From positions 1 to 49,839 of the forward strand of contig PMXQ01000151.1 in NCBI GenBank assembly GCA_003171065.1: 49,839 nucleotides of DNA, given 5' to 3'. Positions 1 to 49,839 of the stretch are shown here, in pieces (positions within the stretch are counted from its first letter, which is position 1; every line of letters begins with the position of its first letter). This DNA is from Chloroflexota bacterium (GTDB lineage Bacteria > Chloroflexota > Limnocylindria > Limnocylindrales > CSP1-4). The notes below the pieces were generated by a model, which saw nothing but the letters and a program-made list of their open reading frames with translations, ran no database searches and was not told the origin of the DNA. A program made the position numbers and the translations under genes.

Positions 1-200
1 ACGACCACGGCCGCGGCGCCGCGCGCCCGGAGCCTCTCCACGAAGCGGCGGTACATCGGCGGGGCAGTGAGGAATCCGCCCAGGACCAGGACGCTCGGCT
101 CGACCGTGTCGGGGTGGCCACGCCATCCGCCCGCGGGCCCGGGGGATCTGCTCGCGCCTGGTTCGCCGCTTCGCGACTGCCATCTCGCCACGGGACGCAT
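1..200 (-). CDS. Partial alpha/beta-hydrolase-like protein (5' end only)
   Basis: Minus-strand frame open from an ATG at 200 to the left edge of the window, so only about 66 N-terminal codons are visible. A GGAG lies 4 bases upstream of the ATG. The first ~35 residues are Gly/Pro/Arg-rich; then comes a hydrophobic strand, a Gly-Gly-Phe turn and a helix (VLVLGGFLTAPPMYRRF). This resembles the first strand and oxyanion turn of lipase-like alpha/beta hydrolases that have a short 'P-x-x-YR-x-L/F' helix. The nucleophile elbow would lie outside the window, so the assignment is tentative. The gene is divergent from the S41-like gene at 303. Confidence 0.45.
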   Translation of the reverse strand, partial: MRPVARWQSRSGEPGASRSPGPAGGWRGHPDTVEPSVLVLGGFLTAPPMYRRFVERLRARGAAAVV

Positions 201-302
201 CGTACTCCGGGCGCTCTGCGGCGCGGTTCGCCGTGTGTCCGCTCGGTCCTGATCGGCAAGGTGCGCCATCATGTGGCGATCAACGACGATGGAGACGCGG
301 GC

Positions 303-2105
303 ATGACGATCGACGACGAGCGGCAATCGGAGCAGTCGGGGACGCCCCCCGAGAACGAGACTGCCTCTGACCAGACCCGGGGCCCGAGCCCCGCCGAATC
401 GACGGCCGGGCCGACCACAGGACCGGCCGCGGGACCGACGGAAGAACCTGCGGCGCCGCTGGCCGGCATACCGACCGCGGGTCCAACGGCGGCGCAGGCC
501 GGCGGCCCGACCGCTCCAACGGGCTGGCCATCGACACAGCCCGGCTGGCCGCCCGCGCCGCAGGGCTGGCCGCCCGCGCCGCAGGGCTGGCCGCCCGCGC
601 CGCAAGGCTGGCCGCCCGCGCCGCAGGGCTGGCCGCCCGCACCAGGCGCCTGGCCGTCGGGGCAGCCCGGCTGGCCACCGTCCGCTCCTTCGGGTTCACC
701 GCAGGGCTGGCAGCCCTCGCCGCAGGGCTGGCAGCCCTCGCCGCAGGGCTGGCCGAGCGCACCTCAGACACCACCGCCTTCGCCGCAAGCCTGGCCTCCG
801 CCTTCGCCCGACTTCGTCTTCGACAGCGCCGGCCGGCTCGTGAGCTCGAATGCCCCGACGCACGGCCGGCCGAGCCGGCTGCCGCTGGTCCTTTCGATAC
901 TGGCCGCGGTCATGATCGCCTTCGCCGGCGGCATGGTCGTCGACCATCTCGTCGTGTCCGCGCAACAGACGGCCCAGACACAGCCGCTCAAGGACTTCAG
1001 CGTTTACGAACAAGCCCTCCAGGACATCCGCGAGTACTACGTCGGCAGTTCCTCTATCACCGACCAGCAGCTCCTCTACGGCTCCATCAGCGGCATGGTC
1101 GACGCCCTGGGCGACACCGGCCACAGCCGGTTCCTGACGCCTCAGGAGTACCAGCAAGAAGTGAGCCAGCTGAGCGGCACGGTCGCCGGGATCGGTGTCC
1201 TGATGACCCAGACGAACGGCGAGCTGGTGGTCCAGCGCGTGATCGCGGGCTCGCCGGCGGCAGGAGCAGGCGTCCTGGCCGGGGACCAGATCACGGCCGT
1301 GAACGGCACCTCGACGTCGGGCATGACCTTTGACCAGCTCGCCGCCCTGATCCGGGGCAATCCTGGGACGCAGGTGACGATCTCAGTCATTCATCCCGGA
1401 GCCACGACCAGCGTGGACATCACGATGACGCGCGCCACGGTGGCCACGCCCATCGTGGACTGGGGAATGGTGCCCGGCACGCACATAGCCGACATCGCCC
1501 TGTACGAGTTCGACGATGGTGCCGCCGACCAGGTGAAGCAAGCCATCGACGGAGCCAAGCTGCAGGGCGCCACGGCGATCGTGCTCGACCTGCGAGGGAA
1601 CCCGGGCGGTCTCGCCGACCAGGCCGTCAGCGTCGCGAGTGAGTTCCTCTCGACGGGCAACGTCTATCTAGAACAGGACGCGTCCGGGAACCGAACGCCG
1701 GTCACAGTAGACACCTCCTGGGCGAGCACCGAGGCTGAGACCGCCGGGCTGCCGATGGTTGTGCTCGTCGATCACGACACCGCAAGCGCCGCGGAGATCG
1801 TCGCCGGGGCGCTGCAGGACTCTGCCCGCGCCAGGATCGTCGGGCTGACGACCGTCGGCACGGGCACCGTGCTCCAGGCCTTCCAGCTGTCGGACGGATC
1901 GGTCGTCCTGCTCGGCGTCGCCGATTGGCTGACACCGTCCGGCCACCTGATCTTCGGCAAGGGCATCACGCCCGACCAGACGGTCGCCCTGGCGAGCGGC
2001 GCCGCGCCAATCGACCCGATCAACCTGAGCGGGATGACGGCCGCGACCCTCCAGTCCTCCGGGGATGCGCAACTGCTCGCCGCGATCACGGATTTGAGCC
2101 AGTAG
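303..2105 (+). CDS. S41-family C-terminal processing peptidase-like membrane protein with PDZ domain (catalytic Lys absent)
   Basis: About 600 residues. The ATG at 303 is chosen because GGAG lies 8 bases upstream and because an in-frame ATG at 114 would overlap the divergent gene. Residues ~75-175 are a disordered Pro/Gln/Trp-rich stretch with repeats of the type QGWPPAP. A single membrane helix lies at ~193-217, placing the rest outside the membrane. A PDZ domain follows (~296-375; GIGVLM and AGDQITAVNG), then the S41 core with LDLRGNPGG and TASAAEIVAGALQD. Ser495 is the expected nucleophile. The general-base Lys, which sits 25 residues later in Prc/CtpB enzymes, is Thr520 here (VGTGTVLQ in place of the usual FGKGxVQ). 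The fold is clear; proteolytic activity is doubtful. Confidence 0.85.
   Translation: MTIDDERQSEQSGTPPENETASDQTRGPSPAESTAGPTTGPAAGPTEEPAAPLAGIPTAGPTAAQAGGPTAPTGWPSTQPGWPPAPQGWPPAPQGWPPAPQGWPPAPQGWPPAPGAWPSGQPGWPPSAPSGSPQGWQPSPQGWQPSPQGWPSAPQTPPPSPQAWPPPSPDFVFDSAGRLVSSNAPTHGRPSRLPLVLSILAAVMIAFAGGMVVDHLVVSAQQTAQTQPLKDFSVYEQALQDIREYYVGSSSITDQQLLYGSISGMVDALGDTGHSRFLTPQEYQQEVSQLSGTVAGIGVLMTQTNGELVVQRVIAGSPAAGAGVLAGDQITAVNGTSTSGMTFDQLAALIRGNPGTQVTISVIHPGATTSVDITMTRATVATPIVDWGMVPGTHIADIALYEFDDGAADQVKQAIDGAKLQGATAIVLDLRGNPGGLADQAVSVASEFLSTGNVYLEQDASGNRTPVTVDTSWASTEAETAGLPMVVLVDHDTASAAEIVAGALQDSARARIVGLTTVGTGTVLQAFQLSDGSVVLLGVADWLTPSGHLIFGKGITPDQTVALASGAAPIDPINLSGMTAATLQSSGDAQLLAAITDLSQ
543..647 (+). 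repeat. 21-bp tandem repeats encoding QGWPPAP
   Basis: Five consecutive units of a 21-base period (core ggctggccgcccgcgccgca), nearly identical to one another, lie within the N-terminal part of the S41-like gene and encode a seven-residue Trp/Pro/Gln repeat. A related diverged block (QGWQPSP type) follows at about 702-762. The copies keep the reading frame, so copy-number change would lengthen or shorten the extramembrane linker without a frameshift. Confidence 0.9.
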
Positions 2106-2299
2106 GCGGACGGAAGTCGGCGCCTGCGACCGAGGCTCCTACCTCGGTCGGACAGAGCCGAGGCAGGCTGTCCATTCCCTTCGGACGCCGGCGGTGTCGG
2201 GTCGGGCGCCGGGCGGCGTCGGGCTACCTGGGGCCGGCGTATGTGGGGCTGGAAGCTGTGCTAGAAGCCAAAAGATGCGACGTACTGGTCGCTGTTGGT

Positions 2300-2374
2300 T
2301 GGAGGGCCGTGTGGGATTCGAACCCACGACCAGCCGATTAAAAGTCGGCGGCTCTACCACTGAGCTAACGGCCC
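2300..2374 (-). tRNA. tRNA-Lys (anticodon TTT)
   Basis: Full cloverleaf on the minus strand. The acceptor stem is GGGCCGT/ACGGCCC, the D arm is GCTC-AGTGGTA-GAGC, and the anticodon arm is GCCGA-CTTTTAA-TCGGC with anticodon TTT. The T arm is GTGGG-TTCGAAT-CCCAC, the discriminator base is T, and the 3' CCA is encoded at 2302-2300. A TACTAT hexamer on the minus strand about 75 bases upstream (2452-2447) could be a -10 element, but no convincing -35 was found. Confidence 0.97.
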
Positions 2375-2531
2375 CCGGGACGGATGGCTGACACAGTTGC
2401 GAAGCGACCGACTCCAGCGGCAGCCGCGACCTCTGTGCGCCCGGGAATAGTAGCCTGCCGACACCCGGCACCGCCATGCGCTCCACGCCGAGGTCTCGCG
2501 GCGCGGAGCCGGCGGGCATACCCGGCGGGAC

Positions 2532-3659
2532 TCAGGGCTGATTTGCGTAGAGCGTGATCAGCACGTCGCCCACGACCAGCTGCCCCGACGAGATAGTCGT
2601 TTCGCCGCGGACCTGTCGATTCGTGCCCCATGCGTCGATGAGCCGGGTGGGCCTGACCGCATCGACGTCCTGAACGGCCCAGCCGTCGCCGAGCCGCTCG
2701 ATCGTCGCGTGGCGCTCGCTGACCTTGGGGTCCGAAACGCGAATCTCCGCGTCCGGATCGCGACCCACGAGCAGCCTTTGCCCCGGCTCGACGGTGAGTA
2801 TCTTCGAGCCGCCGGCCTCGGCCACGTTGAGATGTCCGGGCGTCGGGGCCCCGGTCGTGGGGCTCGCCGTCTCGGACGAGTCCGGGGGCGAGTCGCCCGG
2901 CATCTGGCCAAATGGCGGCCCCAACCCCGAGAGATGGCCCGGCATGGTGTAAGCGCGGGTCACGAACCCTGGAGTCGGGTACACGGCCGGCCTGTACGAG
3001 GGTGGAACGTACCCGGGCGGAACCTGGCCGCGCGAGACGTATTCGGACCGGTCAGTCCCGGGCGGGTAATACCCCGCGGGCAGGATGCCCGGTGGTGGAC
3101 CCCAGGGGCTTGGGGCGAACGGCTCCGGTTGGCGGGCCGGGTTGGGTGGTTCGCCCACGTGGATCAGCGACGCGACGGCGCCAACGACCGCGATCAAAAG
3201 GGCCACCCAGAAGCCGAGGTCGAGCGTCGACGAGAAGGAGTCCCCGAGAGCGACGGAAGTCGCCCCCCCTGAGCCGCTCAAACCAACGACCAGCCCGATG
3301 CAGGACGAGCCGACCACGGCCCCGAAACCGGCCAGGGCGAGCCATTTCGGGGCTCGGCTGACCGGACGCCGAAACAGCTCGAACAGGGACCCCGCGACGG
3401 CGGCTGCCATGCCAGCCGCGAGTGGCAGCATCCAGGCGGCACCGAATTCGCTCTCGTCATTGTTGGACACGAGATTCCACAGACTGACGGAGTCTCCGGC
3501 GCCCTGATCGGAGAAGCCCCAGCGGATCCACGGCAGGACGACCGCCGAGAAGACCAGGCACATGGCCGCCACGACCAGCAGCACGAGCACGGGACGTGCC
3601 TTGGGTCTCTGCCCATATTCGCTCTGCGGAGAGGCCTGGCCTGGCGATGGCTCCAACAT
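2532..3659 (-). CDS. Membrane protein with C-terminal FHA domain
   Basis: About 375 residues from ATG 3659; a TTG at 3680 is an alternative start in the same frame. The N-terminal half has about four hydrophobic helices (one after ARPVLVLLVV, one at the AAWMLPLAAG stretch, then two Gly/Ala/Val-rich helices). A Pro/Tyr/Gly-rich linker follows (~175-280), then a forkhead-associated domain over the last ~85 residues. That domain shows the hallmark VGRDPDAEIRVSD, the SxRH phosphothreonine-binding motif (VSERHATI), and a late SGQLVVGD strand. FHA domains bind phosphothreonine peptides, so the cytoplasmic tail probably docks a Ser/Thr-kinase substrate. No such kinase is encoded in the window. Confidence 0.85.
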   Translation of the reverse strand: MLEPSPGQASPQSEYGQRPKARPVLVLLVVAAMCLVFSAVVLPWIRWGFSDQGAGDSVSLWNLVSNNDESEFGAAWMLPLAAGMAAAVAGSLFELFRRPVSRAPKWLALAGFGAVVGSSCIGLVVGLSGSGGATSVALGDSFSSTLDLGFWVALLIAVVGAVASLIHVGEPPNPARQPEPFAPSPWGPPPGILPAGYYPPGTDRSEYVSRGQVPPGYVPPSYRPAVYPTPGFVTRAYTMPGHLSGLGPPFGQMPGDSPPDSSETASPTTGAPTPGHLNVAEAGGSKILTVEPGQRLLVGRDPDAEIRVSDPKVSERHATIERLGDGWAVQDVDAVRPTRLIDAWGTNRQVRGETTISSGQLVVGDVLITLYANQP

Positions 3660-3879
3660 TCTTCGTCGAACCTCGTGCAAGGGGCCCCGCCCGACTGACG
3701 GCGACGCTCCCGGCGTGGAGCGCGCCGCCCATCACCATTCTGCTACCGCTGCCGGAGTGTCGCCACGTCGCGGGCTCCGTCGGCCGGGGCCGTGGCCCGC
3801 CGGACGCCGCCCGCGCGAAATGACGCGGTCACCCACCCCGTTGCTGGCCTACCTCGGATCCTCACCGAGGCCGGGCGGG

Positions 3880-5256
3880 TTACGGCGCGGGCGGCGTGAA
3901 GATCTCGCTGGCCGACGTCTCGTGCGCGGCCCCGGCATCGAGCGCTCCTCCCGCCACCAGGACCCGCCCGTCGTGGAGCACCGCGAGCGCGGGCCACATG
4001 ACCGCAGTCCAGAGCCGGCCGGTGTTGTGCCACCGGCCGCTCGCCGCGTCCCAGATCTCGGCCGTGGCCATGACGTGGTAGGCCGGATCCACTCCGTCGA
4101 CGACGAGCACTCGGCCGTCCGGCAGCGCCGCGATACTGCCACGCGCCCGCCCGGTGGCCATGGAGCCCGTCGCGGTCCAGCGATTGGTCGCCGGGTCGTA
4201 GATCTCGGCCGAGGCGAGGCTCTTGTCGCTGTTCGACGTGAGCGCCCAGCCTCCGGCCACGAGCACGCGCCCGTCGGGGAGCAGCGCCGCCATGTGGTGG
4301 TACCGGGCCACGGACATCCTGGCCGCGCTGTGCCAGGTGCCCGATTTCGGGTTGTAGATCTCGGCCGTGGCAGTGACCGTGCCTTTGGGCCCGTGGTAGG
4401 TGCTGGCGCCGCCGGTCACCAGAACCTCGCCGTCGGACAGCAGCGTGGCCGTGTGGGAGGCACGGGCCGCCGACATCGGAGCGGTCGGCGTCCACGTCCC
4501 GGTCGCCGGATCGAAGATCTCGGCGGCGTTGGTGGACGCGAAGCCGGGCGATCCCTGCGAACCGCCGCCGAGAACCAGAACGCGGCCGTCGAGCAGGACG
4601 GTGGCCGTGGCCTGGGTCCGCGGCGTGCTCATCGTGCCGGCGGAGACCCATGTGCCGGTGTCGGGGAAGTACCGCTCGGCGCTGTCGAGCGGTAGGCCGC
4701 CACGCGACCCGCCGACGACCAGGACCGATCCGTCCGCCAGGGTCGCGGCCGCGGGATAGGCTCGCGCCTGAAGCATCGGGGCCGCCGCCGACCAACCGTT
4801 CGACCCTGGATCGAACACTTCGACGGTGGCGAGAGCCGAGGTGCTGGACGCTCCGGCCGCGCCTCCCACGACCAGCACGCGGCCGTCTGCCAGCACTGCC
4901 GCCGCCGCGCCCCAGAGCGACCTGGGCATGGGCAGAAGGAGGGCCCACGTTCCGTTGCCGTATGTGATCGTCGCGGTCGGAACCGGCGTGACCGAAGGCG
5001 CGGCCGCCGAGGGAGCCTGGGTTGCGGTTCCGGAGCCACCCGGCGCGGCCGGCGAGGGCAAGCCGTTCGATGACGCCGAAGCCGCGGCGACAAGAGGGCT
5101 GGGCCTCGAGCCATCGAGCCAGACGAACGCGGCCGGAGCCGTCGCCAGCACCAGGGCCAGGGCGACCGCGTCGATCGCAAGGATCACGGAGGCTCCGCCG
5201 CGCAAGCCGGTCGAACGCGGAGCGGGCGAACGCGGAGCGGTCGACCGCGACGTCAT
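3880..5256 (-). CDS. Kelch-repeat beta-propeller protein, membrane-anchored
   Basis: 458 residues. An N-terminal hydrophobic segment (~20-48) acts as anchor or signal, and a Ser/Pro/Ala-rich linker follows. The remainder carries seven blade-like repeats, each with the D-G-R/S/E-V-L-V-x-G-G strand followed by AEI(Y/F)DPAT-x-x-W and a 'M-x-x-AR' turn. Seven blades fit a closed kelch or galactose-oxidase-like propeller facing outside. No Cys-Tyr cofactor pair or other catalytic residue can be named, so the role is probably binding. Its ATG overlaps the stop of the preceding membrane protein gene (ATGA at 5253-5256), which implies translational coupling. Confidence 0.85.
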   Translation of the reverse strand: MTSRSTAPRSPAPRSTGLRGGASVILAIDAVALALVLATAPAAFVWLDGSRPSPLVAAASASSNGLPSPAAPGGSGTATQAPSAAAPSVTPVPTATITYGNGTWALLLPMPRSLWGAAAAVLADGRVLVVGGAAGASSTSALATVEVFDPGSNGWSAAAPMLQARAYPAAATLADGSVLVVGGSRGGLPLDSAERYFPDTGTWVSAGTMSTPRTQATATVLLDGRVLVLGGGSQGSPGFASTNAAEIFDPATGTWTPTAPMSAARASHTATLLSDGEVLVTGGASTYHGPKGTVTATAEIYNPKSGTWHSAARMSVARYHHMAALLPDGRVLVAGGWALTSNSDKSLASAEIYDPATNRWTATGSMATGRARGSIAALPDGRVLVVDGVDPAYHVMATAEIWDAASGRWHNTGRLWTAVMWPALAVLHDGRVLVAGGALDAGAAHETSASEIFTPPAP

Positions 5257-5705
5257 TCGCTCACCAGTGCTGCGAGCAAGCCCGCCATGAGGACCGCGGC
5301 GCCACCGGTGAGGCAGAAGATCCCGGCCAGCAGGACCGATCCGTCGGCCGCGTACCCGATCCGACCGATCGCGCCGACGACGCAGACCTCGATGGCCGCC
5401 CCCAGAGCGATCAGCTCGGACGCGGCCGCGGCGGGGCGCAGCCTGCGCGTCGCCAGCATCATCACGATCGACGCCACGACCACGGCCGCCAGCGCGGCCG
5501 CGACCAGCGGCGATATCTCGCCCAGCCGCCCGCCGACCGCCGCCGGTCCGGCGAGCGGCGCCAGGTTGTAGGCCTGGCGGGGTATGCCCGTGGCGATCGA
5601 GATGACTCCGGCCAGGACGAGGCCGGTGCCGAATGTGCCGAATGCGACGGCGCTCAGCCTGGCCGCCCGGCCATCCCTCGCTCCCGACGGGACATCTGCC
5701 TTCAT
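5253..5705 (-). CDS. Small four-helix membrane protein, function unknown
   Basis: About 150 residues from ATG 5705, six bases after a GGGGGA ribosome-binding site; a TTG at 5711 is in frame but less likely. Four hydrophobic helices are spread over the whole length, with a short basic loop (ATRRLRP) between helices two and three. No family motif is recognised. It is the first gene of a two-gene unit with the kelch protein, whose start overlaps its TGA, so a shared envelope role is plausible. Confidence 0.7.
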   Translation of the reverse strand: MKADVPSGARDGRAARLSAVAFGTFGTGLVLAGVISIATGIPRQAYNLAPLAGPAAVGGRLGEISPLVAAALAAVVVASIVMMLATRRLRPAAAASELIALGAAIEVCVVGAIGRIGYAADGSVLLAGIFCLTGGAAVLMAGLLAALVSE

Positions 5706-5779
5706 CCGCAATCCCCCGCTTTGGGCCGAATCGGCCAGGGCCGGCGCCCGGTGTCCTGGACCGGACTATAGCGCCATCG

Positions 5780-6901
5780 CTACTCTGCCGGCGCGGCTCC
5801 GCCGAATATGAGTGCTAGGGCGGCCGTGGCGGTCGGCTCGTCCGTGATCAAGAGGTGCAGAAGCCCGGTGCGAGCCCCCGCGACGATCGTCTCCACTTTG
5901 TTGGAGCCGGCGGCGATGCCGATCACGCGCGGCACCCTCCGCAACGTTTCGATCGGGATGGAGATGGTGCGGCGCTCCCACTCGTCGGCGACGAACGAAC
6001 CGTCCAGGCGGACGAGATGGCCGGCCACGTCTCCGACGGCGCCTCGGGCGGTCAGTCTGGCGCGCCCCGCGTCGTCGAGACGGTCCATCACCGTGCCGTA
6101 GCCGGGCGAGTAGCGCGGGGCGCCGCTCATGCCGACCAGGGCCAGACGCAACTCCCCCCAGAAGCGGGTCGTGGCGGTAACCGCGCTGTCGGCGAGCAGG
6201 GCCGTCGTCGTCGCCTCGTCGTCCAGCAGGCCCGGGGCGTGGAGCATCCGCACCGACGCCCCCATCCGCTCGGCCATCCGTCGCGCGATCTCGTTGCTGT
6301 TGAGGTGCGGGTTGCTTGCGTCCCAGCCTCCGACGAGTGGCACGACAACGGCCCGTGGCCGGCTCGCCGCCGGCATCGCCGCGACCAGCGACTCCACGGT
6401 GTATCCGCCCGTCAGTCCGATCGCGCCGTCCTCCGGCAACTCCTCGGCCACCCGCGGAGCGGCCGCCACGCCGCACAGCCGCGCCGCCAGGGCGGGGGCG
6501 GTTTCGTGGCCCGGGGTCACCCAGACCTCCACGCCGAGCGCGGCCGAAAGGGCCCGAGCCAGCGGCGCCGGCTCCTGCGGAGCGCCCTCGACGGAGATCC
6601 GCACCACGCCCGCGGCGCGGGCCAGCGCCAGCAACCGCGACACCTTGGAGATGGAGAAGCCCGTCAGCGCCGCGATCTCCGGCTGGCCGAGCGCGCGGAC
6701 GTAGTACAGCTCGGAGACGAGCCGGAGCATCTCGCGCTGGCTCGCGGCGGACGCGGCCGCCCCGGGAACCGCCACGCCGCCCGCCGGCTCGGCTCCTGCG
6801 CCCGCGCCCTCGGCGCCGGCGCTGGCTCCACCGCCCGCGCCCTCGCCGCCCGCCGGCTCGACGCTTGCTTGCTCCCCATTCCGATCGCCCGGATTCGCCA
6901 C
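5780..6901 (-). CDS. SorC/DeoR-family sugar-responsive transcriptional regulator
   Basis: About 373 residues from GTG 6901, preceded by AAGGAGAGGG. Longer readings of this frame run into the divergent PTS gene and are not credible. The first ~50 residues are Gly/Ala low-complexity. A winged helix-turn-helix follows (~57-100, ALGQPEIAALTGFSISKVSRLLALARAAG), typical of SorC-family proteins. The rest is the sugar-phosphate-binding domain: IGLTGGYTVESL, VVPLVGGWD, NSNEIARRMAE, and the late GIAAGSNKVETIVAGARTG that corresponds to the conserved 'G-x-x-K...i-ga-r-gg' segment. It is divergent from the PTS genes and presumably controls them in response to the phosphorylated substrate. Confidence 0.9.
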   Translation of the reverse strand: MANPGDRNGEQASVEPAGGEGAGGGASAGAEGAGAGAEPAGGVAVPGAAASAASQREMLRLVSELYYVRALGQPEIAALTGFSISKVSRLLALARAAGVVRISVEGAPQEPAPLARALSAALGVEVWVTPGHETAPALAARLCGVAAAPRVAEELPEDGAIGLTGGYTVESLVAAMPAASRPRAVVVPLVGGWDASNPHLNSNEIARRMAERMGASVRMLHAPGLLDDEATTTALLADSAVTATTRFWGELRLALVGMSGAPRYSPGYGTVMDRLDDAGRARLTARGAVGDVAGHLVRLDGSFVADEWERRTISIPIETLRRVPRVIGIAAGSNKVETIVAGARTGLLHLLITDEPTATAALALIFGGAAPAE

Positions 6902-6961
6902 TTGGAGGCCCTCTCCTTGACATCTCGCAGTCCCAGCCGCGAGTATACCGCCAGACAGGTT

Positions 6962-6993
6962 CCTGCAAGCCATTGCGTGAAATTCTTTGCAGG
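6962..6993. promoter_or_regulatory. Inverted repeat, candidate SorC-type operator
   Basis: CCTGCAA at 6962-6968 and its exact complement TTGCAGG at 6987-6993 are centred 25 bases apart, in the 201-base intergenic region between the divergent SorC-type regulator and the EIIA gene. Position and symmetry fit a site for a multimeric SorC-family regulator acting on both promoters. Binding is inferred. Confidence 0.5.
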
Positions 6994-7102
6994 CACGACT
7001 GCCGCAGCGCCGGGCGCAGCGCCGAGTTGCCGCCCGATCGGAAGGCCCGATGGCTGTCGCAGATACGGCCGCGACACGACGGCTGCATTGCGGAGGCATC
7101 GA

Positions 7103-7510
7103 GTGCGCTCGTTTCGGATCGTCATCGCCGGCCACGGAACGCTGCCCGCTGCCATGCTGGCGACGGCCGAGCTGATCTGCGGCCAGATCCCGGATCTGGC
7201 GGCGGTCGGTCTCGAGCCGACGGAAACCCCCGACCACTATGCCGAGGGCCTGCGCGCCGCAATCGGCCACGACCACCGACCCGTCGTGGTGCTGTGCGAC
7301 CTGCTCGGCGGCACGCCGTTCAACATTGCGTCGGCCATCGCGCGCCGCTCGCCGCGTGTGATCTGCATCGCCGGCGCGAACCTGGCGATGGTCGTGGAAG
7401 CCGCCCTCGCCGCCGGCACGCTGGACGACGCGCTGGTCGAGCGACTCATCGAGGTCGGCCGAGGCGGCATCGTCGAGACGGAGCGCCACCGCGCCCGCCG
7501 GGCCTCCTGA
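7103..7510 (+). CDS. PTS system mannose/sorbose-family EIIA component
   Basis: 135 residues from GTG 7103 with GGAGG seven bases upstream. This is a complete EIIA-Man fold domain: the phospho-acceptor His11 lies in IVIAGHGTLPAAML, followed by the AELICGQI helix and the conserved LCDLLGGTPFN segment, then GANLAMVVEA. EIIA accepts phosphate from HPr and passes it to EIIB. It is the first gene of the PTS operon, and the EIIB start follows 17 bases after its stop. No HPr or enzyme I gene lies in the window. Confidence 0.93.
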   Translation: MRSFRIVIAGHGTLPAAMLATAELICGQIPDLAAVGLEPTETPDHYAEGLRAAIGHDHRPVVVLCDLLGGTPFNIASAIARRSPRVICIAGANLAMVVEAALAAGTLDDALVERLIEVGRGGIVETERHRARRAS

Positions 7511-7527
7511 CGAAGAGGTTCGCGCGC

Positions 7528-8010
7528 GTGAGCCTTCGTCTCGTCCGCATCGACGACCGCCTAATCCACGGCCAGGTCGTGGCCGGGTGGCTGCGCGCCC
7601 TCGGCGCGCAGCGGATCGTGATCGTCGACGACGCCACGGCTCGCGACGAGTTTCTGCGGGAAGTGCTGACGCTGGCGGCTCCGCAGGGCGTCCCGGTCGA
7701 GGTCCACGGCGTGGCCGACGGCGCCGCTCGCCTGATCACCCTGGCCGGCACGCCGGAGCCGATCATCGTCCTGGCCCGAATGCCTCGGACATTGCTAGCT
7801 CTTCGCCACGCCGGCGTCCCTATCGAAGTGGTGGATCTCGGGGGCATGGGCGCCGGCCCCGGTCGACGGCGCCTCCACAAGACGATCTCCGCCAGCCCGG
7901 ACGAGCTCCGGGAGCTGCGGGAGCTGGAGCAGATGGGCACGCGGGTCGAGATCCAGATCGTCGCGGATGATCGGCCGATCCCGTTCCGGTCGCTCGATCA
8001 GAGCAACTGA
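7528..8010 (+). CDS. PTS system mannose/sorbose-family EIIB component
   Basis: 160 residues from GTG 7528, with AGAGG nine bases upstream. The N-terminus carries RLVRIDDRLIHGQVV, with His14 as the phospho-acceptor typical of EIIB-Man/Sor, then VIVDDATARDE. It has the normal single-domain EIIB length. It transfers phosphate from EIIA to the incoming sugar bound by EIIC/EIID. Order A-B-C(D) with a SorC regulator matches the sorbose-type arrangement, but the substrate cannot be assigned from sequence. Confidence 0.93.
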   Translation: MSLRLVRIDDRLIHGQVVAGWLRALGAQRIVIVDDATARDEFLREVLTLAAPQGVPVEVHGVADGAARLITLAGTPEPIIVLARMPRTLLALRHAGVPIEVVDLGGMGAGPGRRRLHKTISASPDELRELRELEQMGTRVEIQIVADDRPIPFRSLDQSN

Positions 8011-8053
8011 GCCGGACGGCCGCGAACGGCCGGTCGGCAAAGAGAGGAGACGC

Positions 8054-10003
8054 ATGTACAGGAAGCTCGCGGCGGTCAGCGCCGGCCTGATGCTGGTGGC
8101 GCTGCTGGCCGGCGCGATGCCCGGAGCGGTGCTGGGCGCGAGCGCGCCGGCCGGCGCCTCGACCGATACGAGCAGGATCACGGTCGCAGCCTGGCAGGCC
8201 GCGCTCATCGCGATCGGCTACTACCTGGCGAACAGCCCCTGGCTCTTCGGCGTCGCCTATTTCACGTTGTACCGACCGCTGGTGGCCGGTTTCTTCGTCG
8301 GCCTGATCCTCGGCGATCCGGCCCAGGGCACGCTCATCGGAGCGGCCATCAACGTACCCTACCTGGGCTTCATCTCGGCCGGCGGGAACCTGCCCGTCGA
8401 TCCCGCCCTCCCGGGCTGGGCCGGAACCACGATCGCGCTGGCCAGCGGCCTGGGGCCGAGCAGCATCATCTCGATCGCCGTGCTCCTGGGCCTGCTGGGC
8501 ACGCTCCTCTTCTACGGCCGGATGGCGATCGACTCGGTCTTCGCCCACTGGGCCGATGCTCGAGCCGAGAAGGCGGACATAAGCGGCGTAGCCCTGATGA
8601 ACCTGGTGCCGAGCCAGATCCTGCTCTTCGTGATCAGCTGGGTCCCCGTCTACCTACTGGCGCTCAACGGTCCGGCCTATGTGAACGACGCCCTCAACAA
8701 TCTACCCGGCTGGGTCACCAACGGGCTGGTCATCGCCGGCGGCATCCTGCCAGCAATCGGCATTGCGCTCACGATGAGGTTCATCTTCCGCGGCTCGGTG
8801 GTCCCCTATTTCTTCGTCGGCTTCATCCTGTTCACCTTCACTCACGGCTCCATGTCTCTGGTGGTCGTCGCCGCCATCGGCCTGGCGCTGGCATACCTCC
8901 ACTTGAGCTTCACCGGCGCCAACGCCCCGAAGGCCGCCGCAGCGCCGGGGCCTTCCTCCGAGGCCGTCCCGGCAGCCGCGTCGCCCAGTTCTACCGCCGA
9001 GCCCGCCGTCCGACTAACTCGCGGCGACCTGCTTCGGTCGTGGGCGCTGTGGACCTTCTTCTCGCAAGCCAACTACAACTACGAGCGCCTCCAGGGCACC
9101 GGCTTCGCACACGCCATGACGCCCATAATCCGTCGCCTCTACCACACGGAGGACGAGATCCGAGCGGCGCTCAAGCGGCATCTGGTCTTCTTCAACACCG
9201 AGCCCAACTTCGGCAACATCATCCACGGCACCGTCATCGCCATGGAGGAGCAGCGGGCCAATGGGGCGGCGATCGACGACGACGCCATCAACTCGGTCAA
9301 GTCCGGGCTGATGGGTCCGCTGGCCGGTATCGGCGACACGCTCAGCCAGAGCACGATCACGCCGATCCTCCTCGCCTTGGGCATCGGCATCGCCGGCGGA
9401 ACCGCCAGCGGCGGGACCATCCCGACCATCGGCGCGGGCGCCACCGGCAACCCGCTTGGGCCCATCGTGTATGCCGTGCTCGTCTCCATCGTCATCGTGG
9501 GCATCGGCTACACGGCCTGGATGCAGGGCTACTCGAGAGGCCGCGCCTTCGTCACGGACCTGCTTCGCTCCGGCACGATCGATCGCGTCCTGGTCGGAGC
9601 GGGCGTGCTGGGCAACCTAGTCCTGGGCGCCCTGGCAGCCAAGTACATCACCGTCTACCTGGCACCGACCATCACGATCGCAGGCGCCCAGCTCAACATC
9701 CAGGCCTCCGTCATCGACCCGATCTTCCCGGGAGCGCTCCCACTCGGCCTGGTCCTGCTGACCTGGTGGTTGCTGCGGCGGCGGGTCAACCCGCTGGCAC
9801 TGCTGGCCGTCTACCTGCTGTTCGCGATCGTGGCCGCCTACCCGTTCTTCGGCCCGGACCACACCAGCTCGACCGACCCGGCCGCGCAGTACCAGGTCTG
9901 CACGTCATCCCTGCTGCATCCCTACTACCCCTGCGGCGCGCCACCGGCGCCGACGGTCGCGCCCACGGCCGCACCCTCCGCTGCGGCCACGCCCCAGCCA
10001 TAG
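8054..10003 (+). CDS. Fused PTS EIIC-EIID permease (mannose/sorbose family)
   Basis: 649 residues from ATG 8054 (GAGGAG five bases upstream). Residues 1-35 look like a signal peptide or extra helix (MYRKLAAVSAGLMLVALLAG, then an Ala-rich end). Residues ~40-288 are EIIC: YRPLVAGFFVGLILGDPAQG, GAAINVPYLGFISAGG, and several helices. A ~30-residue Ala/Pro/Ser linker follows. Residues ~320-615 are EIID: SWALWTFFSQANYNYERLQG, HLVFFNTEPNFGNIIHG, GLMGPLAGIGDTLSQSTITP. The C-terminus is a Pro/Ala/Thr-rich tail with two Cys. EIIC and EIID are normally separate chains, so this single-chain channel is unusual. It forms the membrane translocator for the sugar phosphorylated by EIIB. Confidence 0.92.
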   Translation: MYRKLAAVSAGLMLVALLAGAMPGAVLGASAPAGASTDTSRITVAAWQAALIAIGYYLANSPWLFGVAYFTLYRPLVAGFFVGLILGDPAQGTLIGAAINVPYLGFISAGGNLPVDPALPGWAGTTIALASGLGPSSIISIAVLLGLLGTLLFYGRMAIDSVFAHWADARAEKADISGVALMNLVPSQILLFVISWVPVYLLALNGPAYVNDALNNLPGWVTNGLVIAGGILPAIGIALTMRFIFRGSVVPYFFVGFILFTFTHGSMSLVVVAAIGLALAYLHLSFTGANAPKAAAAPGPSSEAVPAAASPSSTAEPAVRLTRGDLLRSWALWTFFSQANYNYERLQGTGFAHAMTPIIRRLYHTEDEIRAALKRHLVFFNTEPNFGNIIHGTVIAMEEQRANGAAIDDDAINSVKSGLMGPLAGIGDTLSQSTITPILLALGIGIAGGTASGGTIPTIGAGATGNPLGPIVYAVLVSIVIVGIGYTAWMQGYSRGRAFVTDLLRSGTIDRVLVGAGVLGNLVLGALAAKYITVYLAPTITIAGAQLNIQASVIDPIFPGALPLGLVLLTWWLLRRRVNPLALLAVYLLFAIVAAYPFFGPDHTSSTDPAAQYQVCTSSLLHPYYPCGAPPAPTVAPTAAPSAAATPQP

Positions 10004-10019
10004 CACGCCCCAGCCATAG
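9988..10019 (+). repeat. 16-bp tandem duplication across the EIIC-EIID stop codon
   Basis: The 16-mer cacgccccagccatag is present twice head to tail (9988-10003 and 10004-10019). The first copy contains the TAG stop of the PTS gene, so the second is untranslated. This is a small recent slippage or duplication event. Confidence 0.85.
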
Positions 10020-10026
10020 ATGGAAA

Positions 10027-10060
10027 GCGGCCCCGGCGCGAGGGGGAGCGTCGGGGCCGC
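10027..10060. terminator. GC-rich hairpin between converging PTS and gdh-remnant transcripts
   Basis: GCGGCCCCG (10027-10035) pairs perfectly with CGGGGCCGC (10052-10060). It lies 23 bases after the PTS stop on the plus strand and 22 bases beyond the stop of the dehydrogenase remnant on the minus strand. The minus-strand reading is followed only by TTTCC and the plus-strand reading has no T tract, so it is a weak terminator candidate, possibly bidirectional. Confidence 0.45.
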
Positions 10061-10082
10061 AAGGGATATGCGAAGCAACAGT

Positions 10083-10415
10083 CTACGGGTAAAGGCCGCG
10101 AACCGAGGTCGCGTCCGCCACGCGTTGCACGGCGTGCAGGTCGGCCGCCGTTCTCATGTTCACTGCTCTCGCAGGCTCATCGCCAGGGTGCCGGCGAAAG
10201 CCTTGGTGATCACTCCGTGCAGCTTGTCGTTCACGTGCTCGATGCTCCAGAGATCGCGATCGAGATTCTGGACCCATTCGAAGTAGCTTACGGTCACGCC
10301 GCCGGCGTTACACAGGATGTCGGCGGTCAGGAGCCTGCCGTTGGCGTAGAGGATTTCGTCCGCCTCGGGGGTCGTCGGGCCGTTCGCGCCTTCGGCGATC
10401 AGTCGAGCGTCGGAT
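10083..10415 (-). pseudogene. Glutamate dehydrogenase C-terminal remnant, frameshifted
   Basis: Minus-strand translation gives the highly conserved Glu/Leu/Phe/Val dehydrogenase C-terminal region: [35 protein letters not shown], then a helix ending MSLREQ before a TGA at 10160-10162. After a frame change the final segment NMRTAADLHAVQRVADA... RGLYP is still readable to TAG at 10083. The N-terminal three quarters are missing: the homology stops right at the end of the LysR gene. It is therefore a remnant of a ~420-residue enzyme, truncated at its 5' end and carrying one frameshift, with no start codon. Confidence 0.88.
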
Positions 10416-10433
10416 CCGCGGCATTTCTGGTCT

Positions 10434-11441
10434 CTAGCCTAGTAGGTTCGGCGGAGCGTATGCGGCGCCGAAACGCTCCAGCTCGGCCAGGGCGGAGACG
10501 ATCATCGGGTGGGAATGGCGCTCCGGGCGGATGACGGAGGCGATTCGGCGGGCGAGCGGCGGATCGGTCGGGTGGATCGAGGCCCGAACCGGGCGGTCGT
10601 GGATCGCCAGGCCCGGCAGCATGCCGACGCCCAGCCCCGCCTCGACCAGGGCGATGATCACGCTGAAGTCCTTGCAGTTGGATCGAACGTGCGGCTCGAA
10701 CCCGCTCGACCGGCAGGCTCGCAGCGTCACCTGGCCAAGATGGCTGTCTTCGGTGTCCATGATCCAGAAGGCGTCCCGAAAGTCGGAGAGCCGAACCGCC
10801 GCGCCGGGATCCAGGCTCGGGCGCACGGCGGCCCCGGCCGTGCTCGGGCGAACCGCCGCGCCGGGATCCAGGCTCGGGCGCACGGCGGCCCCGGCCATGC
10901 TCGATTCCTCCGGCGGCAGCGCCAGGTAGAGCGGATCGCGCATGAACTCGCAGAACTCGAGGCCGCCGTCGGGGATTCGCGCCGGCTCGTCGTACTCGTC
11001 CACGATCGCGAGGTCGATCTCGTCCATCTGGAGCGCGGTCAGGCTTTCGGCCGCCTCGAGGTCCCGCAGGGTGACGCGCAGCGCGGGATGCTGCCGGCTC
11101 AAGGCGGTCATGACGTCGGGCAGGATGGCGCGGGCCGCGGTCGGGAACGCGGCCACTCGCAGCGTTCCAATGACGAGCTGCTGCATCGAGGCGAGGTCCG
11201 CCTCGGCCGCGGCGATGGCGCCGGTGATCGTGTCGGCGTGGCGGACGAGCAGCTGGGCGGCGTCGGTCAGGCGCACGCGCCGGCCGCTCCTCTCGAGCAG
11301 CTCGACGCCGGCCTCGCGCTCGAGGATGGCCAACTGCTGGCTGACCGCCGATGGGCTAATGCTCATCGCCTCGGCGGCGGCCTTGATCGAGCCGCGCCGC
11401 GAGATCTCTCTCAGGAGCTGCAACCGCCAGACACCGAGCAT
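10434..11441 (-). CDS. LysR-family transcriptional regulator
   Basis: 335 residues from ATG 11441 with GGAG nine bases upstream. The N-terminal LysR helix-turn-helix is intact ([36 protein letters not shown]), followed by the linker helix and the periplasmic-binding-like effector domain ([25 protein letters not shown]-type strand, [14 protein letters not shown]). A 57-base tandem duplication inserts a second copy of a ~19-residue [10 protein letters not shown] stretch in the middle of the effector domain (10792-10905). It is divergent from the aminotransferase-transketolase operon, which it probably regulates. Confidence 0.93.
10792..10905 (-). repeat. 57-bp tandem duplication inside the LysR gene
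   Basis: Two head-to-tail copies, 10792-10848 and 10849-10905, nearly identical over 57 bases. The length is a multiple of three, so the reading frame is kept and 19 residues are duplicated in the effector-binding domain. The near identity points to a recent event. Confidence 0.9.
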
Positions 11442-11668
11442 GGGCAGGGACTCCGTCGCGGGCGAGCGCCTGGTTCGCCGCCCCCAAACAGTTTAGCCCT
11501 CCTTCACGGTTTGGTGAGGAAGCTGAACTTGATTTGCGTATGCCGCACCGCCATGCTCGGCCCAAATGGAGACTGGCAGTTGCCAGCGCGTCCCACGTCG
11601 CGCGGGCCGCCGAACGCAGTCCAGGGCGATGCGCCGGTCGACCCGAGCGACATCAGGAGGAACCGGCG

Positions 11669-12856
11669 ATGAGACTCGCTGCCCGCATGCATCGGATCGG
11701 GACCGAGACGGCCTTCGAGGCCGCCGCCCGAGCCAGGGCTCTCGAGGCAACCGGGCGATCGGTCATCCACCTGGAGATCGGCGAGCCCGACTTCGACACG
11801 CCCATCAACATCCGCGAGGCGGGCAAGCGGGCCCTGGATCGCGGCGCGACCCACTACTCGCCCACGGTCGGCATCCCCGAGCTCCGAGCCGCGATCGCCG
11901 CCGACGCCACGGCCCGCAAGGGCTTCACCGTCTCGCCGGACCGGGTCGTCGTCGTCCCCGGCGGCAAGCCGGTGATGTTCTTCGCCATGCTCGCCCTCAT
12001 CGAAGAGGGCGACGAGGTCATCTATCCGGACCCGGGCTTCCCGATCTACGAGTCGATGATCGACTACGTGGGCGGAACGTCGGTCGCCTGCCCCATCCGC
12101 CAGGAAAACGGCTTCCGGCTCGACCCGAAGGAGCTGGCGTCGCTGGTCACGGGGCGGACCAGGCTAGTCATCATCAACTCGCCAGCCAACCCGACCGGCG
12201 GCGTCTCGACCCGCGAAGACCTCGAGCAGATCGCCGCGGTCGCGCGCGAGCACGATCTCGTCGTCCTGGCCGACGAGATCTACGGCCGGATCATTTACGA
12301 GGGCGAGCACGTCTCGATCGCTTCGCTGCCGGGCATGGCCGAGCGGACGATCGTCCTCGACGGCTTCTCCAAGACGTATGCCATGACCGGCTGGCGGCTC
12401 GGCTACGCCATCGTGCCCGAGAAGCTGGTGACGCCCTTCAGCCGGCTGATCGTCAACAGCGTCAGCTGCACCAGCGCCGCGACCCAATGGGCGGGGGTGG
12501 AGGCGCTGACCGGCCCGCAGGATTCCGTGGCGGCGATGGTCGAGGAGTTCCGGGCCCGGCGCGATCTGATTGTCGACGGCCTCAACGGCATCCCCGGCAT
12601 CACCTGCCTGCGGCCGGCGGGCGCCTTCTACGTCTTCCCCGAAATCTCCGGAACGGGTCTGAGCGGCGCCGAGCTGGCGGATCGGCTCCTCAAGGAGGGC
12701 GGCGTCTCTGCCCTTGCCGGGACGGCCTTCGGGCGGGTCGGGCGGAACCACCTGCGCTTCAGCTACGCCAACTCGCGCGAGAACATCGCCGAGGCGGTGA
12801 GGCGGACGCGGACCGTCGTGGAGCCACTGGCCGCCAGGGCCGTGGCCGCGCGATGA
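11669..12856 (+). CDS. PLP-dependent class I aminotransferase (aspartate aminotransferase-like)
   Basis: 395 residues from ATG 11669, with AGGAGG eight bases upstream. Fold-type I hallmarks are in order: IHLEIGEPDFDTP near the N-terminus, THYSPTVGIPELR, the NPTGG turn (NSPANPTGG), the ADEIYGRIIY strand, and the Schiff-base Lys235 in DGFSKTYAMTGWRLGY. A C-terminal Arg (LRFSYANS) binds the substrate carboxylate. It transfers an amino group between amino and keto acids in the cytoplasm; the substrate is not determined. Its TGA overlaps the ATG of the transketolase gene, so the two are co-translated. Confidence 0.93.
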   Translation: MRLAARMHRIGTETAFEAAARARALEATGRSVIHLEIGEPDFDTPINIREAGKRALDRGATHYSPTVGIPELRAAIAADATARKGFTVSPDRVVVVPGGKPVMFFAMLALIEEGDEVIYPDPGFPIYESMIDYVGGTSVACPIRQENGFRLDPKELASLVTGRTRLVIINSPANPTGGVSTREDLEQIAAVAREHDLVVLADEIYGRIIYEGEHVSIASLPGMAERTIVLDGFSKTYAMTGWRLGYAIVPEKLVTPFSRLIVNSVSCTSAATQWAGVEALTGPQDSVAAMVEEFRARRDLIVDGLNGIPGITCLRPAGAFYVFPEISGTGLSGAELADRLLKEGGVSALAGTAFGRVGRNHLRFSYANSRENIAEAVRRTRTVVEPLAARAVAAR

Positions 12857-15297
12857 CGATCGACGAGATCGCCGCCGGCTCGGATCCGGATCGCCTGTAC
12901 GCCCTCGCAGAGGAGGACTTTGCCCGCTACGAAGTCCTCAAAGACCTGATCGACGAGTGCATCGACCTGGAGCTCAACTACCGCCAGAGCGGGCATCCCG
13001 GCGGCTCGCGGTCCAAGGTCCACATGTTCGTCGCGCTGCTCATGTCCGGGGCGATGCGCTGGGACATCCGCCGCCCGTGGCTTCGCTTCGGCGATCGCTT
13101 CGTGCTCTCCGCCGGTCACGTCGTGCCGCTCGTCTACGCCACTCTCGCCGTTCTGGACGAGAGCCTCCGCGCCCGGGCCGAGCGTACCGGCGATCCCCGT
13201 TATGCGTTCCCCGAAGACGGCCGTTTCGCCCTGACGTGGGAGCATCTCCTGGGCCTGCGGCACCGGGGCGGGCTGCCCGGCCACGCCGAGATGGCCGGCC
13301 GAACTCTCTTTCTGAAGGCGAACACGGGTCCTTCCGGCCACGGCATGCCGTTTGCCGCGGGCGAAGCCCTGGCCCTCAAGCTGGCGGGCGCGGATGAGGT
13401 CAAGGTGTTCGTCGTGGAGGGCGAAGGTGGGCTGACGCCCGGCGCCGCCCACGAGACGAAGAACTCGGCCTGGGGGCTGGGCCTGTCCAATCTGGTCTTC
13501 CTCGTCGACTGGAACGACTTCGGCATCGACGAGCGGCCGGCCTCCTCGGTCGTCCACGGGACGCCGGCGGATTGGTTCGCGCCGTATGGGTGGCGTGTGA
13601 CCGGCACCCCCGAGGGCATGGCATGGGGCCCGGTTACGCGGGCGGTGCTCGAGGCGAGCCGCGGCGACAACCCGGCGGGCGTCCCAAGCGTGGCGTGGTT
13701 CCGAACCCGCAAGGGGCGCGGCTACGGCAAGTTCGACTTCGCCAGCCACGGCGTCCCGCACAAGCTCAACGCCCTTGAGTTCTGGGCTGTGCGCAAGGAG
13801 TTCATGGCCCGCTACGGCGTCGAGTACCAGGGCGTTGACGACCCGGCTCCCTCCGATCCGGCGGCCCTGGCGGCGCAGGCGGAAGCCAACCTCCGGATCG
13901 CGATCGGCGTCCTGCGCCGCGACGAGAAGCTGGTCGACTGGCTGTCGGATCGCCTGCTCGAGATCGCCGCGACGGTGCCCGACGAGATCAAAGGATTCCG
14001 CCTCGGGTCGGGCGCCGCCGGCAGGGCTGCGGCCCACGAGGGCACCGGCCCGGCGGCCAATCCCGGCGGCCCGGCCGGCCCGGCAGCCGACCCATCGACC
14101 GACCGCACCATCTTCGACTTCGAACGCTATCCCGAGACGATGTGGCGCAAGCCCGGCGATCGCCAGCCCAACCGCGCCGCGCTCGCGACCTGGGGCTCGT
14201 TCGTCAACGCCGTCGCGAAGCGCGACTTCGGCCGCCCGCTCTTCATCGCCTGCTCGGCCGACCTGGCCGAGTCGACGAACATCGCCGGCTTCGCCAAGCC
14301 GTTCGGCGAGATGCCCGGCTTCGGCAGCTTCGAGCGGGACTCGAACCCGACGGGCGCGCTTCTTCCCACGGAGATCACCGAGTTCACCAACGCCGGCATG
14401 ATGGCCGGCCTGGCAACGGTCAACTTCGCGACCGATCCTTTCGATCGGTTCGAGGGCTTCTGGGGAGCCTGCTCCACCTACGCCTCCTTCAGCTACCTCA
14501 AGTACGGCCCGTTGCGCCTGTTCAGCCAGCTCGCCCAGGACGGCGACCTGCGCGTCGGCAAGGTGCTGTACGTGGCCGGGCACTCCGGGCCTGAGACCGC
14601 CGAGGATTCGCGCACGCACTTCGGGATCTTCGAAACTGGCGTGACGCAGCTCTTCCCGGAGGGCCAGCTCATCGACCTGCACCCATGGGAGTACAACGAG
14701 GTTCCCGTGGTCCTGGCCGCGGCCTTCGCCACGGACGTGCCGATAGTGGCGCTGCACCTGACTCGGCCGCCGATCGAGATCCCGGACCGCGCCGCGCTCG
14801 GGATGCCGGGCCATTTCGCGGCGGCGCGCGGCGCGTACGTCATGCGCCCGTTCCGCCCGGGAGAGCCCAAAGCCGGCACGATCTTCGTCCGCGGGACCAT
14901 GCCGACGGCGAATCTCGTGAAGCTCCTGCCGGAGCTGGATCGGGGCGGGCTCAACGTCAAGATCGTGGCCGCCATCAGCCCGCAGCTGTTCGCCCGCCAG
15001 GATGCCGCGTACCGATCGGCCACCGTGGAGGCCGCCGACCGGTTCGACTCGATGGTCATCACCAACGGCGCCTACAAGCTGATGCGCGACTGGGCGGACG
15101 ACCCGATCGTCCACGAGTACTCGCTCAGCTCCGACTGGGACGACCGCTGGCGGACCGGCGGCTCGGTCGAGGAGGTCATGGAGGAAGCGCACCTCGATTC
15201 GGGGCACATCCTCGCGGCCATCGAACGATTCGCCCGCGAACGGCCCGACCGGCTGCGCCGCTTCCGCGATCGGCTGGCGGCCGCCGAAGGGCGCTGA
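12853..15297 (+). CDS. Transketolase-like thiamine-diphosphate enzyme (long form)
   Basis: 814 residues, longer than the usual 630-690. The ATG at 12853 overlaps the aminotransferase stop (ATGA) and has no good ribosome-binding site of its own. The N-terminal half has RQSGHPGGSRSKVHMF, SAGHVVPLVYA, and the ThDP/Mg motif at 190-221. That motif reads G-E-G...N rather than G-D-G...N, with the normal 30-residue spacing. A low-complexity insert lies at ~395-420. The middle domain has SADLAESTNI and the catalytic-Glu region TEITEFTNAGMMAG (Glu510). The C-terminal domain is present. It probably moves two-carbon ketol units; coupling to an aminotransferase and a LysR regulator suggests a specialised pathway rather than the housekeeping pentose phosphate enzyme. 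Confidence 0.9.
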   Translation: MTIDEIAAGSDPDRLYALAEEDFARYEVLKDLIDECIDLELNYRQSGHPGGSRSKVHMFVALLMSGAMRWDIRRPWLRFGDRFVLSAGHVVPLVYATLAVLDESLRARAERTGDPRYAFPEDGRFALTWEHLLGLRHRGGLPGHAEMAGRTLFLKANTGPSGHGMPFAAGEALALKLAGADEVKVFVVEGEGGLTPGAAHETKNSAWGLGLSNLVFLVDWNDFGIDERPASSVVHGTPADWFAPYGWRVTGTPEGMAWGPVTRAVLEASRGDNPAGVPSVAWFRTRKGRGYGKFDFASHGVPHKLNALEFWAVRKEFMARYGVEYQGVDDPAPSDPAALAAQAEANLRIAIGVLRRDEKLVDWLSDRLLEIAATVPDEIKGFRLGSGAAGRAAAHEGTGPAANPGGPAGPAADPSTDRTIFDFERYPETMWRKPGDRQPNRAALATWGSFVNAVAKRDFGRPLFIACSADLAESTNIAGFAKPFGEMPGFGSFERDSNPTGALLPTEITEFTNAGMMAGLATVNFATDPFDRFEGFWGACSTYASFSYLKYGPLRLFSQLAQDGDLRVGKVLYVAGHSGPETAEDSRTHFGIFETGVTQLFPEGQLIDLHPWEYNEVPVVLAAAFATDVPIVALHLTRPPIEIPDRAALGMPGHFAAARGAYVMRPFRPGEPKAGTIFVRGTMPTANLVKLLPELDRGGLNVKIVAAISPQLFARQDAAYRSATVEAADRFDSMVITNGAYKLMRDWADDPIVHEYSLSSDWDDRWRTGGSVEEVMEEAHLDSGHILAAIERFARERPDRLRRFRDRLAAAEGR

Positions 15298-15409
15298 GTC
15301 CGGGGGAGGATGCGCGGGCTCGCGAGTTCGGGGCCGCCGCCGAGTTCCAGGCCGCGCGCCGCCCGAACGGGTCGCTGAAGTCCGGCGTCACCACCGCTAC
15401 CATGCCGCC

Positions 15410-15847
15410 ATGCCCGACTTCTACGACATCGACCGAGCCAACGCCATGCTGCCCGAGCTACGCGAGACGCTGCTCCTGCTGCGCGGTCTGCGAACCGAGG
15501 TGATCGCCCTGCGCGATCGGATCGTGGAGTTAAACGCGCCGTGGGCTATAGCCGGGGCCGCGACCTCCATGCCCGCCGGAGCGCGCCGCGCCGAGGTCGA
15601 TGAGGAGACTCGCCTGCTTCGCCTGCGCCTGCAAGGGATGGTCGACCAGATGCAGGCCGCCGCGGTCGAGATCGATGGCTGGGGCATCCACCTGCGCCAG
15701 ATCGAAACCGGGCTCGTGGACTTTCCGGCGCTCGTCTCGGGCCGTCCGATCTGGCTGTGCTGGCGACTCGGCGAGGAGCGGGTCGAGTGGTGGCACGAGA
15801 CCACGGAAGGCTTCGATTCGCGCCGCCGCCTGGAGGATCTGGTCTGA
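15410..15847 (+). CDS. DUF2203 family protein
   Basis: 145 residues from ATG 15410. It opens with a helix (DIDRANAMLPELRETL) and a long charged helix, and ends with the signature ETGLVDFPAL-x-x-GRPIWLCWRLGEERVEWWHE...GF of this conserved bacterial family, whose function is unknown. Length matches the family. A DUF309 gene follows on the same strand. Confidence 0.88.
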   Translation: MPDFYDIDRANAMLPELRETLLLLRGLRTEVIALRDRIVELNAPWAIAGAATSMPAGARRAEVDEETRLLRLRLQGMVDQMQAAAVEIDGWGIHLRQIETGLVDFPALVSGRPIWLCWRLGEERVEWWHETTEGFDSRRRLEDLV

Positions 15848-15915
15848 CGCGCGGGCAGCCGGCGCCTGTTCCGAGCGAGGCGAGTCGCGCGCAGCGCGGC
15901 AGGCCCGGCACGATC

Positions 15916-16353
15916 ATGCAGGGGGACAGGCCGAAGGCTTATCGACCGATACCTCCGGACCGGCGCCGCGCGGCTCTCGAAGCGGGCCTGCAGGCATACG
16001 AGCGCGGTGACTTCTTCGAAGCGCACGAGCTCCTCGAGCCGGCCTGGATGGGCACCTCGGACCCGGCCGAGCGAGCGCTGTACCAGGGCCTGATCAAGCT
16101 GGCCGCCGGCTACGTCCACGCCGTTCGCGGCAATCCGATCGGCTTGGGCCGCCACCTGGAGGCGGCGCGCAAGCACCTCGTAACCTCGGTCGAGCTGGAC
16201 CCGCGCTGGATCGAGGAAGCCGGCATCGACCTGAACAACCTGCTGCTCGAGGTGGACGTCCGGCTCGCCTCCGTCCGGTCGGCCGAGGCGCACCTGGAGA
16301 CGAATTCGGCGGCGATGCTCGAGCTGGCGGAAGCAGCCCCGCGGATCCGCTGA
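15916..16353 (+). CDS. DUF309 family protein
   Basis: 145 residues from ATG 15916; the ribosome-binding site is weak, and earlier in-frame starts would overlap the DUF2203 gene. The core matches DUF309: AYERGDFFEAHELLEPAWMG, then ALYQGLIKLAAGYVHA, then a helix. The acidic/His residues in the HE-LE helix are typical. This is a small all-helical cytoplasmic protein of unknown function. Confidence 0.85.
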   Translation: MQGDRPKAYRPIPPDRRRAALEAGLQAYERGDFFEAHELLEPAWMGTSDPAERALYQGLIKLAAGYVHAVRGNPIGLGRHLEAARKHLVTSVELDPRWIEEAGIDLNNLLLEVDVRLASVRSAEAHLETNSAAMLELAEAAPRIR

Positions 16354-16382
16354 GCGCCGGCCCGGCGCGTGCGTCTGAGCCG

Positions 16383-16420
16383 AAAAATGTGCTCAGCCCC
16401 CAGGGTGGTGGGGGCTGAGC
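16383..16420 (-). terminator. Rho-independent terminator of the ribose-type ABC operon
   Basis: GCTCAGCCCCC (16391-16401) pairs with GGGGGCTGAGC (16410-16420) as a perfect 11-bp stem with an eight-base loop. On the minus strand it is followed by ACATTTTTC (A run at 16383-16388 on the plus strand). It sits 75 bases after the stop of the solute-binding protein gene, and its orientation matches that operon. Confidence 0.9.
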
Positions 16421-16494
16421 GCGGAGGAGGGATGGCCGTCCAGCAGGTCAGGCCCGGGGCTCGGGTCGGACCGGCGTTCCGATTGGAGGAGGAT

Positions 16495-17511
16495 CTAGCT
16501 GCAGGAGGCCTTGTAGAGGTACTTCTGCATCGCCGGGTCGTTCACGTTGTCCTTGGTGATCGCGGCGAGCTGGGTCTGGATGGTCGGGGTCGTAGTCCCG
16601 CCCTTGAGCGCGAGGACCGTCTGCTGGACGCCGTCGACGCCGATGCCGTACGGATCCTGGGCGATGAGGCCCTGGACGATGCCGGCGTTCAAGTCTTCGA
16701 TCTGCTTGGGGCCGGCATCGAAGGCGATGGTCTTGACGGTCGTGTTGCTGGCCTGCTTGAGACCGGTCGCAACGCCCTCGGCGTTCTGGACGTTCGTCGC
16801 GAAGACGCCGGCCAGGTCGGGATGGGCGGCCAGAGTGGCGGTGGTGATGGTGGTGGCGGCCGTCGGGTCGTCATGCGTGTACTGGACGTCGAGGACCGTG
16901 ATGTTCGGGTGGTTCTTCATCTCATCGGTGAAGCCCTTGACACGCGCGTCGGTGGTCGAGATGCCCGGGTCGACGTTCACGACGAGGACGGTGCCCTTGT
17001 CGTTGATGAGCCCGGCCAGGGTCTTGGCGGCCAGCGTTCCGCCGGCCAGGTTGTCGGTGGCAATCGAGGACACGGCGAAGGATGTGTCGTCGAGCTTGGT
17101 GTCGACGAATGTGACCTTGATCCCGGCATCGCTCATGGCCTTGAGCGGCGCGAGCAGGGCCTTGGAGTCGTCGGGGGCGACCATGACGCCGTCCGGATGA
17201 GCGGCGGTCACGGAGTCGATGACGGGTTTCTGGACCGTGGCATCCCACTTGTTGCCGCCGGTCACGGTGAGGTTGACGCCTTCCTTGGTCGCCTCAGCCT
17301 GCGCTCCGCAGGCCATCGTGACGTAGAACGGGTCTCCGGCGACGCCCTGGATAAGGGTCAAGTTGTAGGCCTTCGCAGGCGCACTCGGGACGGCGGTCAC
17401 GGGCGCCTTCGAGACTACTGGGGCGTTGGTGGGGCTCTGCGTGGCCGAGGCCGAGCAGGCCCCTACGGTGATGAGCGCGAGGCCCAGCATAGTGACGGTG
17501 CGGATTCGCAT
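16495..17511 (-). CDS. Ribose-type ABC transporter substrate-binding lipoprotein
   Basis: 338 residues from ATG 17511, with AAGGAGAGAGG upstream. The lipoprotein signal is short and ends at VGAC (Cys19). A Ser/Thr/Pro linker follows, then a periplasmic-binding-protein type 1 fold: VAGDPFYVTMACGAQ, the repeated 'DGVMVAPDDS' strand, GIKVTFVDTKL, DNLAGGTLAAKTLA, GVFATNVQNAEGVATGLKQA, and IAFDAGPKQIEDL. It captures a sugar outside the membrane for the permease and ATPase encoded just upstream. It is the last gene of the operon and is followed by a strong terminator. Confidence 0.93.
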   Translation of the reverse strand: MRIRTVTMLGLALITVGACSASATQSPTNAPVVSKAPVTAVPSAPAKAYNLTLIQGVAGDPFYVTMACGAQAEATKEGVNLTVTGGNKWDATVQKPVIDSVTAAHPDGVMVAPDDSKALLAPLKAMSDAGIKVTFVDTKLDDTSFAVSSIATDNLAGGTLAAKTLAGLINDKGTVLVVNVDPGISTTDARVKGFTDEMKNHPNITVLDVQYTHDDPTAATTITTATLAAHPDLAGVFATNVQNAEGVATGLKQASNTTVKTIAFDAGPKQIEDLNAGIVQGLIAQDPYGIGVDGVQQTVLALKGGTTTPTIQTQLAAITKDNVNDPAMQKYLYKASCS

Positions 17512-17603
17512 GAGTTCTACCTCTCTCCTTGTCCAAGTTCCGTTGGGTCTGATTGCGCTGGCACCCCGATCTACCGGGCTGCCGCTTGCGCACAAAGTGG
17601 GGA

Positions 17604-18695
17604 TCAGCGCCGCTCCCGCCTGCGACGGCGCAGCTGGTCCGTATAGACGGCCAGAATGAGAACGGCGCCCACGGCCACGTCTCGCCAGAAGGACTGGTAG
17701 CCGAGGATCGTGAAGCCACTGAAGAGGACCATCGGGATGCAGACACCGATCGTCGTGCCGGCGACGGTGGCAACGCCGCCCATGAGGCTCGTGCCGCCGA
17801 TGACGACGGCGGCGATCGCCTGCAGGTTGTCATTCGCGTGGCCAGAAATGGTGGTCGTTGTGAAGATCGCCAGGCTCATGAAGCCGGCGAGACCCGCCAG
17901 CGTGCCACTCATCGCGTAGACCAAGATGAGGTGCCGGTCGACGTTGATGCCGGCCCGACGGGCGGCTTCCTGGTTCGAGCCGATAGCCACGGTGTAGCGG
18001 CCGAACTTCGTCAGGCTCAGGATCACCGCACCCATCGCGGCCACGGTGACAGCGACTACGACGACCAGCGGGACCTTGTCGAAGATGACCCGGCTGGCCC
18101 CCATGTCGGCGATGATCGTGGGGAGGTAACGCAGGTCCTGGCCATTGCTGAGAATCTCCGCCAGTCCCCATGACATACCGAGCGTGCCCAGCGTGGCGAT
18201 GAGGGCCGGCACCTTGGCCTTGGCGACGATGAGCCCATTCAGGACGCCCCAGGCGAGGCCGGAGCCGATCGCGACGACGAACCCGAGCAGGACCACGTCC
18301 CAGCCGCTGTTGGTCGGATCTCTACCGCCCCAGTTCATCGTCTGGGCGGATGTGACGCCGGAGAAGAGCAGGACGTAACCGACGGACAGGTCGATGCCAC
18401 CGGTGGCCATGACAAATGTCTCGCCGACGGCGATCACCAGCAGCACGGCCACGTTCTCGGCCATGCTCCGGACGTTGAACTCGGTCAGGAACTTGCCCGG
18501 TGCCAGGAAGTTGAAGATGAACATCAAGACGATCAGGAGCAGGAAGATCCAGGCCGCGTTGGTAGAGAAGGCACGGGCGATGACCGAGCCGAAGCGGGTC
18601 CGGCTGAAAGAGCCCCAGCGCTCTGCGAGAGGCTTCAGGCCGGTCTGGATTGCGCTGCGGATGAACTTCGCGCGGCTCGGCTGGGGGGCGGTCAT
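17604..18695 (-). CDS. Ribose-type ABC transporter permease
   Basis: 363 residues from ATG 18695, whose ATGA overlaps the ATPase stop; GAGGAGGGAG precedes it inside the ATPase gene. An N-terminal cytoplasmic stretch of ~45 residues is followed by about ten hydrophobic helices. Family motifs include VATGGIDLSVGYVL, GVLNGLIVAKAKVPALIATLGTLG, and the coupling-loop region YAMSGTLAGLAGFM...AIAAVVIGGTSLMGG. It forms the membrane channel; the homodimer is typical of this class. Confidence 0.94.
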   Translation of the reverse strand: MTAPQPSRAKFIRSAIQTGLKPLAERWGSFSRTRFGSVIARAFSTNAAWIFLLLIVLMFIFNFLAPGKFLTEFNVRSMAENVAVLLVIAVGETFVMATGGIDLSVGYVLLFSGVTSAQTMNWGGRDPTNSGWDVVLLGFVVAIGSGLAWGVLNGLIVAKAKVPALIATLGTLGMSWGLAEILSNGQDLRYLPTIIADMGASRVIFDKVPLVVVVAVTVAAMGAVILSLTKFGRYTVAIGSNQEAARRAGINVDRHLILVYAMSGTLAGLAGFMSLAIFTTTTISGHANDNLQAIAAVVIGGTSLMGGVATVAGTTIGVCIPMVLFSGFTILGYQSFWRDVAVGAVLILAVYTDQLRRRRRERR

Positions 18696-19456
18696 GCTGC
18701 TCCCTCCTCGGCGATACCGCCGGTCATGGCCGAGACGAGCTGCTCGATCGTGGCGCCCTTGCCCTCGAAGCGGGCGACGCGGCGGCCGAGCCGGAGGACT
18801 TCGATCCGGTCGGCGATCTCGAGGACCTGCCGCATGTTGTGGCTGATGAGGACGGCGGCCACGCCGCGGTCGCGGATCCGTTTGACCGTCTCGAGGACCC
18901 GGGCGGTCTGGACGACGCCCAGGGCCGCAGTGGGCTCGTCGAGAAAGACGACCTTGCTGGCCCAGGCTACCGAGCGGGCCACGGCGACGCTCTGGCGCTG
19001 GCCGCCGGAGAGGTTGGCCACCGCGCTCTGGGCGTTCTGGAGATCCACGCCCAGCTCCCCAAACGCCTTTCGTGCCCCCGCCCGCATCGTCTTGTTGTCG
19101 AGGAAGCCGAGCTTGCCGAGGAGCCCCGCCATCATGACCTCGCGTCCGAGGTACAGATTGGCCGAGCCATCTAGATCGGGCGCGAGGGCGAGGTCCTGAT
19201 AGACCGTCTCGATACCAAGCCGCATCGCCTCGAAAGGCGAACCGACGTGGATCCTGTGGCCCTCCAGGACTATCTCCCCTTCGTCCGCCTGCTCGGTACC
19301 GGCGAGGATCTTGATCAGCGTGCTCTTGCCGGCGCCGTTGTCGCCGATGAGGGCAACGATCTCGTTGGGGTAGACATCGAAATCGCAGCCGCGGAGGGCC
19401 TCGACGTGCCCGTAGTTCTTGACGATGCCGCGTGCTTGCAGCAATGGATCGGCCAT
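18692..19456 (-). CDS. Ribose-type ABC transporter ATP-binding protein (single domain)
   Basis: 254 residues from ATG 19456 with GGAG five bases upstream; an in-frame TTG at 19477 is less likely. It has one nucleotide-binding domain: Walker A GDNGAGKST, Q-loop (ETVYQDLALAPDL), signature LSGGQRQ, Walker B VVFLDEPTAALG, and switch His (ISHNMRQV). RbsA-type ATPases usually carry two fused domains, so this is the single-domain variant seen in some lineages. It heads the operon, followed by permease and binding protein. Confidence 0.93.
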   Translation of the reverse strand: MADPLLQARGIVKNYGHVEALRGCDFDVYPNEIVALIGDNGAGKSTLIKILAGTEQADEGEIVLEGHRIHVGSPFEAMRLGIETVYQDLALAPDLDGSANLYLGREVMMAGLLGKLGFLDNKTMRAGARKAFGELGVDLQNAQSAVANLSGGQRQSVAVARSVAWASKVVFLDEPTAALGVVQTARVLETVKRIRDRGVAAVLISHNMRQVLEIADRIEVLRLGRRVARFEGKGATIEQLVSAMTGGIAEEGAA

Positions 19457-19612
19457 TCCGTCTCCGGTTGAGGTCAACTTGGCCCCATCGACACGGCCGC
19501 CCGGTTTGACGGGCTCATTGGGCTTGGCGGCCTCGTCGTGTCCAGACGCTAGGCGTGCGCGTCCGGCGGGCCATCGGGAGCCACCCGTAGCCAGCTACTG
19601 ATCCGCTGCTCC

Positions 19613-19630
19613 GTACACGTGGTACGTACC
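19613..19630. promoter_or_regulatory. Overlapping palindromes upstream of the ABC operon
   Basis: GTACACGTGGTAC (19613-19625, centred on the palindrome CACGTG) overlaps a perfect 10-base palindrome GGTACGTACC (19621-19630). It lies about 160 bases before the ATPase start, in a 273-base gene-free stretch between that operon and the solute-binding gene at 19730. It is a candidate operator for a sugar-responsive repressor; none is encoded adjacent. Confidence 0.4.
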
Positions 19631-19729
19631 CCGCTCCCCAGGGTGCGGCACGACGGCGGCCGTGTGGCGCGGCTGTCCGGCGCAGCTCCGGCGCATCTGT
19701 CCGGCGCGGCCGGGTGGCGCGGCCGGCCG

Positions 19730-21067
19730 CTACTTCGCCCAGTACCAGGCGCTATTCCCGGCCACGTCGTAGCTCTTCATGAAGATCGCCGTCTGACTCA
19801 GCGCCCGATCGACGTCCGGGCTGTATAGGAAGACCGTGATGAGGTCCTGCCATGCGTCGAGGAAGGCAAGCGGCGAGAGGGCACCGTGGATCGACGACGG
19901 GACGACCGGCAGGTTCTTGAAGGCCTCGTAGGCGCGCTGTTGCAGGGAATCGGGATAGGTGGAAACCGGCACGTCCCGGTTGGCCGCGATCGATCCCTTC
20001 AAGATCGTGAAGTCGGCCTGGGTCTTGGCACTGACGAGGTTGTCCAGCCAGTCGGTCGTGGCATCAGGATGCTGCGCCCCCTTGGGCCGAGTGAAGGTGT
20101 CTACGATCATCAAGAACACCTCGGTCGGTTCCCGCGGGAAGCCGACTGCCTCCCAGTCAGGGCCTTCCTTGTAGCCCGCGTCGGTGAGGAGCGGGACCGC
20201 AAAATCACCAAGGACCATCATCCCCACCTCGCCGGTGCCGAGCTGCGTCGGCATATCGCTCCAGGTCAGGGTTCCGTGGCCCGAATACACGTACGGGATG
20301 AGCTGGGCGAATTTCTCGAAAGCGGTCCTGATGCGAGGATCGGTCTGGGGATCGAGAAGGCCGGTGTAGAACTGCTCGTAGACATCGGGCCCGGCTACCG
20401 AGAGCAGGACCACGTCGAATAAGAAGACGGCAGTCCACTTGTCAAGAGTCCCGAGGCCGATCGGGGTGACGCCGTGCGCCTGTAGGACCTTGGCGTCGGC
20501 AATGAGCTCGTCGACGTCACTCGGGGGAGTGAGGCCGTACCGGCTGAAGAGCGGGACGTTATAGAAGAGCCAGTTCGCCCGGTGGATGCTCACGGGAATC
20601 GCCATCTTGTGGCCGTTGAAGGTGACCATCTGACCGAGCACCGGCGGATACTTCTGGTTCAGGTTCTGGGCGGCCCAGATGTCATCTACGTTGTCCAGGT
20701 AGCCGCCGTCCACGTAGGTCTTGAGCTCGCCGCCGGCGAGAGACTGGAAAGTGTCAGGCGGCATGTTGGCGGCAAGCAGGCCTTGCATGACAGTCTTCAG
20801 GGTGATGCCCCCGCCGCCCGCGGTCGGGTCGTCATGGATGGTGATGTCCGGGTAGGCGAGCTTGAAGTCCTCCTCCATCTTGGTCATCGCCTGGCGTTCG
20901 CCGCCGGCCGTCCACCAGTGGTAGACGGTCAGGTCGTGGCTCGCGCTCGGGGGAGGCGCCACGGCACCTGTGCAACCCGACACGGAGACCGCCAGGACAG
21001 CCGCGCACAGCGTCCCCAGGAACCGCGTCCGCACGACCCTCCGGGGTGATCCGAGACCTCGGCCCAA
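19730..21067 (-). CDS. Extracellular sugar-binding lipoprotein, family 1 (CUT1 type), orphan
   Basis: About 445 residues. The TTG at 21067 is preferred because AAAGGAGAG precedes it at ideal spacing; the in-frame GTG at 21034 has GGAGG only three bases away. The signal peptide has Arg-rich ends and a hydrophobic core ending in the lipobox VSGC. The mature protein starts with the strand TVYHWWTAGGERQAM and continues with TAGGGGITLKTVMQGL, MPPDTFQSLAGGE, YNVPLFSRYGL, and the C-terminal Trp-rich end. This resembles glucose/mannose-type binding proteins of CUT1 importers. No CUT1 permease pair is nearby, so it may serve a transporter encoded elsewhere. Confidence 0.88.
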   Translation of the reverse strand: MGRGLGSPRRVVRTRFLGTLCAAVLAVSVSGCTGAVAPPPSASHDLTVYHWWTAGGERQAMTKMEEDFKLAYPDITIHDDPTAGGGGITLKTVMQGLLAANMPPDTFQSLAGGELKTYVDGGYLDNVDDIWAAQNLNQKYPPVLGQMVTFNGHKMAIPVSIHRANWLFYNVPLFSRYGLTPPSDVDELIADAKVLQAHGVTPIGLGTLDKWTAVFLFDVVLLSVAGPDVYEQFYTGLLDPQTDPRIRTAFEKFAQLIPYVYSGHGTLTWSDMPTQLGTGEVGMMVLGDFAVPLLTDAGYKEGPDWEAVGFPREPTEVFLMIVDTFTRPKGAQHPDATTDWLDNLVSAKTQADFTILKGSIAANRDVPVSTYPDSLQQRAYEAFKNLPVVPSSIHGALSPLAFLDAWQDLITVFLYSPDVDRALSQTAIFMKSYDVAGNSAWYWAK

Positions 21068-21176
21068 CGCTGCTCTCCTTTGCCGGTGGCCGCGGCGCGT
21101 TCGAAACTGCCCGGGGGCCGTGACGGCACGCCACCCACCGCCCGACACAACACTAGACTCTAGCGTACCGAGACCT

Positions 21177-21196
21177 CTACGGACTGGCATCCGTAG
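21177..21196. promoter_or_regulatory. 7-bp inverted repeat upstream of the sugar-binding lipoprotein gene
   Basis: CTACGGA (21177-21183) and TCCGTAG (21190-21196) flank a six-base spacer. A further near-palindrome CTAGA-C-TCTAG lies at 21153-21163, closer to the gene, where TAGAGT on the minus strand could act as a -10 element. The cluster lies in the promoter region of the minus-strand lipoprotein gene and could hold a repressor site. Confidence 0.4.
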
Positions 21197-21333
21197 TGTC
21201 CCGTAGTCGACTCTGGATCCGGGAGTACGTAGGGGCTCCGTCCGCAGCCGGTACCCGCCGCAACATACGACCGGTATGCGGCCCGGTGATTCTTCGCATC
21301 CCTTCCCGGCGACCCGCCCCTAGAGTCACACCC

Positions 21334-21837
21334 GTGGACGAGCGAGTCTCAGCGAAGCAGGACAGGCGGACCGGGCGGACCGAGCGCGTCGGGTCGGAAG
21401 ACGCCCGGGATGACGCCGCCGCAGACAGGGCCGCGGCGTACGACGCCGCCACCGACCAGGCCGCCGCGGACGAAGCCCGCCTGCGCTTCCGCCAGCGGGG
21501 CGTCGGGCGCATCGATCCGGACGAGCGGATCGGCCCGACCCTGGAGCCCGACGAACAGCTGGTCGCCGTCCGGCGTTCGGCCGTGGCGTACCGTCCCGAA
21601 ACTCCCGAATCGAGCGCGGCGTCGCCGGTCGCAGTGGACGTGTACGTGACCACGCGCCGGCTGGTGCTCGCGGGGTCGGACGTCCATTCCTTCGATCTCG
21701 CGACCGTCGACGAGGCGGTCGTCTCCAACGAGCGGCTGCTCCTCGTTCTGGGCGATGGCGCCGGACTCATTCTCGAGGTGGACTGGCCGCGCCTCCTGCG
21801 CGTCGAGATCGCCGCGGCTCGCGCTGCGCGGCGCTGA
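21334..21837 (+). CDS. Hypothetical protein, charged N-terminus and beta-rich C-terminus
   Basis: About 167 residues from GTG 21334; no strong ribosome-binding site marks the start, and another in-frame GTG exists at 21286. The N-terminal ~60 residues are Asp/Ala/Arg-rich and probably helical. The rest alternates short beta strands (QLVAVRRSAVAY, VDVYVTTRRLVLAG, LLLVLGDGAGLILEV), which resembles a small PH-like or barrel domain. No family was recognised. It converges with the response regulator gene at 21869. Confidence 0.55.
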   Translation: MDERVSAKQDRRTGRTERVGSEDARDDAAADRAAAYDAATDQAAADEARLRFRQRGVGRIDPDERIGPTLEPDEQLVAVRRSAVAYRPETPESSAASPVAVDVYVTTRRLVLAGSDVHSFDLATVDEAVVSNERLLLVLGDGAGLILEVDWPRLLRVEIAAARAARR

Positions 21838-21868
21838 GTCGCCGCGCCACTGCACCGAGCCGCCGGAT

Positions 21869-22534
21869 TCAGCCCCTGTCGCGATACCGCCGGGCGGCCT
21901 CGGCCCGGTTCCGAACGCCGAGCTTGTGGAGGATGCTGCTCACGTGGGTCCCGACGGTGCGCGGCGAGATCGTCAGCGCCGTCGCTATCTCGCGGTCCGT
22001 CAGCCCATCGGCGAGATGGCGCAGCACCTCCTCCTCACGATCGCTCAGAGTGGCCAGCTCCGGGTCGTCGGCCGCGGCCGGGGCATGCCGGGACTTCTCC
22101 ACCAGTCTGCGGATGAGATGTGCAGCGAGGCGCTGGTCCATGGCCAGATCGCCCTCGTAGGCGCCGCGCACCGCCTGCAGCAAGGCGTCGGGGCTGATGT
22201 CCTTGGTCAGGTAGCCGATGGCCCCGTTGCGCATGGCGTCGAGCAGGTGCCGGTCCGACGTTGAGACCGTCAGCATGACGATCCGCGTCTCGGGCAGGCG
22301 GGGCGCCAGCTCCCGCACGAGCTGGACGCCGTCCATCCCGGGCAGGTCGATGTCGACCAGGAGAACGTCCGGGCGAACGCTGAGGGCGACCTGAAGGGCT
22401 TCCTCGGCCGTGGCGACCGCGCCCACGATCTCGACATCGGCTGCGGTGATCGCCTGGGTGACCGCCGCGCGGACGAGGGCGTGGTCGTCCACCAGCATCA
22501 CCCTGATGCGGACGGGCTTACGCGGCTCCGTCAC
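21869..22534 (-). CDS. NarL/FixJ-family response regulator
   Basis: 221 residues. The GTG at 22534 overlaps the histidine-kinase stop (GTGA), with GGAG ten bases upstream. The receiver domain has the acidic pair VDDH, phospho-acceptor Asp61 (LLVDIDLPGMDG), Thr in MLTVSTSD, and Lys in YLTKDIS. The C-terminal LuxR-type helix-turn-helix is complete (LSDREEEVLRHLADGLTDREIA, ISPRTVGTHVSSILHKLGV). It is phosphorylated by the coupled kinase and binds DNA; target genes are unknown. Confidence 0.95.
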   Translation of the reverse strand: MTEPRKPVRIRVMLVDDHALVRAAVTQAITAADVEIVGAVATAEEALQVALSVRPDVLLVDIDLPGMDGVQLVRELAPRLPETRIVMLTVSTSDRHLLDAMRNGAIGYLTKDISPDALLQAVRGAYEGDLAMDQRLAAHLIRRLVEKSRHAPAAADDPELATLSDREEEVLRHLADGLTDREIATALTISPRTVGTHVSSILHKLGVRNRAEAARRYRDRG

Positions 22535-24093
22535 GGCTTCGTGTCTCCGGTGACACGCTCGTCTGCGCCCAGGGGAACGCTGACCCGGATCCGAGTGCCA
22601 TCCTGCGGTCGCGAATCGATCGTCAACTCGCCTCCAATGATGAGGGCTCGCTCTCGCATCGAAGCCAGACCGAAGCGACCTTTCCTGACCTCGGACGGTT
22701 CGAACCCGATGCCATTGTCGCTTACCAGGAGCTGCAGGTGGGAGTCCACGACGCCGGCCCGAACGCGTACGACCGTGGCATCGGCATGGCGGACGACATT
22801 GTTCAGGGCCTCCTGGACAATTCTGAGCAACTCGGCCTCGGCTCGCGGTGTCAATCGCGGCAGCTCCCCTTCGCATTCGAACTCGGCGCGCAGGCCGAAG
22901 CGGTCGGCGAAGTCGTCGACGTAGCGCGCCATCAACTCGCGGAGCGAGACCGCCGGCTCGCTTTCCAGACGCAGCGCCATCACCGCCTGGCGCGCATCGG
23001 CCAGCCCGGCGTCGATCGCCCCCGTCAGTTCGTCGCAGGCCACTCTCACCTCGGGACCGAGGTCGCGTATGGCGCTCAGGCGTCCGATCTTGAGCTTGGC
23101 CAGCCAGAGATCCTGGGCGAGCCCGTCATGGAGCTCGCGAGAGAGCCTGGTCCGTTCCTCGAGCGCAGCCCGGCGGACCTCGACGTCCTTCAGCCGCCCG
23201 AGGGACTCGTTGGCTCGAGCGAGTGCCGCACGCGTCGCCCGACCTTCGGCCTCGATGCCGATCAACAGCACGACGGCGAAGGCTGCGGTCAGGATGTCGC
23301 CGCTTGTCACAAGCCCGCCGTACGTGCCCGGGTAGAACGCAGTGTGGAACTCGCCAAAGGCCGCGAAGACCAGCCCTACCGCCAGGAAGCCGTCTCCCAT
23401 CGCGCCGGTGCGGCGGTGGTGCCTCCTGGTCAACTCGGCCGCCAGCACGAAGAGCCCGCCGCCGAGCAAGTGCAGACCCACGCCGAGTGGGGTCGGCGAA
23501 GGGGGCACGGGCTGGAAGCTCGGCCAGGTGGGCAGGTAGGAGAGGATGAAGACGCTGCTCAGCGGGGGCACGTAGGGGCTCCACGCACTGGCGAATTGAA
23601 TAAGGGCGAGAAGCACGGCGGCGGGGCCGAGCAGGATCAGCCAGGGCTGGCGAACCCGGATGCCGCGCAACGAGACCGCGGCGCCGACGACCAGCAGCGC
23701 GGCTGCCATGAGGTGCCCGGCCGTCGTGATCTGGGGCTGGGCCTCGCGAGGCATATTCAGCCCGAAGTCCGAGATGGCGACGTCCAGCCGCCCGACGACA
23801 AAGAGCAGGCTGGCCCCGCTGGCGATAGCCAGGACCAGGAAGGCCGACGCCTGGAACAGGGCGACGGGCGCTCCGATTTCGCGGTAGCGGACCCAGGCGA
23901 CGATGGCCACGCCAAGCGTCACGACGGTGGCGAAGGTGTCCAGGAAGAAGTCCACGCCCGCTTCGACATGCTGGCCGCCGAATCCGGGCAGAAAGACGAC
24001 CGCGGCGGACAGGCTACCGAGGACGATTACGGTCGCCGCCAGGACAGCGTCCAGTCGGTCCAGCCGAGCGAATCGAACGAAACTCCGAGACAT
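22531..24093 (-). CDS. NarL-type sensor histidine kinase (HisKA_3)
   Basis: About 520 residues from ATG 24093; a GTG two codons earlier is also possible and neither has a clear ribosome-binding site. The first ~290 residues contain about eight hydrophobic helices, so the sensor is in or near the membrane. A cytoplasmic coiled helix leads to the HisKA_3 dimerisation domain with phospho-acceptor His322 (RLSRELHDGLAQDL). The HATPase_c domain follows: ELLRIVQEALNNVVRHADA (N box), VSDNGIGFEP (G1), and GRFGLASMRERA (G2). It pairs with the overlapping response regulator gene. The signal is unknown. Confidence 0.93.
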   Translation of the reverse strand: MSRSFVRFARLDRLDAVLAATVIVLGSLSAAVVFLPGFGGQHVEAGVDFFLDTFATVVTLGVAIVAWVRYREIGAPVALFQASAFLVLAIASGASLLFVVGRLDVAISDFGLNMPREAQPQITTAGHLMAAALLVVGAAVSLRGIRVRQPWLILLGPAAVLLALIQFASAWSPYVPPLSSVFILSYLPTWPSFQPVPPSPTPLGVGLHLLGGGLFVLAAELTRRHHRRTGAMGDGFLAVGLVFAAFGEFHTAFYPGTYGGLVTSGDILTAAFAVVLLIGIEAEGRATRAALARANESLGRLKDVEVRRAALEERTRLSRELHDGLAQDLWLAKLKIGRLSAIRDLGPEVRVACDELTGAIDAGLADARQAVMALRLESEPAVSLRELMARYVDDFADRFGLRAEFECEGELPRLTPRAEAELLRIVQEALNNVVRHADATVVRVRAGVVDSHLQLLVSDNGIGFEPSEVRKGRFGLASMRERALIIGGELTIDSRPQDGTRIRVSVPLGADERVTGDTKP

Positions 24094-24282
24094 GAGCACG
24101 GGCGAATGATAGGCGGGCCGGGGAGGGCGATCGGAACGCGCCCGCCGCGCCTGCCTCTGCCGCTGGGGCGATTCCTGTCCGGTGGAACCGGATATCTGCA
24201 GGAGTGGCCTCGCTGTCGGTTCCGCCCGGCCGCGCCCGGACCTCCCCAGCAGCCCGACGAGCCTGACCGGTCCGGTGCGCCC

Positions 24283-25143
24283 CTACTCCCCTACGACCTC
24301 CACGCCCGCCACTCCTCCCAACCGGCGCCGCATCACCGCCACGGCCACGGGGTTCGAGTCCACGAGCAGGAAGCGCCGGCCCAGCTCCAGCGCCGCGGCG
24401 CCGGTGGTGCCGCTCCCCGCGAAGAAGTCCGCCACAACTCCCCCCACGGGGCACGAGGCCGACACCACGCGCCGCAGCACGGCGATCGGCTTCTGCGTGG
24501 GATAGCCGGTCCGCTCGGCGCCCCCGGGCGGCACGATCGTCTGCCACCACGTATCGGTCGGGAGCTTGCCACGCGCGGCCTTGTCCGCCCCCACGAGCCC
24601 CGGCGCCATGTACGGGATCCGCTCCACCGCCTCCGCGTCGAACCAGTAGCGCTCCGGGTCTTTCACGTAGACGAGGATGTCGTCGTGCTTCGCCGGCCAC
24701 CGCCGCTTCGTTCGGGCGCCGTAGTCGTACGCCCAGATCACCTCGTTAAGGAAGCATTCGCGCCCGAAGACGGCGTCCGCAAGCACCTTCGCGTAGTGCA
24801 CCTCGCGGTAGTCGAGGTGGAGGTAGAGGCTGCCGGTCGGGCGCAGGACGCGCCTGATCTCGACCAGGCGCGGCTCGAGGAAGTCCAGGTAGTCGTCGTG
24901 GACGTCGAGGTAGCTCTGCGCGCCCAGCTGGATCGTCCGATAGCGCCGCCCACCGAACCCGGTTCGATCGCCCGACACTTCGTCGTGAACCGTCCGCAAC
25001 CGCCGCAGCGTCTGCCGCTTGCCGGTGTTGAACGGCGGGTCGATGTAAACGAGGTCGATCGAATCGTCGGGCAGCGAGCCGAGCACGGCCAGGTTGTCGG
25101 CCAGCACGATCCGCCCGATCGATCCGCCCAGAAGGTCGCTCAT
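24283..25143 (-). CDS. Orphan site-specific DNA methyltransferase (DPPF, amino-methyltransferase)
   Basis: 286 residues from ATG 25143. Motif IV comes first (Asp35, VYIDPPFNTG) and the AdoMet-binding motif I last (FFAGSGTTG at ~243). This is the permuted order of beta-class amino methyltransferases, most often N6-adenine and sometimes N4-cytosine. Between them are LRPTGSLYLHLDYREVHYAK, WAYDYG and GYPTQKPI, all typical. No restriction endonuclease or specificity subunit is adjacent, so it is probably a solitary methylase with an epigenetic or regulatory role, or a cell-cycle type enzyme. Confidence 0.92.
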   Translation of the reverse strand: MSDLLGGSIGRIVLADNLAVLGSLPDDSIDLVYIDPPFNTGKRQTLRRLRTVHDEVSGDRTGFGGRRYRTIQLGAQSYLDVHDDYLDFLEPRLVEIRRVLRPTGSLYLHLDYREVHYAKVLADAVFGRECFLNEVIWAYDYGARTKRRWPAKHDDILVYVKDPERYWFDAEAVERIPYMAPGLVGADKAARGKLPTDTWWQTIVPPGGAERTGYPTQKPIAVLRRVVSASCPVGGVVADFFAGSGTTGAAALELGRRFLLVDSNPVAVAVMRRRLGGVAGVEVVGE

Positions 25144-25222
25144 TGCTGGAGCGTAGCAGCCGACTGGGTCGGGGAGACGGCGGCCGACGCCGCGCTCGGA
25201 CGCCGCGGACCTGCGGTGGACG

Positions 25223-25687
25223 TTACCCCGGGTAGCTGCCGGTCAGCTTCTTGACCCAGCGGTGCGGGGCGTGGAAGAACGGCGTCCCCTTGAAGAACAT
25301 GTACGGGCAGAAGCCCTCGACGACGTCGATCCCGTTAGCCTCGCAGAAGGCGACCGCGGCCTTGTTCACTGCGCCGGCGGCGACGCCCTTGTACATCCAG
25401 ACGTGCTTCACGCCGGCCTCGGCGCAGTCGCGGACGATCTGCTCGGTGGCTTTCGACGAGGTCATGATCAGCACGCCCTCGACGCCGGGCTCGATGTCCT
25501 GGACCCGTTTGTAGGAGGTCTGGCCATCGAGAACCGCCACGTTCGGGTTGACGGGAATGGCCTCGTAGCGGCGCTGGCGGAACTCCTGCCAGAGCGCGTA
25601 CGAGAACTCCCTGGGGTTGTGCGAGACGCCCACGAAGGCGATGCGCTTGAGGGCGAGGAAGTCGTCGATCTGCTTCTTGGTGGTCAT
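25223..25687 (-). CDS. CoA-binding domain protein (CoA_binding_2 family)
   Basis: 154 residues from ATG 25687, preceded by AGGGGAT. It is a single Rossmann-type domain with the pattern RIAFVGVSHNPREFSYAL, YEAIPVNPNV, and the central VEGVLIMTSS strand, then KHVWMYKGVAAGAVN, IDVVEGFCPYMFF. These match stand-alone CoA-binding proteins related to the alpha subunit of succinyl-CoA synthetase. The cofactor is inferred from the family. The divergent flavodoxin gene begins 150 bases away. Confidence 0.9.
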   Translation of the reverse strand: MTTKKQIDDFLALKRIAFVGVSHNPREFSYALWQEFRQRRYEAIPVNPNVAVLDGQTSYKRVQDIEPGVEGVLIMTSSKATEQIVRDCAEAGVKHVWMYKGVAAGAVNKAAVAFCEANGIDVVEGFCPYMFFKGTPFFHAPHRWVKKLTGSYPG

Positions 25688-25836
25688 TCGATCCCCTAAG
25701 GCCGTGGTCGAATCGACAGTTTCGCACCCGGTCGCGACGCGGCGAAGGGTCAGATGGACTGTGACCGACGGCACTGGCACCGGCCGGGAGCCGCCGCGAG
25801 CCTGTGGCGGAATCGAGCACAGACAGGGAGGTCACG

Positions 25837-26256
25837 GTGAAGAAGGCGGTCGTGGTCTATCGCAGCCATTCGGGCGTGACTCGCCGATACGGCGAGGAGA
25901 TCGGCGCATGCCTGACCCGGCACGGGATCGCGACGAGCGTGGCGTCCGTGGGCGATTGCGACTTCGCGACCGTGGCCGACGCCGACTACCTGCTTCTGGG
26001 CTGCTGGACGAGCGGCCTCTTCGTGATCCTCCAGCACCCGGACGAGCCCTGGCTGGCCTTCGTCCGAGACATGCCCGAGACGAAGCGGCCACGCGTCGCC
26101 CTCTTCACAACCTACTTGCTCGCGACCGGAAGCCAGTTCCCGAAGATGCGAGCGGCCGTGACGGGAAAGACAAACGCCCCCGAACTCGAGCTGAAGTCGC
26201 GCCACGGCCGTCTCTCGGCCGCGGACGAGAAGGCGCTCGAGAAGTTCATGGCGTAG
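25837..26256 (+). CDS. Flavodoxin-like protein
   Basis: 139 residues from GTG 25837 with GGAGG six bases upstream. The phosphate-binding loop of the FMN site is at the N-terminus (VVVYRSHSGVTRRYGEEI), followed by ADYLLLGCWTSG and RVALFTTYLL strands. This is a normal short flavodoxin length with electron-transfer or FMN-binding function expected in the cytoplasm. It has no redox partner nearby. Confidence 0.85.
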   Translation: MKKAVVVYRSHSGVTRRYGEEIGACLTRHGIATSVASVGDCDFATVADADYLLLGCWTSGLFVILQHPDEPWLAFVRDMPETKRPRVALFTTYLLATGSQFPKMRAAVTGKTNAPELELKSRHGRLSAADEKALEKFMA

Positions 26257-26261
26257 AAGCG

Positions 26262-26546
26262 CTCGCGCCGGCCCGAACTCGCCGCGGCAGCACCGTCAGG
26301 GCCGACATCCAACGGCAGGCGTCAGGCGCCATCGCGCCGCCGCCCGAGGGGTGGGAGCTTCGTCCCCGGGCCTGGACGCTCGGCGTCGTCCTCGAGCTCA
26401 TCGTGCTCGTCCTGGCCGTGCTCCAGCTGGGCCGGCTCGAACTCGCTCGCCACATCGTCACCATCGTCATCGCCGGCGTCGCCCTCTGGTATCTGACCAC
26501 GCCGCGCGTCAGAGCGGCGTTCGGGCGGTCGCAGGCAAAGGACGGC
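26262..26546 (+). other. Start-less open frame encoding two membrane helices
   Basis: A plus-strand frame just after the flavodoxin stop encodes a short basic N-terminal stretch, then GVVLELIVLVLAVLQLG and ARHIVTIVIAGVALWYL, then TTPRVRAAFG, which looks like a real small membrane protein. No in-frame ATG, GTG or TTG precedes the first helix, and the frame runs on without a natural end into the antisense of the DUF1003-like gene. It could be a gene remnant, or a gene with an unusual start. Confidence 0.35.
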
Positions 26547-26570
26547 GGCATCCTCCAAAGGGCGACCGAC

Positions 26571-26602
26571 AAAAGGCCGCCGAACGACTTCGGGGCGGCC
26601 TT
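26571..26602 (-). terminator. Terminator of the DUF1003-like gene
   Basis: AAGGCCGCC (26573-26581) pairs with GGCGGCCTT (26594-26602). On the minus strand the stem is followed by TTTTG, 55 bases after the stop of the gene at 26657. The plus-strand reading lacks a T tract. Confidence 0.75.
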
Positions 26603-26656
26603 CAGCGCCGACCCCCCCCGCGATGGCAGCCGGCCGGTCCGGTCGCGGACCAGATC

Positions 26657-27109
26657 TCAAGCTGGCTTGGTCTTGGTCAGGGACGCTTCCAGCTTGGCGA
26701 TCTTGTCGAGCAGCTCGTTGATGGCATGGTCCTGCTCGAGCAGGTGCGCCTGGATCTGCTCTGACTCGTGGAACGTGGCGTCGGCGTCCTGGTAGGTCAT
26801 GTCGGCCCGCTTGTCCGACGCTCGAGAGAGGATGTTCTGGCCGACCATGATGACCGAGAGCATGACCAACTGGATGAACGTCTGGCTGACCCATTGAATG
26901 AGCAGGAGCGGGCTGCCGGTGGCCGACGGCAGCGCGACGAGCGCGAGGCACGCGAAGGCGTAGGCACACCACATCGTCCCCACGACCGTGGTGAGGATTA
27001 GGGCGACCTTGCCGTTGAAGCCGACGTGCTCGTCGGTGGTCTTGGGTGGCCCTGACCGCTTCCGCATGGCGATGTGCGGGTGCGGGACGTGCACGAAATT
27101 GACACTCAT
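26657..27109 (-). CDS. DUF1003-like membrane protein with C-terminal coiled coil
   Basis: 150 residues from ATG 27109, with AGGAGAGA upstream. A cytoplasmic N-terminus is followed by two membrane helices (VALILTTVVGTMWCAYAFACLAL and WVSQTFIQLVMLSVIMVGQ). The motif that follows (GQNILSRASDKRADMTYQDADATFHE) is characteristic of DUF1003-type proteins. The last ~35 residues form a coiled coil (HAINELLDKIAKLEASL). Function unknown. It is a single-gene unit with its own terminator. Confidence 0.82.
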   Translation of the reverse strand: MSVNFVHVPHPHIAMRKRSGPPKTTDEHVGFNGKVALILTTVVGTMWCAYAFACLALVALPSATGSPLLLIQWVSQTFIQLVMLSVIMVGQNILSRASDKRADMTYQDADATFHESEQIQAHLLEQDHAINELLDKIAKLEASLTKTKPA

Positions 27110-27381
27110 GGATTCTCTCCTGGCTGACCTGGGCGACCGAACGAAGCCGAGAATGGATCGTGGCGCGAACGGTGCTCGTGGAACGTCGACGTCGCGTCCC
27201 GCGATCGTACGCGAATGTTCCCGTATCCGAGGGCCGGGCGTCAGGAGGAAGCCGCACGTTCCATCGCCCGACCGCGACTGGATCAGCGTCCGGTCGAACG
27301 CCGCTCGTCGCTCTCGGCCAGGTTTCGCCGAGTCGTGAGCTGCGTGTGCATCATCACGGCGGCCACAGGATAGGCGACGCT

Positions 27382-28125
27382 CTACGGCGTCTGTCCAGAG
27401 CCGCCGCGATCAGACCCGCCCCCGTCCCAGCCCTGCGTGAGCAGAACCTCCTCCTCGCCGGACCCGATCACGCTGACGATCGCCTCGGCCACGTGCTCGG
27501 CCGAGTGGGGCGTCGGGGCCCACGATCCACCGCCGACCCGGCCGCCCGCGGCCAGCGACTGATGGAACTCCGTGGCGGTCACCGCCGGATATACGAGCGA
27601 CACGACGATGCCGTCGGGCGCAAGCTCTCGACGGGCAACCTGCGAGAGCATGTTCAGCGCAGCCTTCGTAGCCGAGTAGCCGCCGACGCCGGGGAGGACC
27701 ATACGGGACGTCATGGAGCTGACGTTCACGATCGCTCCCCCGCCCTGACGGCGCATCGATGGGATCACCGCCTGCATGGCCAGGAGAGGCGCATAGAAGT
27801 TGAGCTGGGTGATGGCCGTCAGGTCCTCGAGCCGGACCTGCTCGACTGGCACGTGGAGGCCCTGCCCGGCGTTGTTGACCAGCACGTCGACGCGTCCGAA
27901 GCGATCCAGGGTCGCATCCACCAGCCGGACGATCTGCGCCGGGTCACGCAGATCCGTCGTCACCGCGAGCGCGTCCGCCAGATCGTGGGCCAGAGCCTCG
28001 ATCCGCTCACCGCGGCGCGCGGCCAGCACCACCTTTGCCCCGCGTCCGGCCGCCAGGCGGGCGGTCGCCGCGCCGATGCCCGACGAGGCCCCCGTGATGA
28101 TGACGACCGCGCCGTCGAGCTCCAT
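27382..28125 (-). CDS. Short-chain dehydrogenase/reductase
   Basis: 247 residues from ATG 28125 (AGGAGG nine bases upstream). The NAD(P)-binding TGASSGIG is at residues ~9-16, NNAG follows at the usual distance, and the catalytic Ser in NVSSMTS and Tyr-x-x-x-Lys in GGYSATKAALN are present. VYPAVTATEF closes the cofactor site. An Arg-Arg pair after the second strand (LAARRGERI) suggests NADP preference. The last ~20 residues are Gly/Asp-rich and probably disordered. Substrate unknown. Confidence 0.93.
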   Translation of the reverse strand: MELDGAVVIITGASSGIGAATARLAAGRGAKVVLAARRGERIEALAHDLADALAVTTDLRDPAQIVRLVDATLDRFGRVDVLVNNAGQGLHVPVEQVRLEDLTAITQLNFYAPLLAMQAVIPSMRRQGGGAIVNVSSMTSRMVLPGVGGYSATKAALNMLSQVARRELAPDGIVVSLVYPAVTATEFHQSLAAGGRVGGGSWAPTPHSAEHVAEAIVSVIGSGEEEVLLTQGWDGGGSDRGGSGQTP

Positions 28126-28241
28126 CTGGCGATGCCTCCTGATGTTCAAGAGCGGGGAGCGCCGGCAGCTGCCGGGTCACCCGGGCGGCTTCGGGCCGCT
28201 GCCCTCAGTCTAGGACCGGGAGCTTCTCAGGACCCCAGCCA

Positions 28242-29441
28242 TCATCGGGCCGGCCCGTTTTCGGTCGCTGCCGGTCCGACGCCGACCTCTCCGGACGACG
28301 GAGCAGCGAGCGCGTCGGCCAGCCGGCGGGTTCCGATCGACGCGGGCAGAACCGTGAGACAGCCACCCAGCACGATCGCGGCCGCGACGGCCGGCGAGAG
28401 CGCGCCGGTTCCCAGGCCGAGGGAAGCGGCCGCGGCCGGGAGGCCGAGCTGGGCAGCCGCGGCCAGGCCGAATCCGCTCCACGGCGGCGGCGCCACAACC
28501 CGGCTTGCGGCCAGATGAATGGCCAAACCGCCTGCGGCCATGACGACGGCAAGCATGATGGCTGAGGGATCGCCGGCGAGCGACCGGAGGTCGAGCTCAG
28601 AGCCAAGGAGCACGAAGAAGGCCGGGACGAAGAACCCCTCGGCGATGCCCGACAGCTGCACCTCGAGGCGGGCCGGCTCGCGGAGCCGGGCGAGGACGAG
28701 GCCCGCGGCGAAGCCCGCAAGGAGGGTTGAGCCGCCCGTCTGAGCGGCGATGAGCGAGAGGACGACGAGAATCAGCAGCGTCACCCGCAGCTGAAGCGCC
28801 CAGCCTCGTGTCTGAGAACGGTCCCGCAGCGTCATGGCACGCGGCGAGCGGCTGATCCGCTGGCCGAACCACAGCGCGCCGACCGTGCAGGCGACGATCA
28901 GCGCGTCGCCACCCAGCGCCTCCGGGATCTTCGCGGCGCCGATGAGGGTTAGGGGCATGAGCAGGACGGTGATCGCGTCGGCCAGAGGGATCCAGACGAG
29001 CAGCAGCCCAACCCCAGGCCCGATCAGCCCGCGCTCTTCGAGGATCGGGAAAGCGACGGCGGCCGAGCTTCCGGCGAGCAGGACCGGAAACAGGAGAGAA
29101 GGGGCGCCAGGCTCGATGGCCGCACCTATGGCAAGCCCGACCGGCAACGACAGGAGGGCCACCACACCGGCCGCGATGACCCCGGCACGAACGCCTGCGC
29201 GGAGGCCGGGAGAGTCCAGATCCACGCGGGAGCCCGCCACCAGCATGAGCATGGCGAAGCCGAGGCCGTAGAGGAGGGCGTTGGCGGGGGTGGTTGGATC
29301 GATCAAGCCGAGGCCTGTACGACCGAACGCAATACCGGCGATCAGCTCCCCAACCACGGCCGGGATGAGAGGCCGGCGCCCAGCCGCCAGAAGCGGCCCG
29401 GCGAGCCCGGCCAGGATGATGACGAGCAGGGAGCTAAACAT
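28242..29441 (-). CDS. CPA2-type cation/proton antiporter
   Basis: 399 residues from ATG 29441. It has about 12 hydrophobic helices with the CPA2/KefB-like pattern: PAVVGELIAGIAFGRTGLGL, LLYGLGFAMLMLVAGSRVDL, SSAAVAFPILEERG, PLADAITVLLMPL, and FFVPAFFVLLGSELDLRSL. No C-terminal TrkA-N nucleotide-binding domain is present, unlike KefB/KefC. It exchanges Na+ or K+ for protons across the membrane; the ion is undetermined. Confidence 0.9.
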   Translation of the reverse strand: MFSSLLVIILAGLAGPLLAAGRRPLIPAVVGELIAGIAFGRTGLGLIDPTTPANALLYGLGFAMLMLVAGSRVDLDSPGLRAGVRAGVIAAGVVALLSLPVGLAIGAAIEPGAPSLLFPVLLAGSSAAVAFPILEERGLIGPGVGLLLVWIPLADAITVLLMPLTLIGAAKIPEALGGDALIVACTVGALWFGQRISRSPRAMTLRDRSQTRGWALQLRVTLLILVVLSLIAAQTGGSTLLAGFAAGLVLARLREPARLEVQLSGIAEGFFVPAFFVLLGSELDLRSLAGDPSAIMLAVVMAAGGLAIHLAASRVVAPPPWSGFGLAAAAQLGLPAAAASLGLGTGALSPAVAAAIVLGGCLTVLPASIGTRRLADALAAPSSGEVGVGPAATENGPAR

Positions 29442-29578
29442 CAGCGTTCGCGACGGGGGCCCACATGTGCGGGATGGTCACGCGGACACCTCCTCACGTC
29501 AACTGGCAGGCTCGGCCGCCGAGCCGATGCGGGCCTGGGGAGCGCTGCCGCCAGAGAACCTTCGAAGGGTGCTCGCTC

Positions 29579-31459
29579 TCAGGCGGTAATAGGCGACTTG
29601 TCCCAGTCGATGGCGACGTCCTGGTTCTTGTTCGCCTCATCGACCGCGACCGCGACCTTCACCCCCGGCGCCACCAAGGCCACTTTGGCCAGTGGAACGC
29701 GATGGCCGAAGACCGCGGGGAACGGCTCTTGACCGGCCAGTGTGACCTCGACGGTGAAGAGCCACATCGGGTCGTTGAGACGCGAGGGATCTGCCGCGGG
29801 ATTGATGTCGCGAACGGTCTTGCCCATGGGTTGCGCCGTGGTGATGACCGCGGTGCCGTGCGTGCCGGTGGCGAGGAGCTGATCGGCGCTGCCCTTGATC
29901 GTGGGCAGCTTGCCGCTGCGCACCGCCCCAATCACCGCGGCCACGTCGCCGGCCTCGGGCTGTCCGTTGGCATCGAAGTTGAAGTCCATGCCATCGGGCC
30001 CGGCGGCGGGGGCGGCAGCAGCCTGTGAAGCTCCGCCCATCTGGCTGAAGTCGATCGAGACCTTCTGCGGATCGGTCGGATCGATCAGGACGCCGACGCG
30101 AGCCCCAGGCACGACCATCGGGATGTACAGGCGCGGAACCAATGCCTTCACTTCGACCTGGTACGGCGCGCCGCCCGCGGCCGGCGTGACCTGCAGGCCA
30201 AACTTGTACTCGGGCGCGTCGGGCCCGACAGAGGGCATCGACACGGTCGTGCCCGTGTCGGTGATGCTCTCGATGACCGCGTCACCGGGCAGGCCGCCCT
30301 TGATGGGCCCCGTGGTGCCGCTCAGCTTTCGTATGAGCCATGAGCCGTAGAACGGGCTGCCGACTCCGATGGCGACCATCGCGATGGCGAAGACCACCCA
30401 GAACCAGAACTCCAACCCGAGCCCTCCCGGCCCGGAGGAAGAGGCGGCCGAGCCGCTCTGGACGGCGTCGATCGCCGCCAGCAGCGCGGCCTGGACGTCA
30501 CCGCTGGGTGCCGCCTCGTCGCTCAGCGTGTCAGATTTCCACGGCGCGACCTCGTGGTACGAGTCCCACAGGTTCGAGCTATTCGTCTGGACGTAGCCGG
30601 CGATCTCCTTGTCGGAGACGCTCAGCGCGATGATGAGAGCATTGTCGAAATCGCTGCTCAGCCCTGCGCCATTGAAGAAGGCAGCCGTCGACGGATCGGT
30701 GTCGCCAAGCGAGATGTCGATGTAGACCGGCGCGCCGATCTTGCCGGACAGTGCGGTGGCCGCGGCCTCTGCCTTCTGCTTGCCGGTCACGTCCAGGACT
30801 CCCGTGCCGTCGAAGACGTTCGTTCCGCTCAGGAAGGCATCGGCGCGAGCCAGAGACGACATGATCCAGCTGGCGAGCGTTTGCGGTCCCGACGATGTGT
30901 CGATTGCGCTCGCCTGATCCTTGCCGAGCTTGGCCTTGAGAATGGGCCCCATCATCAGCTCGCCTTCGCCGTCCGAGCCGGTCAGCAGCATGCCATTGAT
31001 CTGCCAGTCCGCAATCAGGCTGCTCGTGTCCGGCATGTCCTCGGGCTGGGCCGTCGTGTAGACCACGACCCGGCCGCCGCCCCTCGCCTCGATGTCCGCC
31101 GCCAGGGTTTCGGCCTGGGTCGCGGAACTCGCGGAGAGCACGCTGCCGTAGTCGTAGACGTGGCGACCGGGGGCAATGGGCGACATCGTGGGCTGGGGCG
31201 CCGTGGTCGGCCTGGCAGTCTTGGTCGGCTTGGCCGCCGCGGTGGACTTTGCCGTCGTGGTGGATTTCGCAATCGCGGTGTGTTTCGCAGTCGCGGTGGG
31301 TTGCGCAGCTGTCACGGGGCCGGCCGCGGCGAGGCCGGCGGCCAGGAAGCCGAACAGGCCGAGCACGAGAACCGCGAGAAGCGGTGCGGCGCTGGCGCGC
31401 CTGTACCCTCGCGTTTGAGTCGACGCCAGCCCCGGCTTCGAGTCCGGCAGCAGCCTCAT
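29579..31459 (-). CDS. Signal-anchored TPM-domain membrane protein with large C-terminal domain
   Basis: 626 residues from ATG 31459 with AGGAGG six bases upstream. A signal or anchor helix lies at ~25-48, then a Thr/Ala/Lys repeat (TAK-rich, ~55-90) as a wall-spanning linker. Residues ~98-330 form a TPM-like domain (YDYGSVLSASSATQAETLAADI, GGGRVVVYTT, DKEIAGYVQTNSS). A membrane helix follows at ~350-375 (FWFWVVFAIAMVAIGV). The ~250-residue C-terminal part is beta-rich and is closely matched by the separate gene at 31651-32409. The TPM face is probably outside and the C-terminal domain inside. The biochemical role is unknown. Confidence 0.75.
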   Translation of the reverse strand: MRLLPDSKPGLASTQTRGYRRASAAPLLAVLVLGLFGFLAAGLAAAGPVTAAQPTATAKHTAIAKSTTTAKSTAAAKPTKTARPTTAPQPTMSPIAPGRHVYDYGSVLSASSATQAETLAADIEARGGGRVVVYTTAQPEDMPDTSSLIADWQINGMLLTGSDGEGELMMGPILKAKLGKDQASAIDTSSGPQTLASWIMSSLARADAFLSGTNVFDGTGVLDVTGKQKAEAAATALSGKIGAPVYIDISLGDTDPSTAAFFNGAGLSSDFDNALIIALSVSDKEIAGYVQTNSSNLWDSYHEVAPWKSDTLSDEAAPSGDVQAALLAAIDAVQSGSAASSSGPGGLGLEFWFWVVFAIAMVAIGVGSPFYGSWLIRKLSGTTGPIKGGLPGDAVIESITDTGTTVSMPSVGPDAPEYKFGLQVTPAAGGAPYQVEVKALVPRLYIPMVVPGARVGVLIDPTDPQKVSIDFSQMGGASQAAAAPAAGPDGMDFNFDANGQPEAGDVAAVIGAVRSGKLPTIKGSADQLLATGTHGTAVITTAQPMGKTVRDINPAADPSRLNDPMWLFTVEVTLAGQEPFPAVFGHRVPLAKVALVAPGVKVAVAVDEANKNQDVAIDWDKSPITA

Positions 31460-31586
31460 CGGGATCCTCCTGGTGCGGCAAACCGATACTCCGGGACGGT
31501 CGATCCGCCGGGACCCGGTCCCCGACCCCTTGCGGTAGTTGATCGTATTCGCATCCCACTTGCGGCGCGCCTCATCACGGGGCGCT

Positions 31587-31628
31587 CCGGACGCCGAAAG
31601 CGCGGTCCTCCCGGCCGTCGGCGTCCGG
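31587..31628 (-). terminator. 11-bp hairpin between the two paralogous genes
   Basis: CCGGACGCCGA (31587-31597) pairs perfectly with TCGGCGTCCGG (31618-31628), 23 bases after the stop of the upstream paralogue and before the TPM gene. There is no T tract after it, so it may be an attenuating or mRNA-end hairpin rather than a classical terminator. Confidence 0.45.
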
Positions 31629-31650
31629 CTGCTGAGGTGCCGTTTCGGGC

Positions 31651-32409
31651 CTATGCGATCGGCGACTGGTCCCAGTCGATCGCGACTTCCTGGTTCTTGT
31701 TGGCCTCATTGACGGCGACCGCGAGCTTCACGCCGGGGGCCACCGAGGCAAGCTTTGCCACGGGCACGCGATGACCGAACACGGCCGGGAACGGCGCCTG
31801 CCCGGCGAGGGTGACCTCGACGGTGAAGATCCACACCGGGTCGTTCAGGCGCGACGGATCGGCCGCCGGGTTGATGTCTCGAACGGTCTTGCCGAGGGGC
31901 ATGGCCGTGGTGATGACAGCGGTGCCGTGCGTGCCGGTGGCCAGGAGCTGGTCGGCGCTGCCCTTGATCGTGTTGACCGAGCCGCTCCGAACGCCGCTGG
32001 CCACCGCTGCGACTTCGCCGGCCGCTGGCTGGCCGCTGGCATCGAAGTCCATGTTGAAGCCGCCGGGCGCGACCGGCGCCGCGGGTGCGGCCCCGCCGAC
32101 GCGGGTGAAGTCGGGCGAGACGTTCATCGGGTTGAGCGGGTCGACCATGACGCCGATCCGCGCTCCGGGCAGGACCATCGGGATGTAGAGCCGCGGAATC
32201 GCCGACTTGACCGTGACCTGATAGGGCGCGCCGGCGCCACCGATCGGAGTGACTTGTAGACCCAGCTGGTACACGGGCGCCTCGGGCCCGACGGACGGCG
32301 ACGAGATCGTCGTGCCGGTGTCGGCGATGCTTTCGATCATCGCGTCACTGGGTACGCCGTTCTTAACAGGGCCCGCGATTCCGGTCATCTTGCGCATCAA
32401 GAAGTCCAC
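31651..32409 (-). CDS. Soluble paralogue of the C-terminal domain of the TPM-domain protein
   Basis: 252 residues from GTG 32409, with AGGAGGAG upstream; earlier in-frame starts at up to 32583 lack support. It starts at a point equal to the residue just after the membrane helix of the neighbouring protein (FLMRKMTGIAGPVKNG against WLIRKLSGTTGPIKGG) and then matches it almost to the end: GTT-x-S-PSVGP, APYQV, PRLYIPMV-PGAR-GV, IKGSADQLLATGTHGTAV, PFPAVFGHRVP, ANKNQ-VAIDWD-SP. It looks like a tandem duplication that kept only the cytoplasmic half. Function unknown. Confidence 0.8.
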   Translation of the reverse strand: MDFLMRKMTGIAGPVKNGVPSDAMIESIADTGTTISSPSVGPEAPVYQLGLQVTPIGGAGAPYQVTVKSAIPRLYIPMVLPGARIGVMVDPLNPMNVSPDFTRVGGAAPAAPVAPGGFNMDFDASGQPAAGEVAAVASGVRSGSVNTIKGSADQLLATGTHGTAVITTAMPLGKTVRDINPAADPSRLNDPVWIFTVEVTLAGQAPFPAVFGHRVPVAKLASVAPGVKLAVAVNEANKNQEVAIDWDQSPIA

Positions 32410-32609
32410 CGGGCATCTCCTCCTGGGCACGCTCCCCACCAGGCCTTCCGGTTCGCGCGAACTGGCGAGGACGGCGGCGGTGCTTACCATACAAGCCGCC
32501 ATGGAAGTGGGGACCGCCACGCGCCTGCCGACCCATTCTGGGATACTCACGTCTTGCTGGACTTCCCCCAATTGAGAGTGCATGACATGCCCGCGGGCAG
32601 CTCACTGAA

Positions 32610-34394
32610 ATGACGCCGGCTCACCGCCCCCGCCGCCTGGCCCACATCGACTACCGGTGGATCGCGCTGTCCAACACGACGCTCGGCGTCTTCATGGCCG
32701 GGCTCAACGGGAGCGTGGTGATGATCGCGCTGCCGGCCATCTTCCGGGGCCTCGGCGTGGATCCGCTCGCGCCGGGGGAGTCAGACTACCTGCTCTGGAC
32801 GCTCGTCGGGTACACGCTCGTGACCGCCACGCTGCTCGTCAGCGCGGGACGCATCTCCGACATGTACGGCCGGGTCCGTCTCTACAACGCAGGCTTCGCC
32901 GTGTTCACGGCGGGGTCGATCCTGTGCTTCTTCGTCCAGGGACAGGGCAACACCGCGGCCCTCGAGCTCATCGTCTTCCGGATCGTCCAGGGCGTGGGGG
33001 GCGCCTTCCTCTTCGCCAACTCGGCGGCCATCCTGACCGACGCCTTCCCGCCCGACAAGCGCGGCCTGGCCATGGGCATGAACCAGATCGGGATGCTCGC
33101 GGGGACATTCGGCGGACTGCTCCTGGGCGGCCTGCTGGCGACGTTCGACTGGCGCGCCGTCTTCCTCATGAGCGTACCGTTCGGGCTCTTTGGCACCGTG
33201 TGGGCGTATCTCATGCTCCACGAGACGGCGACGATCCGCGCCCACCAGCGGCTCGACATTCCGGGCAACGTGCTGTTCGCCGTGGGGCTCACGCTCGTCC
33301 TCGTCGGCTTCACTTATGCCCTGCAGCCATACGGCAGCGCGAGCATGGGTTGGGGCAACCCGTGGGTGATCGGGGAGCTCGCCAGCGGGCTCGTCCTCCT
33401 CGGCGCCTTCATCGCCGTCGAGCGGCGGGTGACCGATCCCATGTTCCGCCTGGAGCTCTTCCGCATCCGGATGTTCGCGGCCGGCAACATCGCCGGCTTT
33501 CTCTCGTCACTCGCCCGGGGCGGTCTCCAGTTGATCCTCATCGTCTGGCTGCAGGGGATCTGGCTGCCGCTGCACGGCTACTCCTTCGAGCAGGCGCCCC
33601 TGTGGGCGGCCATCTACATGCTACCGATGACGGCCGGGTTCCTGATCGCCGGGCCGTTGAGCGGCGCGCTGTCCGATCGATACGGCGCTCGCTACTTCTC
33701 GACCGGCGGCATGCTGATCACGGCGGCGGTCTTCGGAGGTTTTCTCACGCTTCCGGCCGACTTCGACTACATCCCCTTCGCACTGCTCCTGCTCATGCTT
33801 GGGATCGGCATGGGCGCCTTCGCCTCGCCCAACACGGCCTCGATCATGAACGCCGTTCCGCCCGAGCACCGCGGCGCGTCCTCGGGCATGCGCGCCACGT
33901 TCCAGAACGTCGCCTCCAGCCTCAGCATGACGCTCATCTTCACGCTCGTGGTCGCGGGGCTTTCGGCGAGCCTGCCCAGCGCGTTGTACGGGCGGCTGAC
34001 CTCCGCGGGCATCCCAGCTGGCGTCGCAACCCAGATCTCCGGCATCCCGCCGATCGGCGCGCTCTTCGCGGCGTTCCTGGGCTACAACCCAATGGCGACC
34101 CTCATCCCGGCGTCGGTGCTCGCCGGGCTTCCGAGCGCCGCGCGCTCGACGGTCCTCGCGAACTCGTTCTTCCCGCAGCTTCTGGCCGACCCGTTCCACG
34201 ACGGGCTGCAGATTGCGTTCACGGTCTGCGTCGTGCTGTCGCTCGGCGCCGCGGCCGCGTCGTGGCTGCGAGGGCGCCGGTACATCCACGACTACGAGGT
34301 GGGCAAGGCGGAAGCGCCGGCCCGGGAGCTGGCCTCGGACCCGGCGGCGGGGCTCATGGGCTCGGCCGCATCGCCGGGAGTGAAGCCGCGCTGA
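32610..34394 (+). CDS. MFS transporter, DHA2-type (14 helices)
   Basis: 594 residues from ATG 32610; there is no strong ribosome-binding site. About 14 hydrophobic helices are seen, with the DHA2 hallmarks: LGVFMAGLNGSVVMIALPAI in helix 1, GRISDMYGRVRLYNAG (motif A), FRIVQGVGGAFLFANS (helix 4), and GMNQIGMLAGTFGGLLLGGLL (motif C, antiporter signature). It exports drugs or metabolites with proton exchange. The long loop before the last helix and the charged Ala-rich C-terminus are ordinary variants. It is divergent from the TPM pair; the 5' ends lie 200 bases apart. Confidence 0.92.
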   Translation: MTPAHRPRRLAHIDYRWIALSNTTLGVFMAGLNGSVVMIALPAIFRGLGVDPLAPGESDYLLWTLVGYTLVTATLLVSAGRISDMYGRVRLYNAGFAVFTAGSILCFFVQGQGNTAALELIVFRIVQGVGGAFLFANSAAILTDAFPPDKRGLAMGMNQIGMLAGTFGGLLLGGLLATFDWRAVFLMSVPFGLFGTVWAYLMLHETATIRAHQRLDIPGNVLFAVGLTLVLVGFTYALQPYGSASMGWGNPWVIGELASGLVLLGAFIAVERRVTDPMFRLELFRIRMFAAGNIAGFLSSLARGGLQLILIVWLQGIWLPLHGYSFEQAPLWAAIYMLPMTAGFLIAGPLSGALSDRYGARYFSTGGMLITAAVFGGFLTLPADFDYIPFALLLLMLGIGMGAFASPNTASIMNAVPPEHRGASSGMRATFQNVASSLSMTLIFTLVVAGLSASLPSALYGRLTSAGIPAGVATQISGIPPIGALFAAFLGYNPMATLIPASVLAGLPSAARSTVLANSFFPQLLADPFHDGLQIAFTVCVVLSLGAAAASWLRGRRYIHDYEVGKAEAPARELASDPAAGLMGSAASPGVKPR

Positions 34395-34721
34395 TCCCGA
34401 AGACACGCCGGCCGCTGCCGCCGGCGGGCGGCCGCCCCGGCCAGGCCCCCGCAGGTTGCTCTCGTGCGGCCGGATGGGCGGCCTGTTGGGCGGCCGGTTG
34501 GGCGGGCGGTTGGGCGGCGTCGCAGCTGAGCCCGCTCCGGCGTTTCCGCAGCCGCGCAGCCGCCCGTCTCGGCCTGCGCACCGTCGCGGCAGATTGTTCG
34601 TCGGTTTTCAGGCAGATTGCAGCATGACTCCCAAGACTCCCTGACAACGGCTCTTCCGCAGCGCGGTCACGGAAGTAGCTCGTTCGGCTGGCGACACGGA
34701 CTGGAGTTCGGTTCTCCCCTG
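34395..34721. other. Gene-free interval with G-rich short repeats
   Basis: 327 bases between the MFS gene and the protease gene. It holds a run of imperfect repeats of the type ggttgggcgg/ggcctgttgggcgg (about 34465-34520). On the C-rich strand this is a proline-type low-complexity tract. No convincing gene, RNA or terminator was found. The protease promoter should lie towards its right end. Confidence 0.5.
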
Positions 34722-35630
34722 ATGACTAGCCCGCAGGATTCGCCTGCTCCGTCCGCAAGCCGCTCCTGGCGCCGGAGGTCCTCTCGCATCAGAGCGCGAC
34801 TCGGTCGGGGCGTTCCGTTCGCCTCGGGACTCGCGGCCGCTCTGATCGCCGTCGCGCTGTACGGCGTGCTCGTGCCGGCGCCACGGCCGTTGAGCCAGCA
34901 GGACGTGAGCCAGGGCATCTCCCAGGCATTGGCCTCGCTGACTCCACCGCCCGCCGACTCGCAGCTGGCGTACCGAGCCGTCGCGCCGTCGCTCGTCTTA
35001 ATCGAGACGCAGGTCGCGAGCAGCACCGCCGCCGCGAGTGGCGGCCCCGCTCCGAGCGGCACTCCCGCCCCGAGCGCCGGAACAGCCGCCGCGGACGGCA
35101 CACTGGGCAGTGGCGTCGTCGTGGACGCCAGTGGCGACATTCTCACCTGCCTGCACGTGGTCGCCGGTGCGACGGCCATCCAGGTGACCTTCGCCGACGG
35201 GACGAAGTCCCCGGCCACGATCGAGTCCACGCAGCCTCAGGACGACATCGCGGTCCTGCAGGCGACTCAGCCACCGGCCGACATCGTGCCGGCCGTCCTG
35301 GGCAATCCCGGAAGCGTGCAGGTCGGGAGCGAGGCCTTCGTCATAGGTAATCCCTTCGGCCTGTACGACTCCATCAGCGCGGGGGTCGTCTCCGGCCTGA
35401 ACCGCTCCTACCAGCTCCCCAACAACGGTCCGGATCTCACGGGCCTGATCCAGGTCGACGCGGCGGTGAACCCCGGCGACTCGGGCGGTCCGCTGGTCAA
35501 CCGCGACGGCCAGGTGATCGGGATCGTCGACGCTCTCGTCAACCCAACGAACCAAGGCGTGTTCATCGGCATCGGCCTGGCCGTCCCTATCAACGTTGCC
35601 GGGGGAGCCGCAGGCCTGCCGCCCGACTAG
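34722..35630 (+). CDS. DegP/HtrA-like membrane-anchored serine protease without PDZ
   Basis: 302 residues from ATG 34722; GGAG lies too far upstream to be decisive, so an earlier start is possible. An Arg-rich N-terminus leads to one membrane helix (~39-58). A Gly/Ala/Pro/Ser linker follows, then a trypsin-like fold: His145 (ILTCLHVVAGA), Asp175 (PQDDIAVLQ), and Ser254 (NPGDSGGPLVN), a complete triad. No PDZ domain follows; the protein ends soon after the last strand. It probably performs extracytoplasmic quality control. The MoxR cluster follows on the same strand. Confidence 0.92.
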   Translation: MTSPQDSPAPSASRSWRRRSSRIRARLGRGVPFASGLAAALIAVALYGVLVPAPRPLSQQDVSQGISQALASLTPPPADSQLAYRAVAPSLVLIETQVASSTAAASGGPAPSGTPAPSAGTAAADGTLGSGVVVDASGDILTCLHVVAGATAIQVTFADGTKSPATIESTQPQDDIAVLQATQPPADIVPAVLGNPGSVQVGSEAFVIGNPFGLYDSISAGVVSGLNRSYQLPNNGPDLTGLIQVDAAVNPGDSGGPLVNRDGQVIGIVDALVNPTNQGVFIGIGLAVPINVAGGAAGLPPD

Positions 35631-35717
35631 CCACTGACCGGCCGCGGACCGCCGCGAGCCACCGCCGCGGACCGCCGCCGGCGGACCGGATCGGTTCAAC
35701 TCAAAGAGGTGCAGCAA

Positions 35718-36755
35718 GTGAAGACGATGCAAGAACAGCCCGCCATAGCGCCCGGCGCGTCGGAAGCGCCGACCGTGCCGATGGAACGCGTGCTGTACGA
35801 GGTGAAGAAGGTCATCGTCGGGCAGGATCACCTCCTGGAGCGGCTGGCGGTGGCGCTGCTTGCGAGAGGTCATGTCCTGGTCGAAGGCGTGCCGGGACTG
35901 GCCAAGACGATGGCGATCAAGACCCTCGCCGGGGCGATCGGAGGCGACTTCAAGCGCATCCAGTTCACGCCCGATCTCGTCCCGGCGGACCTGATCGGCA
36001 CCCGGATCTACAACCAGAAGACCGGCGAATTCAACACGTCGCTGGGTCCGGTGTTCACCAATCTTCTGCTGGCCGACGAGATCAACAGGGCTCCGGCCAA
36101 GGTCCAGAGCGCGCTGCTCGAGGTGATGCAGGAGCGGCAGGTCACGATCGGCCACGAGAGTCACAAGGTGCCCGACCCGTTCCTGGTCCTGGCGACCCAG
36201 AACCCGATCGAGACCGAGGGGACGTACGCACTGCCGGAGGCGCAGGTCGACCGCTTCATGCTCAAGGTGCTGGTCGGCTATCCGAGCCCGACCGAGGAGT
36301 TCGTCATCGTGGAGCGGATGACCGGCCAGCTCGAGCCGGTGCAGGAGGTGCTCTCGACCAGGAGCCTGATCGAGCTGCAGCAGGAGGCCGACCGTGTCTA
36401 CGTCGATCCGGCCCTTATGGAATACGCCGTGCGCCTGGCGACGTCCACCCGCGCCCCCAAGCTGCACGGCATGCCGGAGCTGGAGCGCTACATCACGTAC
36501 GGGGCGAGTCCGCGCGCATCGATCAACCTGATACTCACGGCCCGCGCCCTGGCGTTCGTGCGCGGCCGCAACTACGCCCTTCCGCAGGACGTGCTCGACA
36601 TGGCCCGCGACGTGATGCGCCACCGGCTGGTCCTGTCCTTCGAGGCGCTCTCGGACAACGTGTCCGCGGACGACGTCCTGACAACTATCCTCAAGCGCAT
36701 TCCGGTGCCGGTGGTACCGCTGAGGGAGCGTTCCAACGCCCGCGCCAGCGCCTGA
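35718..36755 (+). CDS. MoxR-family AAA ATPase
   Basis: 345 residues. GTG 35718 has GAGG eight bases upstream; an in-frame ATG is at 35727. The AAA core has Walker A GVPGLAKT, the MoxR loop FKRIQFTPDLVPADLIGTR, Walker B LLADEINRAPAKVQSALLEVMQE, sensor 1 ATQNPIE, and arginine-finger region EAQVDRFMLKV. The lid domain completes it. MoxR ATPases act as chaperones for VWA-domain proteins, and the next three genes are DUF58-VWA-VWA, the classical set. Confidence 0.95.
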   Translation: MKTMQEQPAIAPGASEAPTVPMERVLYEVKKVIVGQDHLLERLAVALLARGHVLVEGVPGLAKTMAIKTLAGAIGGDFKRIQFTPDLVPADLIGTRIYNQKTGEFNTSLGPVFTNLLLADEINRAPAKVQSALLEVMQERQVTIGHESHKVPDPFLVLATQNPIETEGTYALPEAQVDRFMLKVLVGYPSPTEEFVIVERMTGQLEPVQEVLSTRSLIELQQEADRVYVDPALMEYAVRLATSTRAPKLHGMPELERYITYGASPRASINLILTARALAFVRGRNYALPQDVLDMARDVMRHRLVLSFEALSDNVSADDVLTTILKRIPVPVVPLRERSNARASA

Positions 36756-36906
36756 GGCCTTCCCCTGGACCGCTTCGCGGTGGCATGACGAGGAGCCTCT
36801 CCCCGTCGCCGGGCACGACGAGGACCTGCGCCGTGAGCGAGCCGTCACTGCCGCCGAGAAGGTTCTCCAGCGCCTCGACTGGCAGGTCATCCGCCGGCTT
36901 GACGGC

Positions 36907-37731
36907 GTGCTCCAGGGCGACTACCGGAGCCTCTTCCGCGGCAACGGCATCGACCTCGTGGACCTGCGCGAATACCAGCCCGGCGACGACGTGCGGGCGA
37001 TCGACTGGAACGTCACGGCCCGGATGGACACGCCGTACGTCCGCGAGTACGTCGAGGATCGCGAGATCACGGCCTGGTTCCTGCTGGATCTCAGCCCCTC
37101 GGTCGACTTCGGCACGGTGGACTCGGAGCGCGTCAAGCGGACGGTCCTGATCGACTTCGTGACGACGCTCGCGCGGCTGCTGACCCGCCGTGGCAACCGC
37201 GTCGGCGCGATGTTCTACGGCAGCACTGTCGAGCGAATCATCCCGGCGCGAGGCGGGCGCGACCAGGTTCTCCGCCTGATCGCCGACCTGCTCTCGCAGC
37301 CGCGCCTGGCGAATGCCCCGTTCACCGATCTATCGCCTTTGCTCGACGCCGGCCAGCGGACCATCAAGCGCCGCTCCCTGGTCTTCATCGTCTCCGACTT
37401 CATCAGCGCGCCCGGATGGGAACGCCCCCTGAGCCTGCTCAATCGGCGCCATGAGGTCGTCGCCGTCCGCCTGCTCGACCCGCGCGAGATCGAGCTGCCC
37501 GACGTCGGCTCGCTGATCATGGAGGACGCCGAAACCGGCGAGCAGCTCTATGTCGACACCCACGACGCCGCGTTCCGCCGCCGCTTCCGGGACGCGGCCC
37601 AGCGGCGTGAGGCCGAGGTGAACGGCGCCTTTGGGCGAGCTGGCGTGGAGGCCCTCTCACTTTCCACGGACGAGGACCTCGTCCGCGCCATCGTGCGCAT
37701 GGCGGCGCTTCGCCGCCGGCGCCGGAGGTAG
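36907..37731 (+). CDS. DUF58 family protein (start codon unclear)
   Basis: At least 274 residues. The core is DYRSLFRGNG, DLREYQPGDDVRAIDWNVTAR, VREYVEDREITAWFLLDLSPSVDFG, then a VWA-like half (RSLVFIVSDF). Family-typical N-terminal sequence (KVLQRLDWQVIRRLDG) lies upstream in the same frame from about 36852, and the frame is open back to ~36730. It nevertheless contains no ATG, GTG or TTG before the GTG at 36907. A CTG at 36826 is a possible start; the nearby ATG at 36785 is in another frame. It is part of the MoxR cluster and presumably a client or partner of the ATPase. Confidence 0.85.
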   Translation: MLQGDYRSLFRGNGIDLVDLREYQPGDDVRAIDWNVTARMDTPYVREYVEDREITAWFLLDLSPSVDFGTVDSERVKRTVLIDFVTTLARLLTRRGNRVGAMFYGSTVERIIPARGGRDQVLRLIADLLSQPRLANAPFTDLSPLLDAGQRTIKRRSLVFIVSDFISAPGWERPLSLLNRRHEVVAVRLLDPREIELPDVGSLIMEDAETGEQLYVDTHDAAFRRRFRDAAQRREAEVNGAFGRAGVEALSLSTDEDLVRAIVRMAALRRRRRR

Positions 37732-37734
37732 GCG

Positions 37735-38754
37735 ATGTCTTTCATCTGGCCGCCCATGCTGCTCACGGTGGCGCTCGTCCCGATCGGTGCCCTGCTGTAC
37801 TGGGCACTGGACAAGAGACGCCACCGTCTCCTCGCGACCCGCGGCGGAATGGGGCTCGGGCAGGGAACCACCCGCCGGCCGGCAGGCGTGCGCAGCCGGG
37901 CTCCTTCGGTGCTGATCCTGGCCGGGATGGTCCTGCTGACGGTCGCAATGGCCCGGCCGCAGGCCGTCGTGGACCTGCCTCACGTGGAGGGCACGGTCAT
38001 CCTCGCCTTCGACGTTTCCGCCAGCATGGGCGCAACCGACATGGCCCCGACACGAATGGATGCGGCCAAGGCCGCGGCGAAGGACTTCGTGGCGCGCCAG
38101 CCGGACGGCATCTCGATCGGTGTGGTCGCGTTCAGCGACTCGGGCGTCTCCGTCCAGACGCCGACCAACGACCAGGCCACGGTGATTTCGGCGATCGACC
38201 GCCTGACGCCGGAGCGTGGGACGTCGGTGGCCCAGGGCATCACGGCCTCACTCAACGCCATCGCCGTCGCGGAAGCCGGGCCCTTCGCCAACAACTACTA
38301 CAGCAACGGGAGCCCCGCCCCGACACCCACGCCCACGCCGACGCCGGTGCCGGCCGGAACGCACGCCCCTGCCGTCATCGTCCTGCTCAGCGACGGCGAG
38401 AACAACGAGAATCCCGACCCGCTCGCTGCCGCCCAGACGGCCGCCAACATGGGCGTCCGGATCTACACCGTCGGCGTCGGCAGCGCCGCAGGTACCACGC
38501 TGAACCTGGACGGCTTCCAGGTCTTCACCCAGCTCGATCAGGCGACGCTCCAGCAGATCTCCCAGCTGACCGGCGGCACCTACTACGGCGCGACCAACGC
38601 CCAGCAGCTCCTCTCGATCTACGACAACCTGGACACCCAGCTCGTCGTCCAACCACAGGAGACGGAAATCACTTCGCTCGTCGCCGGCCTGGGCCTGCTG
38701 TTGCTGGTCGCGGGCGGCCTGACCTCACTCATATGGCTCGGTCGACTGCCATGA
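37735..38754 (+). CDS. VWA-domain membrane protein (BatA-like)
   Basis: 339 residues from ATG 37735, six bases after GGAGG and starting right after the DUF58 stop. Two N-terminal membrane helices flank a short basic loop; a VWA domain follows with the MIDAS motif DVSASMGATD, then a conserved Thr/Asp pair (TPERGTSVAQG and LSDGENNENPD). A Pro/Thr tract (APTPTPTPTPVP) lies at ~200. A C-terminal membrane helix (SLVAGLGLLLLVAGGL) closes the protein. The VWA faces the outside of the membrane. It is a partner of MoxR, and a second VWA gene follows. Confidence 0.93.
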   Translation: MSFIWPPMLLTVALVPIGALLYWALDKRRHRLLATRGGMGLGQGTTRRPAGVRSRAPSVLILAGMVLLTVAMARPQAVVDLPHVEGTVILAFDVSASMGATDMAPTRMDAAKAAAKDFVARQPDGISIGVVAFSDSGVSVQTPTNDQATVISAIDRLTPERGTSVAQGITASLNAIAVAEAGPFANNYYSNGSPAPTPTPTPTPVPAGTHAPAVIVLLSDGENNENPDPLAAAQTAANMGVRIYTVGVGSAAGTTLNLDGFQVFTQLDQATLQQISQLTGGTYYGATNAQQLLSIYDNLDTQLVVQPQETEITSLVAGLGLLLLVAGGLTSLIWLGRLP

Positions 38755-38794
38755 CATGGCCTGCGCGCCTCGGGCGCCAGGAAGGACGGGACTG

Positions 38795-39907
38795 ATGGAC
38801 TTCCAGTGGTCGAGCTTGCTGCTCCTGCTCCTCCTTCTGCCGGTACCGGTCGTGGTCTACGTCTGGAGCCTGCGCCGGCGGCGCCGATCCGGCGTGCGCT
38901 ACTCCAGCCTCGCCCTGGTCCGCGAAGCCGAGCCCGGATCGTCACGGCTGCGCCGGCACCTGCCGTTCGCCCTCTTCGTTGCCGCCCTCGCCGCCCTGGT
39001 CTTCGCCATGGCTCGACCCGTGGCCGTCGTCGCCGTGCCCACGAACCAGACGACCATCATCCTCACCATCGATGTCTCGGGCAGCATGTGCTCGACCGAC
39101 ATTCCGCCCAGCCGTCTGCAGGCCGCCGAAACAGCGGCCGCTTCGTTCATCAACAGCCAGTCCACGACGACTCGATTTGGGATCGTCGCGTTCAGCAGCT
39201 TCGCGGAGGTCGTCCAGGCGCCGACAAGCGATCGGACGGCGCTCATCGAAGCCCTCGACAGCCTGGCTACCGGACGAAGGACCGGCATCGGCGACGGCAT
39301 CCTCGCCTCGATCGACGCGATCTCGGAGATCGACCCCGCCGTCGCCAGGAGCCAGACCGACTCGTCGACGGGGGTTGCGCCGGCGCCCGTGCCCAAGGGC
39401 GACTACGCCCCCGACATCGTCGTCCTGCTGACCGACGGCGAGAACAACACCGGCACCGATCCGATCGCCGCCGCCCAGCAGGCGGCCGATCGGGGCGTGA
39501 GGGTCTACACCATCGGCTTCGGGACGGCCAACGGCGGGGCCATGAGCCCGACCTGCGCGCCTCAGTTCGTCGGCCGCGAACCGGGCGGCGGAGCGTATGG
39601 CGGCGGGGGCGGGTTCGGCGGCGGAGCCTACGGGCAGGGCGGCGGTGGCGGCGGCGGTGGCGGTGGCGGCGGCAACTTCTCCCGAGGGATCGACGAAGCG
39701 ACGCTGAAGCAGATCGCGGCCATGACCGGCGGCACCTACTACCCCGCCGAGTCGGCGAGCCAGCTCGACAGCGTCTTCGCGAACCTCCCGACGAACCTGA
39801 TCACCAAGCATGAGGTGACGGAGGTCAGCTTCGTTTTCGTGGGGGTGGGCGCATTCACCGCGGCGCTGGCGATCCTGCTGAACAAGGTCTGGCGCCCACT
39901 GCCCTGA
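38795..39907 (+). CDS. VWA-domain membrane protein with Gly-rich insertion
   Basis: 370 residues from ATG 38795, preceded by GGAAGGA. Two N-terminal helices (LLLLLLLLPVPVVVYVW, then LPFALFVAALAALVFAM) precede a VWA domain with MIDAS DVSGSMCSTD, SLATGRRTGIGDG, and LLTDGENNTGTD. Residues ~262-290 are an almost pure Gly/Tyr/Phe insert, part of a long Gly run (nt ~39580-39675). A C-terminal membrane helix ends the protein. It is probably a Bat-type surface sensor or scaffold acting with the neighbouring VWA protein and MoxR. Confidence 0.93.
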   Translation: MDFQWSSLLLLLLLLPVPVVVYVWSLRRRRRSGVRYSSLALVREAEPGSSRLRRHLPFALFVAALAALVFAMARPVAVVAVPTNQTTIILTIDVSGSMCSTDIPPSRLQAAETAAASFINSQSTTTRFGIVAFSSFAEVVQAPTSDRTALIEALDSLATGRRTGIGDGILASIDAISEIDPAVARSQTDSSTGVAPAPVPKGDYAPDIVVLLTDGENNTGTDPIAAAQQAADRGVRVYTIGFGTANGGAMSPTCAPQFVGREPGGGAYGGGGGFGGGAYGQGGGGGGGGGGGGNFSRGIDEATLKQIAAMTGGTYYPAESASQLDSVFANLPTNLITKHEVTEVSFVFVGVGAFTAALAILLNKVWRPLP

Positions 39908-39935
39908 ACCGGGCGGCCGCGCCACAGGTCAGGCG

Positions 39936-40724
39936 CTACAGCCGGCCGGCGGCGATGATCCGCTCCAGGAACTGCTGCGTCCTGGCCTCGCGCGGGTGGC
40001 TGAACATGTCCGCCGGCGCCCCCTGCTCGAGGATCACTCCTCCGTCGAGGAAGCAGACCCGGTTCGCGACGTCGCGCGCGAACCCCATCTCGTGGGTGGC
40101 GATGACCATCGTCATGCCGCCTCGCGCCAGCTCGCGGATGACGTTGAGGACCTCCGCCACCAGCTCCGGGTCAAGGGCGCTCGTGATCTCGTCGAGGAGC
40201 AGCAGGTCGGGCGCCATGGCCAGGGCGCGGACGATCGCCACGCGCTGCTGCTGGCCGCCCGAGAGCCGGTCGGGGTACTCGTTGCGCTTGTCGGCCAGGC
40301 CGAACCGCTCGAGCAGGTCGGTCGCCTCGGCCTCGGCCTGCGCCTTCGGCTTGCCGGCGGCCTTGTTGGGCGCGAGCGTCACGTTGCGCAGGACCGACAT
40401 GTGCGGGAAGAGGTTGAACGACTGGAACACGATCCCGATGCGGCGGCGCATGCGGTTGACGTCCACCCCAGGTGCCGTGATCTCCACGCCCTCGACCAGG
40501 ATGCGGCCGGCGTCGATCGGCTCCAGCAGATTGACGCACCGCAGCAGCGTCGACTTGCCGCAGCCGGAGGATCCGATCAGGCAAACGACTTCGTGTTCGG
40601 CGACGGTCAGGTCGATGCCGCGCAGGACCGTCAGCTGACCGAATGACTTCCACAGCCCCGAGATCTCGAGTGCAGGCCGCGCAGCCGCAGACGATTCCGG
40701 GCGCGCCGCCGCAAGCCCGCTCAT
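39936..40724 (-). CDS. Polar amino-acid ABC transporter ATP-binding protein
   Basis: 262 residues from ATG 40724, which overlaps the permease stop (ATGA). Walker A is GSSGCGKST, the Q-loop is [13 protein letters not shown], the signature is LSGGQQQR, Walker B is [13 protein letters not shown], and the switch is ATHEMGFA. The D-E-P-T of most GlnQ-type proteins is D-E-I-T here. This is a typical GlnQ/HisP length. It powers uptake with the permease and binding protein encoded upstream. Confidence 0.93.
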
Positions 40725-41605
40725 CGGGCGCTCGCCAGGAAGCGCCGCCGATCCCGAGCCACGAGCCAGTCGGTGAGCCGCGCCAGCGGGATGGTGATGA
40801 CCAGGAAGACCAGAGCCACAACCACGTACGGGGTGAAGTTGAACGAGGCCGCCTCATCGATCTGCGCTTGCCTGAAGACTTCCACCACGCCGATGTAGGA
40901 CACCAGGACGGTGTCCTTCTGAAGCCCGATGAAGTCGTTGAGAAGGGGCGGGATTACCCGCCGGATGGCCTGCGGCAGGACGACGTAGCGAAGTGCCTGG
41001 AACTGGCTGAGACCGAGTGATCTGGCGGCGGCTTCCTGGCTTGGGTGGACCGACTGGATTCCGGCTCGGTAAACCTCCGACACATAGGCCGAATAAACAA
41101 GCGTCAGGGCGACGACCGCGTAGAAGAATGGGTCGGTCGGCACTCCCGCGATCCCGAGACCGGGGATGCCAAAACCGAGGATGTAGATGATCAGCACGCC
41201 CGGCACGGCTCTGAAGAAGTCTACGTAGATCGTGGTTATCAACCGGACGGGGAACAGAACCGCGCCCGGCAGGCTTCGCAGCACCGCGATCGCGAGAGCC
41301 AGGATCAGGATCAGGACCTCGGCGATGCAGAAGAGCTGGACGTTGGTCAGGAACGCCGGAACCACATCCGGCACCGACTCCTGCCAGACCCTGCCGTTGA
41401 AGAAGGACTGCTGAACGGCGCTCCAGCCGGGCGCGTTCACCGCCACGAAGCCGACGAACGCGAAAAAGACGACCGTGCTGATCAGCGCCACCAGCGTCGA
41501 ACGGAGGGCCGACTGGTCGAATCTGGGCCGGACAGGGGGGCGCCCGCCCGACCTGAGGATCGAGTCCCCGGAGTCGAGCGGGCCGCCGAAGCCCAAACCT
41601 CTCAT
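40721..41605 (-). CDS. Polar amino-acid ABC transporter permease
   Basis: 294 residues from ATG 41605; there is no good ribosome-binding site, and translation may couple to the preceding binding-protein gene (stop at 41625). It has about five membrane helices and the family signature of HisM/GlnP permeases: [44 protein letters not shown] (EAA loop), [26 protein letters not shown]. It forms the channel of the amino-acid importer. A truncated copy lies at 42699-43050. Confidence 0.92.
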
Positions 41606-41624
41606 GCCTGGAGGAAACGAACGA

Positions 41625-42596
41625 CTACTGACCGAATATTGGCGCGCTGGCCTTGTCTGACAGCCACTCCTTCGTGATCTGATCCAGCGTTCCGTCGCTC
41701 TTGAGAGCAGCAATCGCCTGGTTGACGCACGTCGTCAGCGAGCTGCCCTTGGCCAGGACCAGGCTGAAGTGCTCGGCGTTGGCCCCCTGGGTGGCCGGGA
41801 ACTGGCCGACGATGACGCTGTTGTCCAGCTGGGCCGAGGTGATGTAGAAGGCCGTCGGCAGGTCGACGACCAGGCCGTCTATCTGCTTGGCCTTGAGCGC
41901 CTGGATGGCCGCGTCGTTGGTGTTGTAAACGGAAGTCTTCGCCGTCGGCGCGATCACGTTCTGGATCGTCGTGTATGCGGTCGTGCCCACCTGGGCGCCG
42001 AACTTGTACTGCTTCAGGTCGGCGATCGTCTTGGCGGAGGCGATTGGGTTGGACTTGAGCGCGACGACTGACTGATTCACAAAGTAGTAGCCGTCCGACA
42101 TGTCGACGGCCTGCGCGCGCTCGGGCGTGTAGGAGACCTGTGCAAGGTAGAAGTCGAAGGGCTTGGCACCGGGCGCGTAGGAGTTATCGAAGGGGACGAC
42201 GGTCCAGGCCACGTCAGCCTGGGCGAAGCCCAGCTTCTGGGCGACCGCATAGGCGACTGCGCTCTCGAAACCCTGGCCGTTGGTCGGGTCGCCGAGTTTC
42301 CACGGAGCGGGGGCGTTGCCGCTGGCGGGCGGCTGGAAGTAGGGCGGGTAAGCCGGGTTGTCGGTGCCGATGGTCAGCTTGCTGGCGGTCAGCGTCTTCA
42401 GGAGCGACTTGTCGCACGGGTTCGCCGTGGGTGTCGGCGTGATCGTGACCAATATGGGCGTGGGCGCCGCCGTCGGGGCCTGAGTCGGGGCCGGCGTGGG
42501 CGTCGGCGGCGGGGTCGGCGTGGCGGCAGCCGAGCACGCGGCGATCATGGCCGCGAGCAAGGGCAGTGACAGAATCCTCACAGGGCGACGAGCCAT
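41625..42596 (-). CDS. Polar amino-acid ABC transporter substrate-binding lipoprotein (copy 1)
   Basis: 323 residues from ATG 42596, four bases after GAGGAGG. The lipoprotein signal ends at IAAC (Cys21). A Pro/Thr-rich linker follows, then a family-3 binding fold: LTIGTDNPAYPPYFQPP, NGQGFESAVAYAVAQKLGF, VDMSDGYYFVNQSVVAL, IADLKQYKFGAQVGTTAY, and the hinge VYNTNDAAIQALKAKQIDGLVVDLPTA. It binds an amino acid outside the cell for the downstream permease and ATPase. A close relative is encoded at 43066. Confidence 0.94.
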   Translation of the reverse strand: MARRPVRILSLPLLAAMIAACSAAATPTPPPTPTPAPTQAPTAAPTPILVTITPTPTANPCDKSLLKTLTASKLTIGTDNPAYPPYFQPPASGNAPAPWKLGDPTNGQGFESAVAYAVAQKLGFAQADVAWTVVPFDNSYAPGAKPFDFYLAQVSYTPERAQAVDMSDGYYFVNQSVVALKSNPIASAKTIADLKQYKFGAQVGTTAYTTIQNVIAPTAKTSVYNTNDAAIQALKAKQIDGLVVDLPTAFYITSAQLDNSVIVGQFPATQGANAEHFSLVLAKGSSLTTCVNQAIAALKSDGTLDQITKEWLSDKASAPIFGQ

Positions 42597-42680
42597 TGGG
42601 CCTCCTCGAAGTTGCGACAGTCCGAAGACAAGAGTCTAACCGAGACCGCGCCCCCAAACGCGATCGGCGGCCGGTCAGCT
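42597..42680 (-). promoter_or_regulatory. Upstream region of binding-protein copy 1, duplicated at 43954-44037
   Basis: The 84 bases before copy 1 match the bases before copy 2 (43954-44037) with only a few differences, and both blocks run into the first codons of their genes. They are probably the promoter and leader of the duplicated cassettes. No confident -35/-10 pair could be placed. Confidence 0.5.
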
Positions 42681-42681
42681 C

Positions 42682-42796
42682 CGCCGCCGCAAGCCCGCTC
42701 ATCGGGCGCTCGCCAGGAAGCGCCGCCGATCCCGAGCCACGAGCCAGTCGGTGAGCCGCGCCAGCGGGATGGTGATGACCAGGAAGACCAGAGCCA
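42682..42796 (-). repeat. 115-bp perfect direct repeat of 40704-40818
   Basis: Every base compared between 42682-42796 and 40704-40818 is the same, while sequence on both sides differs. It covers the permease C-terminus and the ATPase start. The offset between copies is 1,978 bases. It is a substrate for recombination that would delete or amplify the intact cassette. Confidence 0.9.
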
Positions 42797-43050
42797 GGGC
42801 CACGTAAGGCGTGGAGTTGAAGCGGGCCGACTCGATGATCGAGGACTCGCGGAACGCCTCGACGTTTCGAGTTGAAGAAGTAGTTCTGAACCGCCGGCCA
42901 GTTGGGCGCGTTGACGACGATGATCGTCAGCAGGCCGAAGAAGACGACGCTGCTGACAAGCGCGATCGAAGTCGACTTGACGGCGGCTCGGTCGATCCGC
43001 TGGCGGGAACGAGGCGGCCCGGTAGACGGAAGAAACCGCTCACGCGGACT
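42699..43050 (-). pseudogene. Internally deleted permease of the second amino-acid ABC cassette, with ATPase start fragment
   Basis: The minus strand reads a permease N-terminus (IDRAAVKSTSIALVSSVVFFG, VNAPNWPAVQNYFFN), which stops matching at the FFN motif. After a frame change it jumps to the C-terminus (VEAFRESSIIESARFNSTPYVALALVFLVI to RFLASAR and TGA at 42699). About 190 residues, including the EAA loop, are gone. The ATG of an ATPase overlaps this stop but only MSGLAAA remains before the sequence runs into the promoter of copy 1. 42682-42796 is identical over 115 bases to 40704-40818. Confidence 0.9.
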
Positions 43051-43065
43051 GGCCGCGAATGGCGG

Positions 43066-43953
43066 CTACTGGGTGAAGATGGGCACGCTGGCCTTCTCGG
43101 AGAGCCACTGCGTGATGATTTGGGCGAGCGTGCCGTCGGCGTTGAGCGACGCGATGGCGCTGTTGACGCATGTCGTCATCGAGCTGCCCTTGGCCAGAAC
43201 TAGGCTGAAATGCTCGGCGCTGGCGCCCTGCGCGACCGGGAACTGACCGACGATGACGCTGTTGTCCAGCTGGGTCGAGGTGATATCGAAGGCGGTCGGA
43301 AGGTCGACCACCAGGCCGTCGATCTGCTGGGCCTTGAGGGCCTGGATGGCCGCGTCGTTGCTGTCGTACACGGAGGTCTTGGTCGACGGCGCGATCACGT
43401 TCTGGATCGTGTCGTATGCCATCGTGCCCTGCTGAGCGCCGATCTTGTAGTTCTTCAGATCGGCGATCGACTTGGCGCCGGCGATCGGGTTGGCCGCCAG
43501 CGAGACGACCGCCTGGGCGACGAAGTAGTAGCCGTCGGACATGTCGACCTGCTGGGCGCGGTCAGCCGTGTACGAGACCTGGGCCAGGTAGAAGTCGAAC
43601 GGCTTGGCGCCGGGCTTGTACGAGTCGTCGAACGGGACCACGGTCAAGACGACGTCGGCGTTCGCGTAGTCGAGCTTGCCGGCGACGGCGTACGCGACGG
43701 CACTCTCGAAACCCTGGCCGGACAGGAGCCGCTGGATGTTGTCGGTGCCGATAGTGAGCTTGCCGGCGGTCAGCGTCTTCAGGAGTGACTTGTCGCACGG
43801 GTTCGCCGTGGGTGTCGGCGTGATCGTGACCGATATGGGCGTGGGCGCCGGCGGCGGGGTCGGGACCGGGGTCGGCGTGGCGGCAGCCGAGCACGAGGCG
43901 ATCATGGCCGCGAGCAAGGGCAGTGACAGAATCCTCACAGGGCGACGAGTCAT
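43066..43953 (-). CDS. Polar amino-acid ABC transporter substrate-binding lipoprotein (copy 2, shortened loop)
   Basis: 295 residues from ATG 43953 with GAGGAGG four bases upstream. The N-terminal signal is almost identical to copy 1 and ends at IASC. The family-3 fold is present (GQGFESAVAYAVAGKLDY, VDMSDGYYFVAQAVVSL, VYDSNDAAIQALKAQQIDGLVVDLPTAFD). The segment after IGTDN is shorter than in copy 1 by about 20 residues, replacing the PAYPPYFQPP loop with IQRLLS. That loop normally contacts the ligand, so binding may be altered or lost. No intact permease or ATPase follows; it could use those of copy 1. Confidence 0.88.
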   Translation of the reverse strand: MTRRPVRILSLPLLAAMIASCSAAATPTPVPTPPPAPTPISVTITPTPTANPCDKSLLKTLTAGKLTIGTDNIQRLLSGQGFESAVAYAVAGKLDYANADVVLTVVPFDDSYKPGAKPFDFYLAQVSYTADRAQQVDMSDGYYFVAQAVVSLAANPIAGAKSIADLKNYKIGAQQGTMAYDTIQNVIAPSTKTSVYDSNDAAIQALKAQQIDGLVVDLPTAFDITSTQLDNSVIVGQFPVAQGASAEHFSLVLAKGSSMTTCVNSAIASLNADGTLAQIITQWLSEKASVPIFTQ

Positions 43954-44037
43954 TGGGCCTCCTCGAAGTGCGACGGTCCGAAGACAAGAGTCTAGCCGAG
44001 ACCGCACCCCCAAACCCGATCGGCGGCCGGTCAGCTC
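43954..44037 (-). promoter_or_regulatory. Upstream region of binding-protein copy 2
   Basis: Near-identical to 42597-42680, as noted there; the two blocks end at the same point (gatcggcggccggtcagctcc). It overlaps the end of the PadR-like gene at 44031, so the duplication boundary lies at or near that gene's stop. Confidence 0.5.
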
Positions 44038-44348
44038 CCTAGGATCGCGACGGCCAGGCGCGGCAGCAGCCGCCGCCTCTGGTATGTGCGCCGCGACACG
44101 CCGGCGACGTCAGGCCGCCAGGCCGCTCTCAGCTTCCGGTCGGCCTCGAGGCTGTGAAGGGCCGGGTAGAGGAAGGCCTGATCGCCGGCCTTCACCCCGT
44201 CCCTCAACCCGTCTCCGATCGACCGGTCGCGCATCCGACGAAACACTGCCGGGCCGGTCATGGCCTCGCCGTCGAGCGCCTCGAGCACCTGCCTGCGCTC
44301 GTTGGCAAGGGGCCTGGCGCTCCCGCCCCACAAGTGGATCAGGCTCAT
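44031..44348 (-). CDS. PadR-like winged-helix protein (third gene of operon)
   Basis: 105 residues. The ATG at 44348 overlaps the HAAS-protein stop (ATGA). The C-terminal two thirds have the PadR features FLYPALHSLEADRKLRAAW and a basic RRTYQRRRL wing. The N-terminal helix is less typical. It lacks the strong GYEI element of the first gene of the operon, so it may be a diverged regulator or a partner of that protein. Confidence 0.6.
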   Translation of the reverse strand: MSLIHLWGGSARPLANERRQVLEALDGEAMTGPAVFRRMRDRSIGDGLRDGVKAGDQAFLYPALHSLEADRKLRAAWRPDVAGVSRRTYQRRRLLPRLAVAILGS

Positions 44349-45745
44349 TGCGGGGCCGTCAGCCAGTCCCAGGCGGAGCCCTTGAAGGTGGTGAAGTCGC
44401 TGTACCCGAAGTCCAGCCGGTAGCGGTGACCGTCCGGGCCTAAGGCCGTGAGGACGACCCACCACGACCCGGCGTCTCGGAGCCGCTCGAATTCGAATGT
44501 CGCCTGGAGCGAGTCACCGTGGAGCGCCGCGGGCTGGACCTCGAATGGGCTCGCATAGCGCGTGTCGATTCCGCCCGGACCCGACCCGTCCATCGGCAGC
44601 GCGTGCCAGGCCTCGAATCTCAGGTCCCGCCAGTTCCCCAGGGCGGGTCCGATCGGAAGCGTCGACTGGCCGGAGATGCTTTGGGCGTCCATTACGGCTG
44701 CGCCCGACTCCGTGACCCACCCGTCGTCGGTGATCCCATCCCCGGGGAGCCAGGCCGCCGGCGCCATCGGCGCGACGGTGTCCAGGTGGAGGTCGGACAT
44801 CTGGAAGGGCGTGGCCTGGCCAGACGCGGAGCCAGAGCCGGGCGAGATGATTGCGGCGAAGCCGAGGAGCGGCACGGCGATGAACGCAATCAGCCCGACC
44901 ACGATGGCCCAGCGGGGGGCACGGGGCAGCGGTCGCTCGATCCGGACGAAGGCGCCCGCGACCGCGGCAACGGGAATGCAGAGCTCGGCGGCGACGATGG
45001 GCCAACTCTGGGGGCCGCTAAGGCCGAAGAGAGCCCACCAGCCGAACACGAGCCCGCCGGCCAGGGCCCAGACCACGGCGACAGCACGCGGCGTCCGATG
45101 GCTCAGGCTGGCCGAGGTCCGAACGGCGTATCGGGTCGCGACCCACGCCGCGATTGCGAAGGCCAGAGCTATCAGGATGGAGTTGCTGCTGCTGCCTGTG
45201 GGATCCGCCAGAAGGTCGGGCAGGCGCAGGCCAACCGCGGCGAGACCGGCCGTGACGGCGAAAACCGCCAGTGCCAGTGCCACCACCACGAATCCTCCGC
45301 CGATGTAGCCAAGCACGAAGCCGCCGCCCGCCGCGAAGACGCCTCCGCCGGCCCCGGCCAGGAGTCTCCTGGTCGACTGGTGGGCGGCCCGAATCTGCCG
45401 GCCGAGCTCGGCTGCCGGTCCAAGGCGCCCAAGTGCCTCGCGGATCGCCGTCTCACGGTCGAGCCCTTCGGCCTCGAGTGACTCGATCGAGTCCAGCAGG
45501 TGATTGGCCAGCTCCGCCCTGACCTCGGCGACATCGGCTGCCGGCAGCGCCAGCTCTCCGCTCATTCGGTCGAGATAGGCGGCTATCGGGTCAGTCCCGC
45601 CATCCGGTCCGGGCATGCTCGGAGCGGATGGGGCACCCGGCCCGCGTCCGAGCCGGCGCTCGCTGCGGCGGACGAGCAAGACCGCCGCGACCACGAGCGC
45701 AAAGAAGCCGCACGAGAGCGAGATCGCCAGCAAGTCGACGGTCAT
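44345..45745 (-). CDS. HAAS-domain membrane protein (permease-prefix domain)
   Basis: 466 residues. The ATG at 45745 overlaps the PadR stop (ATGA) with GGAG seven bases upstream. The first hydrophobic helix (~4-24) is followed by a HAAS-type helical domain (~48-112: YLDRMSGELALPAADVAEVRAELANHLLDSIE, ALGRLGPAAELG). Several helices follow (~125-325), then a ~140-residue beta-rich region outside the membrane. HAAS domains sit beside PadR regulators and are thought to signal to them. It is flanked here by PadR and PadR-like genes, so it probably works as an envelope sensor for them. Confidence 0.8.
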   Translation of the reverse strand: MTVDLLAISLSCGFFALVVAAVLLVRRSERRLGRGPGAPSAPSMPGPDGGTDPIAAYLDRMSGELALPAADVAEVRAELANHLLDSIESLEAEGLDRETAIREALGRLGPAAELGRQIRAAHQSTRRLLAGAGGGVFAAGGGFVLGYIGGGFVVVALALAVFAVTAGLAAVGLRLPDLLADPTGSSSNSILIALAFAIAAWVATRYAVRTSASLSHRTPRAVAVVWALAGGLVFGWWALFGLSGPQSWPIVAAELCIPVAAVAGAFVRIERPLPRAPRWAIVVGLIAFIAVPLLGFAAIISPGSGSASGQATPFQMSDLHLDTVAPMAPAAWLPGDGITDDGWVTESGAAVMDAQSISGQSTLPIGPALGNWRDLRFEAWHALPMDGSGPGGIDTRYASPFEVQPAALHGDSLQATFEFERLRDAGSWWVVLTALGPDGHRYRLDFGYSDFTTFKGSAWDWLTAPQ

Positions 45746-46083
45746 TGGTCGGCTCCGCCCACCGCGCGGGCCATGCCGAGCGAGAAGGTCGCCCATTCCT
45801 GGGCGTGCTCCTTGAGCATCCCAAGGCCCGTCTTCGTGATCTTGTAGTAGCGCCGGCGCGGCCCCCGATCGCTAGCCTGCCAGCTGGCCTCGAGCGCACC
45901 GGCCGCTTCCAGGCTGTGAAGCGCCGGGTAGAGCGACCCCTCGCTCGGGACGAACGCGCCGCCGCTCCGCTCGCGGATCCGCTGCGCGATCTCGTAGCCG
46001 TACAGCTCGCCGTCGCGGAGCACCGTCAGGACGAGCAGCGTCGTGGTCCCCTTCAGGAGCTGTCCCTTGATCCGGCCTTCCAT
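45742..46083 (-). CDS. PadR-family transcriptional regulator
   Basis: 113 residues from ATG 46083. The winged helix is complete: LKGTTTLLVLTVLRDGELYGYEIAQRIRERS, then SEGSLYPALHSLEAAGALEASW and the wing RRYYKITKTGLGML. This is a typical PadR with a short C-terminal helix. It is the first gene of a three-gene overlapping operon with the HAAS membrane protein and a second PadR-like gene, and probably represses it from the inverted repeat just upstream. Confidence 0.94.
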   Translation of the reverse strand: MEGRIKGQLLKGTTTLLVLTVLRDGELYGYEIAQRIRERSGGAFVPSEGSLYPALHSLEAAGALEASWQASDRGPRRRYYKITKTGLGMLKEHAQEWATFSLGMARAVGGADQ

Positions 46084-46091
46084 CAGTGTCT

Positions 46092-46129
46092 GCTACCTCA
46101 AATCACCGTATATCAGATAACGAGGTAGC
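46092..46129 (-). promoter_or_regulatory. Inverted repeat, candidate PadR autoregulatory site and promoter
   Basis: GCTACCTC (46092-46099) and GAGGTAGC (46122-46129) form a perfect 8-base dyad. Inside it TATCAGATA (46111-46119) is itself near-palindromic and AT-rich, standing out from its GC-rich surroundings. On the minus strand TATACG could be a -10 element with TTCGGG 16 bases upstream, and the gene-side arm (GAGGTAGC) holds the GAGG in front of the padR start. Repressor binding there would block both transcription and translation. Confidence 0.6.
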
Positions 46130-46318
46130 CCGAATACTAGCGCCCGGGCGGCGGGTGTCAAGTTGGCCCAGGCGAAGTCAGTAGCGCGGGCCGGCGGCAC
46201 AACCCCTGCCCATCGGCCGCGGCCTGTCCGCGACTATCGCGCGACAATGTCGGAGCCGCTCGTTGGCCCACCGACAGGCCGGGCACGAGCAACCGCCCCG
46301 CCTGGTCACGGAGGCCCA

Positions 46319-47191
46319 ATGGAACCAACGAAACCCGCCGGCCGCCACGCCGTCCCGCTTATCCAGGACGGGATCGATCGCCCGTACCTGCTCCAGGTGC
46401 CGCCGACAGCAGGGACGGCCGAGAGCCGCCTGCCGCTGGTGCTGGAGCTCCACGGTCGAGGCATCGGTGCGGAGACGTTCGATCGGATGACCGGCTTCGG
46501 CGCCCTTGCCGGCGAGGAGGGCTTCGTGCTCGCTCTGCCGAGCGCGGTCGGCGAGATCTGGAACGACGGCCGCGAGGCCGCGCCCAAAGGACGAAGGCCG
46601 GACGACGTCGGCTACCTGACGGCAGTGATCGACGACGCGACCGCCCGACTGCCCATCGATCCGGGGCGGATCTACGTCGTCGGCATGTCGAACGGCGCCA
46701 CGATGGCGGGCCGGCTCGCCTGCGAGCTGGCCGAGCGCATCGCCGCCGTCGCGCAGGTGGCCGGCACCGCCGCCGCCGCCGTCGCAGCGACGTGCCATCC
46801 CGCCCGTCCAGTCCCGATCCTGAACATCCACGGCAGCGCCGACGACTACGCCCCGTACGAAGGCGGAGTCCGCCACAGTCTGCGCGGGCGGGTGGTGCTC
46901 AGGCACGCTGCCGGACCCAGCATCGGCGTCGACGACTGGGCCCGGTTCTGGATCGCCGCCAACGGCGCGCTCGAGGGTCCGGTTCTCAGCGCGCTCCCGC
47001 CCGACATCACGATCCGGACCTGGCACGGCCCGACGCCGTCCGCCGACGTCGCGTTCTATCGGGTCGAAGGCGCCGGGCACACCTGGCCCGGCAGCCGCTT
47101 CACGCTGCCCGCTCTGCTCTTCGGACGGACGAGCCGAACGTTCGATGCGACGAGGGTGAGCTGGGACTTCCTGGCGCGCCACTCCCGGTAG
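46319..47191 (+). CDS. PHB-depolymerase-like esterase (alpha/beta hydrolase)
   Basis: 290 residues from ATG 46319, four bases after GGAGG; a longer in-frame reading from 46163 has no such site. It has the family pattern LPLVLELHGRGIGAETFDRMTGFGALAGEEGF, the nucleophile elbow VGMSNGAT with Ser124, ILNIHGSADDYAPY (acid residue), and the catalytic His in GAGHTWPG. No signal peptide is obvious. It is most similar to poly(3-hydroxybutyrate)-depolymerase/feruloyl-esterase-type proteins, so it hydrolyses an ester of unknown identity. Confidence 0.88.
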   Translation: MEPTKPAGRHAVPLIQDGIDRPYLLQVPPTAGTAESRLPLVLELHGRGIGAETFDRMTGFGALAGEEGFVLALPSAVGEIWNDGREAAPKGRRPDDVGYLTAVIDDATARLPIDPGRIYVVGMSNGATMAGRLACELAERIAAVAQVAGTAAAAVAATCHPARPVPILNIHGSADDYAPYEGGVRHSLRGRVVLRHAAGPSIGVDDWARFWIAANGALEGPVLSALPPDITIRTWHGPTPSADVAFYRVEGAGHTWPGSRFTLPALLFGRTSRTFDATRVSWDFLARHSR

Positions 47192-47225
47192 CGCCAGTCC
47201 CCGACTCCGGTTCCGAACCCTCGGG

Positions 47226-48128
47226 CTACGTCCCGTGCGTCAGCGGGGCCAGCGCCCGCAACTCCGCCAGCGGCGGAGCCGACGCGTCGGCAGCCACGAG
47301 GTTGAGGGCGATCTGGTCGGCGCCGGCCTCGAAACGCTCGCGCACCGCCTCGCCGATTCGAGCGAGGTCGCCCCAGGCGACGATAGCCTCGAAGAGCGCG
47401 TCCGAACCCGGTTTCTCGAGATCGGCCTCCGACCAGCCGATCCGCAGCAGGTTGTTGCGGTAGTTGTCGGACCCCAGGTAGTAGGCGAGGTGGCGATCGC
47501 CGATGGCGCGCGCGGCGGCCAGATCGCCGGCCAGGACCACGGGCAGATCCACGGCCAGGAACGGCTCCGGCCCGAGGATGCGCCTGACCTCGCGGACGTG
47601 CTTCGTCGTTGTGAAGTACGGGTATGCGCCGGCCGCACGCTCGTCGGCGAGGCCGACCATCTTCGGCCCCAGCGCAGCCAGCACGATCGGCGGCAGCGGG
47701 GCCTCCGGCCCGCGCCAGGGCGCCGCGTCCATCGCGTCGAGGTACTCGCGCATCGCCGTGTAGGGCCGCTCGTAGTCGTGGCCGCGCATCCTGACCAGCG
47801 GCGCGTGGCTGACGCCGATGCCCAGGATGAATCGCCCGGGCCACGCTTCGGCGAGGGTCCGGCCGCCATTCGCCATGGCCGCCGCGTCGCGGGCCCAGAT
47901 GTTGGCTATGCCGCTGGCGACGACCAGCCGCTCGGTCGCGGCAAGGTAGATCGCGCCCTGGGCGAATGCCTCTCTCGCGAGCGCCTCGCCGTACCAGAGC
48001 GTTCCATAGCCGAGCCGCTCCATCTCGCGCGCGAATTCCCGCTGGACTGCCGCAGGCTGGCCGTTGAGCGGACCGGCGAACACGCCGATGCGCCCGGGAT
48101 CGATGCCGTGAAGTCTCGTCAGGCTCAT
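47226..48128 (-). CDS. F420-dependent-type LLM-class oxidoreductase
   Basis: 300 residues from ATG 48128. It shows the luciferase-like TIM-barrel pattern: GRIGVFAGPLNG, ERLGYGTLWYGEAL, VASGIANIWARDA, AWPGRFILGIGVSHAPLV, VLAALGPKMVGLADE, and ERFEAGADQIALNLV. These match LLM oxidoreductases that use F420 rather than FMN. F420 use is inferred from the family. Substrate unknown. It converges with the esterase gene. Confidence 0.88.
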   Translation of the reverse strand: MSLTRLHGIDPGRIGVFAGPLNGQPAAVQREFAREMERLGYGTLWYGEALAREAFAQGAIYLAATERLVVASGIANIWARDAAAMANGGRTLAEAWPGRFILGIGVSHAPLVRMRGHDYERPYTAMREYLDAMDAAPWRGPEAPLPPIVLAALGPKMVGLADERAAGAYPYFTTTKHVREVRRILGPEPFLAVDLPVVLAGDLAAARAIGDRHLAYYLGSDNYRNNLLRIGWSEADLEKPGSDALFEAIVAWGDLARIGEAVRERFEAGADQIALNLVAADASAPPLAELRALAPLTHGT

Positions 48129-48495
48129 CGTCGATAGAGTCTACGACCCTGCCGTCGCAGCCGTCTCGGCCGGGCTCGGCGCGTCCCGCGAATCGCCAGA
48201 GACCTCGTGGCCCGGATCTCTGAACTCACGGGGGGCCAGTCTGACCGTGGAGGGCGCGCCTGCCCGTCCCGTCACCCACGCGTCGAGGGTTTCGTGCCCA
48301 TCGACGCCGGTGCTAGCATTGGGCGACATCGCGGGGGACGCGCGACGTATGGCGCCGAGTGCGGGAGGAGAGATCCGGAGGCGAGCCCGATCGCGACCCT
48401 GTTGATCGCGTCGCCATGATGGCAGTCCCGCTTGCCCCTGATCCCCGCCAGTCCGGTCCGTTGCGGCGCGACCGTGGGGAAAGGAGCGGGGTACC
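48129..48495. other. Gene-free interval and long leader of the right-edge secreted protein
   Basis: 367 bases. TTCGTG and TAGCAT (48291-48296 and 48314-48319; 17-base spacer) could be a weak promoter, giving a leader of about 170 bases. That leader has several small GC-rich hairpins (for example CGCGA/TCGCG around 48393-48412). Its end (GGAGCGGGGTACC) superficially resembles the 3' edge of a cyclic-di-GMP-I riboswitch, but the core elements are missing. No known RNA class was recognised. Confidence 0.4.
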
Positions 48496-49839
48496 GTGGG
48501 TGCATCGATGTCACGCTGGGGTCGTCGACCGCGAGCCTGGGCAGCGCCGGCTAGAGGGATCCTCGCGGCTGCTGTCCTGGTGGCCGGGCTGTTCACAGCG
48601 ACGCCGGCGCCGGTCCGGGCGGAGACGGGTGGGGCGACGCACTTCGTTTTCTATGACAACCTCGACCCTTGCGTGACGGCTGGCATGCCATGCAGCTTCT
48701 ATGTGCTGGCAGAGGATGCCCAAGGCGAGATCATGATCAACTTTAGCGATGGCGTCCACTTCACCAGCAGCGATCCTCTTGCAATCCTGCCGGCGGATTA
48801 CGTCTACCAGTGGGGAGATCTAGGCGACCATGGCGGCCACGAGTTCAATTTCATCTTCAGGACCGCCGGGCCGCAGACGCTCTACGTCACGGACATCTCC
48901 AGTCCATCGATTACCGGCATCCTGACCAACATCTACGTCAGCCCGGGCCCGGCGACGAGCCTGACTGTCTCGGACCTGCCGGCCAGCACGGTGGTGGGCG
49001 CGGAGACGCCGTTCCGGGTCACGCTCAAGGACGAGTTTGGCAACCTCGCCACCAACTACACGGGCACGGTCGGGTTCACGTCGACTGACGGGAGCGCGAC
49101 GCTCCCGGACTCGTACACGTTCAACGCGGGCGACGCAGGGATGCACACGTTCACGGTCGTCTTCGCATCGGACACGCTCCAAACGGTCACCGTCACCGAC
49201 GCCGCCAACGCGTCCCTCCACGCGTCCGCCACGACGAACGTAATGCCGGCGGGCGGCGATTTCTACGTCAACTGCAACAGCGCCACGGCCGGCGTCGCGA
49301 CACCTTGCTGGGTGAACGCCCAGTACTCGGACTATCTCGTGAACACCAGCTACACCGGCACGATCCACTTCACGAGCTCCGACAGCAACGCCGCCAAGCC
49401 CGTCGACTACACGTTCCAGAGCACGGACCAGGGAATGGCTCCCGTGTTCTACCCGACGTTCTACACAGCCGGCTCCCAGACGCTCACCGTCACCGATACC
49501 GACAACTCCGCCATCACCGGGACCTCGGCCGGCATCGTCATCAGCCACGCCGGTTGGGACCACCTGGGCCTGAGCCCCTCTAGCGCGACGATCGCCGCGG
49601 GTGGGAGCCACGCCTACACGGCCCGAGGCTTCGACGCATACGGCAACTCCTGGGACGCCACCTCCGATACCACCTTCACCATCGACTCCGGCACCCCCTG
49701 CCCCGCTCACTCGTGCACGTCCACCGTGGCCGGCACTCACACCGTCACCGGTAAGGATGGCTGGCAGGTGAGCACGGCCACTCTTCACGTCACTCCCGCC
49801 GCCGCTACTCACCTGTCCGTCGGCACGTTCAATCCCTAT
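48496..49839 (+). CDS. Secreted protein with Ig-like repeats (3' end outside window)
   Basis: The frame is open for 448 codons from GTG 48496 (AAAGGAG nine bases upstream) to the right edge. An Arg-rich signal peptide has its hydrophobic core at GILAAAVLVAGLFTA and probable cleavage after PVRA. The mature part consists of successive ~95-110-residue beta domains. Each has a strand of the type G-x-V/I-x-F-T-S-x-D, a turn with 'P-x-x-Y-x-F' and a closing strand Q-T-L/V-x-V-T-D, plus Cys pairs (PCVTAGMPC; NC...PC) in two of them. These resemble filamin/Ig-like surface-protein repeats. It is probably anchored to the cell surface by a part beyond the window. Confidence 0.85.
   Translation, partial: MGASMSRWGRRPRAWAAPARGILAAAVLVAGLFTATPAPVRAETGGATHFVFYDNLDPCVTAGMPCSFYVLAEDAQGEIMINFSDGVHFTSSDPLAILPADYVYQWGDLGDHGGHEFNFIFRTAGPQTLYVTDISSPSITGILTNIYVSPGPATSLTVSDLPASTVVGAETPFRVTLKDEFGNLATNYTGTVGFTSTDGSATLPDSYTFNAGDAGMHTFTVVFASDTLQTVTVTDAANASLHASATTNVMPAGGDFYVNCNSATAGVATPCWVNAQYSDYLVNTSYTGTIHFTSSDSNAAKPVDYTFQSTDQGMAPVFYPTFYTAGSQTLTVTDTDNSAITGTSAGIVISHAGWDHLGLSPSSATIAAGGSHAYTARGFDAYGNSWDATSDTTFTIDSGTPCPAHSCTSTVAGTHTVTGKDGWQVSTATLHVTPAAATHLSVGTFNPY

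Follow-up and report, generated by a model that had tools for sequence, protein, structure and literature searches.

A mannose-family PTS permease with EIIC and EIID encoded as one chain, and the recurrence of this architecture in Chloroflexota

Does the open reading frame at 8054..10003 encode a true fusion of EIIC and EIID, two components of a phosphotransferase system (PTS) permease, or does it merely appear to, and, if the fusion is real, is it peculiar to one lineage? The frame lies in a 49,839-nucleotide stretch of Chloroflexota DNA (hereafter the window), which comes from a 3.0 Mb assembly of 151 contigs that is 88% complete. An initial annotation described one 649-residue frame holding both complete domains and regarded such a fusion as unusual. 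The description is borne out by translation and by both Pfam profiles, each covered nearly in its entirety: PF03609 at aa 47-281 (208 bits, cut-off 26.3) and PF03613 at aa 321-595 (258 bits, cut-off 25), with EIIC preceding EIID in the single frame (the ‘IICD’ arrangement). The rarity is not, as fused genes turn up again in Chloroflexota and in one Enterococcus, and PMC3024867 tabulates one for Clostridium beijerinckii. The features discussed here are as follows.

5780..6973, minus strand: SorC/DeoR-type sugar-binding transcriptional regulator (PF04198, Sugar-bind, 145 bits; start uncertain)
7103..7510, plus strand: EIIA of the Man family, with the His in ‘AGHG’ (PF03610, 63 bits)
7528..8010, plus strand: EIIB of the sorbose subfamily, with the His in ‘RLIHGQV’ (PF03830, 133 bits)
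8045..8049, plus strand: AGGAG, read from the sequence as the ribosome-binding site for the fused gene
8054..10003, plus strand: fused EIIC-EIID gene (649 aa, then a stop, by translation)
8054..8140, plus strand: signal-like N-terminus, aa 1-29 (from hydropathy and the layout across the clade)
8192..8896, plus strand: EIIC domain, aa 47-281 (PF03609, EII-Sor, profile match)
8897..9013, plus strand: Ala/Pro/Ser-rich linker, about aa 282-320, predicted to be cytoplasmic
9014..9838, plus strand: EIID domain, aa 321-595 (PF03613, EIID-AGA, profile match)
9839..10000, plus strand: C-terminal tail, aa 596-649, two Cys followed by a Pro/Ala/Thr-rich stretch, predicted to be extracytoplasmic

One frame across the genus

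The fused protein has a single match within its own genome and finds matches in 28 of the 101 genomes searched, including all 21 of the genus; Chloroflexi/Chloroflexota metagenome-assembled genomes (MAGs) make up 22 of the 28 named loci reached with it, 15 of these 22 having ‘fen’ in their names. The AGGAG precedes the ATG start at 8054, and the upstream ATG at 7967 lacks a Shine–Dalgarno (SD)-like motif. Across loci L001-L023 (the 21 genomes of the genus and a single genome from each of the genera g22 and g23), an SD-like motif, loosely defined, accompanies the matching start, and the start lies ahead of the signal-like segment, in 22 of 23, the exception in both respects being L014, whose N-terminus falls inside an ‘N’ gap.

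Both domains stand in one frame across the junction in every one of these 23 loci. Gaps of ‘N’ occur inside EIID in L017 and L021, and the frame of L023 (genome G009) breaks downstream within EIID, not within the linker. Because 23 genomes carry one frame over the junction, with linkers that differ in length, chance and error are excluded: the gene at 8054..10003 is a genuine fusion and no assembly slip. A sequencing error joining two genes was what the initial annotation had named as fatal to its reading, and such a join, by faulty assembly or faulty sequencing, is now extremely improbable. Its appeal was that the sequences come from MAG data, that some relatives contain gaps and broken frames, and that the tree nests one unfused locus, L024, within the fused clade; against it stands the agreement of the 23 assemblies.

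The Ala/Pro/Ser linker described initially was found between the domains, and the linkers of the 23 loci are 29-50 residues long, mostly rich in the same residues and poorly conserved. In a comparison of five pairs, third codon positions account for most of the changes in both domains; in the linker this bias is weaker, and non-synonymous codon changes outnumber synonymous ones in three of the five pairs. Judged by these changes, the linker is weakly constrained, in the manner of an unconstrained tether. It is improbable that the chain is cut there to yield separate EIIC and EIID subunits, or that an internal start yields additional EIID. The low complexity and variability of the linker would suit such a reading, as would the presence of some start codon within the junction in 17 of 23 loci and of an SD-like site in 4 of 23, but no EIID start inside the junction is conserved across the 23 loci, and an internal start was rejected on that ground; the junction of the gene at 8054..10003 offers a TTG, without an SD-like motif, as its sole start codon; and the predicted cytoplasmic position would keep the linker away from extracytoplasmic proteases. 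The fixed 1:1 ratio of EIIC to EIID that had been deduced from the fusion would follow from a true single frame.

Broken copies of the fused gene were also seen. That of G009 (L030:339-2459) is broken inside EIID by a frame change and an internal TGA, and one on contig C101 of G013 (L029:1255-2427) is broken inside EIID by an internal TGA. The two broken stretches show 98.6% identity across 980 bases and have the internal TGA in common, whereas the C101 DNA ahead of this stretch is only about 79% like that of G009; for this reason C101 may be a chimeric contig.

Partners, fold and topology

The fused gene is the last of an EIIA-EIIB-EIICD operon, from which the SorC-type regulator gene is divergent; a SorC-type gene lies beside the PTS genes of relatives too, fused as well as split. 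The His of the EIIA ‘AGHG’, which we take to be the phosphorylated one, is retained in 31 of 31 aligned loci, and that of the EIIB ‘RLIHGQV’ in 33 of 33 (in both counts some loci repeat one genome); EIIB of the Man family is phosphorylated on His rather than Cys. Of the 101 genomes, 54 have EI (PF05524) and 53 have HPr (PF00381); within the genus both were detected in 20 of 21 genomes, the source genome included, and neither was detected in G006, a genome of the genus that is about 90% complete. HPr and EI share one frame in the source genome (G000, contig C115:3603-5579, within L134:3540-5900; start uncertain), and HPr-EI fusions are already known (PMC2405797). With the His residues of EIIA and EIIB kept and HPr and EI present, the phosphoryl chain of the source genome is, at the level of its genes, complete.

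Elsewhere, HPr and EI are separate adjoining genes in G017 (L136:4655-6816), about 1.3 kb from the fused EIICD of that genome, and in the unfused loci L050 (3524-5356) and L052 (3958-5793) an EI-like gene, judged by its leading residues, lies just ahead of SorC-EIIA-EIIB-EIIC-EIID.

According to PMC3024867 and PMC2405797, EIID is confined to the Man family of PTS permeases, and the locus has the whole set expected of that family (PF03609 EIIC, PF03613 EIID, PF03610 EIIA and PF03830 EIIB, with EI and HPr in the genome). The proteins fall short of the NCBIfam cut-offs that mark particular PTS subfamilies, so that no substrate can be named. The genes beyond SorC-EIIA-EIIB vary among relatives: aminotransferase and transketolase-like genes lie downstream of the fused gene and also in some relatives, EamA-like genes were identified by Pfam near the PTS in L050 and G017 (with look-alikes in the open reading frame (ORF) lists of L052 and L140), and GH127 adjoins the PTS of G017. 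None of these neighbours names a sugar.

The initial annotation had proposed structure prediction against known EIIC-EIID structures as a check. An AlphaFold model, computed from an alignment (A1) of the protein with 40 other fused sequences, has a mean pLDDT of 82.6 and a pTM of 0.82, confidence being low at residues 22-39, over part of the linker and along the tail. At E <= 0.001 the PDB gave 18 matches, every one a man-PTS chain, with TM-scores of 0.52-0.83. On target length, the EIID half scores 0.83 against 6k1h_C and the EIIC half 0.83 against 9wjr_F and 0.82 against 6k1h_B, while most other man-PTS chains score 0.52-0.66; each half thus matches a ManYZ chain, and both EIIC and EIID have the ManYZ fold in the model.

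As described in PMC11403280, both IIC and IID contain five transmembrane helices besides two re-entrant hairpins and one amphipathic helix, a layout by which the two ends of IIC, and likewise those of IID, should lie on opposite sides of the membrane. When the sides of the loops had been assigned by eye, from model helices and charges, we counted 16 K/R among 113 ‘in’ residues and 1 among 121 ‘out’ residues; the remaining 16 rows of the clade lean in the same direction, and aa 595-649 contain 0 K/R. The model and these counts support a linker that is inside, with the EIIC N-terminus and the two-Cys tail outside. TurboID-ManZ is reported in PMC13190303 to have labelled ManX, and the TurboID-bearing end of ManZ would by inference be cytoplasmic. 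The positive-inside count and the ManYZ matches agree with the earlier expectation that EIID must start on the side where EIIC ends. The chain would run from outside to inside through EIIC and from inside to outside through EIID, a short flexible cytoplasmic linker lying between, and since EIIC would end and EIID start inside, no added transmembrane segment would be needed.

The extra hydrophobic segment and the two-Cys tail noted initially at the ends of the chain are both present. Residues 1-29 are signal-like, with an MYRK n-region, a hydrophobic core and a possible cleavage site (between PGAVLGA and S), and the tail contains Cys616 and Cys627, the only Cys of the protein (several relatives have others elsewhere). 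Every clade locus whose EIID end is complete, 26 of 26 (20 fused, 6 unfused), has two tail Cys, and none of the loci scored outside the clade does; a signal-like start without the Cys pair is seen in L082 (family f15) and perhaps in L097 (f49). The unfused relatives L024, L025, L026, L050, L052 and L085 carry the signal-like segment just as the fused loci do. As these relatives have both end features, the signal-like N-terminus and the tail probably predate the fusion, and by this comparison they are not to be read as part of it. The two Cys, predicted to lie outside the membrane, probably form a disulphide, and the conserved pair serves as a marker of the clade, whose signal-like segment probably aids export of the EIIC N-terminus.

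Taken together, the genes and the model indicate that the fused protein is very probably an ordinary Man-family permease in which the EIIC and EIID genes have merged, and transport is predicted. Phosphate would pass from PEP to EI and HPr (one chain here), to the EIIA His, to the EIIB His and to the sugar, which the EIICD chain, a single protomer in a ManYZ-like trimer, would carry across the membrane (the man-PTS trimer scaffold is described in PMC11403280). From these features we infer transport activity, the trimer, signal cleavage and the disulphide. A regulatory or degenerate PTS, in place of a transporter, would be in keeping with the one broken copy in the genus (G009) and with the lack of an evident substrate gene adjoining the operon, but is very unlikely in view of complete EIIA, EIIB, EIIC and EIID, the kept His residues, the presence of HPr and EI, and the third-position bias in both domains. 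A less remote but still doubtful alternative concerns the N-terminus, which might be an uncleaved extra helix (a signal anchor) instead of a cleaved signal peptide. The model does predict a helix at residues 2-21, at low confidence; against an anchor are the Pro and small residues that clade members have before a polar stretch (for instance GPTFAA, PGAVLGA, PASVLAD) and the pLDDT below 50 at residues 22-39. Whether cleaved or anchored, the segment would leave the EIIC N-terminus outside.

Distribution, precedents and origins

Among 400 genomes drawn from Chloroflexota, EIID was found in 24, of which 16 have it in one frame with EIIC (that of G387 breaks later) and 8 do not; two of the latter are uncertain, G306 having no EIIC on the stretch and G340 showing a frame change towards the end of EIIC. 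Family f26 has EIID in 25 of 28 genomes (33 genes), and all 31 genes fetched are fused (L104 breaks later). EIIC occurs in 39 of 177 genomes of the source class, their fusion status being known for the loci named here. The possibility raised initially, that the fusion is common in the family, therefore holds in part within Chloroflexota, the phylum where frequency was counted. Outside it, a fused gene was found in one of six genomes, that of Enterococcus sp. 669A, where an unfused EIIC/EIID pair is present as well; as the six were reached by similarity to the window protein, this is no rate. Both domains were confirmed by Pfam in 10 of 10 fused proteins checked, and EIIC comes first in all 57 fused genes counted (the 23 loci, L056, L082, L097 and the 31 of f26). 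A plasmid search gave matches in 342 of 72,556 records; EIIC and EIID are apart at the three places inspected (H4, H6 and H10), with no fused gene, and at H4 they lie in one frame with one stop between them.

The closest known systems differ in instructive ways. Escherichia coli ManY and ManZ (6k1h, 7dyr) align along both halves at 30% and 39% identity and have the same fold, and the EIIA and EIIB of that mannose PTS belong to the same families as those here; unlike the fused protein, however, ManY and ManZ are encoded by separate genes and have neither the signal-like N-terminus nor the two-Cys tail. Cbei_2901 of Clostridium beijerinckii was tabulated as ‘IICD’ in 2010 (PMC3024867, Table 2), with IIC and IID as one gene product adjoining IIB and IIA; the fusion is listed there without comment, and the likeness drawn here is that of the table entry. 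The 31 fused genes of f26 (e.g. L095, L096 and L111-L133) have the same domains with EIIC first and linkers of 29-34 residues (8 genes measured), but are distant in the tree; most begin directly at EIIC without a signal-like segment, and none of those scored has the two-Cys tail. Enterococcus sp. 669A (L056) has both Pfam domains in 548 aa, but its linker is charged, it lacks both the signal-like segment and the Cys tail, and it stands apart in the tree. The close unfused relatives, by contrast, share the signal-like EIIC start and two-Cys EIID tail, and SorC-EIIA-EIIB adjoin their genes in the three flanks fully compared (L140 for L024, L050 and L052); they differ in having two genes, not one.

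In PMC11784104, PMC8538875, PMC5861209 and PMC9472385, ‘EIICD’ or ‘IICD’ appears as shorthand for two components, and within the literature searched the Cbei_2901 table entry (PMC3024867) was the only fused IIC-IID. A description of a Chloroflexota clade with exported ends, or of repeated fusion, was not found in a search that was thin on subscription papers. With the architecture already in print (PMC3024867), the fused protein is a variant of a known transporter and not new in kind.

The tree has 45 rows (28 fused, 17 split), thinned from 69 extracted pairs, with broken copies and L015 left out. Fused and split states change 5 times on it by parsimony and at least 3 times by supported branches, a count that is blind to gain versus loss and was made on a tree with some long branches and ten rows of odd letter make-up. 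A common ancestor for all fused forms, that is, a single clade of all fused rows, was rejected (AU test, p 4e-59). On this tree the fused EIIC-EIID is no single family but an arrangement arrived at several times, and because linkers and ends differ, separate gains are favoured over losses.

The placement of L024 (genus g12) within the fused clade of the gene at 8054..10003 bears on how often that clade fused. As a fused group excluding L024 is not rejected (p 0.22), both a re-split of L024 and two fusions within the clade are compatible with the tree tests. In L024 the two genes look genuinely separate: shortly after the EIIC stop comes an ATG for EIID, preceded by a purine-rich stretch. In the six unfused relatives the EIIC stop overlaps or lies near a possible EIID start, and it was probably by way of such a short stop/start junction that adjacent EIIC and EIID genes became one.

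The chances are evenly balanced for a broader reading, namely that a clade of Chloroflexota Man permeases exports both ends of the unit and that EIIC and EIID fused repeatedly, there and elsewhere, in the order that keeps the junction cytoplasmic. If this were true, the clade would have a signal peptide before EIIC and a disulphide-closed tail after EIID, and the fused forms would amount to a naturally single-chain ManYZ. The EIIC-EIID order of the 57 fusions fits the subunit topology proposed here and makes it testable, and a one-chain EIIC-EIID could serve as a stoichiometric, taggable model of a ManYZ permease, the halves of which are separate chains in the solved structures. Apart from these uses, the fusion is a variant of modest evolutionary interest.

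Two further features of the window were seen in its ORF list. The minus-strand ORFs at 41625-42596 and 43066-44013 encode two similar tandem lipoprotein-like solute-binding proteins, of which the second looks shortened in its first third. The adjoining minus-strand ORFs at 29579-31459 and 31651-32583 are alike in their C-terminal halves, which suggests a partial duplication.
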